Below are positions 1 to 42,561 of a DNA stretch of 42,561 nucleotides, piece by piece (position 1 is the stretch's first letter; the number at the start of each line of letters is the position of its first letter). The notes below the pieces were generated by a model. The model saw nothing but the letters and a program-made list of their open reading frames with translations. It searched no databases and was not told the origin of the DNA. The position numbers were made by a program, and so were the translations under genes. The stretch is from Oscillospiraceae bacterium (GTDB lineage: Bacteria; Bacillota; Clostridia; Oscillospirales; Oscillospiraceae): contig JAFSZH010000034.1 of assembly GCA_017455685.1 (NCBI GenBank), positions 1 to 42,561 on the forward strand, read 5' to 3'.

Positions 1-9
1 AAAGAATGG

Positions 10-57
10 TATAAATAGTACAAAAGAAACCGTTCAATTCATTATTATTACGGAGGT
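10..57 (+). promoter_or_regulatory. Partial promoter and ribosome binding site of fba
   Basis: A TATAAA at 10-15 could be the -10 box. The -35 box would lie before the window. CGGAGGT at 51-57 is a good Shine-Dalgarno site 6 bases before the ATG at 64. Confidence 0.45.
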
Positions 58-63
58 AGAAAA

Positions 64-1029
64 ATGCCGATTGTCACTACTGCCGAGATGTTCCGCAAGG
101 CTTACGAGGGCGGCTACGCCATCGGCGCGTTCAACGTCAACAACATGGAGATCGTCCTGGGCATCACCGAGGCCGCCGCGGAGGTCAAGGCCCCTGTAAT
201 CCTGCAGTTCTCCAAGGGCGCGAGAGCTTACGCTAACCACACCTATCTTATGAAGCTGGTGGAGGCCGCCGAGGCCGAGACCGGTCTGCCCATCGCCCTG
301 CACCTGGACCACGGCGACAGCTTCGAGCTGTGCAAGAGCTGCGTGGACGGGGGCTTCACCTCTGTGATGATCGACGCCAGCAGCAAGTCCTTTGAGGACA
401 ACATCGCCCTGACCCGCAAGGTGGTGGAGTACGCCCACGACCACGGCGTGGTGGTGGAGGCCGAGCTGGGCACCCTGGCCGGCGTGGAGGACGACGTGAA
501 AGTGGCCGCCGAGGACAGCAGCTATACCCGTCCCGAAGAGGTGGAAGAGTTTGTGACCCGCACCGGCTGCGACTCCCTGGCCATCGCCATCGGCACCAGC
601 CACGGCGCGTATAAATTCACTGCCGCCCAGTGTACCCGCAACGCCGAAGGGATCCTGGTGCCGCCTCCCCTGCGCTTCGATGTACTGGAAGAGGTAAGCA
701 AGCGCCTGCCCGGCTTCCCCATCGTGCTCCACGGCGCCTCCAGCGTGCCCCAGGAGTTTGTGAAGATCATCAACCAGTACGGCGGCCGGATGCCCGACGC
801 CGTCGGTATTCCGGAGGAACAGCTGCGCAAGGCCGCCTCCATGGCCGTATGCAAGATCAACATCGACTCAGACCTGCGGCTGTCCTTCACCGCCATGATC
901 CGCAAGCACATGGCCGAGCATCCGGACCATTTCGATCCCCGTCAGTACCTGACCGACGCCCGCAGCGCCCTGCGCGCCATGGTCCGCCACAAGATCGTGG
1001 ACGTGCTTGGCTGCGACGGGAAGGCATAA
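64..1029 (+). CDS. fba: Class II fructose-bisphosphate aldolase
   Basis: Zinc-dependent cytosolic enzyme that reversibly cleaves fructose 1,6-bisphosphate into dihydroxyacetone phosphate and glyceraldehyde 3-phosphate in glycolysis and gluconeogenesis. The 321-residue product is full length for the family and forms one TIM barrel. Visible signatures are LHLDHGDSFE near residue 80 (catalytic Asp and zinc-ligand His), EAELGTLAG followed by an ED pair, GTSHGAYKF near 180 (second zinc His), LHGASSVP near 222 (third zinc His) and the phosphate-binding stretch KINIDSDLR. The ATG at 64 has a clear ribosome binding site. Aldolases of the related tagatose or ketose-bisphosphate subgroup share these motifs, so substrate preference is not proven, but the YANHTYL and GAYKF stretches fit the glycolytic form. 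A GC hairpin at 1047-1072 separates it from the next gene. Confidence 0.93.
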   Translation: MPIVTTAEMFRKAYEGGYAIGAFNVNNMEIVLGITEAAAEVKAPVILQFSKGARAYANHTYLMKLVEAAEAETGLPIALHLDHGDSFELCKSCVDGGFTSVMIDASSKSFEDNIALTRKVVEYAHDHGVVVEAELGTLAGVEDDVKVAAEDSSYTRPEEVEEFVTRTGCDSLAIAIGTSHGAYKFTAAQCTRNAEGILVPPPLRFDVLEEVSKRLPGFPIVLHGASSVPQEFVKIINQYGGRMPDAVGIPEEQLRKAASMAVCKINIDSDLRLSFTAMIRKHMAEHPDHFDPRQYLTDARSALRAMVRHKIVDVLGCDGKA

Positions 1030-1046
1030 GCATTTTATTGACGTAG

Positions 1047-1072
1047 AGGGCCGGGGCGATTGCCCCGGCCCT
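1047..1072 (+). terminator. GC hairpin after fba
   Basis: An 11-bp perfect stem (AGGGCCGGGGC with its complement) closes a GATT loop. There is no T-run, so it may be a weak terminator or an mRNA 3'-end stabiliser that lowers expression of the next gene, whose start is only 17 bases on. Confidence 0.5.
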
Positions 1073-1088
1073 TACAAAAGGAGCACCT

Positions 1089-1772
1089 ATGCAATTCAAC
1101 GGTTTTACCCAGGAGACCAGCGACTTCCTCTGGGATCTGGCGTTCCACAACGAGCGCCCCTGGTTCATGGAGCACCGGGAGCAGTTCCTCCGTGTGCTGA
1201 AGGAGCCCTTCGACGCCCTGGGCCGGGAGACTCTGGAACTGATGCGCCAAAAGTATCCCGACTGGCCGCTGCAGCTCCACATTTCCCGGATCTACCGGGA
1301 CGCCCGGCGGCTCTTTGGCCGGGGCCCCTACAAGGACCATCTGTGGTTCACCATCTGGAGCGGGGTGGAGAAGCGGGACAGCCCCGCCTTCTGGTTTGAG
1401 ATCTCCGCCTCCGGTTACGAGTACGGCGGCGGGTTCTTCGACGCCCTGCCGGAGGAGATGGAGGCCTACCGGGCCTATATCCGGGAAAACCCGGAGGAGG
1501 TCTCCCGGCTGATGCGCAGGATCAACCGGCTGGAGGAGTTTCATCTGGTGGGTCCGGACTATAAGCGGCCCAAGGGGGACGTGGGGGAGCTGCTGAACCC
1601 CTGGTACAACAAAAAATGGGTGGGTGTGTCCGCCGCCTTTGATTTCGGCGGGGACGTGCTGAAGCCGGAACTCCCGGCCATCCTGGCGGAAAAGTATGAG
1701 GAGCTGATGCCCCTGTATCTCTTCCTCCGGCAGTTCCGCCGGGAGGAACAGGAGAACTTCTCCGACCGATAA
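1089..1772 (+). CDS. DUF2461 family protein
   Basis: The 227-residue product matches the DUF2461 (TIGR02453) family of uncharacterised cytosolic proteins. The family pattern is visible: FNGF near the start, then HNERPWFMEHREQF at about residues 18-31, a PF..L segment, the central HISRIYRDARRLFGRGPYKDH block at about 58-80, and FWFEIS near 100. It is soluble, without signal or membrane segments. The biochemical role of the family is not established. AAAGGAG at 1077-1083 places the start at ATG 1089. It follows fba by 59 bases across a hairpin, so it may be read through from fba. A strong hairpin with a weak T-tract ends it. Confidence 0.85.
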   Translation: MQFNGFTQETSDFLWDLAFHNERPWFMEHREQFLRVLKEPFDALGRETLELMRQKYPDWPLQLHISRIYRDARRLFGRGPYKDHLWFTIWSGVEKRDSPAFWFEISASGYEYGGGFFDALPEEMEAYRAYIRENPEEVSRLMRRINRLEEFHLVGPDYKRPKGDVGELLNPWYNKKWVGVSAAFDFGGDVLKPELPAILAEKYEELMPLYLFLRQFRREEQENFSDR

Positions 1773-1787
1773 AGCCTGAAATATGGG

Positions 1788-1830
1788 AAGCCCCTTTCTT
1801 TCCTCGGGAAAAGAAAGGGGCTTTCCTTTA
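1788..1830 (+). terminator. Intrinsic terminator after the DUF2461 gene
   Basis: A 13-bp stem (AAGCCCCTTTCTT at 1788-1800 with AAGAAAGGGGCTT at 1811-1823) with a 10-base loop, followed by TCCTTTATT. It ends the plus-strand transcript just before the convergent gene at 1831-2121. Confidence 0.75.
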
Positions 1831-2121
1831 TTACGCGCCCCGCCCTCCGGCGGCATCCAAAAACTGCCAGAGCACCCAGCGGTGGCAGCGGACGTTGTAG
1901 CGCAGCTCAAAGAGCCGTTCCCGCCCGGCGATCTCGGCGGTGCAGACGAAGCGGAAGGTCTCTACGCCGAAATAGGGGATCTCCACCGTATCCCGGACAC
2001 GGCGGATGCGGACGGTGTGCAGCTCGCCGTCCCGCCCACGTACCCGGAACCGGACCGGACAGACCTCCCCCTCGGCGGAGCAGGTGGAGATCATTTCCAC
2101 AGGAACATTCAGCGCGTTCAT
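1831..2121 (-). CDS. Small uncharacterised protein divergent from LexA-like repressor
   Basis: A 96-residue soluble protein that I cannot place in a named family. It is predicted to be mostly beta strand, with alternating charged and hydrophobic residues (VRFRVRGRDGELHTVRI) and ends in an aromatic stretch (FELRYNVRCHRWVLWQFL). It has three cysteines and no signal peptide or membrane segment. AAAGGAGGCGG lies just before the ATG at 2121, and a consensus-like promoter (2167-2195) precedes it. That promoter contains a palindrome also found beside the promoter of the divergent S24 repressor, so the two genes are probably controlled together. If the repressor is SOS-like, this protein may be damage-inducible; that is inference. 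Confidence 0.75.
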   Translation of the reverse strand: MNALNVPVEMISTCSAEGEVCPVRFRVRGRDGELHTVRIRRVRDTVEIPYFGVETFRFVCTAEIAGRERLFELRYNVRCHRWVLWQFLDAAGGRGA

Positions 2122-2142
2122 CCCAGGCCGCCTCCTTTAAAA

Positions 2143-2218
2143 TTCGCTTAACAAGCTAATGATTGCATTATAAATCGCTTATTAAGACAAATCAAGCGGG
2201 AAATTTCGCTTATTAAGA
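2143..2218. promoter_or_regulatory. Three phased CGCTTA-type operators
   Basis: The motif CGCTTA followed by an inverted half occurs at 2145, 2176 and 2207, exactly 31 bases apart. Sites two and three read CGCTTATTAAGA and contain the perfect odd palindrome CTTA-T-TAAG. Site one reads CGCTTAACAAGC. Site two lies in the spacer of the minus-strand promoter, site three just upstream of the plus-strand -35 box, and site one in the leader of the minus-strand gene. The spacing is about three helical turns, so bound dimers would sit on one DNA face. The likely ligand is the repressor encoded at 2300-2902. Confidence 0.7.
2167..2195 (-). promoter_or_regulatory. Promoter of the 1831-2121 gene
   Basis: On the minus strand, TTGATT (2195-2190) and TATAAT (2172-2167) are separated by 17 bases. 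An operator-like palindrome fills the spacer. Confidence 0.75.
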
Positions 2219-2225
2219 GAAATTT

Positions 2226-2255
2226 TGCTTGCTATTTTTGGCAGGGTCCTATATA
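2226..2255 (+). promoter_or_regulatory. Promoter of the S24 repressor gene
   Basis: TTGCTT at 2226-2231 and TATATA at 2250-2255 with an 18-base spacer. The third operator ends 7 bases upstream of the -35 box. AAAGGAGG at 2284-2291 is the ribosome binding site. Confidence 0.6.
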
Positions 2256-2299
2256 TTGTGTTCAGAGAAAGCGATCCGGCACAAAAGGAGGCGCGGAGC

Positions 2300-2902
2300 A
2301 TGATACGAGAATTCGGAGCCCGGCTGGCCGCGGCGCGGAAGAGCGCGGGCCTGAACCAGACGGAGGTGGCCCGGCTCATGACGGAGGCGGGCTATCCGGT
2401 GCGTACCCAGGCGGTGAGCAAATGGGAGCGGGAGACCACCCTGCCCAGCGCGGTACAGCTCATCGAGCTGTGCCGCTTATATGCCATCCGGGACGTGGCG
2501 GCTTACTTCGGCCTGGCGCCGGAGGAGCTGCGTACACCGGGCCGGATCCTGCCGCTGTACCGGCTGGCGGTGTCCGCCGGCACGGGGGAGTTTTTGGACG
2601 GCTCGGACTACGACACCGTGGAGGTGGGAGAGGAGGTCTCTCCCCAGGCGGATTTCGGCGTGCGCATCGCCGGGGACAGCATGGAGCCCCGGTTTGTCAA
2701 CGGGCAGATCGTCTGGGTACACCGGCAGGATACCCTGCGCCCCGGGGAGATCGGCGTTTTCCTGTACAACGGCTCGGGCTACTGCAAGCGGCTGGAGCGC
2801 CGGAACGGGGCGACGGAGCTGGTGTCCCTGAACCCGCTGTACGCCCCCATCCGGGTCCGGGAGGAGGATGAATTCCGTCTCTTCGGCAAAGTGGTGGGCT
2901 GA
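2300..2902 (+). CDS. LexA-like HTH/S24 repressor
   Basis: A 200-residue transcriptional regulator with an N-terminal XRE-type helix-turn-helix (about residues 1-65, with QTEVARLM and TQAVSKWERE) and a C-terminal S24 LexA/CI-type peptidase fold (about 85-200). The catalytic Ser is Ser127 in GDSMEP, the general-base Lys is Lys163 in GYCKRL, and a LexA-type Ala-Gly cleavage site is present as SAGTG (Ala93-Gly94). It therefore looks able to cleave itself, as SOS or prophage repressors do. I start it at ATG 2300, which has a consensus ribosome binding site; upstream in-frame codons lie in the promoter. It is not housekeeping LexA, whose HTH is winged. Self-regulation through the operators at 2143-2218 is likely. 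No prophage genes are nearby. Confidence 0.88.
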   Translation: MIREFGARLAAARKSAGLNQTEVARLMTEAGYPVRTQAVSKWERETTLPSAVQLIELCRLYAIRDVAAYFGLAPEELRTPGRILPLYRLAVSAGTGEFLDGSDYDTVEVGEEVSPQADFGVRIAGDSMEPRFVNGQIVWVHRQDTLRPGEIGVFLYNGSGYCKRLERRNGATELVSLNPLYAPIRVREEDEFRLFGKVVG

Positions 2903-2911
2903 GCGTTTGTC

Positions 2912-2940
2912 TTGCAATCCCCCTGCCGGTCGGATATAAT
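2912..2940 (+). promoter_or_regulatory. Promoter of the PAP2-barstar gene
   Basis: TTGCAA at 2912-2917 and TATAAT at 2935-2940 with a 17-base spacer, only 10 bases after the preceding stop codon. GGGAGG at 2966-2971 is the ribosome binding site. Confidence 0.75.
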
Positions 2941-2980
2941 AAAGAAACATGAAACAAATGGTTTTGGGAGGATATGACTG

Positions 2981-4081
2981 ATGATCGGTTTCCTGGCCGC
3001 CGTACAGACCACGGCCATCGCCGCCTGGCTGAACTCGGCGTTCGCGGGCTTTGATGAGAGCGTGGCCATTGCCGTCCACAAGCTCTATGAGCTGGCCCCC
3101 GGCTTTTTCACCCCGTTCCTCACGCTGGTCACCTGGATGGGCAAGGGCGGTATTTTTCTGATCCTGCTGTCCTTTGCGCTGATGTATTTCCGGCGTACCC
3201 GGCGGCTGGGCGTCACCATGCTGCTGGCTATTTCCATCGGCGCGCTGATCACCAACCTGACGGTAAAGCCCCTGGTAGCCCGGCCTCGGCCCTATACCTG
3301 GGACGGCAGCGTGTTCCAGCAGTTCTGGATCCAGCTGGGCAAGCACACCGAGAGCGATAAGAGCTTCCCCTCCGGCCACATGACCGCGGCCATGGCCGCC
3401 TCCACGGCGGTATTTCTCCGGGGCAAGCGGCGCATCAGCTGGACGGCTTTCTTCTTCGCCCTCTTCATGGGCATTTCCCGGATCTATCTGAGCGTGCACT
3501 ACACCACCGATGTGCTGGGCGGCGTGATCACCGGCGGCATCGGCGGGATCCTGGGCTACTGGATCTCCGGCTTCATCCCCGAGGGCTTCTTCCGGGGTGA
3601 TGTGAAGGACCTGATGCCCGGCAGCCGGAAGCACGGCCGCCACGAGGCCAAGCCCGTCGAGCGGGAAAAGCCTGAAGAAGAGGAGCGCCGGGAGGTCGTC
3701 ATCGACGGGGAGAACTTCTCCGACCTGGCCGGCTTCTACGCCGAGGCGTCCCGGGTGCTGGGCAGCCCGGAGGACCGGCCCATCCGGACCCTGGACGGCT
3801 TGAACGACATCCTCCGGGGCGGCTTCGGAGAGCACGAAGTCTATGAGCCACTGGAGATCCGATGGAAAAACGCCGACAAGAGCCGGGAGGACCTGGGCTA
3901 TGAGGCCACGGCCCGCTACTTCGAGAGCGTGCTGGAGCGCTGCCACCCCGACAACCGGGAGAAGGTGGGAAAGCGGCTGGCCGCCGCCCGGGAGGGAAAA
4001 GGCCCCACGCTGTTCGATCTGATCCTGTCGGTGATGCGCCGGACCGATTCCGGCCACGATTGCACCGTAGTATTGGAGTAA
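2981..4081 (+). CDS. PAP2 membrane phosphatase fused to a barstar-like domain
   Basis: A 366-residue two-part protein. Residues about 1-205 form a multi-span PAP2 (lipid or undecaprenyl-pyrophosphate type) phosphatase with all three motifs: K96...RPRPY, SFPSGH at 128-133 and SRIYLSVHYTTD at 166-177. These act at the outer face of the membrane on lipid phosphates. A charged linker (about 206-237, rich in Arg, Lys and Glu) leads to residues 238-366, which resemble barstar, the barnase inhibitor: a VIDGENF start, TLDGLNDIL at 270-278 (the two Asp match barstar Asp35 and Asp39, which bind barnase) and a final C-T-V-V-L strand. The tail should be cytoplasmic. The phosphatase assignment is firm; the barstar assignment is by eye but covers start, core helix and last strand. 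It has its own promoter. Confidence 0.85.
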   Translation: MIGFLAAVQTTAIAAWLNSAFAGFDESVAIAVHKLYELAPGFFTPFLTLVTWMGKGGIFLILLSFALMYFRRTRRLGVTMLLAISIGALITNLTVKPLVARPRPYTWDGSVFQQFWIQLGKHTESDKSFPSGHMTAAMAASTAVFLRGKRRISWTAFFFALFMGISRIYLSVHYTTDVLGGVITGGIGGILGYWISGFIPEGFFRGDVKDLMPGSRKHGRHEAKPVEREKPEEEERREVVIDGENFSDLAGFYAEASRVLGSPEDRPIRTLDGLNDILRGGFGEHEVYEPLEIRWKNADKSREDLGYEATARYFESVLERCHPDNREKVGKRLAAAREGKGPTLFDLILSVMRRTDSGHDCTVVLE

Positions 4082-4104
4082 TATAGTTGACATAATATTA
4101 TGCA

Positions 4105-4139
4105 GCAAGAGCGCCGCTGGGGTTCAGCGGCGCTCTTGC
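4105..4139. terminator. Long perfect hairpin between convergent genes
   Basis: A 15-bp perfect stem (GCAAGAGCGCCGCTG) with a GGGTT loop between the convergent PAP2 and murQ genes. Neither side has a good T-run, so it is probably a weak bidirectional terminator or 3'-end stabiliser. Confidence 0.6.
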
Positions 4140-4155
4140 CATATACAGTATGTCT

Positions 4156-4959
4156 TTATTCCCGTTCCGCCAGAAGCCGGTCCACGGCCTGGCTCACGCT
4201 CTCTCCTGAGGCCAGAGCGGCCTCGGCTTCCGCCTCGCTGCAGCCGGTGAGTTCCACGATCATTGAGCAGGCCCGCCGAACCAGCTTGGCGTTGGTGGGG
4301 CGCATGTCCACCATGAGATTGGAGCGCACCTTGCCCAGCTTCACCATGGCGGCGGTGCTGATCATGTTCAAAATCATTTTCTGGGCGTTCCCGGCCTTCA
4401 GACGGGTGGAACCGGTGAGGACCTCGGGGCCGGTGTCCGCCTCTATTGCCACGTCGGCCAGCTGCCCGATCAGGGAGCCGGGGTTGCAGGCCACGGCGGC
4501 GGTCTTTGCTCCCGCGGATCGGGCGTACCGGAGCCCCTCGGCCACATAGGGGGTACTGCCGCTGGCCGCTATGCCGATCACCAGATCTCCCGCCGAGCAG
4601 CCCCGCTCCGCCAGCCGCCGGGCGGCCAGAGCGGGATCGTCCTCATCGGCAGTGAGAAAGCGCATATCCTTCTCCGCCGGCAGGGCGATGACGACGTCCT
4701 CCGCCAGACTGAAGGTGGGAGGCATCTCCGCCGCGTCCAGCAGCGCCAGCCCGCCGCTGGTCCCGGCACCCAGATAAAAGACCCGGCCGCCGGCGCGAAG
4801 GACCTCCGCGTACAGATCCGAGAGGGCGGCAATTTCCGGGAGACATGCCTCCACGGCCCGGACCGCATTTTCGTTTTCCTCGTTCATCAACCGGAGGATC
4901 TCCTTCGTGCCCATGTCGCTCAGGCCCATGGACCGGGGGTTCCTGCTCTCCGTTCCCAT
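4156..4959 (-). CDS. murQ: N-acetylmuramic acid 6-phosphate etherase
   Basis: Cytosolic enzyme that removes the lactyl ether from MurNAc 6-phosphate to give GlcNAc 6-phosphate and D-lactate, recycling cell-wall sugars. The 267-residue product opens with the family's TESRNP...LSDMGTKEILRLMNEEN, then a SIS sugar-phosphate isomerase fold: GAGTSGGLALLDAAE (Glu of the active site), IAASGSTPYV, and the strongly conserved block TGSTRLKAGNAQKMILNM followed by KVRSNLMVDM. It is about 30 residues shorter than E. coli MurQ, mostly between the first motif and the second Glu/Asp-rich loop. The start at 4959 uses GGAGG overlapping the end of the upstream lyase gene, from which it is 4 bases away. No MurNAc PTS gene lies beside it. 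Confidence 0.92.
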   Translation of the reverse strand: MGTESRNPRSMGLSDMGTKEILRLMNEENENAVRAVEACLPEIAALSDLYAEVLRAGGRVFYLGAGTSGGLALLDAAEMPPTFSLAEDVVIALPAEKDMRFLTADEDDPALAARRLAERGCSAGDLVIGIAASGSTPYVAEGLRYARSAGAKTAAVACNPGSLIGQLADVAIEADTGPEVLTGSTRLKAGNAQKMILNMISTAAMVKLGKVRSNLMVDMRPTNAKLVRRACSMIVELTGCSEAEAEAALASGESVSQAVDRLLAERE

Positions 4960-4963
4960 GGAT

Positions 4964-6004
4964 TCAGGCCTCCTCCCGGGCCGGCACAGCGCACAGCAGC
5001 GCCTCGATCTGTTCGGGGGAGGTGGCCCAGCTGGTGCAGAAGCGCACCGCCGTGCTGTCCTCGCCCATCTTCTGCCAGACGCTGAAGCTGAAATCCTCCC
5101 GAAGTGCCTCCACCGCGCTGTCGGGCAGGATGGGGAACTGCTGGTTGGTAGGGGACTCCACCAGGAAGTCCCAACCCTTTTCGCGCAGCCCGTCCCGGAG
5201 CTCCATGGCCAGCTCCACCTCATGTCGGGCGATCTCCTCATAGAGGCCGTCCTCCAGCAGGGCCAGGAACTGGACCCCCAACAGCCGGCCCTTGGCCAGC
5301 ATGCCGCCGTTCTGCTTGATGAGATAGCGGAAATCCTGCTGCAGCGCCGGGGAGGTGATGACCACCGCCTCTCCGAAGAGAGCGCCCAGCTTGGTGCCGC
5401 CGATGGTGAAAACATCACACAGCGCCGCCAGCTCCGACAGCGTCCAGCTCTCCTCCGACACCAGAGCGCAGCCCAGCCGGGCCCCGTCGATATACAGCGG
5501 CAGGGACCACTTTTGGCAGACCGCATAGAGCTCTTCCAGCTCTCGATGGGTATACACGGTGCCGATCTCCGTGGGCTGGGAAATGTACACCATGCCCGGC
5601 TGCACCATGTGCTCGAAGGCCTCGTTGGCAAAGTGATCCCGGCACAGAGCGTCTACCGCGGCGGCGGACAGCTTGCCGTCAACGCCGGGCAGAGTCAGCA
5701 CCTTGTGACCGGCGCTCTCAATGGCCCCGGTCTCGTGTACGGCGATGTGCCCGCTGTCTGCGGCCACCGCTCCCTGATGGGGACGCAGAGCCGAGACGAT
5801 CACGGTGCGGTTGGCCTGGGTGCCGCCCACCAGGAAGTGCACCGCCGCCTCCGGCGTGCCGCACAGGGAACGGATCAGTTCCCGGGCTCTTTCACAGTAC
5901 TCATCCTCTCCGTAGCCGGGGGTCTGGACGGCGTTGGTGTCCGCCAGCGCCCGCAGTACCCGGGGATGGGCTCCTTCCAGATAGTCGCTGTCAAATCGGA
6001 TCAT
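4964..6004 (-). CDS. Threonine aldolase-type beta-eliminating lyase
   Basis: A 346-residue PLP enzyme of the low-specificity threonine aldolase / aromatic amino acid beta-eliminating lyase family. It would cleave L-threonine or allo-threonine to glycine and acetaldehyde. Visible are the N-terminal FDSDYLEGAHPRVL, GGTQANRTV near residue 60, the PLP-ring region HIAVHETGAIE near 86-96, the YIDGARLG aspartate near 173 and the PLP lysine Lys205 in IGGTKLG. An in-frame GTG at 6010 is possible, but GAGGTG is better spaced for the ATG at 6004. It overlaps the end of the thioesterase gene and is followed at once by murQ, so all three are probably one operon. Exact amino acid substrate is uncertain. 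Confidence 0.87.
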   Translation of the reverse strand: MIRFDSDYLEGAHPRVLRALADTNAVQTPGYGEDEYCERARELIRSLCGTPEAAVHFLVGGTQANRTVIVSALRPHQGAVAADSGHIAVHETGAIESAGHKVLTLPGVDGKLSAAAVDALCRDHFANEAFEHMVQPGMVYISQPTEIGTVYTHRELEELYAVCQKWSLPLYIDGARLGCALVSEESWTLSELAALCDVFTIGGTKLGALFGEAVVITSPALQQDFRYLIKQNGGMLAKGRLLGVQFLALLEDGLYEEIARHEVELAMELRDGLREKGWDFLVESPTNQQFPILPDSAVEALREDFSFSVWQKMGEDSTAVRFCTSWATSPEQIEALLCAVPAREEA

Positions 6005-6740
6005 ATTCACACCTCGCTGAAAATGCTTCTTTGTCGTCGTGATATCCCCGGACGAACAGCGTGCCGTTCTCCAGTGCGAAGGTCAGCACTGCCCGGACTC
6101 CCAGGGGAAGTTCCTTTTTGTATTCGATCCACAGCCGCCGCAGGCGATGGGAGGAAGAGAACTCCTCCTCCAGCAGATCCCGGCACCAGCGCAGATACAG
6201 CGTGTTGTTCAGATGGCCGTTGATATCGGCCTCAGCATCGGTTACCGTGCGCTCCGTCCGCCGGGGAAGCTCCTCCGGCACAAGGGGCCGGCGCAGAGTA
6301 GCGGGCAGCTGTCCGGGCAGGGAGTGTCCGCCCTTTTCCGTGATCCAGCCGCAGTCGAGCACCATGGAACGGGTGACGACGTCCATCAGCAGCCAGGTCC
6401 CCACGGACCGGACCAGCTCCGTGCCCTCCGGGGTCATGATGCGGTAATGCCGCCAGAAGAGGCCGTGGGCCTGCTTTCCCGTGCAGGTGTCCAGATACAG
6501 CGGCGTCCCCGCAGGCACCGGCGCGAGATACTCCGTGTCGCTTCGGGCCAGAGCCCAGAAGCAGCCCCGGGCGTCCGATACCGCCCGGCCCAGCCCCAGG
6601 GTCTCGTAGTGCTCGGTGGCGATATCCTGAAAGGCGAGCGCCGTCGCCTCGGGCAGCACCCGGCCCAGCGGGTCCGCCTGCGCCGGAGAAAAAACCGTTT
6701 CTCTGCGGAATATGTCGTTTTCGATAAAATGACCTGCCAT
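5991..6740 (-). CDS. Acyl-ACP thioesterase
   Basis: A 249-residue double hot-dog protein of the FatA/bacterial acyl-ACP thioesterase family, releasing free fatty acids from acyl carrier protein in the cytosol. The first hot-dog covers about residues 5-130 (LGLGRAVSDARGCFWALARSDTEYLAPV, then TWLLMDVVTRSMV), the second about 150-249 with the diagnostic DINGHLNNTLYLRW near 193, which carries the Asn-His pair of the active site. GGGAGG sits just before the ATG at 6740. It is first in a probable operon with the threonine aldolase-like gene and murQ, a combination with no obvious pathway logic. I could not find a convincing promoter; a 12-base palindrome lies 72 bases upstream. Confidence 0.88.
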   Translation of the reverse strand: MAGHFIENDIFRRETVFSPAQADPLGRVLPEATALAFQDIATEHYETLGLGRAVSDARGCFWALARSDTEYLAPVPAGTPLYLDTCTGKQAHGLFWRHYRIMTPEGTELVRSVGTWLLMDVVTRSMVLDCGWITEKGGHSLPGQLPATLRRPLVPEELPRRTERTVTDAEADINGHLNNTLYLRWCRDLLEEEFSSSHRLRRLWIEYKKELPLGVRAVLTFALENGTLFVRGYHDDKEAFSARCEYDPI

Positions 6741-6922
6741 GGGTCCGCCTCCCGGATACGTTCAGTTCACTTCTTTGATTTTGCCAAACGGAACGGGAAA
6801 AATCAAGAGAAATCGGCGCCGATCAGTCAAATTCTGTCAGTTTGGATATTGATGTTTCGCCCGGAATGGAATAAACTGTTCCCATGAGATCGGGCCGAAA
6901 CGGGACAGAAAGGGAACGGACT
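6741..6922. promoter_or_regulatory. Divergent intergenic region with palindrome and weak promoter
   Basis: This region separates the thioesterase operon (minus) from the lipoprotein gene (plus). ATCGGCGCCGAT at 6812-6823 is a perfect 12-base palindrome. A weak plus-strand promoter, TTGATG (6849-6854) and TAAACT (6872-6877) with 17 bases between, could serve the lipoprotein gene. Confidence 0.35.
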
Positions 6923-7573
6923 ATGGGCAGAAAAATACTGATCCTGGCGCTGTGCGCCGGGCTTCTCACAACGTCCGGCTGCCGCTCCCGGGCGGAGAAA
7001 AACCGGCCGGAGGCCACTGCCGCGCCGGTGGTCACCGCCGCCCCCACCGCCGTGCCCACCGTCTCGCCCACGCCGTCCCCCACGCCGGTGCCGACCCCGG
7101 CCCCCACCCCCGAGCCTGCGTGGATCAGACTGGACGATGCGGAGAACTACACCCTGTTCACCGGCGCCTCCGAGGGGGCAAAGGCCCTGCGGGCGTATCT
7201 GACGGGAGAGTGCGGCGAGGTGATCTCCGCCTTCGTGCCGGAGCATCTCAACGAGCCCATGTTCACCCTGCTCTTCACTCCCGCCGGGAGCGGGGAGATC
7301 CCCCCGGCAACCGAGGACGCCCGGCTGATCCGCATGGCCACGGACGAGCGGATGCTCCAGAGCGGTCTGCTGGGGGAGCTGCTGCCCGCCTTCGAGAGCC
7401 GTTACGGCTACCGGGTGGAGATCTACACCGGCGATCCGGCCGCGGCCCAGTCCTGGGCGGGCGCCGGGGCGGCGGATCTGGCCCTCATCACCGAGAGCGT
7501 CGCTTACGGCATGAGCCGGCAGGGCTTTGTCGCCATCACGGCTTTCGCCTCCACGCAATACGATATCCCCTGA
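6923..7573 (+). CDS. Putative lipoprotein with partial TupA-like binding domain
   Basis: A 216-residue exported protein. Residues 1-19 form a lipoprotein-like signal (hydrophobic run then TTSGC, a slightly poor lipobox because the -3 residue is Thr). A Thr/Pro/Val linker of about 35 residues with TP repeats follows, typical of a spacer holding a domain away from the membrane. The C-terminal half (about 130-216) resembles the first lobe of TupA-like oxyanion-binding proteins: RMATDERMLQSGLLGELLPAFES, then YRVEIYTGD and AADLALITES. The rest of a normal TupA (about 150 residues) is absent and no continuation is seen in other frames. Function unknown. AAAGGGA at 6909 supports the ATG at 6923. The DUF308 gene follows 34 bases on. 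Confidence 0.7.
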   Translation: MGRKILILALCAGLLTTSGCRSRAEKNRPEATAAPVVTAAPTAVPTVSPTPSPTPVPTPAPTPEPAWIRLDDAENYTLFTGASEGAKALRAYLTGECGEVISAFVPEHLNEPMFTLLFTPAGSGEIPPATEDARLIRMATDERMLQSGLLGELLPAFESRYGYRVEIYTGDPAAAQSWAGAGAADLALITESVAYGMSRQGFVAITAFASTQYDIP

Positions 7574-7607
7574 TCGAAAACGTTGTCTGCCGAAGGAGGA
7601 AAGAGAA

Positions 7608-8375
7608 ATGAAACGCTTTTTCAGAAACTTCCGCTTTGCCATGCTGGGCGTCAGTATCCTGTGCATCGCTCTGGGCCTGGCCGTGCTGCTCTGGCCCGAA
7701 AACGCCATGAAGATGCTCTGCTACGGCTTCGGCGGCGTGCTGATCCTCTCGGGACTGCTGCAGGTGGTCTCCTACGTGGTCGGGGAGCGGAACACGCTGC
7801 TGCAGAAGATGATGCTCGTCTCCGGCGTGGTCGCCGCGGTGGCGGGGGTCTGGGTGATCCTGATGCGGCCCGACGGAGTGCAGAAGCTGACGCTGATCGT
7901 CATGGGCGTGCTGCTGCTGTACCACGGCGCCATGGACGTGAAATACGGCTTTGACGTAAAGAGCGCCCAGGGCAGGACCTGGGGCGCGGTGCTGTTTTTC
8001 GGCATCGCCACCTGCGCCATCGGCGTGCTGCTGCTGGTCAACCCCTTTGCCGAGCCCCAGACGCTGTTCATGACCGCCGGACTTGGCTTCCTCTTTGACG
8101 GCGCCACCGACCTGTTCACCGTGTTCTCCGTGGCCGGCGCCAAGGCCCGCTACGAGCGGCTTTCCGGCAGCGAGCCGGTGATCGAGCTGGAGCCCGGCCA
8201 GACGGTCCATGAGCTGCCTGTCGAGGGCGGCGGCGCCGCGGCGGAGCATGCCGCCGCGGGCGGGACGGACGATGCGCCTGCCGAGGAGGCCGGGGAGTTC
8301 GGAGAGACCGGCGCGGAGACCGGTATGCCCGCGGAGATCGGCGACGCGGACGGCGACGGCGACGGCGACGACTGA
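7608..8375 (+). CDS. HdeD/DUF308 family membrane protein
   Basis: A 255-residue integral membrane protein. Six hydrophobic segments lie in residues about 10-180, arranged as the three two-helix repeats of the HdeD/DUF308 family (for example GVSILCIALGLAVLLWP and GVLLLYHGAMDVKYGF). The last 75 residues are a soluble, acidic, Ala/Gly/Glu-rich tail that ends in a run of GD repeats. HdeD is linked to acid resistance in E. coli; in Clostridia no role is established. AAGGAGG at 7593-7599 fixes the start at ATG 7608. The tail's low complexity, with GACGGC repeats in the DNA, suggests rapid length variation. A good terminator follows. Confidence 0.8.
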   Translation: MKRFFRNFRFAMLGVSILCIALGLAVLLWPENAMKMLCYGFGGVLILSGLLQVVSYVVGERNTLLQKMMLVSGVVAAVAGVWVILMRPDGVQKLTLIVMGVLLLYHGAMDVKYGFDVKSAQGRTWGAVLFFGIATCAIGVLLLVNPFAEPQTLFMTAGLGFLFDGATDLFTVFSVAGAKARYERLSGSEPVIELEPGQTVHELPVEGGGAAAEHAAAGGTDDAPAEEAGEFGETGAETGMPAEIGDADGDGDGDD

Positions 8376-8392
8376 ACCAAAATGCTTTTTTG

Positions 8393-8423
8393 CGGCCCTT
8401 CCTTTTCGGGAAGGGCCGTTTTT
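8393..8423 (+). terminator. Intrinsic terminator after DUF308 gene
   Basis: A 10-bp stem (CGGCCCTTCC with GGAAGGGCCG), loop TTTTCG, then TTTTT. Confidence 0.88.
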
Positions 8424-8457
8424 CACGCCTGCTCGGCGGCTTTTTTTCACGCGGGAC

Positions 8458-8486
8458 TTGAACACGGGTGGAAAATACGGTAAAAT
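8458..8486 (+). promoter_or_regulatory. Promoter of the LTD-VTC-DUF4956 operon
   Basis: TTGAAC at 8458-8463 and TAAAAT at 8481-8486 with a 17-base spacer. GTGAGGA near 8504 is the ribosome binding site for the ATG at 8517. Confidence 0.75.
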
Positions 8487-8516
8487 ATATGTCCGAAATC
8501 AAAGTGAGGACGAGCT

Positions 8517-9962
8517 ATGCCCATTTCAAGGAAAAAATATATATTGGTGCTTCTGGCCTCTGCGGGCGTTTTCGCCCTGGTGCTGGTGCTGGCGCTGGCC
8601 ATGTCCGGCGGCGCGGGCAGCGACAGCGTGGCCGCCGGGGAGCATCCCCTGCGCATCAGCGAGTATATGGCCAACAACACCGCCTACCCCAACGCCGACG
8701 GCGTGGTCTGCGACTGGATCGAGATCGAGAACACCTCGGACCGGGACTTCAACGTGTCCGGCTACCGGCTCTCGGACGACGTCACCCGGGCCCGCTTCGC
8801 CTTTCCCGTGGGGACGGTGATCCCCGCCGGGGGACGGGCGGTGGTCTGGTGCACCCTGGAAAAGTCCGGCGGCATGTACGCCCCCTTCTCCCTGAAATCC
8901 CGGGGTGGGGAGACCCTGCTGCTGATGAACAGCGCCAACACCGTGCTGGACCAGATCATAACGCTGCACTCCAGGCGCAACTATTCCATCGTCCGGCTGG
9001 AGAACGGCGACTTCACCGTTTCCGCGGAGCCCACGCCCGGCTACCCCAACACGGCGGAGGGCTTCGCCGCGTTCCTGGCTGCCGACGGGGAGAGCGCCTC
9101 TCCCGTCCGGCTCAATGAGATCATGGCCGCGGGAAAGCTCTGCACCGACCCGGACGGCGCTCCCGCCGACTGGATCGAGGTGATCAATCTGGGCGCCGAA
9201 ACAGTGGACCTGGGAGGAATGGGACTTTCCGACAAGGAGCGGGAGAGCCGTTACGTCTTCCCTGCGGGGACGCTGCTGGCCCCCGGCGAGACCGGAGTGG
9301 TCTGGTGCGTGGGGGAGGACGCCGTCCGGGAGGATCAGGCCGCCTTCCGCATCTCCAAGCTGGGGACGGAGACGATCTTTCTGCTGGACGAGCGGGGGAC
9401 CGCTCTGGATCGGGTGCAGCTGCCCTATCTGAAGGACGACACCTCCTACGCCCGCCGGAGCGGGACCTGGACGGTCACCACCAACGCCACGCCCGGCTAT
9501 ACCAACGATGAGGAAGGCTACGCCCAGTGGGTGCGCTCCATGGGCTACGGGGACGTGCGCGTGGAGATCACGGAGCTCTGCCCGAAAAACGTCGGCGGTC
9601 TCACCGACGCGGACGGGGACGCCTGCGACTGGATCGAGCTGCGCAACGCCGGTACGGACACGGTATCGCTGGAGGGCTGGTATCTCTCCGACAGCCCGGA
9701 AAAGCTGGCCCGCTGGAAGCTGGGGGACGTTTCCCTGGCGCCGGGACAGGTGCTGGTGGTGTTCGCCTCCGGGAAGAACCGCAGCGCCGGGGAGCAGCAC
9801 ACGGATTTCGCCCTGTCCGCCGGGGAGACCGTAACGCTCATGACACCGGTGGGCACCATCGCCGACCAGGCGGAGTGCCCGGCGGTGGGGGAGGACCACG
9901 CCTGGGCCCGGCAGCCGGACGGCTCCTGGGCCGAGACCGACGCGCCCACCCCGGGAAGATAA
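8517..9962 (+). CDS. Membrane-anchored protein with three lamin-tail domains
   Basis: A 481-residue exported protein. Residues 1-30 are a basic start and one hydrophobic segment (signal or anchor). Three lamin-tail domains (LTD) follow at about 40-180, 190-330 and 340-481. Each has the pattern [RI]-[SNT]-E-[YIL] start, then DWIEIEN / DWIEVIN / DWIELRN, a YRLSD / MGLSD / WYLSD strand, and a FP(V/A)GT.(I/L).(A/P)G turn. The first two end with TPGYPN / TPGYTN and the third with TPG. LTDs are immunoglobulin-like folds common in secreted bacterial proteins that bind surfaces or DNA. In many clostridial relatives such repeats precede a CotH kinase domain; here the protein stops after the third LTD. 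It leads an operon with a VTC polymerase and DUF4956. Confidence 0.85.
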   Translation: MPISRKKYILVLLASAGVFALVLVLALAMSGGAGSDSVAAGEHPLRISEYMANNTAYPNADGVVCDWIEIENTSDRDFNVSGYRLSDDVTRARFAFPVGTVIPAGGRAVVWCTLEKSGGMYAPFSLKSRGGETLLLMNSANTVLDQIITLHSRRNYSIVRLENGDFTVSAEPTPGYPNTAEGFAAFLAADGESASPVRLNEIMAAGKLCTDPDGAPADWIEVINLGAETVDLGGMGLSDKERESRYVFPAGTLLAPGETGVVWCVGEDAVREDQAAFRISKLGTETIFLLDERGTALDRVQLPYLKDDTSYARRSGTWTVTTNATPGYTNDEEGYAQWVRSMGYGDVRVEITELCPKNVGGLTDADGDACDWIELRNAGTDTVSLEGWYLSDSPEKLARWKLGDVSLAPGQVLVVFASGKNRSAGEQHTDFALSAGETVTLMTPVGTIADQAECPAVGEDHAWARQPDGSWAETDAPTPGR

Positions 9963-9972
9963 GGAGCTGGCT

Positions 9973-10653
9973 ATGGACAGAACGGTCAACCGACATGAGA
10001 TCAAGTATTCCGTCAGCGTCTTCCAGGCGGAGCTGTTGAAACGGCGGCTGGGGGCTCTGCTCCGGCCGGACAGCCACGCCGGGGAGGACGGGGGATACTT
10101 CATCCGCAGCGTCTACTTTGACGACCCGGATTTTACCGCCTACCATGAAAAACTGGCGGGCGTGAAGGAGCGGACCAAATACCGGATCCGCTTTTACAAC
10201 AACGACCCCTCCGTGATCTATCTGGAAAAGAAGACCAAGGACGGGGATATGACCGGCAAGGATTCCGTCCGGCTCACCTGGGCGGGGGCTCAGGCCCTGC
10301 TGAAGGGGGACGACCGCCTCCGCACCCAGGACGGACTGCTGGGAGAGCTGGGCCGACTGCGCCAGGGCGTGTGGCGGCCGGTGGTGATCGTGGACTACGA
10401 CCGCTTCGCCTTCACGTACCCGGACGGCAACGTGCGCGTCACCGTCGACATGAACGTGCGCACCTGCCCCTATCGGACGGATATTTTCACCCCGGACCTG
10501 CTGACGGTGCCCGTGCTGGACGACGGGGAGGCCGTGCTGGAGGTCAAGTACGACGCCTTTCTCCCCGCCCCGGTCCGGGCCCTGCTGGAGGGAGTTCCCA
10601 AGCAGCGCACCGCCGTTTCCAAGTACACCAAATGCCTGAGCATTATAGAATAG
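9973..10653 (+). CDS. VTC-domain polyphosphate polymerase
   Basis: A 226-residue soluble protein of the VTC family, whose yeast member Vtc4 makes polyphosphate from ATP in a triphosphate-tunnel fold. Tunnel-lining motifs are visible: HEIKY near residue 8, the RSVYFDD strand near 41, KYRIRFYN (Arg pair) near 62, YLEKKTK near 77, a VDYDRFAF arginine near 140, DMNVR near 157 and VLEVKYD near 191. The length fits the bacterial single-domain type. AAGGAG at 9961-9966 supports the ATG at 9973. The LTD gene ends 10 bases upstream and the DUF4956 gene starts 13 bases downstream. Polymerase activity at the membrane, with DUF4956 as partner, is likely but inferred from context. Confidence 0.88.
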   Translation: MDRTVNRHEIKYSVSVFQAELLKRRLGALLRPDSHAGEDGGYFIRSVYFDDPDFTAYHEKLAGVKERTKYRIRFYNNDPSVIYLEKKTKDGDMTGKDSVRLTWAGAQALLKGDDRLRTQDGLLGELGRLRQGVWRPVVIVDYDRFAFTYPDGNVRVTVDMNVRTCPYRTDIFTPDLLTVPVLDDGEAVLEVKYDAFLPAPVRALLEGVPKQRTAVSKYTKCLSIIE

Positions 10654-10666
10654 TGAGGACAAGAAA

Positions 10667-11338
10667 ATGAGTATTGCCGACGTGATCAAAAACAAATTCG
10701 TGGAGGAGTTCACCGCCATCTCGGTGCCCAACCTCCTCATCACCATGTGCCTGAGCTTTCTGCTGGGCCTGTTCGTGCTGGTGGTGTACCGTCTGACCTA
10801 TAACGGCCCCTCCTTCAGCAAGAGCTTCGCCCTGTCGCTGGTGATGCTCTCCATGGTCACCGCTCTGGCCATTCTGACGGTGCGGTCCAACGTGGTGCTG
10901 TCCCTGGGCATGGTGGGCGCGCTGTCCATCGTCCGGTTCCGCACCGCCATCAAGGATCCCATGGACACGGTGTTCATGTTCTGGAGCATCGTGGCGGGCA
11001 TCATCACCGGCGCGGGCTACGTCACCGTGGCCATCTTGGCCACGCTGCTGCTGGGCGTGCTGTTCCTGGTCATCAATCTGGTCACCGGGAAGATGCACGG
11101 AAGCGCCTATCTGGTGGTGCTGCGCTATACCGACGAGGCGGAGGGTCTGATCCGCTCCCGGCTGAACAACCTGGGTAAGTACAAGCTGAAAAGCCGCAGC
11201 ATGAACCTGAAAACCACCGAGCTGGTCATCGAGACCAAGCTCTCCAAAAAGGAGATGGACATGCTCTCCGCCCTGCTGGACAACGACGGCGTGCAGGACG
11301 TGAACATCATCTCCTACAACGGCTCCACGCTGCTCTGA
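10667..11338 (+). CDS. DUF4956 membrane protein
   Basis: A 223-residue protein of the DUF4956 family. Four hydrophobic segments lie at about residues 20-45, 55-75, 80-90 and 100-140 (LLITMCLSFLLGLFVLVVY and SLVMLSMVTALAILTV among them). The conserved GMVGALSIVRFRTAIKDP loop lies near residue 83. The C-terminal 75 residues are soluble, with an alpha-beta pattern ending in VQDVNIISYNGSTLL that could be an ACT-like ligand or oligomerisation domain. From general knowledge, DUF4956 genes often sit beside VTC-domain and CotH genes, so it is probably the membrane part of a polyphosphate or phosphotransfer system. Function is not established. Confidence 0.87.
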   Translation: MSIADVIKNKFVEEFTAISVPNLLITMCLSFLLGLFVLVVYRLTYNGPSFSKSFALSLVMLSMVTALAILTVRSNVVLSLGMVGALSIVRFRTAIKDPMDTVFMFWSIVAGIITGAGYVTVAILATLLLGVLFLVINLVTGKMHGSAYLVVLRYTDEAEGLIRSRLNNLGKYKLKSRSMNLKTTELVIETKLSKKEMDMLSALLDNDGVQDVNIISYNGSTLL

Positions 11339-11356
11339 AAATAAGGAGAGATCGAT

Positions 11357-11611
11357 ATGGCTTATCATTACAACACCCGGGGCACCTGCTCCCGGGAGAT
11401 CCACTTTGACATCCGGGACGGCAAGGTCCGGGACGTGCAGTTCGTCAACGGCTGCAGCGGCAACACACAGGGCGTAGCCGCCCTGGTGGAGGGGATGGAC
11501 GTACAGGAGGTCATTGCCCGGCTCAAGGGCATCAAGTGCGGCTTCAAGCCTACCTCCTGTCCCGACCAGCTGGCCACCGCGCTGGAACAGGCGCTGGCAA
11601 AGCAGGCGTGA
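11357..11611 (+). CDS. TSCPD domain protein (TIGR03905 family)
   Basis: An 84-residue protein that is a stand-alone TSCPD domain: GTCSREIHFDI near the start, VQFVNGCSGNTQGVAALVEGM in the middle, and the name-giving TSCPDQLA near residue 70. The four cysteines (in GTCS, NGCSG, IKCGF and TSCPD) could bind a metal. TSCPD domains also occur at the C-terminus of some ribonucleotide reductases, but the role of the free form is unknown. AAGGAG at 11343 supports the start. It is last in the LTD-VTC-DUF4956 operon by spacing (18 bases) and ends at a strong bidirectional terminator. Confidence 0.87.
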   Translation: MAYHYNTRGTCSREIHFDIRDGKVRDVQFVNGCSGNTQGVAALVEGMDVQEVIARLKGIKCGFKPTSCPDQLATALEQALAKQA

Positions 11612-11620
11612 GATCCGCGT

Positions 11621-11667
11621 AAAAAAGAGAGCTGCGATCCGGAGGGATCGCAGCTCTCTTTTTTTAT
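11621..11667. terminator. Bidirectional intrinsic terminator
   Basis: A stem of GAGAGCTGCGATCC with its complement around a GGAG loop. It has six A on the left and seven T on the right, so it serves both the plus-strand operon and the minus-strand gene ending at 11664. Confidence 0.93.
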
Positions 11668-12515
11668 TCATTCGTCCGTTTGTCCGGGCCGGCCCGCCGG
11701 TTTTCCCGGGGGAAGCCCTTGTCTTTCGGCAGGGGGATGCGGCTGAGCAGGTCCAGTCCCGTGATCTGCTTGATCAGCCACAGGAAGAACAGCAGACACA
11801 GAATCGGGATCAGACAGGACGTGGCGATCAGCACCGCCAGCGCCTCCACGAACCGGCGCAGGATGCCGGAGGCCTTCTCCGCCAGCCGCTCGGCGGCGTC
11901 CGTCAGGAAGTTGGACTTGAAGAGGCCCGTGCCCTTATCCTCCTCGGCGTCCGTCAGGGCGGTGGCCTCGTCGGTGAGGGACTCGGCGGAGGAGATCGTG
12001 GTGTTGATGGACGATTTATAGGTGTCGTAGATGAAATCGGAGATCCCGATGCTGCCGGGGATCAGGAAGAACAGCGCCAGCGACACCGCCAGCAGCTTCA
12101 GAATGAACCGGAACCAGTTGTTCTGAAGGGAGAACCGCTTATTCAGCCATACGAATCCGATGCCCAGCAGACAGCACAGGGGGATCATGTACTTAAGAAC
12201 GCCCACGCCGATGATGCTCAGCAGGTATTTTTCCGAGTACAGCACGCAGAGGATCAGCAGAAAATACTCGGTCAGATCCGCCAGCTTGTTGGCGATGGGG
12301 GTGGCAATATCCTGGGGCAGGGCGGAGAGCGCCGCGGAGGCCAGGGTGGAGGTGGCCGTGAGCTTCAGCACGGTCTCGGTCTTGTCGTCGATGGACTGGA
12401 TGGTCCTGGCCTGGAGGTGAGGATCGGACGCCCGCTCCTTCGCCGCCAGAACGGACAGGCCGAGGACCGCCACCAGAATGAGCGTGATAATGATTTTCCA
12501 CTTGCGTGACAGCAT
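11664..12515 (-). CDS. Uncharacterised multi-span membrane protein
   Basis: A 283-residue membrane protein I cannot place in a named family. Residues 5-25 are hydrophobic (signal or first span). A soluble stretch (about 26-82) is rich in Thr, Ser and Ala, with QSIDDKTETVLKLTATSTLASAALSALPQD. Hydrophobic spans then lie near 83-100, 103-122 and 135-155. An external or cytosolic loop of about 60 residues follows, and a last span near 227-250 precedes a basic, Pro-rich tail. GGAGGAG supports the ATG at 12515. It lies 15 bases after a DUF4230 gene and probably forms a two-gene unit with it. The pairing suggests a membrane complex of unknown role. Confidence 0.8.
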   Translation of the reverse strand: MLSRKWKIIITLILVAVLGLSVLAAKERASDPHLQARTIQSIDDKTETVLKLTATSTLASAALSALPQDIATPIANKLADLTEYFLLILCVLYSEKYLLSIIGVGVLKYMIPLCCLLGIGFVWLNKRFSLQNNWFRFILKLLAVSLALFFLIPGSIGISDFIYDTYKSSINTTISSAESLTDEATALTDAEEDKGTGLFKSNFLTDAAERLAEKASGILRRFVEALAVLIATSCLIPILCLLFFLWLIKQITGLDLLSRIPLPKDKGFPRENRRAGPDKRTNE

Positions 12516-12530
12516 TTTTCTCCTCCTCTC

Positions 12531-13253
12531 TCAGCTTTGGGAGACGATCCGGACGGTGTATTCCCCGGGTCCCAGCAGGGACAGGATGAAATTTCTCACC
12601 ACGGTCCGGGCGTTCTCGTCGGCCTTTTCCAGCAGGCCCCGCTCCACGGCCTTGTCGCTGGCGGTGTTCTCCAACTGGGTCAGGGCGTTGTTGTAGTCCT
12701 CCACGGTGATCCGGGTGCCCAGACCCTTCTTCTCGTCGTAGAGCCGGAAGCTCTCGGGGTCGATGTCCACGTGAAGGATCTTCGCGGCGGGAAGCGTCAC
12801 CAGGATCTCCTTCGTCCCGTCGTTCTTTTCCACGGTGACCCCGGTAAAGTCGATGCCCGCGGTGACCACGCCGTCATAGCTTGCCAGGAAGCTGGACTCG
12901 GTCAGCGGCAGAGCGCTGTTGATCTGGAACAGCCGCAGGTCCATTTTCAGCTCCAGCATGGTGGAGTGGCTGATGACCTCGGTGAAATAGTATTCCTCCG
13001 TAGCCAGCTCGCCCAGGTCCCGGAGCCCGTCCCGGATCATGACGGCGGTGAAAACCTTTTCCACCTCCACGATCCGTTCCACTTCCTTTTCCTGGATGAC
13101 GACCTCCGGCGTAGGGAGCGGCGTGGCCTCCGGCGCTTCGGCGCGGGAGCTTTTGCCGCCGCCGACGATCCGGATGAATATGCAGAGGATGGCCACGGCA
13201 AGCGCCAGCACGATGACGTAAAACCAGAGGTCTTTTTTGATCTTTGTCTTCAT
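12531..13253 (-). CDS. DUF4230 domain protein
   Basis: A 240-residue membrane-anchored protein. A single hydrophobic segment lies at about residues 9-30, followed by a Pro/Glu-rich linker that includes a short heptad-like EKEVERIVEVEKVF. The DUF4230 domain (about 65-235) shows LRDLGELATEEYYFTEVISHS, a YDGVVTAGIDFTGV strand pair and VTLPAAKILHVDIDPESFRLYDEKKG, the family core. The fold recalls band-7-like surface proteins, but function is unknown. GGAGGG stands before the ATG at 13253. The following gene encodes a multi-span protein 15 bases on, so the two are likely co-expressed. No convincing promoter was found in the 120 bases upstream, which hold the rodA terminator. Confidence 0.85.
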   Translation of the reverse strand: MKTKIKKDLWFYVIVLALAVAILCIFIRIVGGGKSSRAEAPEATPLPTPEVVIQEKEVERIVEVEKVFTAVMIRDGLRDLGELATEEYYFTEVISHSTMLELKMDLRLFQINSALPLTESSFLASYDGVVTAGIDFTGVTVEKNDGTKEILVTLPAAKILHVDIDPESFRLYDEKKGLGTRITVEDYNNALTQLENTASDKAVERGLLEKADENARTVVRNFILSLLGPGEYTVRIVSQS

Positions 13254-13327
13254 CTTTATCCCTCCGAAGCATGGTATGTCGAGGTGTCGTCTGTGTCGTC
13301 ACGCCCGGGTTCCCGGAGCGGGTACGT

Positions 13328-13366
13328 GAAAAGCGGGGACGCTCCGAGCCGGAACGGTCCCCGCTT
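13328..13366 (-). terminator. Terminator after the rodA-like gene
   Basis: On the minus strand AAGCGGGGAC pairs with GTCCCCGCTT around a 16-base partly paired loop, followed by CTTTTC. It ends the rodA-like transcript before the DUF4230 gene. Confidence 0.75.
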
Positions 13367-13377
13367 TGCCGCATGCG

Positions 13378-14538
13378 TCAGTATCGGTGGAATTGCTGTG
13401 GGATGGGCCGGTATTTGGCCCCCGATACAAGTCCCACGGCGGCAAAGGACGCCATCAGCGAGGAGCCCCCGTAGCTGAAGAAGGGGAGCGTGATGCCGAT
13501 GACCGGGGTGATGCCCATATTCATGCCGGTATTGACCAGCATCTGGAAGAACAGACTGGCCGCCACGCCCATGCACACCAGCATGCTCATGGTGTTGTTG
13601 GAGCGAAGCCCCACGTAGACGCAGCGGAAAATGACGATGGAAAGCAGCAGCATGATCAGCAGACAGGCGATCATGCCCAGCTCCTCGCCGGCCACGGCGA
13701 AAATGAAGTCCGTGTGCTTGCCGGTGAGGGCGTTGGTCTGGGTCTGCACGCCCTTGCCGTAGCCCACGCCGGTGAACTGACCGGAGGCCAGGGCCAGGCG
13801 GCTGCGGATGGTCTGCCAGCGGATGCCGTAGCCCTCCGGGTCCACCGCCGGGTTGTAGGGGGCCATCATCCGGTCCCGCTGGTACTGCTTGAGCACGTTG
13901 TTCCACAGAAACGGGATGGCCAGCGCCACGGCGGAGCCGCCCAGCAGGAACCAGTAGAACTTGATCCCGGCCATGACCATCATGACCACGAAGATGGCCG
14001 CGAACACCACCGCGCTGCCCAGGTCCGAGGAGGTGAACATGATCAGCACGAACACGTAGCCGAAGTGGATCACCAGCTGGGCCATACTGAAGATGGAGTT
14101 GATGTCCCGGTATTCCTTCAGATAGGTCATGTGCTTGGCCATCAGCACGATGAAGACCACCTTAGCGATCTCCGAGGGCTGGATGCCGATGCCGAAGAAG
14201 CGGATCCACGCGGAGTTGCCGGTGTCGCCCTCCACACCGAAGGGGATCAGCAGCAGCATGATGAAGGTCTCAAAGATCAGCAGCAGGACCCAACGGTCGG
14301 CGATGATGTCCACGTCGATGACCGTCATCACGTAGTACATGAACAGACCCAGGAAGAAGGAGAAGATCTGTACCGGGAGATAGGTCCGGCCGGGCAGGGC
14401 CTTGGTGGCGCTGGCGATGAGGATCATGCCGAAAATGGAGCAGAAGCAGCATACGGCCAGCAGGAACATATCCGCCCGCTTGGTGAAGTCCGAGGTCCGG
14501 TCCCATATATATCGTAGCATTTCGCGGAGTTCTTTCAA
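13378..14538 (-). CDS. rodA: RodA/FtsW/SpoVE family peptidoglycan polymerase
   Basis: A 386-residue SEDS glycosyltransferase that polymerises lipid II into glycan strands at the outer membrane face, working with a class B penicillin-binding protein. About ten membrane spans are visible. Family marks are SAWIRFFGIGIQPSEIAKVVFI near residue 130 (after the conserved W), SSDLGSAVVF near 190 (the catalytic Asp region), the long loop with SRLALASGQFTGVGYGKG near 258-275, HTDFIFAVAGEELG near 287 and PFFSYGGSSL near 360. The start is TTG at 14538, with AAAGGA 9 bases upstream; ATG 14520 lacks a ribosome binding site. It is a single-gene unit with its own extended -10 promoter. RodA fits better than FtsW or SpoVE, but this cannot be settled here. 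Confidence 0.87.
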   Translation of the reverse strand: MKELREMLRYIWDRTSDFTKRADMFLLAVCCFCSIFGMILIASATKALPGRTYLPVQIFSFFLGLFMYYVMTVIDVDIIADRWVLLLIFETFIMLLLIPFGVEGDTGNSAWIRFFGIGIQPSEIAKVVFIVLMAKHMTYLKEYRDINSIFSMAQLVIHFGYVFVLIMFTSSDLGSAVVFAAIFVVMMVMAGIKFYWFLLGGSAVALAIPFLWNNVLKQYQRDRMMAPYNPAVDPEGYGIRWQTIRSRLALASGQFTGVGYGKGVQTQTNALTGKHTDFIFAVAGEELGMIACLLIMLLLSIVIFRCVYVGLRSNNTMSMLVCMGVAASLFFQMLVNTGMNMGITPVIGITLPFFSYGGSSLMASFAAVGLVSGAKYRPIPQQFHRY

Positions 14539-14573
14539 TTTGACGCATCCTTTGCGATAATTTTACAAATCGC

Positions 14574-14602
14574 ATTGTACCACAAACTTTCCGCCAACGC
14601 AA
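14574..14602 (-). promoter_or_regulatory. Promoter of the rodA-like gene
   Basis: On the minus strand TTGCGT and TACAAT are 17 bases apart, with TG one base before the -10 box (extended -10). Confidence 0.65.
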
Positions 14603-14621
14603 CATGCACTCAAAAAGATGC

Positions 14622-14650
14622 TTTACTCAATGGGGTCAAGGGTGTATAAT
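14622..14650 (+). promoter_or_regulatory. Promoter of tsaE-tsaB-upp
   Basis: TTTACT at 14622-14627 and TATAAT at 14645-14650 with a 17-base spacer, 31 bases before the tsaE start. Confidence 0.75.
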
Positions 14651-14681
14651 TTTGTTTTAGAAAATCACTGGAGAGACTGGT

Positions 14682-15107
14682 ATGGTTTACTATTCGCACA
14701 GCGAAGCGGAGACGGAAGCCGCGGGGGAGAGCCTGGCCCGGGCCCTGCCGGAGGGCGGCGTGGTGATCGCCCTGTACGGCGAGCTGGGCGCCGGGAAGAC
14801 CGCCTTCGTCCGGGGCCTTGCCCGGGGGCTGGAGGTGGACGGCCAGGTGGTCAGCCCCACCTTCACCATCGTCAACGAGCTCTACGGGAAAAGGGACCTC
14901 TTCCACTTTGACATGTACCGCCTGGGCGGCGCCGACGAGCTCTTTGACATCGGCTGGGAGGACTATCTCGGCCGGGACGGAGTCTGCGCCGTGGAGTGGA
15001 GCGAGAACGTGCCCGAGGCCTTCGACGGCTCGGAGATCCGGGTGACCATCGAAAAAGAGGGCGACACCGCCCGGAAGATCACGGTGGAGGGTCTGCGCGA
15101 ATGCTGA
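14682..15107 (+). CDS. tsaE: tRNA threonylcarbamoyladenosine ATPase TsaE
   Basis: A 141-residue P-loop ATPase that works with TsaB and TsaD to make t6A at position 37 of ANN-decoding tRNAs. The Walker A motif GELGAGKTAFVRGLA starts near residue 30. VVSPTFTIVNELYG near 57 and FHFDMYRLGGADELFDIGWEDYL near 75-97 are the family's Walker B-side motifs, and VCAVEWSENVPEAF near 104 is the conserved W-x-E region. The length is typical. GGAGAG precedes the ATG. The last bases overlap the start of tsaB (ATGCTGA), so the two are translationally coupled. tsaD is not in the window. Confidence 0.94.
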   Translation: MVYYSHSEAETEAAGESLARALPEGGVVIALYGELGAGKTAFVRGLARGLEVDGQVVSPTFTIVNELYGKRDLFHFDMYRLGGADELFDIGWEDYLGRDGVCAVEWSENVPEAFDGSEIRVTIEKEGDTARKITVEGLREC

Positions 15108-15811
15108 TTTTAGCCATTGAATCCTCGGCCAAGGCTGCCTCGGCGGCGCTGTGCCGGGACGGGGAGCTGATCGCCCAGAGCTTTCAGCGCAGCGCCCTGA
15201 CCCACAGCCGTACCCTGCTGCCCATGATCGAGGATCTGTTCCGGAATACGGAGATCCCCAAAGAGAGCGTGGACGCCGTGGCCGTGGCCCACGGTCCCGG
15301 CTCCTTCACCGGCGTGCGCATCGGCGTCTCCACCGCCAAGGGCCTGTGCTGGGGGCTGGACAAGCCCGCCGTGGGCGTTTCCACCCTGGAGGCCATGGCC
15401 CGGCTGTCGGAGTGCGCCGGAGAGGAGCGGGTGATCTGCCCGGTGATGGACGCCCGCCGAAGCCAGGTCTACAACGCCCTCTTCGCGTGGCGAGACGGAG
15501 AGCTTCAGCGGCTTTGCCCGGACCGGGCGGTGTCCGCCGGGGAACTGGCGGCAGAGCTCAAGGCCCTGGACCGCCCGGCGTGGGTGCTGGGGGACGGCTG
15601 GCAGGTGTGCGCCGCGGCTCTGGACGCCGCCGGAGCGGCATACAGCCTGGCCCCGGAGCTCCTCCGCTACCAGAACGCCTGGGGCGTGGCCATGGCCGCC
15701 CTGGGAAAAGAGCCTGTGGGCGCCGAAGAGCTGCTGCCCGTGTACCTGCGCCTGTCTCAGGCCGAGCGGGAACGGCAGGAGAGAATGTCAGAAAAGGAAA
15801 ATTTATCATAA
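15101..15811 (+). CDS. tsaB: tRNA threonylcarbamoyladenosine subunit TsaB
   Basis: A 236-residue inactive ASKHA-fold paralogue of TsaD (formerly YeaZ) that scaffolds the t6A-modifying complex. Signatures are [18 protein letters not shown] at the start, [14 protein letters not shown] near 33, the conserved [18 protein letters not shown] near 66-83 and [13 protein letters not shown]-like segment near 118. The ATG at 15101 overlaps the tsaE stop codon. The usual third neighbour rimI is missing here; upp follows instead, 13 bases on. Confidence 0.93.
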
Positions 15812-15824
15812 AGGAGATTTGTTT

Positions 15825-16454
15825 ATGAGCGAGCTGCACGTTTACGATCATCCCCTGATCCAGCACAAGCTGTCCATTCTCCGCGACAAGAACACCAGCG
15901 TCAAGGAATTCCGCGAGCTGGTGGGCGAGATCGCCGGGCTGATGTGCTACGAGGCCACCCGCGATCTGCCTCTGGAAGAGGTGGAGGTGGAGACCCCCGT
16001 GGCCAAAGCCAAGGCAAAGCGCCTGGCCGGCAAGAAGCTGGCGGTGGTGCCCATCCTCCGTGCCGGTCTGGGCATGGTGGACGGCATGGTGGCCATGATC
16101 CCCTCCTGCAAGGTGGGTCATATCGGCCTGTACCGCGACCCCGAGACTCTGGAGCCGGTAGAGTACTACTGCAAGCTCCCCCCCGATATCTCCGAGCGTG
16201 ACGTTTACGTGGTAGACCCCATGTTCGCCACCGGCGGCAGCGCCTCCGCCGCCTGCACCTTCCTGAAGGAGCACGGCTGCAGGCACATCAAGCTCATGTG
16301 CATCATCGGCGCGCCTCCCGCCTGGGAAAAGATGCAGAAGGATCACCCGGACGTGGACGTGTACGTTGCCGCCATGGACGAGAAGCTCAACGACCACGGC
16401 TATATCGTGCCCGGCCTGGGCGACGCCGGCGACCGGATCTTCGGCACCAAATAA
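15825..16454 (+). CDS. upp: Uracil phosphoribosyltransferase
   Basis: A 209-residue cytosolic salvage enzyme that joins uracil to PRPP to give UMP. All family landmarks are visible: [17 protein letters not shown] at residues 9-25, [14 protein letters not shown] near 75, the PRPP-binding loop [12 protein letters not shown] near 129 (usually DPMLATGGSA, so Phe replaces Leu), and [25 protein letters not shown] at the C-terminus, which recognises uracil. AAGGAG at 15811-15816 directs the ATG at 15825; a TTG two codons earlier is not needed. It follows tsaB by 13 bases and is probably co-transcribed. A hairpin follows. Confidence 0.96.
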
Positions 16455-16459
16455 GACGA

Positions 16460-16488
16460 CGGGACCCGGAAAAATGTTCCGGGTCCCG
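16460..16488 (+). terminator. Hairpin after upp
   Basis: A 12-bp perfect stem (CGGGACCCGGAA) with an AAATG loop. There is no T-run after it, so termination may be partial and the next gene may be read through. Confidence 0.55.
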
Positions 16489-16531
16489 CTCCATGAGTTG
16501 ACATAATACCCCTGGAAAGGAGACAAAAAAC

Positions 16532-17551
16532 ATGACCTATCAGGAGATCCACGACGCAGCGGCGGGCCAGGTCGGACCGTACTGCAAGAACTGCCCGGTC
16601 TGCAACGGCAAGGCCTGCGGCAACACCGTACCGGGACCGGGCTGCAAGTACCCCGGCAACACCGCCGCCCGGAACTATGAAAAGTGGCAGGAGGTCTGCG
16701 TGAACATGGACACTCTCTGCCCCAACGCGGACCCGGACGTGTCTTTCACCATGTTCGGACGGAAGTTCTCCGCCCCCATCTTCGCCGCGCCTCTGGGGTC
16801 GCTGGACCTGCATTACGGGCCCAAGTACAAGGACCCAGAGTATAACCGCCTGCTCATCAAGATCGCGGCGGACTGCGGCGTGCTGGCCTTCACCGGCGAG
16901 GGGGTGGACCCGGAGATCATGAAGGCGGCGGCGGAGGATATGACCCGGCTGGGCGCGCCGGGCATCCCCACCATCAAGCCCTGGAACAAGGAATTCCTGT
17001 TCGAAAAGCTGGACTTTCTGAAGGAGCGGAACATTTTTGCCGTGGCTATGGACGTGGACGCGGCGGGCCTGCCCTTCCTGAAGGCCATGAACCCCAACGC
17101 GGGCAGCAAGTCCGTGGAGGAGATGCGGGAGATCATCGACTATGCGAAGATGCCCTTCATCATCAAGGGCGTCATGACGGTGGCCGGCGCGGAGAAGGCT
17201 GTGGAAGCCGGGGCGTCGGGCATCGTGGTGTCCAACCACGGCGGCCGGGTCCAGGGCGGCGTGCCCTCCACGGCGGAGGTGCTGCCCGCCATTGCCAAAG
17301 CGGTGAAGGGCAAGCTGACCATTCTGGTGGACGGCGGCATCCGTTCCGGCGTAGACGTGTTCCGGGCGTTGGCGCTGGGCGCCGACGGCGTGCTCATCGG
17401 CCGCCCGGTGGTGAACATGATCTACGGCGGCGGGGAAGAGGGCTTCCGCGTTCTTCTGGACAAGATCGAGGGCGAGCTCAAGTCCACCATGTCCATGTGC
17501 GGCGCCCCCACTCTGGCGGATATCACCGCGGACAAGGTCTGGCAGGGCTGA
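16532..17551 (+). CDS. FMN-dependent alpha-hydroxy-acid oxidizing protein with N-terminal Cys cluster
   Basis: A 339-residue TIM-barrel flavoenzyme of the lactate oxidase / glycolate oxidase / LldD family, which oxidises 2-hydroxy acids. The FMN and active-site features are visible: APIFAAPLGS near 86, IPTIKPW in the middle, FIIKGVMT near 210 (FMN lysine), SNHGGR near 233 (catalytic His and Arg) and VDGGIRSGVDVFRALALGADGVLIGRP near 267-293. An N-terminal extension holds five cysteines (18, 21, 24, 29, 38; C-x2-C-x2-C-x4-C), not part of the classical fold and able to bind a metal or Fe-S cluster. The usual QLDG after the active site reads VQGG. The substrate is uncertain. AAAGGAGA precedes the ATG. 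Confidence 0.85.
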   Translation: MTYQEIHDAAAGQVGPYCKNCPVCNGKACGNTVPGPGCKYPGNTAARNYEKWQEVCVNMDTLCPNADPDVSFTMFGRKFSAPIFAAPLGSLDLHYGPKYKDPEYNRLLIKIAADCGVLAFTGEGVDPEIMKAAAEDMTRLGAPGIPTIKPWNKEFLFEKLDFLKERNIFAVAMDVDAAGLPFLKAMNPNAGSKSVEEMREIIDYAKMPFIIKGVMTVAGAEKAVEAGASGIVVSNHGGRVQGGVPSTAEVLPAIAKAVKGKLTILVDGGIRSGVDVFRALALGADGVLIGRPVVNMIYGGGEEGFRVLLDKIEGELKSTMSMCGAPTLADITADKVWQG

Positions 17552-17560
17552 ATTTGACAG

Positions 17561-17603
17561 AAAAAATACCGGCGAAACGCCAAAGCGCTTCGCCGGTGTT
17601 TTT
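17561..17603. terminator. Bidirectional intrinsic terminator
   Basis: ACCGGCGAA at 17568-17576 pairs with TTCGCCGGT at 17589-17597 around a 12-base loop. Six A lie before and a T-run (GTTTTT) after it, so it serves both the oxidase gene and the convergent asd gene. Confidence 0.88.
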
Positions 17604-17609
17604 CTGTTT

Positions 17610-18611
17610 TTACCTGATCAGATACTGCAGGATCTGCACCGCGTTGCTGGCCGCGCCCTTGCGGATCTGGTCGCCGCAGCACCAGAGAGTCAGACCGTTC
17701 TCGTCGGTCAGATCCTCCCGGATGCGGCCTACCCACACCAGGTCCTGTCCGCTGGTGTCCAGAGGCGTGGGATAGCACCGGCCCTCGTAGTCCTCGATGA
17801 GACGGCAGCCGGGGAAGCTCCGCACGGCCTCTTTGGCCTCCTCCACGGAGATCTTCCGCTCGGTGCGCAGCGTCACGGCGATGGAGTGGGAGCGCATCAC
17901 CGGCACCCGTACGCAGGAGCAGGTGACCTTCAGCTCCGGCAGATGGAGGATCTTCCGGCCCTCGTTCTGCATTTTCATTTCCTCGTCGGTGTAGTCGTTG
18001 GGAGTGAGAGCACCGATAAAGGGGATCACGTTCATGGCGATCTGGGTGGGGAAGACCTTGCACTTGAGTTCCTCGCCCCGGGCCATGGCCATCATCTGCT
18101 CCTCCAGCTCCACCAACCCGCCCTGTCCCGCGCCGGACACGGCCTGATAGGTGGCGGCCACCATGGTCTTGATGGGGGAGAGTCTGGCGATGCCGCCCAC
18201 GGCCATCAGAGTGATGATGGTGGAGCAGTTGGGGTTGGCGATGATGCCCTTGTTGGCTTTGGCGTCCTCGCCGTTGATCTCAGGCACCACCAGCGGCGCC
18301 TCCGGGTCCATGCGGAAGGCGGAGCTGTTGTCGATGAACACGGCGCCGGCCTTGACGATGGCGGGAGCGAACACCCGGGACATATTGCTCTTCACCGCGC
18401 CCAGCACGAAATCCATGCCCGAAAAGGCCTCGTCCCGGGCTTCCTCCACAAGGAGCTCCCGCCCCCGGAAGGGCACGGTGGTGCCGGCGCTTCTGGCGCT
18501 GACCAGGGGCAGCAGCTTTTTCACGGGAATGTCGTATTCCTCCAGGACCTTCAGCATCTCCCGGCCCACGGCGCCGGTGGCGCCCAGCACGGCAACGTTG
18601 TATTCTTTCAT
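17610..18611 (-). CDS. asd: Aspartate-semialdehyde dehydrogenase
   Basis: A 333-residue enzyme that reduces aspartyl phosphate to aspartate semialdehyde with NADPH, the second step toward lysine, threonine and methionine. Visible are VAVLGATGAVGREML at the start (NADP site), VDNSSAFRMDPEAPLVVPEIN near 86-106, the catalytic Cys in IANPNCSTI near 122-130, AVSGAGQGGLVELEEQ near 155 and the substrate Arg-His region CVRVPVMRSHS near 230. I choose ATG 18611, preceded by AAGGGGG. A TTG at 18635 would overlap lysC but has no good site. It is last in the order hom-lysC-asd. Confidence 0.95.
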   Translation of the reverse strand: MKEYNVAVLGATGAVGREMLKVLEEYDIPVKKLLPLVSARSAGTTVPFRGRELLVEEARDEAFSGMDFVLGAVKSNMSRVFAPAIVKAGAVFIDNSSAFRMDPEAPLVVPEINGEDAKANKGIIANPNCSTIITLMAVGGIARLSPIKTMVAATYQAVSGAGQGGLVELEEQMMAMARGEELKCKVFPTQIAMNVIPFIGALTPNDYTDEEMKMQNEGRKILHLPELKVTCSCVRVPVMRSHSIAVTLRTERKISVEEAKEAVRSFPGCRLIEDYEGRCYPTPLDTSGQDLVWVGRIREDLTDENGLTLWCCGDQIRKGAASNAVQILQYLIR

Positions 18612-18631
18612 GGAATATCCCCCTTCTCCGG

Positions 18632-19948
18632 TCAACCGGTAAAGCCATCATATAGTACGCGGATGGCCTTTTCAAAGTCACTGTTTTCCACGCCCACGAT
18701 GATCGAGAGCTCGTCCGCGCCCTGGGCGATGGTGCGGATGTTCAATCCCTGCTGGCCCAGCGCCTGGAACAGCTTGCCGGAGGTGCCCGGCCGGGAGGTC
18801 ATCTTCCGGCCCACGGCCGCCACCAGGGCGATGCCGTCCCGCACGTCCACGTCGTCCGGCTCGCAGATCTTCTGCATATCGGAGATCATGTCGTACAGGC
18901 AGTTTTCCAGGGCGGCGGAGGAAATGACCAGAGCGAAGGAATCCAGCCCCAGGGTGATATGCTCCACGTTGGCGTGGTAGCGGTCGGTGATCTCCAGCGC
19001 GTCCCGCAGCGTCTCCGTGGGCGGCATGTTCCGCTTCCGGAGCGTGAGGATGGTGAAGTTCCGCCGTCCGGCGATGCCGGTGATGAGCCGGGCGTTCTCG
19101 CCGGTCTCCTCCGCCACGGACTCCACGATCATGGTGCCGGGGTCGTCGGGGCAGTTGGTGTTGCGGATGTTCAGCGGGATGCCCCGCTCCTTTACCGGCA
19201 GGATGGAATCCTCGTGGAGCACGCTGGCGCCCATGAAGGCCAGTTCCCGCAGCTCGGCAAAGGTGATGTGGGAGATGGGGCGGGGGTCGGGCACGATCTT
19301 GGGATCGGCCATGAGGATGCCGGACACGTCCGTCCAGTTTTCGTACACGTCCGCGCCCACGGCCGCGGCGGCCAGAGCGCCGGAAATGTCACTGCCGCCC
19401 CGGGTCATGACCTTGATCCTCCCGGTAGGAGCCTTACCGTAAAAGCCGGGAATGACGATCCGGCCGTATTTGTCCAGGGCGGCGGCGATGGCCGCGTAGG
19501 TCTTATCCCTGTCGAATTGGCCGTCAAAGGAGAAGAACACGCACTCCGCCGCGTCCACGAAGGTGAAGCCCAGGTACTCCGCCAGCAGCTTGGAGGTGAA
19601 ATACTCGCCTCTGGACACCAGCTCGTCCACGGAGGTGTCCCGGCTGAGAGTGGCCCGGTAGGCGTCGAACTCCGCCTCCACGTCGTATGTGAGCCCCAGC
19701 TCGCTGCGGATCTGGCCGAAGCGGGAGCGGATCACCGCCAGAATGTCGTCCCCCGGCACGCCGTAGGTCAGATGGGCGTGACAGAGATAGAGAAGGTCCG
19801 TCAGCTTGTGGTCCCGGGCGTCCCGCTTGCCGGCGGCGGAGGCCACCACGATCCTGCGGGCGGGGTCGGAGAGAACGATGTCGCGCACCTTGCGGAACTG
19901 CTCGGCTCCCGCCACGGAGGAGCCGCCGAATTTTGCCACTTTCAACAT
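18632..19948 (-). CDS. lysC: Aspartate kinase
   Basis: A 438-residue kinase that phosphorylates aspartate, the committed step of the aspartate family. The amino-acid-kinase domain (about 1-290) shows KFGGSSVAGAEQFRKV at the start, SRGEYFTSKLLAEYLG near 112, VMTRGGSDISGALAAAAVGAD near 178-198 and GASVLHEDSILPV near 233. Two ACT regulatory domains follow (about 300-370 and 375-438, with VAAVGRKM then LNIRTIAQGADELSIIVGV), so feedback by lysine or threonine is likely. It begins one base after the hom stop, and asd follows 20 bases downstream. Confidence 0.95.
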   Translation of the reverse strand: MLKVAKFGGSSVAGAEQFRKVRDIVLSDPARRIVVASAAGKRDARDHKLTDLLYLCHAHLTYGVPGDDILAVIRSRFGQIRSELGLTYDVEAEFDAYRATLSRDTSVDELVSRGEYFTSKLLAEYLGFTFVDAAECVFFSFDGQFDRDKTYAAIAAALDKYGRIVIPGFYGKAPTGRIKVMTRGGSDISGALAAAAVGADVYENWTDVSGILMADPKIVPDPRPISHITFAELRELAFMGASVLHEDSILPVKERGIPLNIRNTNCPDDPGTMIVESVAEETGENARLITGIAGRRNFTILTLRKRNMPPTETLRDALEITDRYHANVEHITLGLDSFALVISSAALENCLYDMISDMQKICEPDDVDVRDGIALVAAVGRKMTSRPGTSGKLFQALGQQGLNIRTIAQGADELSIIVGVENSDFEKAIRVLYDGFTG

Positions 19949-19949
19949 T

Positions 19950-21098
19950 TTATGCTTCCTTCATCCCGGCGAAGAAGATCTCTCCGCCGTCCTTTCTGAT
20001 CTTTTGCGCCAGAGTGTGCATGGCGTGGACGCTGATCGCCTCCGTCAAGAGCCGTACCGTGGGGCCGTTTGCCAGCAGAGCCTTTACCGGCAGGGCCTGC
20101 GCGGCCTCGGCGGCGCAGCGCACGTAGTAGGGATGCTGCTCCCGGCTGTTGTCCGCTTCCACCGCGGCGCAGTCGGCGCTCAGCATGGCGCGCTGGCCCT
20201 GAACGATGCAGCTCAGATCCCGGAGCACCGCCGAGGCGGTGGGGAAGCGCCCGGCGCCCTGGCCGATGAACACCAGCGGCCCGCTGTTGGCCCCCTCATA
20301 CCGGGCCATGTTGTAGTTGTCCGCCACGGAGCACTCCGGCGCGCCGGGGGAGAACACCGTGGGCTCCACGTAGGCGGAAACGGTCCGGCCCGCCGGTTTG
20401 CCCGCGGCGATCAGCCGGCAGGTCAGGGAGCGGCTTTGAAGATCCGCCACGTCCCCGGCGGAAAAGCTTTCGATGCCCTCGCACTCGATGCCCCTGTCCG
20501 GCAGCCGGGACCAGGCCACGGCACAGGCCAGGGTGATCTTCCTTGCCGCGTCCAGCCCGGACACGTCCGCGGTGGGGTCCGCCTCCGCATAGCCCAGCGC
20601 CTGGGCCTCGGCCAGCGCCCGGGCGTAATCCCAGCCGCGGGTCTGCATGGCGTGGAGCATATAGTTGGTTGTGCCGTTGAGGATGCCGGACACGGAGCGT
20701 AGACTGTCGCTCTCCACTGCCAGAGAGATGTTGTGCAGCAGCGGCACGCCGCCGCCGCAGGCGGCGCTGAACAAGAATCCCGCCCCGGTGCGCCGGGCAA
20801 TCTCCGAGAGCTCCAGCCCCCGGGCCGCCACCAGCGCCTTGTTGGCGGTGACGAAATGCCGTCCGCTCTCCAGCACCCGGCTGGCATAGGTGAAGGCGGG
20901 CTTCACGCCCCCCATCACCTCCACCACCGCTTTCACGTCGGCGTCGGCGAGGATCTCCTCCAGCGAGGTCACCTGAAAGGGCTCTTTCTTTTTTCCCTCC
21001 CGGACCAGTACCGGGCCGGGCTCCAGGCCCCGAGCGGAGCAAAGCATCCTGTAAACGCCCTGCCCGACGGTCCCGTATCCCAAAACAGCGGTTTTCAT
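19950..21098 (-). CDS. hom: Homoserine dehydrogenase
   Basis: A 382-residue enzyme that reduces aspartate semialdehyde to homoserine for threonine and methionine. The Rossmann motif is VLGYGTVGQGVYRML at the start. ANKALVA near 93, AACGGGVPLLHN near 117-128, SVSGILNGTTNYML near 140 and the catalytic region EADPTADVSGLDAARKITLA near 178-200 are typical. A C-terminal ACT domain, present in many homologues, is missing; the last 100 residues are a short substitute domain. Loss of the ACT domain suggests no direct threonine feedback on this enzyme, leaving control to lysC; this is inference. GAGGGAG precedes ATG 21098. Confidence 0.93.
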   Translation of the reverse strand: MKTAVLGYGTVGQGVYRMLCSARGLEPGPVLVREGKKKEPFQVTSLEEILADADVKAVVEVMGGVKPAFTYASRVLESGRHFVTANKALVAARGLELSEIARRTGAGFLFSAACGGGVPLLHNISLAVESDSLRSVSGILNGTTNYMLHAMQTRGWDYARALAEAQALGYAEADPTADVSGLDAARKITLACAVAWSRLPDRGIECEGIESFSAGDVADLQSRSLTCRLIAAGKPAGRTVSAYVEPTVFSPGAPECSVADNYNMARYEGANSGPLVFIGQGAGRFPTASAVLRDLSCIVQGQRAMLSADCAAVEADNSREQHPYYVRCAAEAAQALPVKALLANGPTVRLLTEAISVHAMHTLAQKIRKDGGEIFFAGMKEA

Positions 21099-21153
21099 GG
21101 GTCGTCTCCCTCGTATGTCTTTCACATAAAGACAAATGTATATGATAGATGGA

Positions 21154-21182
21154 ATAATAGCAGAAACCGGGGCAAAAAGCAA
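21154..21182 (-). promoter_or_regulatory. Promoter of hom-lysC-asd, nested in the rsmE terminator
   Basis: On the minus strand TTGCTT (21182-21177) and TATTAT (21159-21154) are 17 bases apart. The -35 box lies in the loop and 3' arm of the hairpin at 21164-21200, and the -10 box lies just after it. Confidence 0.6.
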
Positions 21183-21200
21183 GAGCTTTTTCCCCGGTTT
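21164..21200 (-). terminator. Terminator-like hairpin after rsmE
   Basis: On the minus strand AAACCGGGG and CCCCGGTTT, with an inner AAAAAGC / GCTTTTT pair and one bulge, form a long hairpin ending in CTGCTATTATT. It ends rsmE about 35 bases after its stop. Confidence 0.65.
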
Positions 21201-21234
21201 TCGTCTCGTTTCCCGTGTGGGATTTTGGTGAATC

Positions 21235-21975
21235 TCACATATTTCCCGTGGCGTACATGATGGCGGCCAGGGCGGCCACCGGGGCGGTCTCGCAGCGGAA
21301 GATCCTGGGCCCCATGGAGCAGACGTGGAGCTTCATGATGCCCGCCAGCTGCGCCTCAAAGGGCTCGAAGCCTCCCTCCGGCCCGGTGAGGATGGCGGCG
21401 GAGGCGACGGGCAGGGCGGCCTCCACGGTCTCCTTCAGCGTCTCCCGCTCGCCGGTCTCGTACATGAACAGGGGCAGATCGGTTTTGTTGGCCAGGTTGA
21501 AGGCCTCCGCCAGATCGCCGGCCCAGCCCACCCGGGGAATGACACCCCGGCCGGACTGCTTGGCGGCCTCCTCGGCGATGCGCTGCCAGCGGGCGACTTT
21601 TTTCTCGATCTCCTGCTCGTTGTGGAGCTTCGCCACGCAGCGCTGGCTGGCAAAGAAAAAGATCTCCGCCGCGCCGGCCTCCACGCATTTCTGCACCACG
21701 TAGTCCACCTTGTCCCCCTTGGGCAGGCCGCAGAGCACCGTCACGTGCACGGAGGGCTCCCCCCGGCAGGGCACGGTCTCAAAGATCTCGGCCTCCACCT
21801 CTTCGGGGGTGATCTTCGTCACGGTGCAGTGGTGGTCCTTGCCCAGACCGTCGCAGACCACCAGCCGCTCGCCCACCCGCAGCCGCAGGACTTTAGCGTG
21901 GGCGGCGTCCTCGCCTACGATGAAAGCGACGCCGTTGGCAATGGAGCTGCCGCCGGTGAGAAAGAATCTGGGCAT
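21235..21975 (-). CDS. rsmE: 16S rRNA m3U1498 methyltransferase
   Basis: A 246-residue SPOUT-class methyltransferase that methylates N3 of U1498 in 16S rRNA. It starts with the PUA-like domain (MPRFFLTG, HAKVLRLRVGERLVVCDG near 27-44). The trefoil-knot domain follows with LCGLPKGDKVDYVVQKCVEAGA near 88-109, ERLQRIAEEAAKQSGR-like segment near 130-145 (here RWQRIAEEAAKQSGRG), ILTGPEGGFEPFEA near 200-214 and a final MGPRIFRCETAPVAALA, the S-adenosylmethionine site. GGAGGT precedes ATG 21975. It is probably monocistronic, between its own promoter and the terminator at 21164. Confidence 0.94.
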   Translation of the reverse strand: MPRFFLTGGSSIANGVAFIVGEDAAHAKVLRLRVGERLVVCDGLGKDHHCTVTKITPEEVEAEIFETVPCRGEPSVHVTVLCGLPKGDKVDYVVQKCVEAGAAEIFFFASQRCVAKLHNEQEIEKKVARWQRIAEEAAKQSGRGVIPRVGWAGDLAEAFNLANKTDLPLFMYETGERETLKETVEAALPVASAAILTGPEGGFEPFEAQLAGIMKLHVCSMGPRIFRCETAPVAALAAIMYATGNM

Positions 21976-22006
21976 GAGAAGTACCTCCGAACTGTTTTTT
22001 CTTATT

Positions 22007-22035
22007 ATTATTGCATAGTTGCAGCTGCTTTGCAA
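22007..22035 (-). promoter_or_regulatory. Promoter of rsmE
   Basis: On the minus strand TTGCAA (22035-22030) and AATAAT (22012-22007) with a 17-base spacer. Confidence 0.6.
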
Positions 22036-22091
22036 GCGGAACGGCGCTCCTCCGCCGGGAATATTCTGAAAGGGAGGAAGGAGGTGAGAAG

Positions 22092-22565
22092 ATGGACGCG
22101 ATCGACCTGAAGCGCATGGACCGGGTGCTGGGCCGGGTCTATCCCGACCGGCCCGCGCCGCCGCTTCCTCCGCCGCCGCCGGGTCCGCCGCCTCCAGGGG
22201 AGGAAACGATAGGGCTCCTTGTTCGGGAGCGGGAGCTGCGGACGCTGCTCCGGGAGCTTTTCTTCCGCTGCGTCCGCTGCCGCCGGACGGTGGGCCCGGC
22301 ACTGGACCACAACCGTCGGCGCCTGGAGCGGCTGACAAGGGAGCACTATTTACAGACCGGAAAACAGCCCCCGCCCCCGCCTCCGGGAAAGCAGCGTTGG
22401 CGGGGCGTGTATGCCGCCCTCCGGCAGGTCTGGCAGACGGAGGAAGAACTCTCCCGGGCTTATGAGACCGCCGGGGAGCGGGACCCTCGCCGCCGGGAGG
22501 AGTACGCGGCCATGAGCCGGGAATGCCGTGCCGACGCCCGCCGGGTTCGGGATCTGCTCACGTAA
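22092..22565 (+). CDS. Small helical protein with proline runs
   Basis: A 157-residue soluble, strongly basic protein of no family I can name. Two proline runs (about residues 20-36, with PPPPPPG and PPPPG, and about 90-98) separate predicted helices: one at 42-88 containing RERELRTLLRELFFRCVRCRR with a CVRC pair, and one at 102-155 rich in Arg, Glu and Ala. The helices recall a ferritin-like four-helix bundle, but metal ligands are not clear. A very strong ribosome binding site (GGAAGGAGGTGAG at 22074-22086) stands before ATG 22092, suggesting high expression. It is a single gene with a 15-bp hairpin after it. Confidence 0.72.
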   Translation: MDAIDLKRMDRVLGRVYPDRPAPPLPPPPPGPPPPGEETIGLLVRERELRTLLRELFFRCVRCRRTVGPALDHNRRRLERLTREHYLQTGKQPPPPPPGKQRWRGVYAALRQVWQTEEELSRAYETAGERDPRRREEYAAMSRECRADARRVRDLLT

Positions 22566-22567
22566 AG

Positions 22568-22600
22568 AATTCCCGCCGGGGAATGTCCCCGGCGGGAATT
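22568..22600. terminator. Perfect hairpin between convergent genes
   Basis: A 15-bp stem (AATTCCCGCCGGGGA) with an ATG loop, between convergent genes ending at 22565 and 22609. No T-run is present on either side. Confidence 0.6.
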
Positions 22601-22608
22601 ATGTAAAC

Positions 22609-23898
22609 TTAAAGTGTACAGGCGTAGACGAAAGCGAACACGGTCAGCAGCGTTCCGGCCACGATGGAGCCGGACCAGAAGTAATACTTCCAGTCGCCGC
22701 CGCCCCGGCGCCGCTGGTTGCTGACGAACTGGTCGGGGGTGGGGCGACCCGGCAGATCGGGGATGAAGTCCGGGTCCTGCGCGGGGTCGAAGTCCTCCCC
22801 GGGGAAGGGCGCTTCGGTGCCGTCCCCGGCGTAGCCGGCCGCGGGGGCCGCCTGGGGCTGTGCCTCCGGGATGGGAGCCGCCTGAGGCTCCGGCGCAGGC
22901 GCTCTCTGCACCTGCGGCGCGGGCGCTGCCTGGGACTGGACCGGGGCGGGCCGGACCGGCCGGGGCTCCGGTTCCCGGGGCGTCGAGGGCCCGAAGCTCA
23001 GCTCATGAAACAGGGCGTCGGTGCGCTCCCGGGCCTGCCGCAGCTCTTCCGCCGGGGAGGAAGACTCCCGGGCCAGGCGCCTGGCTTCCGCGTCCTTTTC
23101 CTGCTGGGCCTGGCGCATCGCGATCGCCTGATACCTGGCCCGGGTCCGGTCCTCGTCAACGGGGATGATGACGTCGTTGTCCATGGGCTGGATGGGCGGC
23201 GGGGCGGCGGCGAAGGCCGCTTCGTTGTTCTGCGGGTAGGAGGCGTAGCTCGGGTCGTAGACCGGCGGAGCGGGGGCGTAGTTCTGCGGGGCATAGGGAT
23301 CGAAGCCGGGGGCGTACTGGGGCGGATAGCCCTGCCCGTAGGCCGGGGCATACTGAGGCGGATACCCCTGGCCGTAAGCCGGCGCGTACTGAGGCGGATA
23401 GCCCTGACCGTAATAGGGGTCGTAGCCCGGAGGGGCGTAGGGATCGCCGTAAGGGGCGGGCTGCTGATCGTAGAACGAATAATCGTAGTGGAGCTGGGTC
23501 TGGCGGGGCATGGGGGCGGCATAGACCTCGTTCCGGAACGCCTCGAACCGCTCCGCCGCCGAAAGCGCGGGGGCGGTCGGTTCCTGGGGAGCGTCGTAGA
23601 AGGCGTTTTCCCAGCCCAGGTCCGGCGCGGCCTCCTGACCGTAGGTGTCGGCGGAATAAGTGGGCGCGTCGTACTCCCGGGGGGCGGTCACGCGCTCCCT
23701 CAGTCCGGAGAGCATGGCCCCGGCCCGGGAGGGCCTGGGCGCGCCCTGACGGGCCTGCGCCATCTGCTGCTGTCTGGCCGCCTTCATCTGCTGATGCCGG
23801 ATCTCGGAGAGCTGTGCCTCCGAGCCGTAGGCCATGGCGGGGTCGGCCCGGCCCGGCTGCTGCCGGGAGAAGAGCCCTTTGGGTGAATTGGCTTTCAT
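22609..23898 (-). CDS. Tail-anchored Pro/Gln/Tyr-rich protein with tandem repeats
   Basis: A 429-residue low-complexity protein of unknown function. It has no signal peptide. Residues 1-65 are basic and Gln-rich, including RHQQMKAARQQQMAQARQG. Residues about 130-235 are Pro/Tyr/Ala-rich and hold three tandem copies of YGQGYPPQYAP, encoded by near-identical 36-base DNA units at about 23311-23415. A helical, charged segment follows (about 250-295), then Pro/Ala/Gln/Glu repeats. The only membrane span is at the very end (about 407-427, SGSIVAGTLLTVFAFVYACTL), so the protein should be cytoplasmic and tail-anchored. Its ATG overlaps the ribF stop codon (ATGA), implying coupled translation with an essential flavin enzyme. 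Confidence 0.8.
   Translation of the reverse strand: MKANSPKGLFSRQQPGRADPAMAYGSEAQLSEIRHQQMKAARQQQMAQARQGAPRPSRAGAMLSGLRERVTAPREYDAPTYSADTYGQEAAPDLGWENAFYDAPQEPTAPALSAAERFEAFRNEVYAAPMPRQTQLHYDYSFYDQQPAPYGDPYAPPGYDPYYGQGYPPQYAPAYGQGYPPQYAPAYGQGYPPQYAPGFDPYAPQNYAPAPPVYDPSYASYPQNNEAAFAAAPPPIQPMDNDVIIPVDEDRTRARYQAIAMRQAQQEKDAEARRLARESSSPAEELRQARERTDALFHELSFGPSTPREPEPRPVRPAPVQSQAAPAPQVQRAPAPEPQAAPIPEAQPQAAPAAGYAGDGTEAPFPGEDFDPAQDPDFIPDLPGRPTPDQFVSNQRRRGGGDWKYYFWSGSIVAGTLLTVFAFVYACTL
23311..23415 (-). repeat. Three 36-base coding repeats
   Basis: Each 36-base unit encodes YGQGYPPQYAPA or a close variant, inside the tail-anchored protein gene. Units differ at few bases, mostly synonymous, which suggests recent duplication. 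Confidence 0.85.
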
Positions 23899-24806
23899 GG
23901 ACGACCCTCCAGTATCTTTCTGGCCCGCTCGCCGTCGGCGGCGATCTGGGCGGAGAGCTCCTCCAGCGAGGAGAACTGCTGTTCATCCCGGAGATGGGAG
24001 AGGAAGGACAGGATCAGCGTTCGGCCGTAAAGGTTGCCGTCGAAGTCCAGCAGGTGGCTCTCCACCGTCACCACGGCGCCGGTGTCCACCGTGGGCCGGA
24101 CGCCGATGTTGGTCACGGCGTCGTAGCGCCTTCCGTCCAGGGTGGCGATCCGGGCGGCGTAGACCCCGTGCCGGGGCACCAGCACCCCGGGGGCGAAGCC
24201 CATGTTCACCGTGGGGGCTCCCAGACGGCGGCCCAGGTGGTGGCCCTGGCGCACCGTGTCGGTGAGGATGTGGGGATGGCCCATGAACCGCTCCACCCGC
24301 TCCATATCGCCCTCGAACAGCAGGGTGCGGATGTAGGTGGAGCTTACGGTGACGCCGTCCAGCTCCACCCGATCCACCACGTCGCAGCCCAGACCGTTTT
24401 CCGCGCAGTAGCTCTGCAGCCGCTCCGTAGTGCCCTCGCCCTTCCAGCCGAAGCGGAAGTCGTAGCCCACCACGAAGTGGACGCAGCCCAGCTCCCGGCG
24501 GATGGTGTCCAGGAACACGTTCCAGGGCAGACGCATAGTCTCCCGGGTAAAGTGGAAAAACTCCACCCGGTCGATGCCGAAATAATGCCGGATGAGCCAG
24601 GCCCGGTCCGGGGCGCTGTTGATCAGCGGCACGGCCTGGCCGAATACCAGGGTGTCAGGATGGCTGTCAAAGGTCATCACGGCGCTCTCGCAGCCCAGCT
24701 CTTCCGCGCGCCGGACCGTCCGGCGCAGCAGCGCCGCGTGGCCCAGGTGGACCCCGTCGAAAAATCCCAGGGCCAGAACGCATTTTTTCTCTGTTTTTTC
24801 TGTCAT
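23895..24806 (-). CDS. ribF: Bifunctional riboflavin kinase / FAD synthetase
   Basis: A 303-residue enzyme that converts riboflavin to FMN and then FAD. The N-terminal nucleotidyltransferase (FAD synthetase) domain shows ALGFFDGVHLGHAALL near residues 10-25 (HxGH), VMTFDSHP near 45 and GYDFRFGWKGEG near 116-127. The C-terminal kinase domain has GRRLGAPTVNMGFAPG near 188-203 (GxPTxN), HGVYAARI near 210 and NIGVRPTV with VESHLLDF near 228-252. I use ATG 24806 with GGGGAG upstream. It lies 36 bases after truB in the rbfA-nrnA-truB-ribF group, and its stop overlaps the start of the next gene. Confidence 0.95.
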   Translation of the reverse strand: MTEKTEKKCVLALGFFDGVHLGHAALLRRTVRRAEELGCESAVMTFDSHPDTLVFGQAVPLINSAPDRAWLIRHYFGIDRVEFFHFTRETMRLPWNVFLDTIRRELGCVHFVVGYDFRFGWKGEGTTERLQSYCAENGLGCDVVDRVELDGVTVSSTYIRTLLFEGDMERVERFMGHPHILTDTVRQGHHLGRRLGAPTVNMGFAPGVLVPRHGVYAARIATLDGRRYDAVTNIGVRPTVDTGAVVTVESHLLDFDGNLYGRTLILSFLSHLRDEQQFSSLEELSAQIAADGERARKILEGRP

Positions 24807-24841
24807 GTACGCATTTCTCCCCGGCCCTCCGGCCGCCGGAA

Positions 24842-25702
24842 TCAAACCTCGTAAAAGCTCTTGACGCTGCGGCCCCGGCCGTCCTTTACTTCGCCCAGCG
24901 CGAGAAATTCCCCGCTCCCGGCATAGAAAAGCGCCTCGCCCTCGCCGGCTGTCACGGCAAAATCCCCGCCGCAGCGGCAGCGCCGTTCCTGCTCGTCTGT
25001 CAGCACCAGCTTTTCCCGTCCGGGAAACAGGGTCTCGACGGGCAGCAGCGTCTCCCGATCGGCGCGGGTGATCGACCCGATGGGCCTGGCGTCCTCCACC
25101 CGGAACGCGCCGGAGGCGGTGCGCCGCAGGGCGGACATGCAGCCCCCGCAGCCCAGGGCCTGCCCCAGATCGTGGCAGAGAGTGCGGATATAGGTACCCT
25201 TGGAGCAGCGGACACGCAGCAGATGGTCCTCGCCCTCCGCGCCAAGGTATTCCAGTTCATGGATGACGATCTTCCGGGGCTCCCTCTCCACGGTGCCGCC
25301 CCGGCGGGCGATCTCATAGAGCTTTTGCCCCTTCACCTTGATGGCGCTGTACATGGGCGGCAGCTGCCGCTGCTCCCCGGTGAACCGGGGCAGGGCGGCG
25401 CGGATCTCCGCCTCCGTGGGTAAGACGCGGGAGACGGTCAGGACGTTGCCTGTAATATCCTGGGTGTCGGTGGTGAGCCCCGGCCGGAAGGAGGCCAGAT
25501 ATTCCTTTTCCTCCGCCTCGGCGTAGGCCGCCGCCCGGGTGGCCCGGCCCACCAGCACTACCAGCAGCCCGGTGGCCAGGGGGTCCAGCGTCCCGGCGTG
25601 GCCGATGCGCCGCTCGCCCAGCACGCCCCGCAGCTTGGCCACGCAGTCCTGACTGGTCCAGCCCTCGGGCTTGTCCAGCAGCAGGAGCCCGCTTACGGCC
25701 AT
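24842..25702 (-). CDS. truB: tRNA pseudouridine55 synthase TruB
   Basis: A 286-residue enzyme that makes pseudouridine 55 in the T-loop of tRNAs. The catalytic block is RIGHAGTLDPLATGLLVVLVG near residues 32-52, with the Asp in GTLDPLA. LLLLDKPEGWTS opens the protein, and RQLPPMYSAIKVKGQKLYEIAR near 118-139 and CSKGTYIRTLCHDLG near 168-182 are conserved RNA-contact segments. A short PUA-like C-terminal region ends the protein. It overlaps the end of nrnA by 10 bases. Confidence 0.95.
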   Translation of the reverse strand: MAVSGLLLLDKPEGWTSQDCVAKLRGVLGERRIGHAGTLDPLATGLLVVLVGRATRAAAYAEAEEKEYLASFRPGLTTDTQDITGNVLTVSRVLPTEAEIRAALPRFTGEQRQLPPMYSAIKVKGQKLYEIARRGGTVEREPRKIVIHELEYLGAEGEDHLLRVRCSKGTYIRTLCHDLGQALGCGGCMSALRRTASGAFRVEDARPIGSITRADRETLLPVETLFPGREKLVLTDEQERRCRCGGDFAVTAGEGEALFYAGSGEFLALGEVKDGRGRSVKSFYEV

Positions 25703-26637
25703 AGCTCCTCCACCACGGAGCGCACCCGTTCCGCGGTCTCCTCCGGGCCGCAGGCCAGCTCGCAGCCGGAGGCCATGGCGTGGCCGCCGCCGCCGAAGCG
25801 GGCGCAGACCGACGCGGCGTTGACCATCCCGTCGGTGCGCAGGGATACCTTGCACAGCGGGGGATCGCAGCGCAGCTCCCGGACGGTGATCGCCGCCCGG
25901 TTCCCGTGCACCTGTCCGGCCAGGGAGGCAAGGTCGTTGCAGTCGTCCTCGGTGGCGCCGCTGCGCTCCATCATGTCCAGCGTCACCACGGCTACGTTGA
26001 TGCTGTTTTCCCGGTAAGAGCGCAGGGAGGCGCAGATCATTCCTTCCAACAGGACCCGGGCCCGGGTCTTGGAGCGGAACAGCAGCTTGTTCAGCCGGGG
26101 CAGATCGGCCCCCGCCTCCAGCAGCCGGGCGGCCGCCCGGTGGGTGTCCGCGTGGGTGTTGTCATAGAGGAAGCAGCCTGTGTCCGTGGAGAGAGCGGTA
26201 TAGAGCATATCCGCCTCCTCCCGGTCGATATTGCCGCAGAGCTGCTCGATCAGCTCCATCACCAGCTCGCCGCAGGAGGCTTTTTCGGCCCAGACGACCG
26301 CGTTCTGCCTCGGCTCGCCCTGGTCCGGATGATGGTCCAGCCACAGGTCGATCCCGCCGGTATAGCCCGCGGAGATCATTCCCGCGTCGGCCACGTCCAC
26401 GGCCACCGCCGTGTCGTATGCGTAGCCCTCCGGCGCCAGCCAGGGCTCCGTCATGGGCTGATACAGCTCGGTGATCTCCGGATTGGGGAACAGCCTGGCG
26501 GTCTTGCCCAGCCGTCCCAGGGCATGGCAAAGCCCGGCGGCACTGCCAAGGGTGTCCCCGTCAGGCCGCCGGTGAGTGATGATGAGGAAACGGTCGTGTT
26601 CGCGGAAAAAGTCCGCGCAGCGCGTCAGATCGCTCAT
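25693..26637 (-). CDS. nrnA: Bifunctional oligoribonuclease and PAP phosphatase
   Basis: A 314-residue DHH/DHHA1 phosphoesterase that degrades 2-5 nt RNAs and hydrolyses 3'-phosphoadenosine 5'-phosphate. The DHH domain shows ITHRRPDGDTLGSAAGL near 19-35, VAVDVADAG near 77 and the signature DHHPDQG near 100. FRSKTRARVLLEGM follows near 189. The DHHA1 domain ends with RTDGMVNAASVCARFGGGGHAMASGCEL near 269-294. The start ATG overlaps the rbfA stop (ATGA). Presence in the rbfA-truB-ribF cluster is typical of Bacillota. Confidence 0.94.
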   Translation of the reverse strand: MSDLTRCADFFREHDRFLIITHRRPDGDTLGSAAGLCHALGRLGKTARLFPNPEITELYQPMTEPWLAPEGYAYDTAVAVDVADAGMISAGYTGGIDLWLDHHPDQGEPRQNAVVWAEKASCGELVMELIEQLCGNIDREEADMLYTALSTDTGCFLYDNTHADTHRAAARLLEAGADLPRLNKLLFRSKTRARVLLEGMICASLRSYRENSINVAVVTLDMMERSGATEDDCNDLASLAGQVHGNRAAITVRELRCDPPLCKVSLRTDGMVNAASVCARFGGGGHAMASGCELACGPEETAERVRSVVEELWP

Positions 26638-27008
26638 TCGTCCGCCTCTTCGCCCTCTCCGGCCGGGATATCCAGCTGGGAGATCAGATCGTTGATATGG
26701 GCGCCGTGCTCGATGGAATGGTCCAGCTCAAAGATCAGCTCCGGGGTGTAGCGCAGGGAGAGGGAAGAGCCCAGCTCCCGCCGCAGCCAGCCGCTGCAGG
26801 ACTTGAGCCCCCGCCTGAACTCCTTTTCGTTGCAGTCTCCCAGCACGCTGAGATACACCTTGCAGTAGCGCAGATCGCCGGTGGTGTCCGTGCGGACCAC
26901 GCTGACCAGATCGCCCTGCTGCACCCGGGGGTCCTTCACCTGCCGCAGCTTTTCCGACAGACAAAGCCGGATATCCTCGTTGATGCGCTGAATGTGATTG
27001 GATGACAT
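26634..27008 (-). CDS. rbfA: Ribosome-binding factor A
   Basis: A 124-residue KH-fold protein that assists late maturation of the 30S subunit and 16S rRNA 5' end. Visible are RINEDIRLCLSEKLRQVKDPRVQ near 8-30, LVSVVRTDTTGDLRYCKVYLSVLGD near 34-58, FRRGLKSCSGWLRRELGSSLSLRYTPELIFELDHSIEHGAHINDLI near 64-110. It is normally directly downstream of infB; here a 2.9-kb cassette in the opposite direction separates them, and rbfA has its own promoter 53 bases upstream. Confidence 0.95.
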   Translation of the reverse strand: MSSNHIQRINEDIRLCLSEKLRQVKDPRVQQGDLVSVVRTDTTGDLRYCKVYLSVLGDCNEKEFRRGLKSCSGWLRRELGSSLSLRYTPELIFELDHSIEHGAHINDLISQLDIPAGEGEEADE

Positions 27009-27060
27009 GGTTTCTCCTTTGCGCCCGTAAAGCGCCGGTGAGTTTTACATTTGACTGTTT

Positions 27061-27089
27061 ATTATAGCATGGATCGCAGAGACTTTCAA
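27061..27089 (-). promoter_or_regulatory. Promoter of rbfA-nrnA-truB-ribF
   Basis: On the minus strand TTGAAA (27089-27084) and TATAAT (27066-27061) with a 17-base spacer. It gives the downstream half of the split nusA operon its own start. Confidence 0.8.
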
Positions 27090-27143
27090 GGAAAACAGAA
27101 ATGGGAAAGAGAGGCGGACGCCGCATGAAACCAACCACAGTCC

Positions 27144-27172
27144 TTGTCAAATTGAATCATAAGTGGTACTAA
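27144..27172 (+). promoter_or_regulatory. Likely promoter of the MBOAT cassette
   Basis: TTGTCA at 27144-27149 and TACTAA at 27167-27172, spacer 17, in an AT-rich stretch. The 27090-27243 region holds nothing else that I can recognise. Confidence 0.4.
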
Positions 27173-27243
27173 TATATTGTATCAACGGTGTTTTTTTATA
27201 GAAAAGACGCTTTGCCGTTGCGGGATGGGGGCGGCGTATCAAA

Positions 27244-28689
27244 ATGCAGTTTAACAGCTTTGCGTTCATATTCTTTTTCCCCATAAGTATTTTGCTGTAT
27301 TTTGCAGCCAATCGGCTCAGACCGGAGCTGGGGAAGCTGGTCATCATCGGCAGCGGGATCGCCTTCTGCGCGCTGGGAAAAACGAATATGCTTCTCTTTC
27401 TGGGGGGCAGCATCCTCATCAACTACTGCGCCGTCCTGCTCATCAGGAAGTATTCCACACGGAACAAGCTCCTTCTGGCGCTGCCCATCCTGATAAATCT
27501 GGGGCTTTTGTTCTCCCTCAAGTATCTGGATTTTGCAATCAGGTGCTTCAACCTGCTGACGGGGACGCATATTCGCGTGAGAGATATTCTGCTCCCCCTG
27601 GGGATCTCCTTTTATACCTTTCAGCAGATCGCGTACATCGTTGCCACGATCAGCGGGGAACTGAAAAACAACAGCCTCATCGATTATCTGACGTTTATCC
27701 TGTACTTTCCCAAGCTGGTGATGGGCCCCCTTGCCGATCCCGTGGATTTTATAGCGCAGATCAATGAGACGAGCCGGAAAAAAGCAAACTATGACAACAT
27801 CGCGTCCGGCCTTATGGTCTTCAGCTTCGGGCTTTTGAAAAAGACGCTGCTTGCAGATACCTTCGCCGCGGCCGTCACCTGGGTCTACACGAATCTGGGG
27901 ATCGCGACCGCCGTGGACTGTCTGCTGGTGATGCTGTTCTACACGTTTGAGATCTACTTTGATTTCGGCGGCTACAGCGATATGGCGATCGGCATATCGA
28001 CCATGATGAACATCGATCTGCCCATGAACTTCCGTTCGCCGTATCTTGCCGTTTCGATCCGGGACTTCTGGAAGAGATGGCACTTGACGCTGACGAGATT
28101 TCTTACAAGATACGTGTTTGTCCCGCTGGGAGGGTCAAGAAAGGGCCTGCTCCGCACCTGCGTGAATACGCTGATCGTGTTCGTGTTCTGCGGGATGTGG
28201 CACGGCTCAAAATGGTCCTTCGTTCTCTGGGGGATCCTGCATGGACTGCTCAGCTGTTTCGACAGGGTGTTCGGCAAGCTGGAGGAGAAGATCCCGAAGC
28301 CCATCCGATGGCTTTTTACCTTCGCGGTACTCAACGTCCTTTGGCTGCTGTTCAGTACGCAGTCGATCCAGGTGTGGCGCGGCATTCTGATGAGGATCAT
28401 GGCCATGCAGACGACGGCCGTCAGCGGAGGGCTGATGGACGTTTTCAACGTGGCAGAGATCACTGTCCTCTATCGCTTGTTGGGCCTGGACGGGTTGACG
28501 CAAAGCGTGCCCTGGTTCAATATGGTCCTCTTTTTTGTGGCGGCGGCGGTGGTATGCGTGCTGCCGGAAAACTGCCTCAGGGTGAGGAAAAGGGCGGGGA
28601 TCGCGGCACTGGCGCTTTCTTCGCTGGCCTTCATCTGGGGCGTACTGTGCATAGGCGCAGAATCGGTGTTCATTTATTCTGCTTTTTGA
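27244..28689 (+). CDS. MBOAT family O-acyltransferase (AlgI/DltB-like)
   Basis: A 481-residue multi-span membrane O-acyltransferase that would pass acyl groups (usually acetyl) across the membrane to a surface polysaccharide. About eleven hydrophobic segments are visible. Family marks are PLGISFYTFQQIAYIV near 118-133, FILYFPKLVMGP near 152, FDFGGYSDMAIGISTMMNIDLPMNFRSPY near 239-267, FWKRWHLTLTRFLTRYVFVPLGGSR near 274-298 and the catalytic GMWHGSKWSFVLWGILHGL with His320 and His333. The ribosome binding site is weak (GGGGGCGG). It sits 13 bases before an AlgJ/DltD-like partner. It points against the surrounding nusA-infB-rbfA operon and interrupts it. Confidence 0.9.
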   Translation: MQFNSFAFIFFFPISILLYFAANRLRPELGKLVIIGSGIAFCALGKTNMLLFLGGSILINYCAVLLIRKYSTRNKLLLALPILINLGLLFSLKYLDFAIRCFNLLTGTHIRVRDILLPLGISFYTFQQIAYIVATISGELKNNSLIDYLTFILYFPKLVMGPLADPVDFIAQINETSRKKANYDNIASGLMVFSFGLLKKTLLADTFAAAVTWVYTNLGIATAVDCLLVMLFYTFEIYFDFGGYSDMAIGISTMMNIDLPMNFRSPYLAVSIRDFWKRWHLTLTRFLTRYVFVPLGGSRKGLLRTCVNTLIVFVFCGMWHGSKWSFVLWGILHGLLSCFDRVFGKLEEKIPKPIRWLFTFAVLNVLWLLFSTQSIQVWRGILMRIMAMQTTAVSGGLMDVFNVAEITVLYRLLGLDGLTQSVPWFNMVLFFVAAAVVCVLPENCLRVRKRAGIAALALSSLAFIWGVLCIGAESVFIYSAF

Positions 28690-28701
28690 GTGTGAGAGAA
28701 A

Positions 28702-30285
28702 ATGAAAGCTAAAGTGTGGCTTATCAGCTGGCTTGTCATCGTGATATCCGTACTGGGCGCGGTGGGATATGTGGTCTATAAGGTCGATCCCTTTATCCAT
28801 TTTCACGCGCCGGATCTGGACGAGTACTATTATACCCTGGACAATCAACGCAGCCAGAATGACGGCTTGAGCGAATTCCTGGAGTTTGACGCGCTGATCA
28901 CGGGCACCTCCATGACGGACAATTTCAAGACATCCGAAATGGACGCGCTTTTCGGATGCCATTCGGCGAAGCTTACCTTCGACGGGGGCACCTTTGTTGA
29001 AATCAACGATTTTGTAGAGAGGGTATTGAAAAGGAAACCCGATCTGTCGATCGTCCTCAGGGGATTGGATTTAGGCTGTTTTCTGGACAAGTATGACTGG
29101 ATAAACGTATCCGAAAAGCAGCGAGTGGGATACTTGACGGATGACAACGCATGGAATGACGTTGAATACCTGCTCAACGAGGATGCGTTTTTCGGCAGAG
29201 CGCTGACGATGATGCTCGATAAAGGCGAGGAGGGCTTTGAACCGGGTATCACGTCCTTCGACGAATACTCCCGATGGCAGGAAGCTTATGGATTTGGTTA
29301 TAATTCTGTGTATCCGGATGGAATTACTTTCCGTGCGACGGCAGAAGAAGGCCTTTCGGAAGAGCAAAGGGCAGTGATCGAGGAAAACATCACCCGGAAC
29401 GTCACAAGCATTGCGGATCGGTATCCGGAGGTAGAGTTTTATTACTTCTATACGCCGTACAGCCTCGGATGGTGGGGCTATTTGGTGAACTGCGGACTTC
29501 TCACACAATGGCTTGAGGCGGAAAAACAGATCACGGAGCTCATCCTTCCCCATGAGAATATCCATTTGTTTTCTTTCAATAACCGGAGGGATATCACAGC
29601 GGATCTGAATAACTATACAGATCCGAACCATTATGCCGCGTGGGTGAACAGCCTGATCCTCAAGTGGATACACGACGGGTCGTACCAGTTGACGGCGGAC
29701 AATTATGAGGAATACCTGGAAGAAGAACGGATGTTCCTTGCAGCTGTGAACTACTCCCTCCTTAAAGACCAGATCGATTATGAAAACGACCTGTTCGCGG
29801 CGGCTCTGGTCAATCGGGAACTGACCGGGGCGGAGCCTCTGGACGTTTTGAATGACGACAGGCTCGGTGTGGAGCTGGTCGGGGCGTCGTTTCTTGTCCA
29901 GGACGGCAGAAACACGGGCGTCTCCTGTCAGGGCTGGCCGGTCGGGGACGGGTTCCCGGGAGAAGGGCCGGAGAGGGTCCTGGATGATGGATTCGTCGGC
30001 GTGAAGTTTACGGTCAGCCTGGACGAGGGCTACCGGTATCTTTGTTTTGACGGCCAGAAGGATCGGGAGGAAGGGATGCCCGTGGTTCTCGCAGTGGATG
30101 AAGAGGGGAATGCTGCATCGTTTCTCGAGGCCAATGATATCTATATGGATTGTGAAAAACACCAGTATGTGATCGATCTCGCGTCAGCAGGCGGAACGGT
30201 CACGGTATTCCTGGGCGGTACAGAGGGGACCGCCGGGGGAGGCCCCGATACAGAATACCTTTTCAGCAATGTTGTCCTGTATTGA
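28702..30285 (+). CDS. SGNH-type acyltransferase partner (AlgJ/DltD-like)
   Basis: A 527-residue membrane-anchored protein, likely the extracellular partner that accepts the acyl group from MBOAT. One N-terminal hydrophobic segment (about 6-28) is followed by an SGNH-hydrolase-like domain: nucleophile Ser70 in ITGTSMTDNF, the IVLRGLDLGCFLD strand near 116, YFYTPYS near 250 and the catalytic Asp307-His310 in TDPNHYA. Residues about 385-527 form an extra beta-rich domain resembling a carbohydrate-binding module, which is unusual for AlgJ and DltD and may recognise the acceptor. Its codons are more AT-rich than those of neighbours. It is followed by a bidirectional hairpin before infB. Confidence 0.82.
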   Translation: MKAKVWLISWLVIVISVLGAVGYVVYKVDPFIHFHAPDLDEYYYTLDNQRSQNDGLSEFLEFDALITGTSMTDNFKTSEMDALFGCHSAKLTFDGGTFVEINDFVERVLKRKPDLSIVLRGLDLGCFLDKYDWINVSEKQRVGYLTDDNAWNDVEYLLNEDAFFGRALTMMLDKGEEGFEPGITSFDEYSRWQEAYGFGYNSVYPDGITFRATAEEGLSEEQRAVIEENITRNVTSIADRYPEVEFYYFYTPYSLGWWGYLVNCGLLTQWLEAEKQITELILPHENIHLFSFNNRRDITADLNNYTDPNHYAAWVNSLILKWIHDGSYQLTADNYEEYLEEERMFLAAVNYSLLKDQIDYENDLFAAALVNRELTGAEPLDVLNDDRLGVELVGASFLVQDGRNTGVSCQGWPVGDGFPGEGPERVLDDGFVGVKFTVSLDEGYRYLCFDGQKDREEGMPVVLAVDEEGNAASFLEANDIYMDCEKHQYVIDLASAGGTVTVFLGGTEGTAGGGPDTEYLFSNVVLY

Positions 30286-30312
30286 CGAATCAAAAGCGCC
30301 GCAATAAAAAAC

Positions 30313-30352
30313 AACGTCCCGTCTGCCGGATCCGGCGGACGGGACGTTTTCT
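30313..30352. terminator. Bidirectional terminator between cassette and infB
   Basis: A 36-base near-palindrome from AACGTCCCGTC to GACGGGACGTT (one G-U pair), with an A-run before it and TTTTC after it. It serves both the cassette (plus) and infB (minus). Confidence 0.88.
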
Positions 30353-30367
30353 TTGGAAGAAGCGCGA

Positions 30368-32725
30368 TCAGAACTGCTCGATGACGAAGCACTCGATGAT
30401 GTCGCCTTCCTTGACGTCGTTGAACTTGTCGATCTGCATGCCGCACTCGTAGCCGGCGGCCACTTCCCGCACGTCGTCCTTGAACCGGCGCAGGGAGGCC
30501 AGCTCGCCCTCGAAGACCACGATGTTGTCCCGGTTGACCCGGACCTTGCAGCTGCGCTGGATCTTGCCGTCCTGCACGTAGCAGCCGCAGATGGTGCCGA
30601 TCTTGGACACCTTGAAGGTCTGGCGGACCTCTGCGTGGCCGATGATGACCTCGTGGAACTTGGGAGCCAGCATGCCCTTCAGGGCGGCTTCCACGTCGTT
30701 GATGCAGTCGTAGATGACGCGGTACATCCGCAGCTCCACCTTGGACCGCTCGGCGCTGTCCCGGGCGGCGTTGTCGGGCCGCACGTTGAAGCCCACGATG
30801 ACGGCGTTGCTGGTGGAGGCCAGCATCACGTCGGACTCGTTGATGGCGCCCACACCCGAGTGGATGACCCGGACCCGGACCTCCTCGTTGGAGAGCTTTT
30901 CCAGCGAGGTCTTGACCGCCTCGGCGCTGCCCTGTACGTCGGCCTTGACGATGATGTTGAAGTCCTTGAGCTCGCCCTCCTGAATGCGGGCGAACAGGTC
31001 TTCCAGAGAGACCTTCTTGCCCGCTCCGGCAGCGGAGGCCTTCTGCTGGGCCAGCCGCTCCTCGGCCAGCTCACGGGCCATGCGCTCGTCGGCCACGGCG
31101 TTGAACACGTCGCCGGCGGAGGGGACCTCGGACATGCCGGCGATCTCCACGGGCACGGAGGGCCCGGCCTCGCTGATCCGCTCGCCCCGGTCGTTGGTCA
31201 TGACGCGGACGCGGCCCACGGCGGTGCCGGCGATGATGATGTCGCCGGTGTGCAGGGTTCCGTTCTGCACCAGCACGGTCATGATGGGGCCGCGGCCCTT
31301 GTCCAGCCGGGCTTCCACCACGGTGCCCTTGGCCGCCCGGTTGGGGTTGGCCTTCAGCTCCATGATCTCCGCCTGGAGGACCAGATTCTCCAGCAGCTCG
31401 TCGATGCCCATGCCGGTCTTGGCGGAGATGGGCACCACGATGGTCTCGCCGCCCCACTCCTCGGGCACCAGGTCGTACTTGGTCAGGTCCTGCTTGATCC
31501 GGTCGGGATTGGCGCCGGACAGGTCCATCTTGTTCACCGCCACCACGATGGGCGTTCCGGCGGCTTTGGCGTGGTTGATGGATTCAATGGTCTGGGGCAT
31601 GATGCCGTCGTCGGCGGCCACCACCAGAATGGCGATATCCGTCACCATGGCGCCGCGGGCGCGCATGGTGGTAAAGGCTTCGTGGCCCGGGGTGTCCAGG
31701 AAGGTTACGGGACTGCCGTTGACCATCACGCGGTAAGCGCCGATGTGCTGGGTGATGCCGCCGGCTTCGCCGGCCACCACGTTGGCGCTGCGGATCTTGT
31801 CGAGCAGGGAGGTCTTGCCGTGGTCCACGTGGCCCATGACCACCACCACGGGAGCCCGGGGCTGCAGTTCGGCCTCGGTGTCCTCCCGGTCGTCGATGAG
31901 CTTTTCCTCGGTGGTGACGATGACCTCGTGCTCCACCTTGCAGCCCAGCTCCATGGCCACCAGCGCGGCGGTGTCGTAGTCGATCACGTCGGACACGGAG
32001 GCCATGACGCCCAGCTTGATCAGCTGCTTGATGACCTCCACCACGGTCTTCTTCATCCGGGAAGCCAGCTCGCCCACGTTGATCTCATCGGGGATGCTCA
32101 CCTTCAGCTGCTGCTTGCGGGCGATCTCGAACTGGAGGCGCTGCATCTTGTTGCGCTCCTCCTGGCGGCGCTTGCTGCTGGCGTTGGCCTGCTGCTGGCG
32201 CTGCTTGTTCTTGCCGCCGATCTTCTCCTTGCCCTGGCGCTGCATGTTCTGGGCCCGCTCGCCGGCCAGATTGTCAAAGCGCTCGTCGTACTTGGAGAGG
32301 TTGGCCTGGGCGGAGCCGCGGGTGTCCACCACCCGCTTCTCGGCCACCTGCCGGGGCTGGTGGGGCTTGTTCTCCCGGGGCTTGGCCGGGGGAGCGGCCT
32401 TGGCGGGCTCGGCGGCCTTCTGGCCCGGGGCGGCGGCTTTGGCAGGCTCGGCGGTCTTCTGGGCTGGGGCGGCAGCCTTCTCGGGCTCGGCGGGCCTGGC
32501 GGGCTTCTTCTCCTCCGGCTCGGGGGCGAAGATCTCCGCGATGCTGCCCACCTGGTTGTGCTGGGTCAGATACTCGAAGATGATATCCAGCTCCCGCTCC
32601 TCCAGGACCTGCATGTGGTTCTTGGGCGGCGCGATATAATCCGTAAGGATCTGGCTGATCACCTTGGAGGTCATGCCAAAGTCCTTGGCTACCTCATGGA
32701 TCCTGTATTTGAAATCAACTGCCAT
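30368..32725 (-). CDS. infB: Translation initiation factor IF-2
   Basis: A 785-residue GTPase that brings initiator tRNA to the 30S subunit and promotes subunit joining. The N-terminal IF2-N domain (about 1-55, [21 protein letters not shown]) is followed by an Ala/Lys/Pro/Glu-rich linker and a second IF2-N domain (about 205-255). The G domain begins near 292 with [14 protein letters not shown], then [13 protein letters not shown] and ISAKTG. Domains II to IV fill the rest, ending in CFVIEQF. It starts two bases after the ylxQ stop and ends the upstream half of the split operon. Confidence 0.97.
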
Positions 32726-32727
32726 CC

Positions 32728-33132
32728 TTATTTCCTCCTGTTTTCATGCTTTCGGGGGGCGGCCTTCCGCTTTCGCGCCTTGTCGGCGCGCCGGGCGAGA
32801 AGCTCCGCCGTTTCCTGCCATTCCGGCAGCTCCTCCGCCATGGCGGAGGCGAACCGACCGGCCAGCGCCAGATCGGTGAAGCAGACCACGCTGCAGCCGG
32901 CCTTGCCCAGCAGAGCGGACAGCTCCGCTTTGGTCCAGGGCAGCGTCATCAGCGGCGCCCGATGCCCGGCGAGGGAGTTCTCCGCCCGCCTGGCGGTGTT
33001 GGGCGCCGTGTCTCCGGCAAGCAGCAGCAGCCGTGCCCTGCCGCTTTCGGTGACGGCGCTGCAGTTCTCCTCTCCCACGGAGAGGAACCCGGCCTTTCGG
33101 GCCAGACAGAGATACTGCTGTGCCTTATCCAT
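32728..33132 (-). CDS. ylxQ: YlxQ, L7Ae/L30e-family RNA-binding protein
   Basis: A 134-residue protein of the L7Ae/L30e/Gadd45 family (YlxQ type), which binds kink-turn RNA in relatives. The family opening [15 protein letters not shown] and the [17 protein letters not shown] helix near 33-49 are clear, as is the [28 protein letters not shown] core. The 30-residue basic C-terminal tail (ARKRKA..KHENRRK) is longer than usual. The start overlaps the end of ylxR by 8 bases; infB follows 2 bases on. This is the usual nusA-operon order. Confidence 0.92.
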
Positions 33133-33394
33133 CCGCGCCCTCCATTTCCGAGAGCAGCCGCTCGTAGACCTCCTGGGGGATGGGCACGGCCAGAGACCGT
33201 TCCAGCGCCCGGGACTTCTGCGCCTTTTTCAGACAGGCGGCATCCCGGCACAGGTAGGCGCCCCGGCCGGAGACCTTGCCCCGGAAATCCAGGGACACGT
33301 TCCCTTCCGGAGAACGGACCACACGGATCAATTCAGTTTTCGGCTTTTGTGTCCGGCAGCCGATGCACTGCCGGATGGGAATGGTTTTAGGCAA
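33125..33394 (-). CDS. ylxR: YlxR / RnpM family RNA-binding protein
   Basis: An 89-residue protein of the YlxR (DUF448) family, in B. subtilis described as RNase P modulator RnpM. It shows PIRQCIGCRTQKPKTELIRVVR at residues 6-27, then the loop VSGRGAYLCRDAACLKKAQKSRALERSL at about 41-68, the family core with its basic helix. Four cysteines (9, 12, 49, 54) could bind zinc. It lies between nusA and ylxQ as expected. Confidence 0.94.
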   Translation of the reverse strand: MPKTIPIRQCIGCRTQKPKTELIRVVRSPEGNVSLDFRGKVSGRGAYLCRDAACLKKAQKSRALERSLAVPIPQEVYERLLSEMEGADG

Positions 33395-33439
33395 TAGCGA
33401 GCCTCCCCGATAGAATTGGCGAAAAGCTTATCCGTCCGG

Positions 33440-34534
33440 TCAGACGGCACTGACCGGTTTGATGTCGATCTTGTAGCCGGTGAGCTTGGCGGCGAGCCGG
33501 GCGTTCTGGCCCTCCTTGCCGATGGCCAGGGAGAGCTGGCTGTCGGGCACCACCACGCGGCAGCTCCGGCCCTCCTCCAGGATGTCCACGGAGACCACTT
33601 CGGCGGGGGACAGGGCGGAGGCGATATACTGCTCCGGGTCCTCACTGTACTTGATGATATCGATCTTTTCGCCGCCCAGCTCGTCCACGATGGAGGCCAC
33701 ACGGCCGCCCCGGGGACCGACGCAGGCGCCGATGGGATCCACCTCGGGATCGGCGGAGGCCACGGCCATCTTGGTGCGGCTGCCGGCTTCCCGGGCGATG
33801 GAGCGGATCTCCACCGTGCCGTCGAAGATCTCGGGCACTTCCAGCTCGAAGAGCCGCTTCACCAGACCGGGATGGGTCCGGGAAATGAGCACCTGAGGAC
33901 CCCGGGTGAGCTTGCGGACCTCCACCACGTAGACCTTGATGCGGTCGCCCTCGGTGAGAGTCTCGCCCTTGATGCACTCGGACACGGGCAGCATGGCCTC
34001 GGTGAACTCGGAGTTGGAGCTGATCTTGATGGACACGTTGCCGGTGCGGTTGTCGATGCGGGAGACCACGCCGGTGAGGATCTCGTGCTCCTTGGAGGTG
34101 AACTCGTCAAAGATGATGCCCCGCTCGGCCTCCCGGATGCCCTGGATGATGACCTGCTTGGCGGCCTGGGCGGCGATACGCCCGAACTTCCTGGTCTCCA
34201 CGGGAATGCTGATCACGTCCCCGATCTGGGCCTTCTTGGCGTAGTGACGGGCCTCGTCCAGGTTCATCTGCACGCTGGGGTCCACCAGATCTTCATCGGC
34301 GACCACCATCTTGCGCATGGACATGGTGATGACTTTTTTGGCCGGGTCGATATCCACCACAACGCTGTCCTCGCCGTTGTCCAGCTTGCCGCCGTTCTCC
34401 CCGTCGGGATTGTCCCGCTTGAAGGCGGTGAGCAGGGCGGTGCGGATCTTGTCCATCATATAGTCCTGGGGAATGCCCTTTTCCTTTTCAATGGCCTCGA
34501 TGGCCTCAAAGAACTCGGCGTTCATAACACTCAT
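33440..34534 (-). CDS. nusA: Transcription termination/antitermination factor NusA
   Basis: A 364-residue RNA polymerase-binding factor that enhances pausing and termination. The N-terminal polymerase-binding domain (about 1-125) is followed by S1 (about 133-200, with GVVSRIDNRTGNVSIKI) and two KH domains, with ISRTHPGLVKRLFELEVPEI near 217, ACVGPRGGRVASIVDELGGEKIDII near 270-293 and IGKEGQNARLAAKLTGYKIDIK near the end. The short length without C-terminal acidic repeats is normal for Bacillota. It follows rimP by 27 bases. Confidence 0.97.
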   Translation of the reverse strand: MSVMNAEFFEAIEAIEKEKGIPQDYMMDKIRTALLTAFKRDNPDGENGGKLDNGEDSVVVDIDPAKKVITMSMRKMVVADEDLVDPSVQMNLDEARHYAKKAQIGDVISIPVETRKFGRIAAQAAKQVIIQGIREAERGIIFDEFTSKEHEILTGVVSRIDNRTGNVSIKISSNSEFTEAMLPVSECIKGETLTEGDRIKVYVVEVRKLTRGPQVLISRTHPGLVKRLFELEVPEIFDGTVEIRSIAREAGSRTKMAVASADPEVDPIGACVGPRGGRVASIVDELGGEKIDIIKYSEDPEQYIASALSPAEVVSVDILEEGRSCRVVVPDSQLSLAIGKEGQNARLAAKLTGYKIDIKPVSAV

Positions 34535-34561
34535 CTTTGCGATTCTCCTTATCCGTTCTCA

Positions 34562-35014
34562 TTACAGGATGCGCAGGCGGACCTTGGCCACCTGGCTTTT
34601 TTCAAACTCGATCTCCTGCCCGGCCACGTTCACGCGGACGTTCCCGTTCTCGTAGCCCAGCAGGGTGCCCACCTGGGTCTTGGCGCCGTTGACGGCCTTG
34701 TACAGCCGGACCTCCACGGGACTGCCCAGGAATTTTTCAAAATCTCCCGGCCGCTTCAGCTCCCGCTCGGCCCCGGCGGAGCTGACCTCAAAAACGTAGC
34801 TGTCGGGAATGGGGTCCTTTTCGTCCAGAATGGGATCCAGGGCCCTGGACAGGGCCTCGCAGTCGTCGATGCTCACGCCGCCGTCCTTGTCCACGTAGAC
34901 GCGCAGCACCCACTGCCCGGCCTCCCGGACGTACTCCACGTCCCAGATCTCGAGCCCCAGCTCTGCCGCGGCGGGCCGGGCCAGCTGTTCCACCAGTTCG
35001 GAAATTTTGCTCAT
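34562..35014 (-). CDS. rimP: Ribosome maturation factor RimP
   Basis: A 150-residue factor for maturation of the 30S subunit. Family marks are PAAAELGLEIWDVEYVREAGQWVLRVYVDKDGGVSIDDCEALSRALDPILDE near 14-64, then YVFEVSSAGAERELKRPGDFEKFLG near 70-95. It starts at ATG 35014 (MSKISELV); an in-frame opening extends to 35146 but runs through the leader terminator. The ribosome binding site GGTGAG is modest. First gene of the nusA operon. Confidence 0.95.
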   Translation of the reverse strand: MSKISELVEQLARPAAAELGLEIWDVEYVREAGQWVLRVYVDKDGGVSIDDCEALSRALDPILDEKDPIPDSYVFEVSSAGAERELKRPGDFEKFLGSPVEVRLYKAVNGAKTQVGTLLGYENGNVRVNVAGQEIEFEKSQVAKVRLRIL

Positions 35015-35060
35015 GCGCTCACCATTTTCCAGTTTCTGACAATTTGTTTTACACCAACAA

Positions 35061-35085
35061 AAAGAGTGGGGGGAACCCACTCTTT
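35061..35085 (-). promoter_or_regulatory. Leader terminator/attenuator upstream of rimP-nusA
   Basis: On the minus strand AAAGAGTGGG and CCCACTCTTT form a perfect 10-bp stem with a 5-base loop (TTCCC), followed by TTGTTGG, giving a broken U-tract. It lies between the promoter at 35112-35140 and the rimP start, so it would act as an attenuator. A NusA-dependent leader terminator that autoregulates nusA is known in B. subtilis. Confidence 0.7.
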
Positions 35086-35111
35086 CTTGCCTGCATACCA
35101 TTAACAAATGC

Positions 35112-35140
35112 ATTATAGCACGCAATGCAGATAAATGCAA
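35112..35140 (-). promoter_or_regulatory. Promoter of the rimP-nusA operon
   Basis: On the minus strand TTGCAT (35140-35135) and TATAAT (35117-35112) with a 17-base spacer. Transcription would start near 35105, giving about 90 bases of leader. Confidence 0.8.
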
Positions 35141-35182
35141 GACCAATTCCCTGTAAATATGGAAGGGAACGGGGCCGTTTGT

Positions 35183-36499
35183 TCAGCCGTTCATGGCGGC
35201 CAGCACGTTGCCGTAGTCGGTGATGTAGTTGGCGCCCTCGTAGGTGCCGTTGACCATGCTCATGGTCCGCTCCCAGGCCTTGCCGCCCTCCGTATAGGGG
35301 GTGGGCTGGTAATCGTTGAGGGTGCCGGGGTTGGGGACGAAGTTTTCCAGATCGCTCACGCTGGCGATGCAACAGGGGATGACCTCCAGCTCCTCCAGCG
35401 TGACCTGATCGCCCAGGCGGCATACGGTGACCCGGCCGATCACGGTGTCGTAGGCGCCGGGGTCGGTGCCGTTGCCCGGGTTGGTGTGGCCGCCGAAGGT
35501 CCAGTTGCCGAAGCCGTAGAAGATCACGCCGCCGTTGTAGCTCTCCACGGGCTGCAGCCGGTGGGCGTGGGTGCAGTAGACCAGATCAAAGCCGGTGTCG
35601 ATGGTGTAGCGGCACATTTCCATCTGGATCTCTGAGGGCTCGTAGAAGCCCTCCGTGCCCATGTGCAGACAGGCGATGAAGTATTCCGCGCCCTGCTCCC
35701 GCAGGGCCTTTTCCGCCTGGGCGATGAGCTGGCGGCTCTGCTCGGCCAGCTCCGTCTGGGCGGCGGAGGACATGGTCTTGAGCATATTGCCGGTGAGCCG
35801 GTTATAAAGGCAGTAAATGCCGATCTTCAGCCCGTCGTCCGTCTGGTAGATATAGGTCTCATTCTCTCCGGCGTAGGCCATTCCCACCGCGTCCAGAGCG
35901 GCAAGGGTGTCGTTGTAGGCTTTTTCTCCGAAGTCCAGAGTGTGGTTGTTGGCCAGGGTCACGAAGTCCACGTTCCCCTCGGTGAGGATATCGGCGTAGG
36001 ACGCGGGAGACAGGAAGGTGAACCACTCGATGGAGGAATAGTAATTGTCGGAGAGCACGCCCTCCAGATTGGCGATGGTCAGATAATCGTCCTCAAAATA
36101 CTGGCGGGTGTTGGCGAAGGGGTAGGACATATCCCCGTTGATCACCGATTCGTAAGCGATGGCCCAGCCCTTTTTGTCCGGGTTGGAGGCCATGGAGCAG
36201 TCGCCCACCATGGAGATGGTGAAGTACTCCGGCTGCGGCACAGGCGTGGGCTCGGGGCTCGGTTCGGCGGTGGGCTCCGCCTCGGTTGGGGCAGGGGCTT
36301 CCGTGGCGGACGCGGGGCCGATGACCGGTACGGCGGTGTCCGCCGGCGCGGAGATCGCCGGGGCGGGAGAGGGCGTGACGGCGGGAGCGTCCTGTTTCTG
36401 TGTCGAGGCCCGGACCAGAACGATGCCCGCCACGGCCACCAGCAGCGCGGCGGTCAGGATCAGACCGGGCAGGGAAGAGGGGCGTTTCTTTTTTGCCAT
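35183..36499 (-). CDS. CapA family (PGA-cap type) metallophosphatase-fold protein
   Basis: A 438-residue exported protein. Residues about 9-30 are a signal or anchor span, then a Pro/Thr/Glu-rich linker of about 55 residues. The CapA-like domain (about 95-385) has the calcineurin-type motifs ISMVGDCSMASN (GD), ANLEGVLSD, LANNHTLDFG, IACLHMGTE, YCTHAHRLQP and YGFGNWTFG. CapA was named for poly-gamma-glutamate capsule synthesis, but many family members without capBC neighbours have unknown substrates, and none are seen here. GGAGG precedes ATG 36499. It lies 15 bases after the rhomboid-like gene and is probably co-transcribed. Extracellular location is inferred. Confidence 0.87.
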   Translation of the reverse strand: MAKKKRPSSLPGLILTAALLVAVAGIVLVRASTQKQDAPAVTPSPAPAISAPADTAVPVIGPASATEAPAPTEAEPTAEPSPEPTPVPQPEYFTISMVGDCSMASNPDKKGWAIAYESVINGDMSYPFANTRQYFEDDYLTIANLEGVLSDNYYSSIEWFTFLSPASYADILTEGNVDFVTLANNHTLDFGEKAYNDTLAALDAVGMAYAGENETYIYQTDDGLKIGIYCLYNRLTGNMLKTMSSAAQTELAEQSRQLIAQAEKALREQGAEYFIACLHMGTEGFYEPSEIQMEMCRYTIDTGFDLVYCTHAHRLQPVESYNGGVIFYGFGNWTFGGHTNPGNGTDPGAYDTVIGRVTVCRLGDQVTLEELEVIPCCIASVSDLENFVPNPGTLNDYQPTPYTEGGKAWERTMSMVNGTYEGANYITDYGNVLAAMNG

Positions 36500-36514
36500 G
36501 GGATTCCTCCGGGT

Positions 36515-37366
36515 TTATTCGGTAAAGTGGATGTGGTTGTTGATATGCTCCTGACAGAAGCAGTGGTAGCCCGCGCAGCGGGAGCAGTAGCGGAACTCCA
36601 GCTCCGGGTGCTCCGTGTCGGTGCGGCCGCAGACGCCGCATTTGAAGCGGTAGGGAGCGGTGCGCTGCTCGCTGCGGATCTTGTCCGCGGCCCGGCGGAA
36701 GTTGACCACCTTCTGCCGCTGCCGGTAGGGCCCCGGCCCCAGCCGGGCGAAGAGGATGTCCCCGCAGAACAGCAGGAAGTTCAGCGTCGCCACGACGGGC
36801 AGCAGATTGTCCGGGAAGGAGATGGAGAACACGCAGTACAGGAAGTACGCCGCGTCGATCAGCGCCAGCCACTTCATCTTCATGGGGATGAAGAACATGA
36901 ACAGCACCTGCAGATCCGGGTAGTTGGCGGCGAAGGAGAAGAACATGGACAGGTAGATGAACTCCGCCACGTAGTAGGGGTTCAGGCTCTTCCCGGAGAT
37001 GAAGTACACCGCAAAGGCGAAGATCACCGTAAAGAGCATGCCGCAGTAAAAGTAAAGATTGAACTTTACCGAGCCCCATTCCCGCTCCAGCGTGCTGCCG
37101 ATGAAGTAGTAGAAGTACAAAAACAGCAGCGTCAGTATCCCGCCGGAGGCGGGCACGAAGACGAAGGTCACCAGCCGCCAGATCTGTCCCTTGAGCACCA
37201 TGCCGGGCAGCAGCGCCAGATAATAGACCACCGTGCCGGTGCGGTCCATCAATGTCAGAAGCCAGATCGCCGCGTTGCCGATGACCAGATATTTCATCAG
37301 ATGAAAGATCCCGAACCGCGGGTGGCGGGCGCAGAAGCGGTCCACCCAGCGAATAAAGGACTTCAT
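36515..37366 (-). CDS. Rhomboid-like membrane protein with C-terminal zinc ribbon
   Basis: A 283-residue membrane protein. About six spans lie in residues 25-205, with rhomboid-fold features: GQIWRLVTFVFVP near 60-72, the GSTLEREWGSVKFNLYFYCGML loop and span near 91-112, and LFMFFIPMKMKWLALID near 155-171. The catalytic Ser of GxSG and the His of the sixth span are not seen; the expected site reads NPYYVAEFIYLSMFF. It is therefore probably a pseudoprotease, as derlins are in eukaryotes. The last 45 residues form a zinc-binding module with CGVCG, YCSRCAGYHCFC and a HINNHIH histidine group. Function is unknown. It probably shares a transcript with the CapA-type gene. Confidence 0.78.
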   Translation of the reverse strand: MKSFIRWVDRFCARHPRFGIFHLMKYLVIGNAAIWLLTLMDRTGTVVYYLALLPGMVLKGQIWRLVTFVFVPASGGILTLLFLYFYYFIGSTLEREWGSVKFNLYFYCGMLFTVIFAFAVYFISGKSLNPYYVAEFIYLSMFFSFAANYPDLQVLFMFFIPMKMKWLALIDAAYFLYCVFSISFPDNLLPVVATLNFLLFCGDILFARLGPGPYRQRQKVVNFRRAADKIRSEQRTAPYRFKCGVCGRTDTEHPELEFRYCSRCAGYHCFCQEHINNHIHFTE

Positions 37367-37398
37367 AGTCCCACTCCTTTCACGGGTCTGATTAAATC

Positions 37399-37427
37399 AT
37401 TATAGCACGTTTTCTCCGCAGAATCAA
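37399..37427 (-). promoter_or_regulatory. Promoter of the rhomboid-like and CapA-type genes
   Basis: On the minus strand TTGATT (37427-37422) and TATAAT (37404-37399) with a 17-base spacer. The -35 box overlaps the stop codon of the pseudo-S24 gene. Confidence 0.75.
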
Positions 37428-37753
37428 TCCGCCGGCAGGGGGATGGGCCGGCGCAGCAGCACTTTTCCGTAGCAGACGGGCATTTCGTCCTCCGCTTCGA
37501 TCACCAGATCCCGGTCCTTCCTCCGCCGGTCCGGCGCGAAGAGGTACACCGTACCCCGCACGTCCCGGCAGTACTGGCGGAACACCATGCCCTCCCGGCT
37601 GTAAAAGAGACCCAGATCCCCGTCCCGAAGTTCGACGCTGCGCAGGAGAAAAACGGTCTCTCCGGCCTTGAACCAGGGCTCGAGGGCGTCGTCGGTGAGC
37701 CGCACGGCGAAATCACCCTCCGCCGGGGCGTCGATCAGTTCATACTCGGCCAT
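37424..37753 (-). CDS. Stand-alone S24-fold protein lacking catalytic residues
   Basis: A 109-residue protein that matches the C-terminal S24 (LexA/CI-type) domain without any helix-turn-helix. FAVRLTDDALEPWFKAGETVFLL lines up with the S24 core of the repressor encoded at 2300-2902, but the catalytic Ser of GDSMEP is Ala23 (DDALEP) and the catalytic Lys is replaced by Arg59 (VFRQYC). No Ala-Gly cleavage site is present. It cannot be a self-cleaving repressor, and without a DNA-binding domain may instead act as a dimerisation partner or antagonist. AAAGGAG precedes ATG 37753. Its promoter region holds inverted repeats. The only other S24 protein in the window is 35 kb away. Confidence 0.8.
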   Translation of the reverse strand: MAEYELIDAPAEGDFAVRLTDDALEPWFKAGETVFLLRSVELRDGDLGLFYSREGMVFRQYCRDVRGTVYLFAPDRRRKDRDLVIEAEDEMPVCYGKVLLRRPIPLPAD

Positions 37754-37777
37754 GCCGTCAGCTCCTTTCCTTTATGG

Positions 37778-37806
37778 AGCATACCCACTTTTCCCCCAAA
37801 GGTCAA
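37778..37806 (-). promoter_or_regulatory. Promoter of the pseudo-S24 gene
   Basis: On the minus strand TTGACC (37806-37801) and TATGCT (37783-37778) with a 17-base spacer. Confidence 0.65.
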
Positions 37807-37830
37807 GAAGGGGAAAAAGTGAAAATCACT
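37786..37830. promoter_or_regulatory. Inverted repeats between divergent promoters
   Basis: CACTTTTCCCC at 37786-37796 is mirrored by GGGGAAAAAGTG at 37812-37823, flanking the -35 box of the pseudo-S24 promoter. AGTGA-AAA-TCACT at 37818-37830 is a second palindrome. They are candidate operators for the divergent pseudo-S24 and rlmB-like genes. Confidence 0.5.
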
Positions 37831-37851
37831 CTTTTCTCCCCGGAGGGAATG

Positions 37852-37870
37852 TGCTACAATATAATATAAT
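37852..37870 (+). promoter_or_regulatory. Promoter of the rlmB-like gene
   Basis: An extended -10 element, TGCTACAAT, at 37852-37860, followed by overlapping TATAAT boxes at 37860-37865 and 37865-37870. No good -35 box is seen, which suits an extended -10 promoter. Confidence 0.5.
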
Positions 37871-37914
37871 CCGAAAGTATGCGAATTTATAGATCATAAG
37901 AGGCATTTTGCGAT

Positions 37915-38685
37915 ATGAACGAACAAAATCAGCGCATTTCCGCCCAGGAGCGGGAGGACCTCATCGAGGGACGCAACGCCGTCTCGGAGGCCATCAAGGC
38001 GGGCCGCACCATCGACAAGATCTACGTGGCCCGGGGGGATACGGACCGGACCTTGGGCCGGATCGTGGCCAAAGCCCGGGAAAAGGGCATCGTGGTCACC
38101 GAGTGCGACCGACGCAAGCTGGATGCCATGAGCGGCGGTGCCGCCCACCAGGGGATCATCGCCCAGGCGGCCATGCGGGAATACTGCTCTCTGGACGACA
38201 TTCTGGACTACGCCGCCGAAAGGGGAGAGCCTCCCTTCGTGGTGGTGTGCGACGAGATCGCCGATCCCCACAATTTAGGGGCCATCCTGCGGACGGCGGA
38301 GTGCGCCGGGGTCCACGGGGTAGTGATCCCCAAGCGGCGCAGCGCCGGGCTCACCGCCGTGGTGGACAAGACCAGCGCCGGGGCCGCCGAGCACATGCGC
38401 GTGGCCCGTCTGCCCAACGTCACCGCCGCCCTGCAGGAGCTGAAGGACCGGGGGCTGTGGGTCTACGGCACCGACGCCCGGGCCGACGCCTCTTTGTGGG
38501 ACACCGATCTGACCGGGCCCATCTGTCTGGTGATCGGGTCCGAGGGCTTCGGCATGAGCCGCCTGGTGCGGGAGAACTGCGACGCCACCGTCGGCATCCC
38601 CCTCCACGGCCAGGTCACGTCCCTGAACGCCTCGGCGGCCGCTGCCGTACTGATTTACGAAGTCCTCCGGCAGCGCCGGGGGTAA
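37915..38685 (+). CDS. rlmB: RlmB-type 23S rRNA 2'-O-methyltransferase (SpoU family)
   Basis: A 256-residue SPOUT methyltransferase of the TrmH/SpoU group. The N-terminal substrate-binding domain (about 12-85) shows LIEGRNAVSEAIKAGRTIDKIYVA and HQGIIAQA near 78. The knotted catalytic domain shows DEIADPHNLGAILRTAECAGVHGVVIPKRRSAGLT near 115-150 (motif 1), CLVIGSEGFGMSRLVRENCD near 203-222 (motif 2) and VGIPLHGQVTSLNASAAAAVLIYEVLRQR at the end (motif 3). The fit to RlmB (Gm2251) is good, but close paralogues that modify other sites exist. It is followed after 14 bases by the pseudo-ATPase gene, probably in the same transcript. Confidence 0.92.
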   Translation: MNEQNQRISAQEREDLIEGRNAVSEAIKAGRTIDKIYVARGDTDRTLGRIVAKAREKGIVVTECDRRKLDAMSGGAAHQGIIAQAAMREYCSLDDILDYAAERGEPPFVVVCDEIADPHNLGAILRTAECAGVHGVVIPKRRSAGLTAVVDKTSAGAAEHMRVARLPNVTAALQELKDRGLWVYGTDARADASLWDTDLTGPICLVIGSEGFGMSRLVRENCDATVGIPLHGQVTSLNASAAAAVLIYEVLRQRRG

Positions 38686-38699
38686 GGAAAGGAAACGCT

Positions 38700-40973
38700 A
38701 TGGCAAAACGCAAAGCCCGCCGCATCCGGGAGGAACAGCCGGAGCAGTACAGCCTGCAGCAGATGTCCCTGGAGGATATTCTGGAGGAGTACCGGGCCCA
38801 GACGGAGGCCGCGGCTCCCCCGGAGCCGGAGAGCTATCCCCTTACCCTGGAGCCGGAGCCGGACGGCGTGGCCTCCGCCGAGGTGACCGAACCGGAGGAG
38901 GAAGCCCCGGCGTATCCCGAAGCGGAGCCGGATGGGGAAGGATCCCCGGAAGAGGAAGAGGAGCATGCTCCCGTCTCGGAGCTTCCGCCGGAGGAGCCCG
39001 CCGCAGAGGAGCCTGCCGGGGAGGAAAAATCCTCCGTCCCGCTGGAGATGATCGAGGGCTTCGACGAGGAGGACGACTTTTACGCCGGCGCCGTGGAGGA
39101 AGGGGCTTTCGACGACGGGGAGGAAGAACCCCTGCCCCTGGGCGACCCGGAGCTTCCCCCGGATATCGAAGAGGAAACGAAGAAAAAACGGGCCGCTGAC
39201 AAGAACAAGCGCCGGCGGCCGTTCAACCCGCTCTCCGCCCTGCGGGGCGGTCTGGTGGGCTTGCTGGCGGCGTCCTCCTGGCGCCGGGAGCAGGCCCGGA
39301 CCCAGCCGCCGCCGGAGCCCGAGGACGCGGAGCTGGAGATGGAGCCGCGGAAGGCCGCGAAGCACTACGCCTCCCAGATGCCCTCGCTGAAGCTGCGCAC
39401 GATCATGGCGGCGGTGATGACGCTGTTCCTGGCCTGGCTTTCCCTGTCCGTGGGCTTCGGCTGGCCCCTGCCCGGTTCTCTGGCGGAGAATCTGCGGGCG
39501 GTGTCGCTGGTCTGCCTGTCCGGACAGGTCACCGTGATGCTGCTGGGGCTGGATATCGTCACCTCGGGGGTCATGTCCCTGTCTCGGGGCCGCGCCGGCG
39601 CCGAGAGCATGATCGCTCTCTCCGGGCTGACGGCGCTGATCGACACGGCGGTCGTCGCACTCACCGGTGATCTCTCCCGCGGTCTGCCCTTTGCCGTGCT
39701 CCCCGCGGCGGCCATGACCTTCGCCCTGTGGGGCGCCTGGTTCACGGGCCGGGGCTTTTATGACAGCTTCATGACCTATTACCGCATCGACGAGCCCAAC
39801 ACCGTCTCCAGCGAGGAGCTGCCCGGCCGGGAATACCGGGGGCTGATCGTGTCCAGGCGGGAGGGAAAGGGCTTTATCCGCCGGAGCGAGGAACCCTCTC
39901 TGGCGGAGAGCATCGCCTCCCGGGGCTTCCTGCCCATGGCGGCGGGGGCCTTTGCCCTGGCCCTGGCCATCGCCCTGGGCTCGGGTGATATGGGAGCGTT
40001 CTTCCACCTGCTGGCGCTGACCACGGGGCTGTGTGCCTCCTTCGGCTGGCTCTTCTCCTATCCGCTGCTCTTTGCCCGGACGGCCAGACACCTGATGCTG
40101 GACGGCTCGGTGCTGGCCGGATGGACCGGCGCCCGGGAGATCGGCCGCAGCGGGCAGCTGGTGATCAAGGACACGGACGTTTTCCCCACCGACACCATGG
40201 AGATCACCGGCATCCGCCTGCTGGACAAGTCCAACAAAGAAAAGATCATCGGCTACACCGGCAGTATGCTCTCCACCGCGGGGACAGGCTTCTCGGCGGT
40301 GTTCACCGAGCTGATGCGCCGCCGGAACGCCGTGCTGCGCCAGGTGGAGAACTTCACCGTAGGAGAGGGCGGCGCCAAGGGCGTCATCGAGGGCGCGGAG
40401 GTCCGGGTGGGCACCTCCGGGTATATGCATCTGAGCGGCGTGAAGATCCCGGAAAAGCTCCGGACGGGCAGCGCCCTGTTCTCCGCCATCGACGGGGAAC
40501 TGGCGGGCGTGTTCCTGTTCCGCTACCGGCCGGAGGAGAGCGTCCGCCGGGCGCTGCTGCAGCTGCGCCGGGCCAGGAGAAAACCCATCTTCGCCGTCCG
40601 GGATTTCAGCATCGACCCGTCGATGATCCGCCGGGAGTTCGACGTGCCCACCGACGGCTTCCAGTTCCCCATATTCCAGGAGCGCTACGAACTCTCCGCC
40701 GTGGGCACCGAGGAGGGCGGACCGGCGGCCGGCATCACGGGCCGGGAGGGACTGGACGCCCTGGTGGAGCTGTCCGAGAGCGGCCGGTCCCTGTACAGGA
40801 TCGGCACCGTCTGCGCCTGGGCCTGTCTGGTCTGCACCGTGCTTGGCGCGGCGCTGATCGCGGCGCCCTGCTGGCTGGGCCGGTGGGAGCTCGTCAGCGC
40901 GGGCCGGGTGCTGCTCTATATGCTGCTGTGGGTCCTGCCGCCGCTGGCGGGCTCGCTGCTGCTGCGCCGGTGA
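38700..40973 (+). CDS. P1B-type ATPase-like pseudoenzyme with acidic N-terminal extension
   Basis: A 757-residue membrane protein. Residues 1-165 are a disordered Glu/Pro/Ala-rich acidic extension, then a basic patch (TKKKRAADKNKRRRP). From about 225 on it follows a heavy-metal P-type ATPase: two span pairs, an A-domain-like stretch much shortened and without TGES, spans near 420-460 ending in LCASFGWLFSYPLL where CPC-x6-P is expected, then a cytoplasmic block. There the phosphorylation motif DKTGT reads D491-TDVF, the N-domain GxG reads EGGAKGVIEGAEVRVGTSGYM, and the GDGxND hinge is absent. Two C-terminal spans end the protein. It should not hydrolyse ATP. AAGGAAAGG precedes ATG 38700, 14 bases after rlmB. 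Confidence 0.8.
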   Translation: MAKRKARRIREEQPEQYSLQQMSLEDILEEYRAQTEAAAPPEPESYPLTLEPEPDGVASAEVTEPEEEAPAYPEAEPDGEGSPEEEEEHAPVSELPPEEPAAEEPAGEEKSSVPLEMIEGFDEEDDFYAGAVEEGAFDDGEEEPLPLGDPELPPDIEEETKKKRAADKNKRRRPFNPLSALRGGLVGLLAASSWRREQARTQPPPEPEDAELEMEPRKAAKHYASQMPSLKLRTIMAAVMTLFLAWLSLSVGFGWPLPGSLAENLRAVSLVCLSGQVTVMLLGLDIVTSGVMSLSRGRAGAESMIALSGLTALIDTAVVALTGDLSRGLPFAVLPAAAMTFALWGAWFTGRGFYDSFMTYYRIDEPNTVSSEELPGREYRGLIVSRREGKGFIRRSEEPSLAESIASRGFLPMAAGAFALALAIALGSGDMGAFFHLLALTTGLCASFGWLFSYPLLFARTARHLMLDGSVLAGWTGAREIGRSGQLVIKDTDVFPTDTMEITGIRLLDKSNKEKIIGYTGSMLSTAGTGFSAVFTELMRRRNAVLRQVENFTVGEGGAKGVIEGAEVRVGTSGYMHLSGVKIPEKLRTGSALFSAIDGELAGVFLFRYRPEESVRRALLQLRRARRKPIFAVRDFSIDPSMIRREFDVPTDGFQFPIFQERYELSAVGTEEGGPAAGITGREGLDALVELSESGRSLYRIGTVCAWACLVCTVLGAALIAAPCWLGRWELVSAGRVLLYMLLWVLPPLAGSLLLRR

Positions 40974-40985
40974 CAAACGACAAAA

Positions 40986-41019
40986 AAGCCGGATTTGCAC
41001 TTGCCAAAGGACCCGGCTT
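40986..41019 (+). terminator. Weak hairpin before the EF-G-like gene
   Basis: AAGCCGG at 40986-40992 pairs with CCGGCTT at 41013-41019 around a 20-base loop, after an A-run. The loop contains the -35 box of the next promoter. Termination may be partial. Confidence 0.4.
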
Positions 41020-41029
41020 GGTATATAAT
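41001..41029 (+). promoter_or_regulatory. Promoter of the EF-G-like gene
   Basis: TTGCCA at 41001-41006 and TATAAT at 41024-41029 with a 17-base spacer. AAGGAG at 41085-41090 is the ribosome binding site. Confidence 0.75.
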
Positions 41030-41100
41030 TTCTATTTGCGTAAGTCTTTTTTTACGGCGATAAAGAACAAAGAAAAGGAAATATAAGGAGTGTTCGATTC

Positions 41101-42561
41101 ATGAGCTACACAACCAAGGACATCCGCAACGTCGCGCTGCTGGGACACGGCAACACCGGCAAGACCAGCCTGGCTGAGAGCATGCTCTTCGTCACCGGCG
41201 CCGTCGACCGGCAGGGCCGGGTCAGCGACGGCAACACCGTCTGCGACTACGACGCCGAGGAGATCTCCCGTCAGATCACCATCTCCATGTCTGTGGCCCC
41301 CGTCAGCGTGGGCAGCAGCAAGATCAACGTTCTCGACTGCCCCGGTTACTTCGACTTCGCCGGCGACGCCCTGTGCGCGCTGCGCGCCGCCGAGGCCGGC
41401 GTGATCGTGGTCTCCGCCAAGGACACCGCTGAGACGGTGGCCGTGGGCGCCCAGCGGTCCTGGAAGTATCTGAAGAACGCCGGGCTGCCGGCGATGTTCG
41501 TGGTTTCCAAGTGCTGTGAGGAGCACGGCGACTACTTCAAGGCTCTGGAGACTCTCCGGGGCAAGTACGGTCCCGCCGTCTGCCCGGTGACCATCCCCAC
41601 CAGCGACGGCAAGGGCGTCATCGACCTGGTGAACAACGTGGCCTACGTGACCAACGGGAACAAGACCAGCAAGGTGGACGTGCCCGCCGCCGACGCCGGA
41701 CACGTGGAGGACCTGCGCATGGAGCTGATGGAGTCCGCCGCCATCACCGAGGAGCTGATGGAGAAGTTCCTGGACACCATGGAGCTCACCGACGCCGAGA
41801 TCGCCGAAGGCCTCCGCGAGGGCCTGAAGTCCCGTGAGGTGTTCCCCGTCTTCGCCAGCGACGCCATGACCAACCTGGGCACCACGGCCATCCTCCAGGG
41901 CATCGTGGATTACTGCCCCGCCCCCGAAGAGAAGTCCGGCGCTACCACCGGCTTCGTGTTCAAGACCATTTCCGACAAGTTCGGCAAGTACAGCCTGGTG
42001 AAGGTCGTCTCCGGCAAGATCACCGCGGCCATGACCCTGCGGAACCTGCGCGCCGCCTCCAACGACAAGCTGGGCCGGCTCTACACTATGTGCGGCAAGA
42101 AGAACACCGAGGTCCAGGAAGCCTGCTGCGGCGACATCGTGGCCGTGGGCAAGATGGACTGGAAGACCGGCGACACCGTCTCCGACGACAAGGACGCCGC
42201 CGAGCTCCCCGCCATCGAGATCCCCGAGCCCTTCTACTCCGTGGCTATCGCCCCGAAGACCAAGGGCCAGGACGACAAGGTGGCCGGCGGCCTGAGCAAG
42301 CTCAACGAGGAAGACATCTCCTTCACGCTGGTGAACAACGCCGAGACCCGTCAGATGGTCCTCACCGGCGCCGGCGATATCCAGGTCAGCGTGCTCTGCT
42401 CCAAGCTGAAGAACCTCTACAACGTGGAGACCGAGCAGTTCCCCGCCCGGGTGGCCTACCGGGAGAAGATCAAGGGCAAGGTGGAGGCCCACGGCCGCCA
42501 CAAGAAGCAGTCCGGCGGCAGCGGCCAGTTCGGCGACGTGTGGATCCGCTTCGAGCCCCAG
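41101..42561 (+). CDS. EF-G-like translational GTPase (partial, 3' end outside window)
   Basis: The first 487 residues of an EF-G paralogue (EF-G2-like group). The P-loop GHGNTGKT is at residues 15-22, a switch I-like RQITIS at 58-63 and the G3 motif DCPGYFDF at 79-86. The G4 motif that reads guanine, normally NKMD, is SKCC at 136-139, so both the Asn and the specificity-giving Asp are lost. Domain II (about 275-375) and domain III (about 378-460) are recognisable, the latter with GLSKLNEEDISFTLVNN and LTGAGDIQVSV; domain IV begins with HGRHKKQSGGSGQFGDVWI. It is not likely to be the main elongation factor. It has its own promoter. Confidence 0.88.
   Translation, partial: MSYTTKDIRNVALLGHGNTGKTSLAESMLFVTGAVDRQGRVSDGNTVCDYDAEEISRQITISMSVAPVSVGSSKINVLDCPGYFDFAGDALCALRAAEAGVIVVSAKDTAETVAVGAQRSWKYLKNAGLPAMFVVSKCCEEHGDYFKALETLRGKYGPAVCPVTIPTSDGKGVIDLVNNVAYVTNGNKTSKVDVPAADAGHVEDLRMELMESAAITEELMEKFLDTMELTDAEIAEGLREGLKSREVFPVFASDAMTNLGTTAILQGIVDYCPAPEEKSGATTGFVFKTISDKFGKYSLVKVVSGKITAAMTLRNLRAASNDKLGRLYTMCGKKNTEVQEACCGDIVAVGKMDWKTGDTVSDDKDAAELPAIEIPEPFYSVAIAPKTKGQDDKVAGGLSKLNEEDISFTLVNNAETRQMVLTGAGDIQVSVLCSKLKNLYNVETEQFPARVAYREKIKGKVEAHGRHKKQSGGSGQFGDVWIRFEPQ

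Follow-up and report, generated by a model that had tools for sequence, protein, structure and literature searches.

Barnase–barstar pairs and the Imm-Barstar proteins of polymorphic toxin systems are described as gene pairs in toxin–immunity order, with a DxxxD motif given as a feature of Imm-Barstar (PMC3482391). In the window analyzed here—that is, the whole stretch of 42,561 nucleotides forming contig JAFSZH010000034.1 of an Oscillospiraceae bacterium (GCA_017455685.1)—a barstar fold occurs in a different setting, at the C-terminus of a PAP2-type membrane phosphatase (Table 1). This PAP2–barstar fusion is real, rare, and restricted to a small clade, and its tail is a barstar by fold. It was absent from the titles and abstract openings in the literature searched.

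Table 1. Parts of the PAP2–barstar fusion gene, in positions of the window
Feature	Residues	Position	Strand	Remark
Fusion ORF (PAP2 phosphatase, linker, barstar-fold tail)	366 plus stop	2981..4081	+	
PAP2 domain	79-195	3215..3565	+	PF01569 match
PAP2 motif 1, KPLVARPRP	96-104	3266..3292	+	
PAP2 motif 2, PSGH	130-133	3368..3379	+	
PAP2 motif 3, SRIYLSVHYTTD	166-177	3476..3511	+	
Last hydrophobic segment	178-196	3512..3568	+	predicted exit of the tail on the cytoplasmic side
Charged linker	197-236	3569..3688	+	length differs among species
Barstar-fold tail	237-366	3689..4078	+	~130-aa subtype
DxxxD, D272-G-L-N-D276	272-276	3794..3808	+	in tail
Extra helical hairpin	71-101 of the model	3899..3991	+	within the barstar core; not in relative G152

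An earlier note on this DNA had described a PAP2 membrane phosphatase fused to a barstar-like domain, with a cytoplasmic C-terminus and both Asp residues of DxxxD kept, and this description is supported. Within the single 366-residue ORF, PF01569 scored 74.7 bits (cut-off 27.2), and the tail matched PF01337 with 27.9 bits against the Pfam curated cut-off of 23.4; the tail of the relative G084 scored 25.9 bits. All three PAP2 motifs (KxxxxxxRP, PSGH, and SRxxxxxHxxxD) are present. From the motif positions and hydropathy, the PAP2 part is predicted to be a lipid-phosphate phosphatase with its active site on the outer face, its substrate probably being undecaprenyl pyrophosphate or a similar outer-face lipid; this placement of the catalytic motifs would put the tail in the cytoplasm. 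The SepP and PRK11837 NCBIfam equivalog models gave 48.5 bits (cut-off 250) and 35.9 bits (cut-off 229), respectively, both well short. The fold of the tail is borne out both by the profile match and by a structure model, which covers the tail rather than the full-length fusion. Among PDB chains, a profile search with the tail found a match, and a single-sequence search found none. D272 and D276, which we take to align with D35 and D39 in barstar numbering, are invariant in all five fusions known from the genus.

Elsewhere in the window, two genes at 27244-30285—presumably an MBOAT-like acyltransferase and its partner—occupy a segment whose G+C content is below that of the remaining window, pointing to possible horizontal gain. 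A tRNA-Gln called by ARAGORN at 36611-36698 falls within an opposite-strand ORF (36515-37366) and had no Rfam match at the gathering score, so the call is probably false.

The genus is represented by nine genomes. The full fusion occurs in five of them (G000, which is the window's genome, G084, G152, G153, and G155), and a tail-less version of the gene in the other four (G150, G151, G154, and G156). Since neighboring genes—an aldolase, DUF2461, a LexA-like regulator, and a threonine-aldolase-like gene—are partly common to tailed and tail-less loci, the two versions were taken as one orthologous gene. The five fusions form one clade in the PAP2 tree (96/94), with G150, G151, and G154 (96/92) as its sister and a joining fork of 82/81, a topology suggesting that the PAP2 gene gained its tail once. 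For four of the fusions the source is a metagenome genome classed as Oscillospiraceae or Ruminococcaceae (two from sheep rumen, one from goat ileum). In broader searches, full-length matches were found in 2 of 150 family genomes, both in the window's genus; of 394 genomes from the order, five had a match to the tail profile, with the PAP2 fusion only in the window's genome; and a scan of genome contigs matched six loci, four of them PAP2–barstar fusions. No full fusion was found in viral contigs and no tail in phages, the two viral-contig matches of the tail profile both being standalone relatives, and anti-phage system models gave no match on four proteins.

The frame is open in all five species, and the tails of the other fusion species are 54-61% identical to that of the window. 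With synonymous sites partly saturated, pN/pS was 0.43-0.69 for the tail and 0.24-0.49 for the PAP2 part; the tail value was below 1 in all 10 pairs and above that of the PAP2 part in nine, and tail pN was the higher in all 10. The tail is thus under constraint, though less than the PAP2 part in those nine pairs. The five fusions all keep the fold residues, W295, LRGG, and KSR unchanged; LRG, the Trp, and several more of the invariant residues also occur in standalone relatives.

The earlier note had found no barnase-like toxin, which is true of the window, but the genome has a barnase on another contig (C20; E = 1.1e-20), with a lipobox-like N-terminus and the catalytic E, R, and H expected of a barnase. 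This genome (1.89 Mb, 72% complete) has no barstar match besides the tail. Barnases were found in six of the nine genus genomes. In three tail-less genomes (G150, G151, and G154), a standalone barstar directly follows the barnase, whereas in three fusion genomes (G000, G084, and G153) no barstar adjoins it; the barnase lies on a separate contig from the fusion gene in G000 and G084, and about 10 kb from it in G153. A lipobox-like pattern is seen in the barnases of these three fusion genomes and not in the three others. The survey of fusion genomes for barnase-like RNases that the earlier note had proposed therefore gave a barnase in three of five and none found in the other two, G152 (79% complete) and G155 (78% complete). 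Neither barnase nor barstar was found in G156 (89% complete), and the search of the five fusion genomes turned up no barstar other than the tail.

Across 300 genomes of the family, a barnase was found in 101 and a barstar match in 101; absences in this search are not absolute, because it overlooked the G084 tail, which came to light otherwise. For 86 of 104 barnases, a same-strand barstar lies within 400 bases downstream. Of the 18 without a linked barstar, four are truncated at a contig end (G081, G063, G213, and G130); the remaining 14 comprise two with a PAP2 fusion (G000 and G084), one with a low-molecular-weight (LMW) phosphatase fusion (G004), two with an unlinked standalone barstar (G043 and G077), and nine for which none was found, in genomes that are often incomplete. 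A more sensitive profile, applied up to 1.5 kb behind unlinked barnases, added no barstar. The idea that a fused barstar explains every unlinked barnase is thus only partly true, and the nine cases suggest that an unpaired barnase may be tolerated. A lipoprotein barnase as a marker of fusion genomes was rejected, since a simple lipobox pattern, which misses some variants, was present in 50 of the 63 linked barnases of the family and in 13 of its 18 unlinked ones. Vertical descent of the genus barnases was likewise set aside, as a tree of 81 barnases gave no resolution at that level. The barnases of G000 and G153 have a common neighbor that was not seen beside linked pairs.

The contact surface of the tail is altered. 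A G-x-N loop precedes DxxxD in 61 of the 63 linked barstars examined (62 from the sample's 86 linked pairs, plus G150) versus none of the five fusions; a Tyr directly precedes the Gly in 53 of those 61, and the Asn alone is retained in three fusions. At the position equivalent to W38 of barstar, the fusions have N or S, whereas 55 of 60 linked barstars carry Y, H, F, or W. A barnase-linked barstar from another family of the same order (G420) also lacks the G-x-N loop, and its NLDALND is common to one fusion and LDALND to others. This barstar (L095, 1498-2316; 42.2 bits) is a 328-aa frame that reaches the contig end and holds no further Pfam domain above cut-off, with a barnase on the same strand of the same short stretch. 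The G420 pair slightly raises the odds that the tail is a barnase inhibitor, leaving them still a little short of even. The altered surface leaves room for either a new specificity or another partner.

Fusion of barstars is not confined to this gene. The 300 family genomes gave 107 barstar matches, and in 20 of these the frame also encodes another protein, of nine partner kinds: DUF169 (5), M32 carboxypeptidase (4), GtrA membrane domain (2), GNAT (2), PLP-dependent enzymes (2, 29% identical to each other), PAP2 (2), and a beta-helix protein, a MarR regulator, and an LMW phosphatase (1 each). The non-PAP2 fusions are represented by nine loci (L197, L201, L181, L190, L188, L200, L194, L195, and L126) in the family genomes G033, G271, G268, G297, G123, G092, G117, G211, and G004. 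The Pfam scan covered these nine fusion proteins, G084, two more (G254 and G221), and that of the window, the others being assigned by blastp similarity to these across the partner region; G218 (367-aa frame) and G215:C40 were left out because on reading they looked like chance matches or out-of-frame runs. All 16 fusions that follow a barnase have the barstar at the N-terminus; the other four (PAP2 twice, LMW phosphatase, and MarR), which do not follow one, have it at the C-terminus. G-x-N is kept in the barnase-adjoining fusions, as read, and in the LMW phosphatase fusion, and not in the MarR fusion. For the control antitoxin family PF02604 in 200 genomes, 1 of 150 frames was at least 230 aa long among the matches listed; the difference in rate (Fisher p ~1e-7) ignores kinship, several fusions being common to sister genomes, and compares verified fusions for barstar with frame length for PF02604. 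In the phylum, barstar matches occur in 10 of 299 genomes, with 1 of 12 matches outside the window's own genome in a frame of at least 230 aa; in G719 (252-aa frame), a C-terminal barstar stands behind residues without a Pfam match. These counts raise the question of whether immunity proteins become fixed in genomes by fusion to needed genes. It is possible, though rather doubtful, that the family repeatedly welds the barnase inhibitor to unrelated, often housekeeping-type proteins so that loss of immunity costs a useful gene, with the inhibitor stationed, for PAP2 and GtrA, at the membrane across which the RNase must pass, and with the PAP2 fusion as the case of an inhibitor that has left the toxin operon entirely.

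Standalone members of the tail's subtype occur in Fulvivirgaceae (53% identity), Lachnospiraceae (47%), and plasmids of Streptomyces and Rhizobium; the barnase profile found no match in 14 stretches around such relatives. The Rhizobium member lies in an immunity-gene array with Imm42 and Imm63, downstream of a hemagglutinin-repeat gene. In 2 of the 14 stretches (L102, on Rhizobium plasmid CP050516.1, and L094, in G620), an RtcB RNA-ligase gene is near the barstar, which in L102 is also downstream of an 'RNA-binding protein' gene. In Lachnospiraceae RGIG6281 (L100, ~3406-4402), the barstar is directly behind a gene pair that we take to be MazE/MazF-like.

The best explanation, held tentatively and at somewhat less than an even chance, is that the tail is a membrane-anchored cytoplasmic RNase inhibitor that replaces the barnase-linked barstar. 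A PAP2-type phosphatase would have gained, once, a C-terminal barstar-fold domain tethered by a charged linker to the inner side of the membrane, where it could capture the cell's own exported barnase, or a precursor that folds too early, near the membrane being crossed; the tail would thereby have taken over from the barstar gene normally located behind the barnase. The complementary distribution of tail and linked barstar in the nine genus genomes fits such a replacement. The pattern rests on one event on one branch, with three barnases versus three, and the gain of the tail together with the lack of a linked barstar is a single evolutionary event, which is counted against the inhibitor reading. 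Also weighing against it are the loss of the G-x-N loop and the W38 aromatic, the longer subtype, with no barnase in the 14 stretches around its relatives, the nine unlinked barnases for which no barstar was found, and the faster evolution of the tail, along with the neighbor peculiar to the G000 and G153 barnases and the silence of the barnase tree on descent. The membrane-tethered immunity put forward in the earlier note thus gains some weight: a barnase with an export-type N-terminus is present in three of five fusion genomes with no other barstar found in any of the five, but the contact loop kept by nearly all linked barstars is changed in all five fusions. The other idea in that note, a barstar fold acting as a sensor that controls the phosphatase, is no more than a possibility.

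The changed contact loop, set beside the invariant fold residues, W295, LRGG, and KSR, is also what would be expected if the barstar fold had been re-used to bind either a different protein of the cytoplasm or its own phosphatase part, so as to regulate or place the PAP2 enzyme. This is unlikely, however: no partner is known, DxxxD is invariant too, and several of the invariant residues are shared with standalone relatives and are therefore not fusion-specific. The tail might instead guard, at the membrane of entry, against foreign barnase-like toxins from neighboring cells rather than against the cell's own barnase, given the standalone barstars in the Rhizobium immunity array and behind the presumed MazE/MazF-like pair, the two fusion genomes without a barnase found, and a contact surface unlike that of most barnase-linked barstars. 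Such a role seems improbable, as it would make the complementary distribution with linked barstars a coincidence and no delivered toxin was identified in a search limited to PF00545. Chance joining of a barstar gene behind PAP2, kept as harmless, would match the many unrelated partners of family barstars and the faster-evolving tail, but is less likely still in view of the open frames, the identity among the tails, the pN/pS below 1 in every pair, and the invariant fold-defining residues.

If the tail inhibits barnase as preferred here, protection from an exported RNase would be an integral part of an envelope enzyme at the membrane rather than the task of a free, toxin-linked protein; if it does not bind barnase, it would be a natural case of the barstar fold in another use. 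Compared with the barnase inhibitor barstar (PF01337), the tail is alike in its profile match, fold, and DxxxD, and differs in lying behind a membrane enzyme and not beside a barnase, in its extra helical hairpin, and in its lost contact loop and aromatic position; the canonical barnase-paired barstar gene is directly downstream of the barnase, whereas the fusion gene is not. The closest relatives outside the genus, ~130-aa proteins named 'barstar family protein' (38-53% identity among the matches listed), have the hairpin stretch in five of six aligned rows, as in the tail, but are separate proteins, several with G-x-N (L099, L092, and L094) and L100 without. The PAP2-type undecaprenyl-diphosphatases SepP and PRK11837 have the same domain with its three motifs, while the fusion falls far under their equivalog cut-offs and adds a cytoplasmic barstar tail. 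The other family fusions (GtrA, LMW phosphatase, M32 peptidase, and more) likewise have a barstar welded to an unrelated protein, although at the N-terminus in the 16 adjoining a barnase and at the C-terminus in the PAP2 fusion. Finally, as in Imm-Barstar and linked pairs (PMC3482391), a barnase and a barstar-fold candidate inhibitor occur in one genome, but in this case the barstar is not linked to the barnase and forms one domain of a fusion protein.
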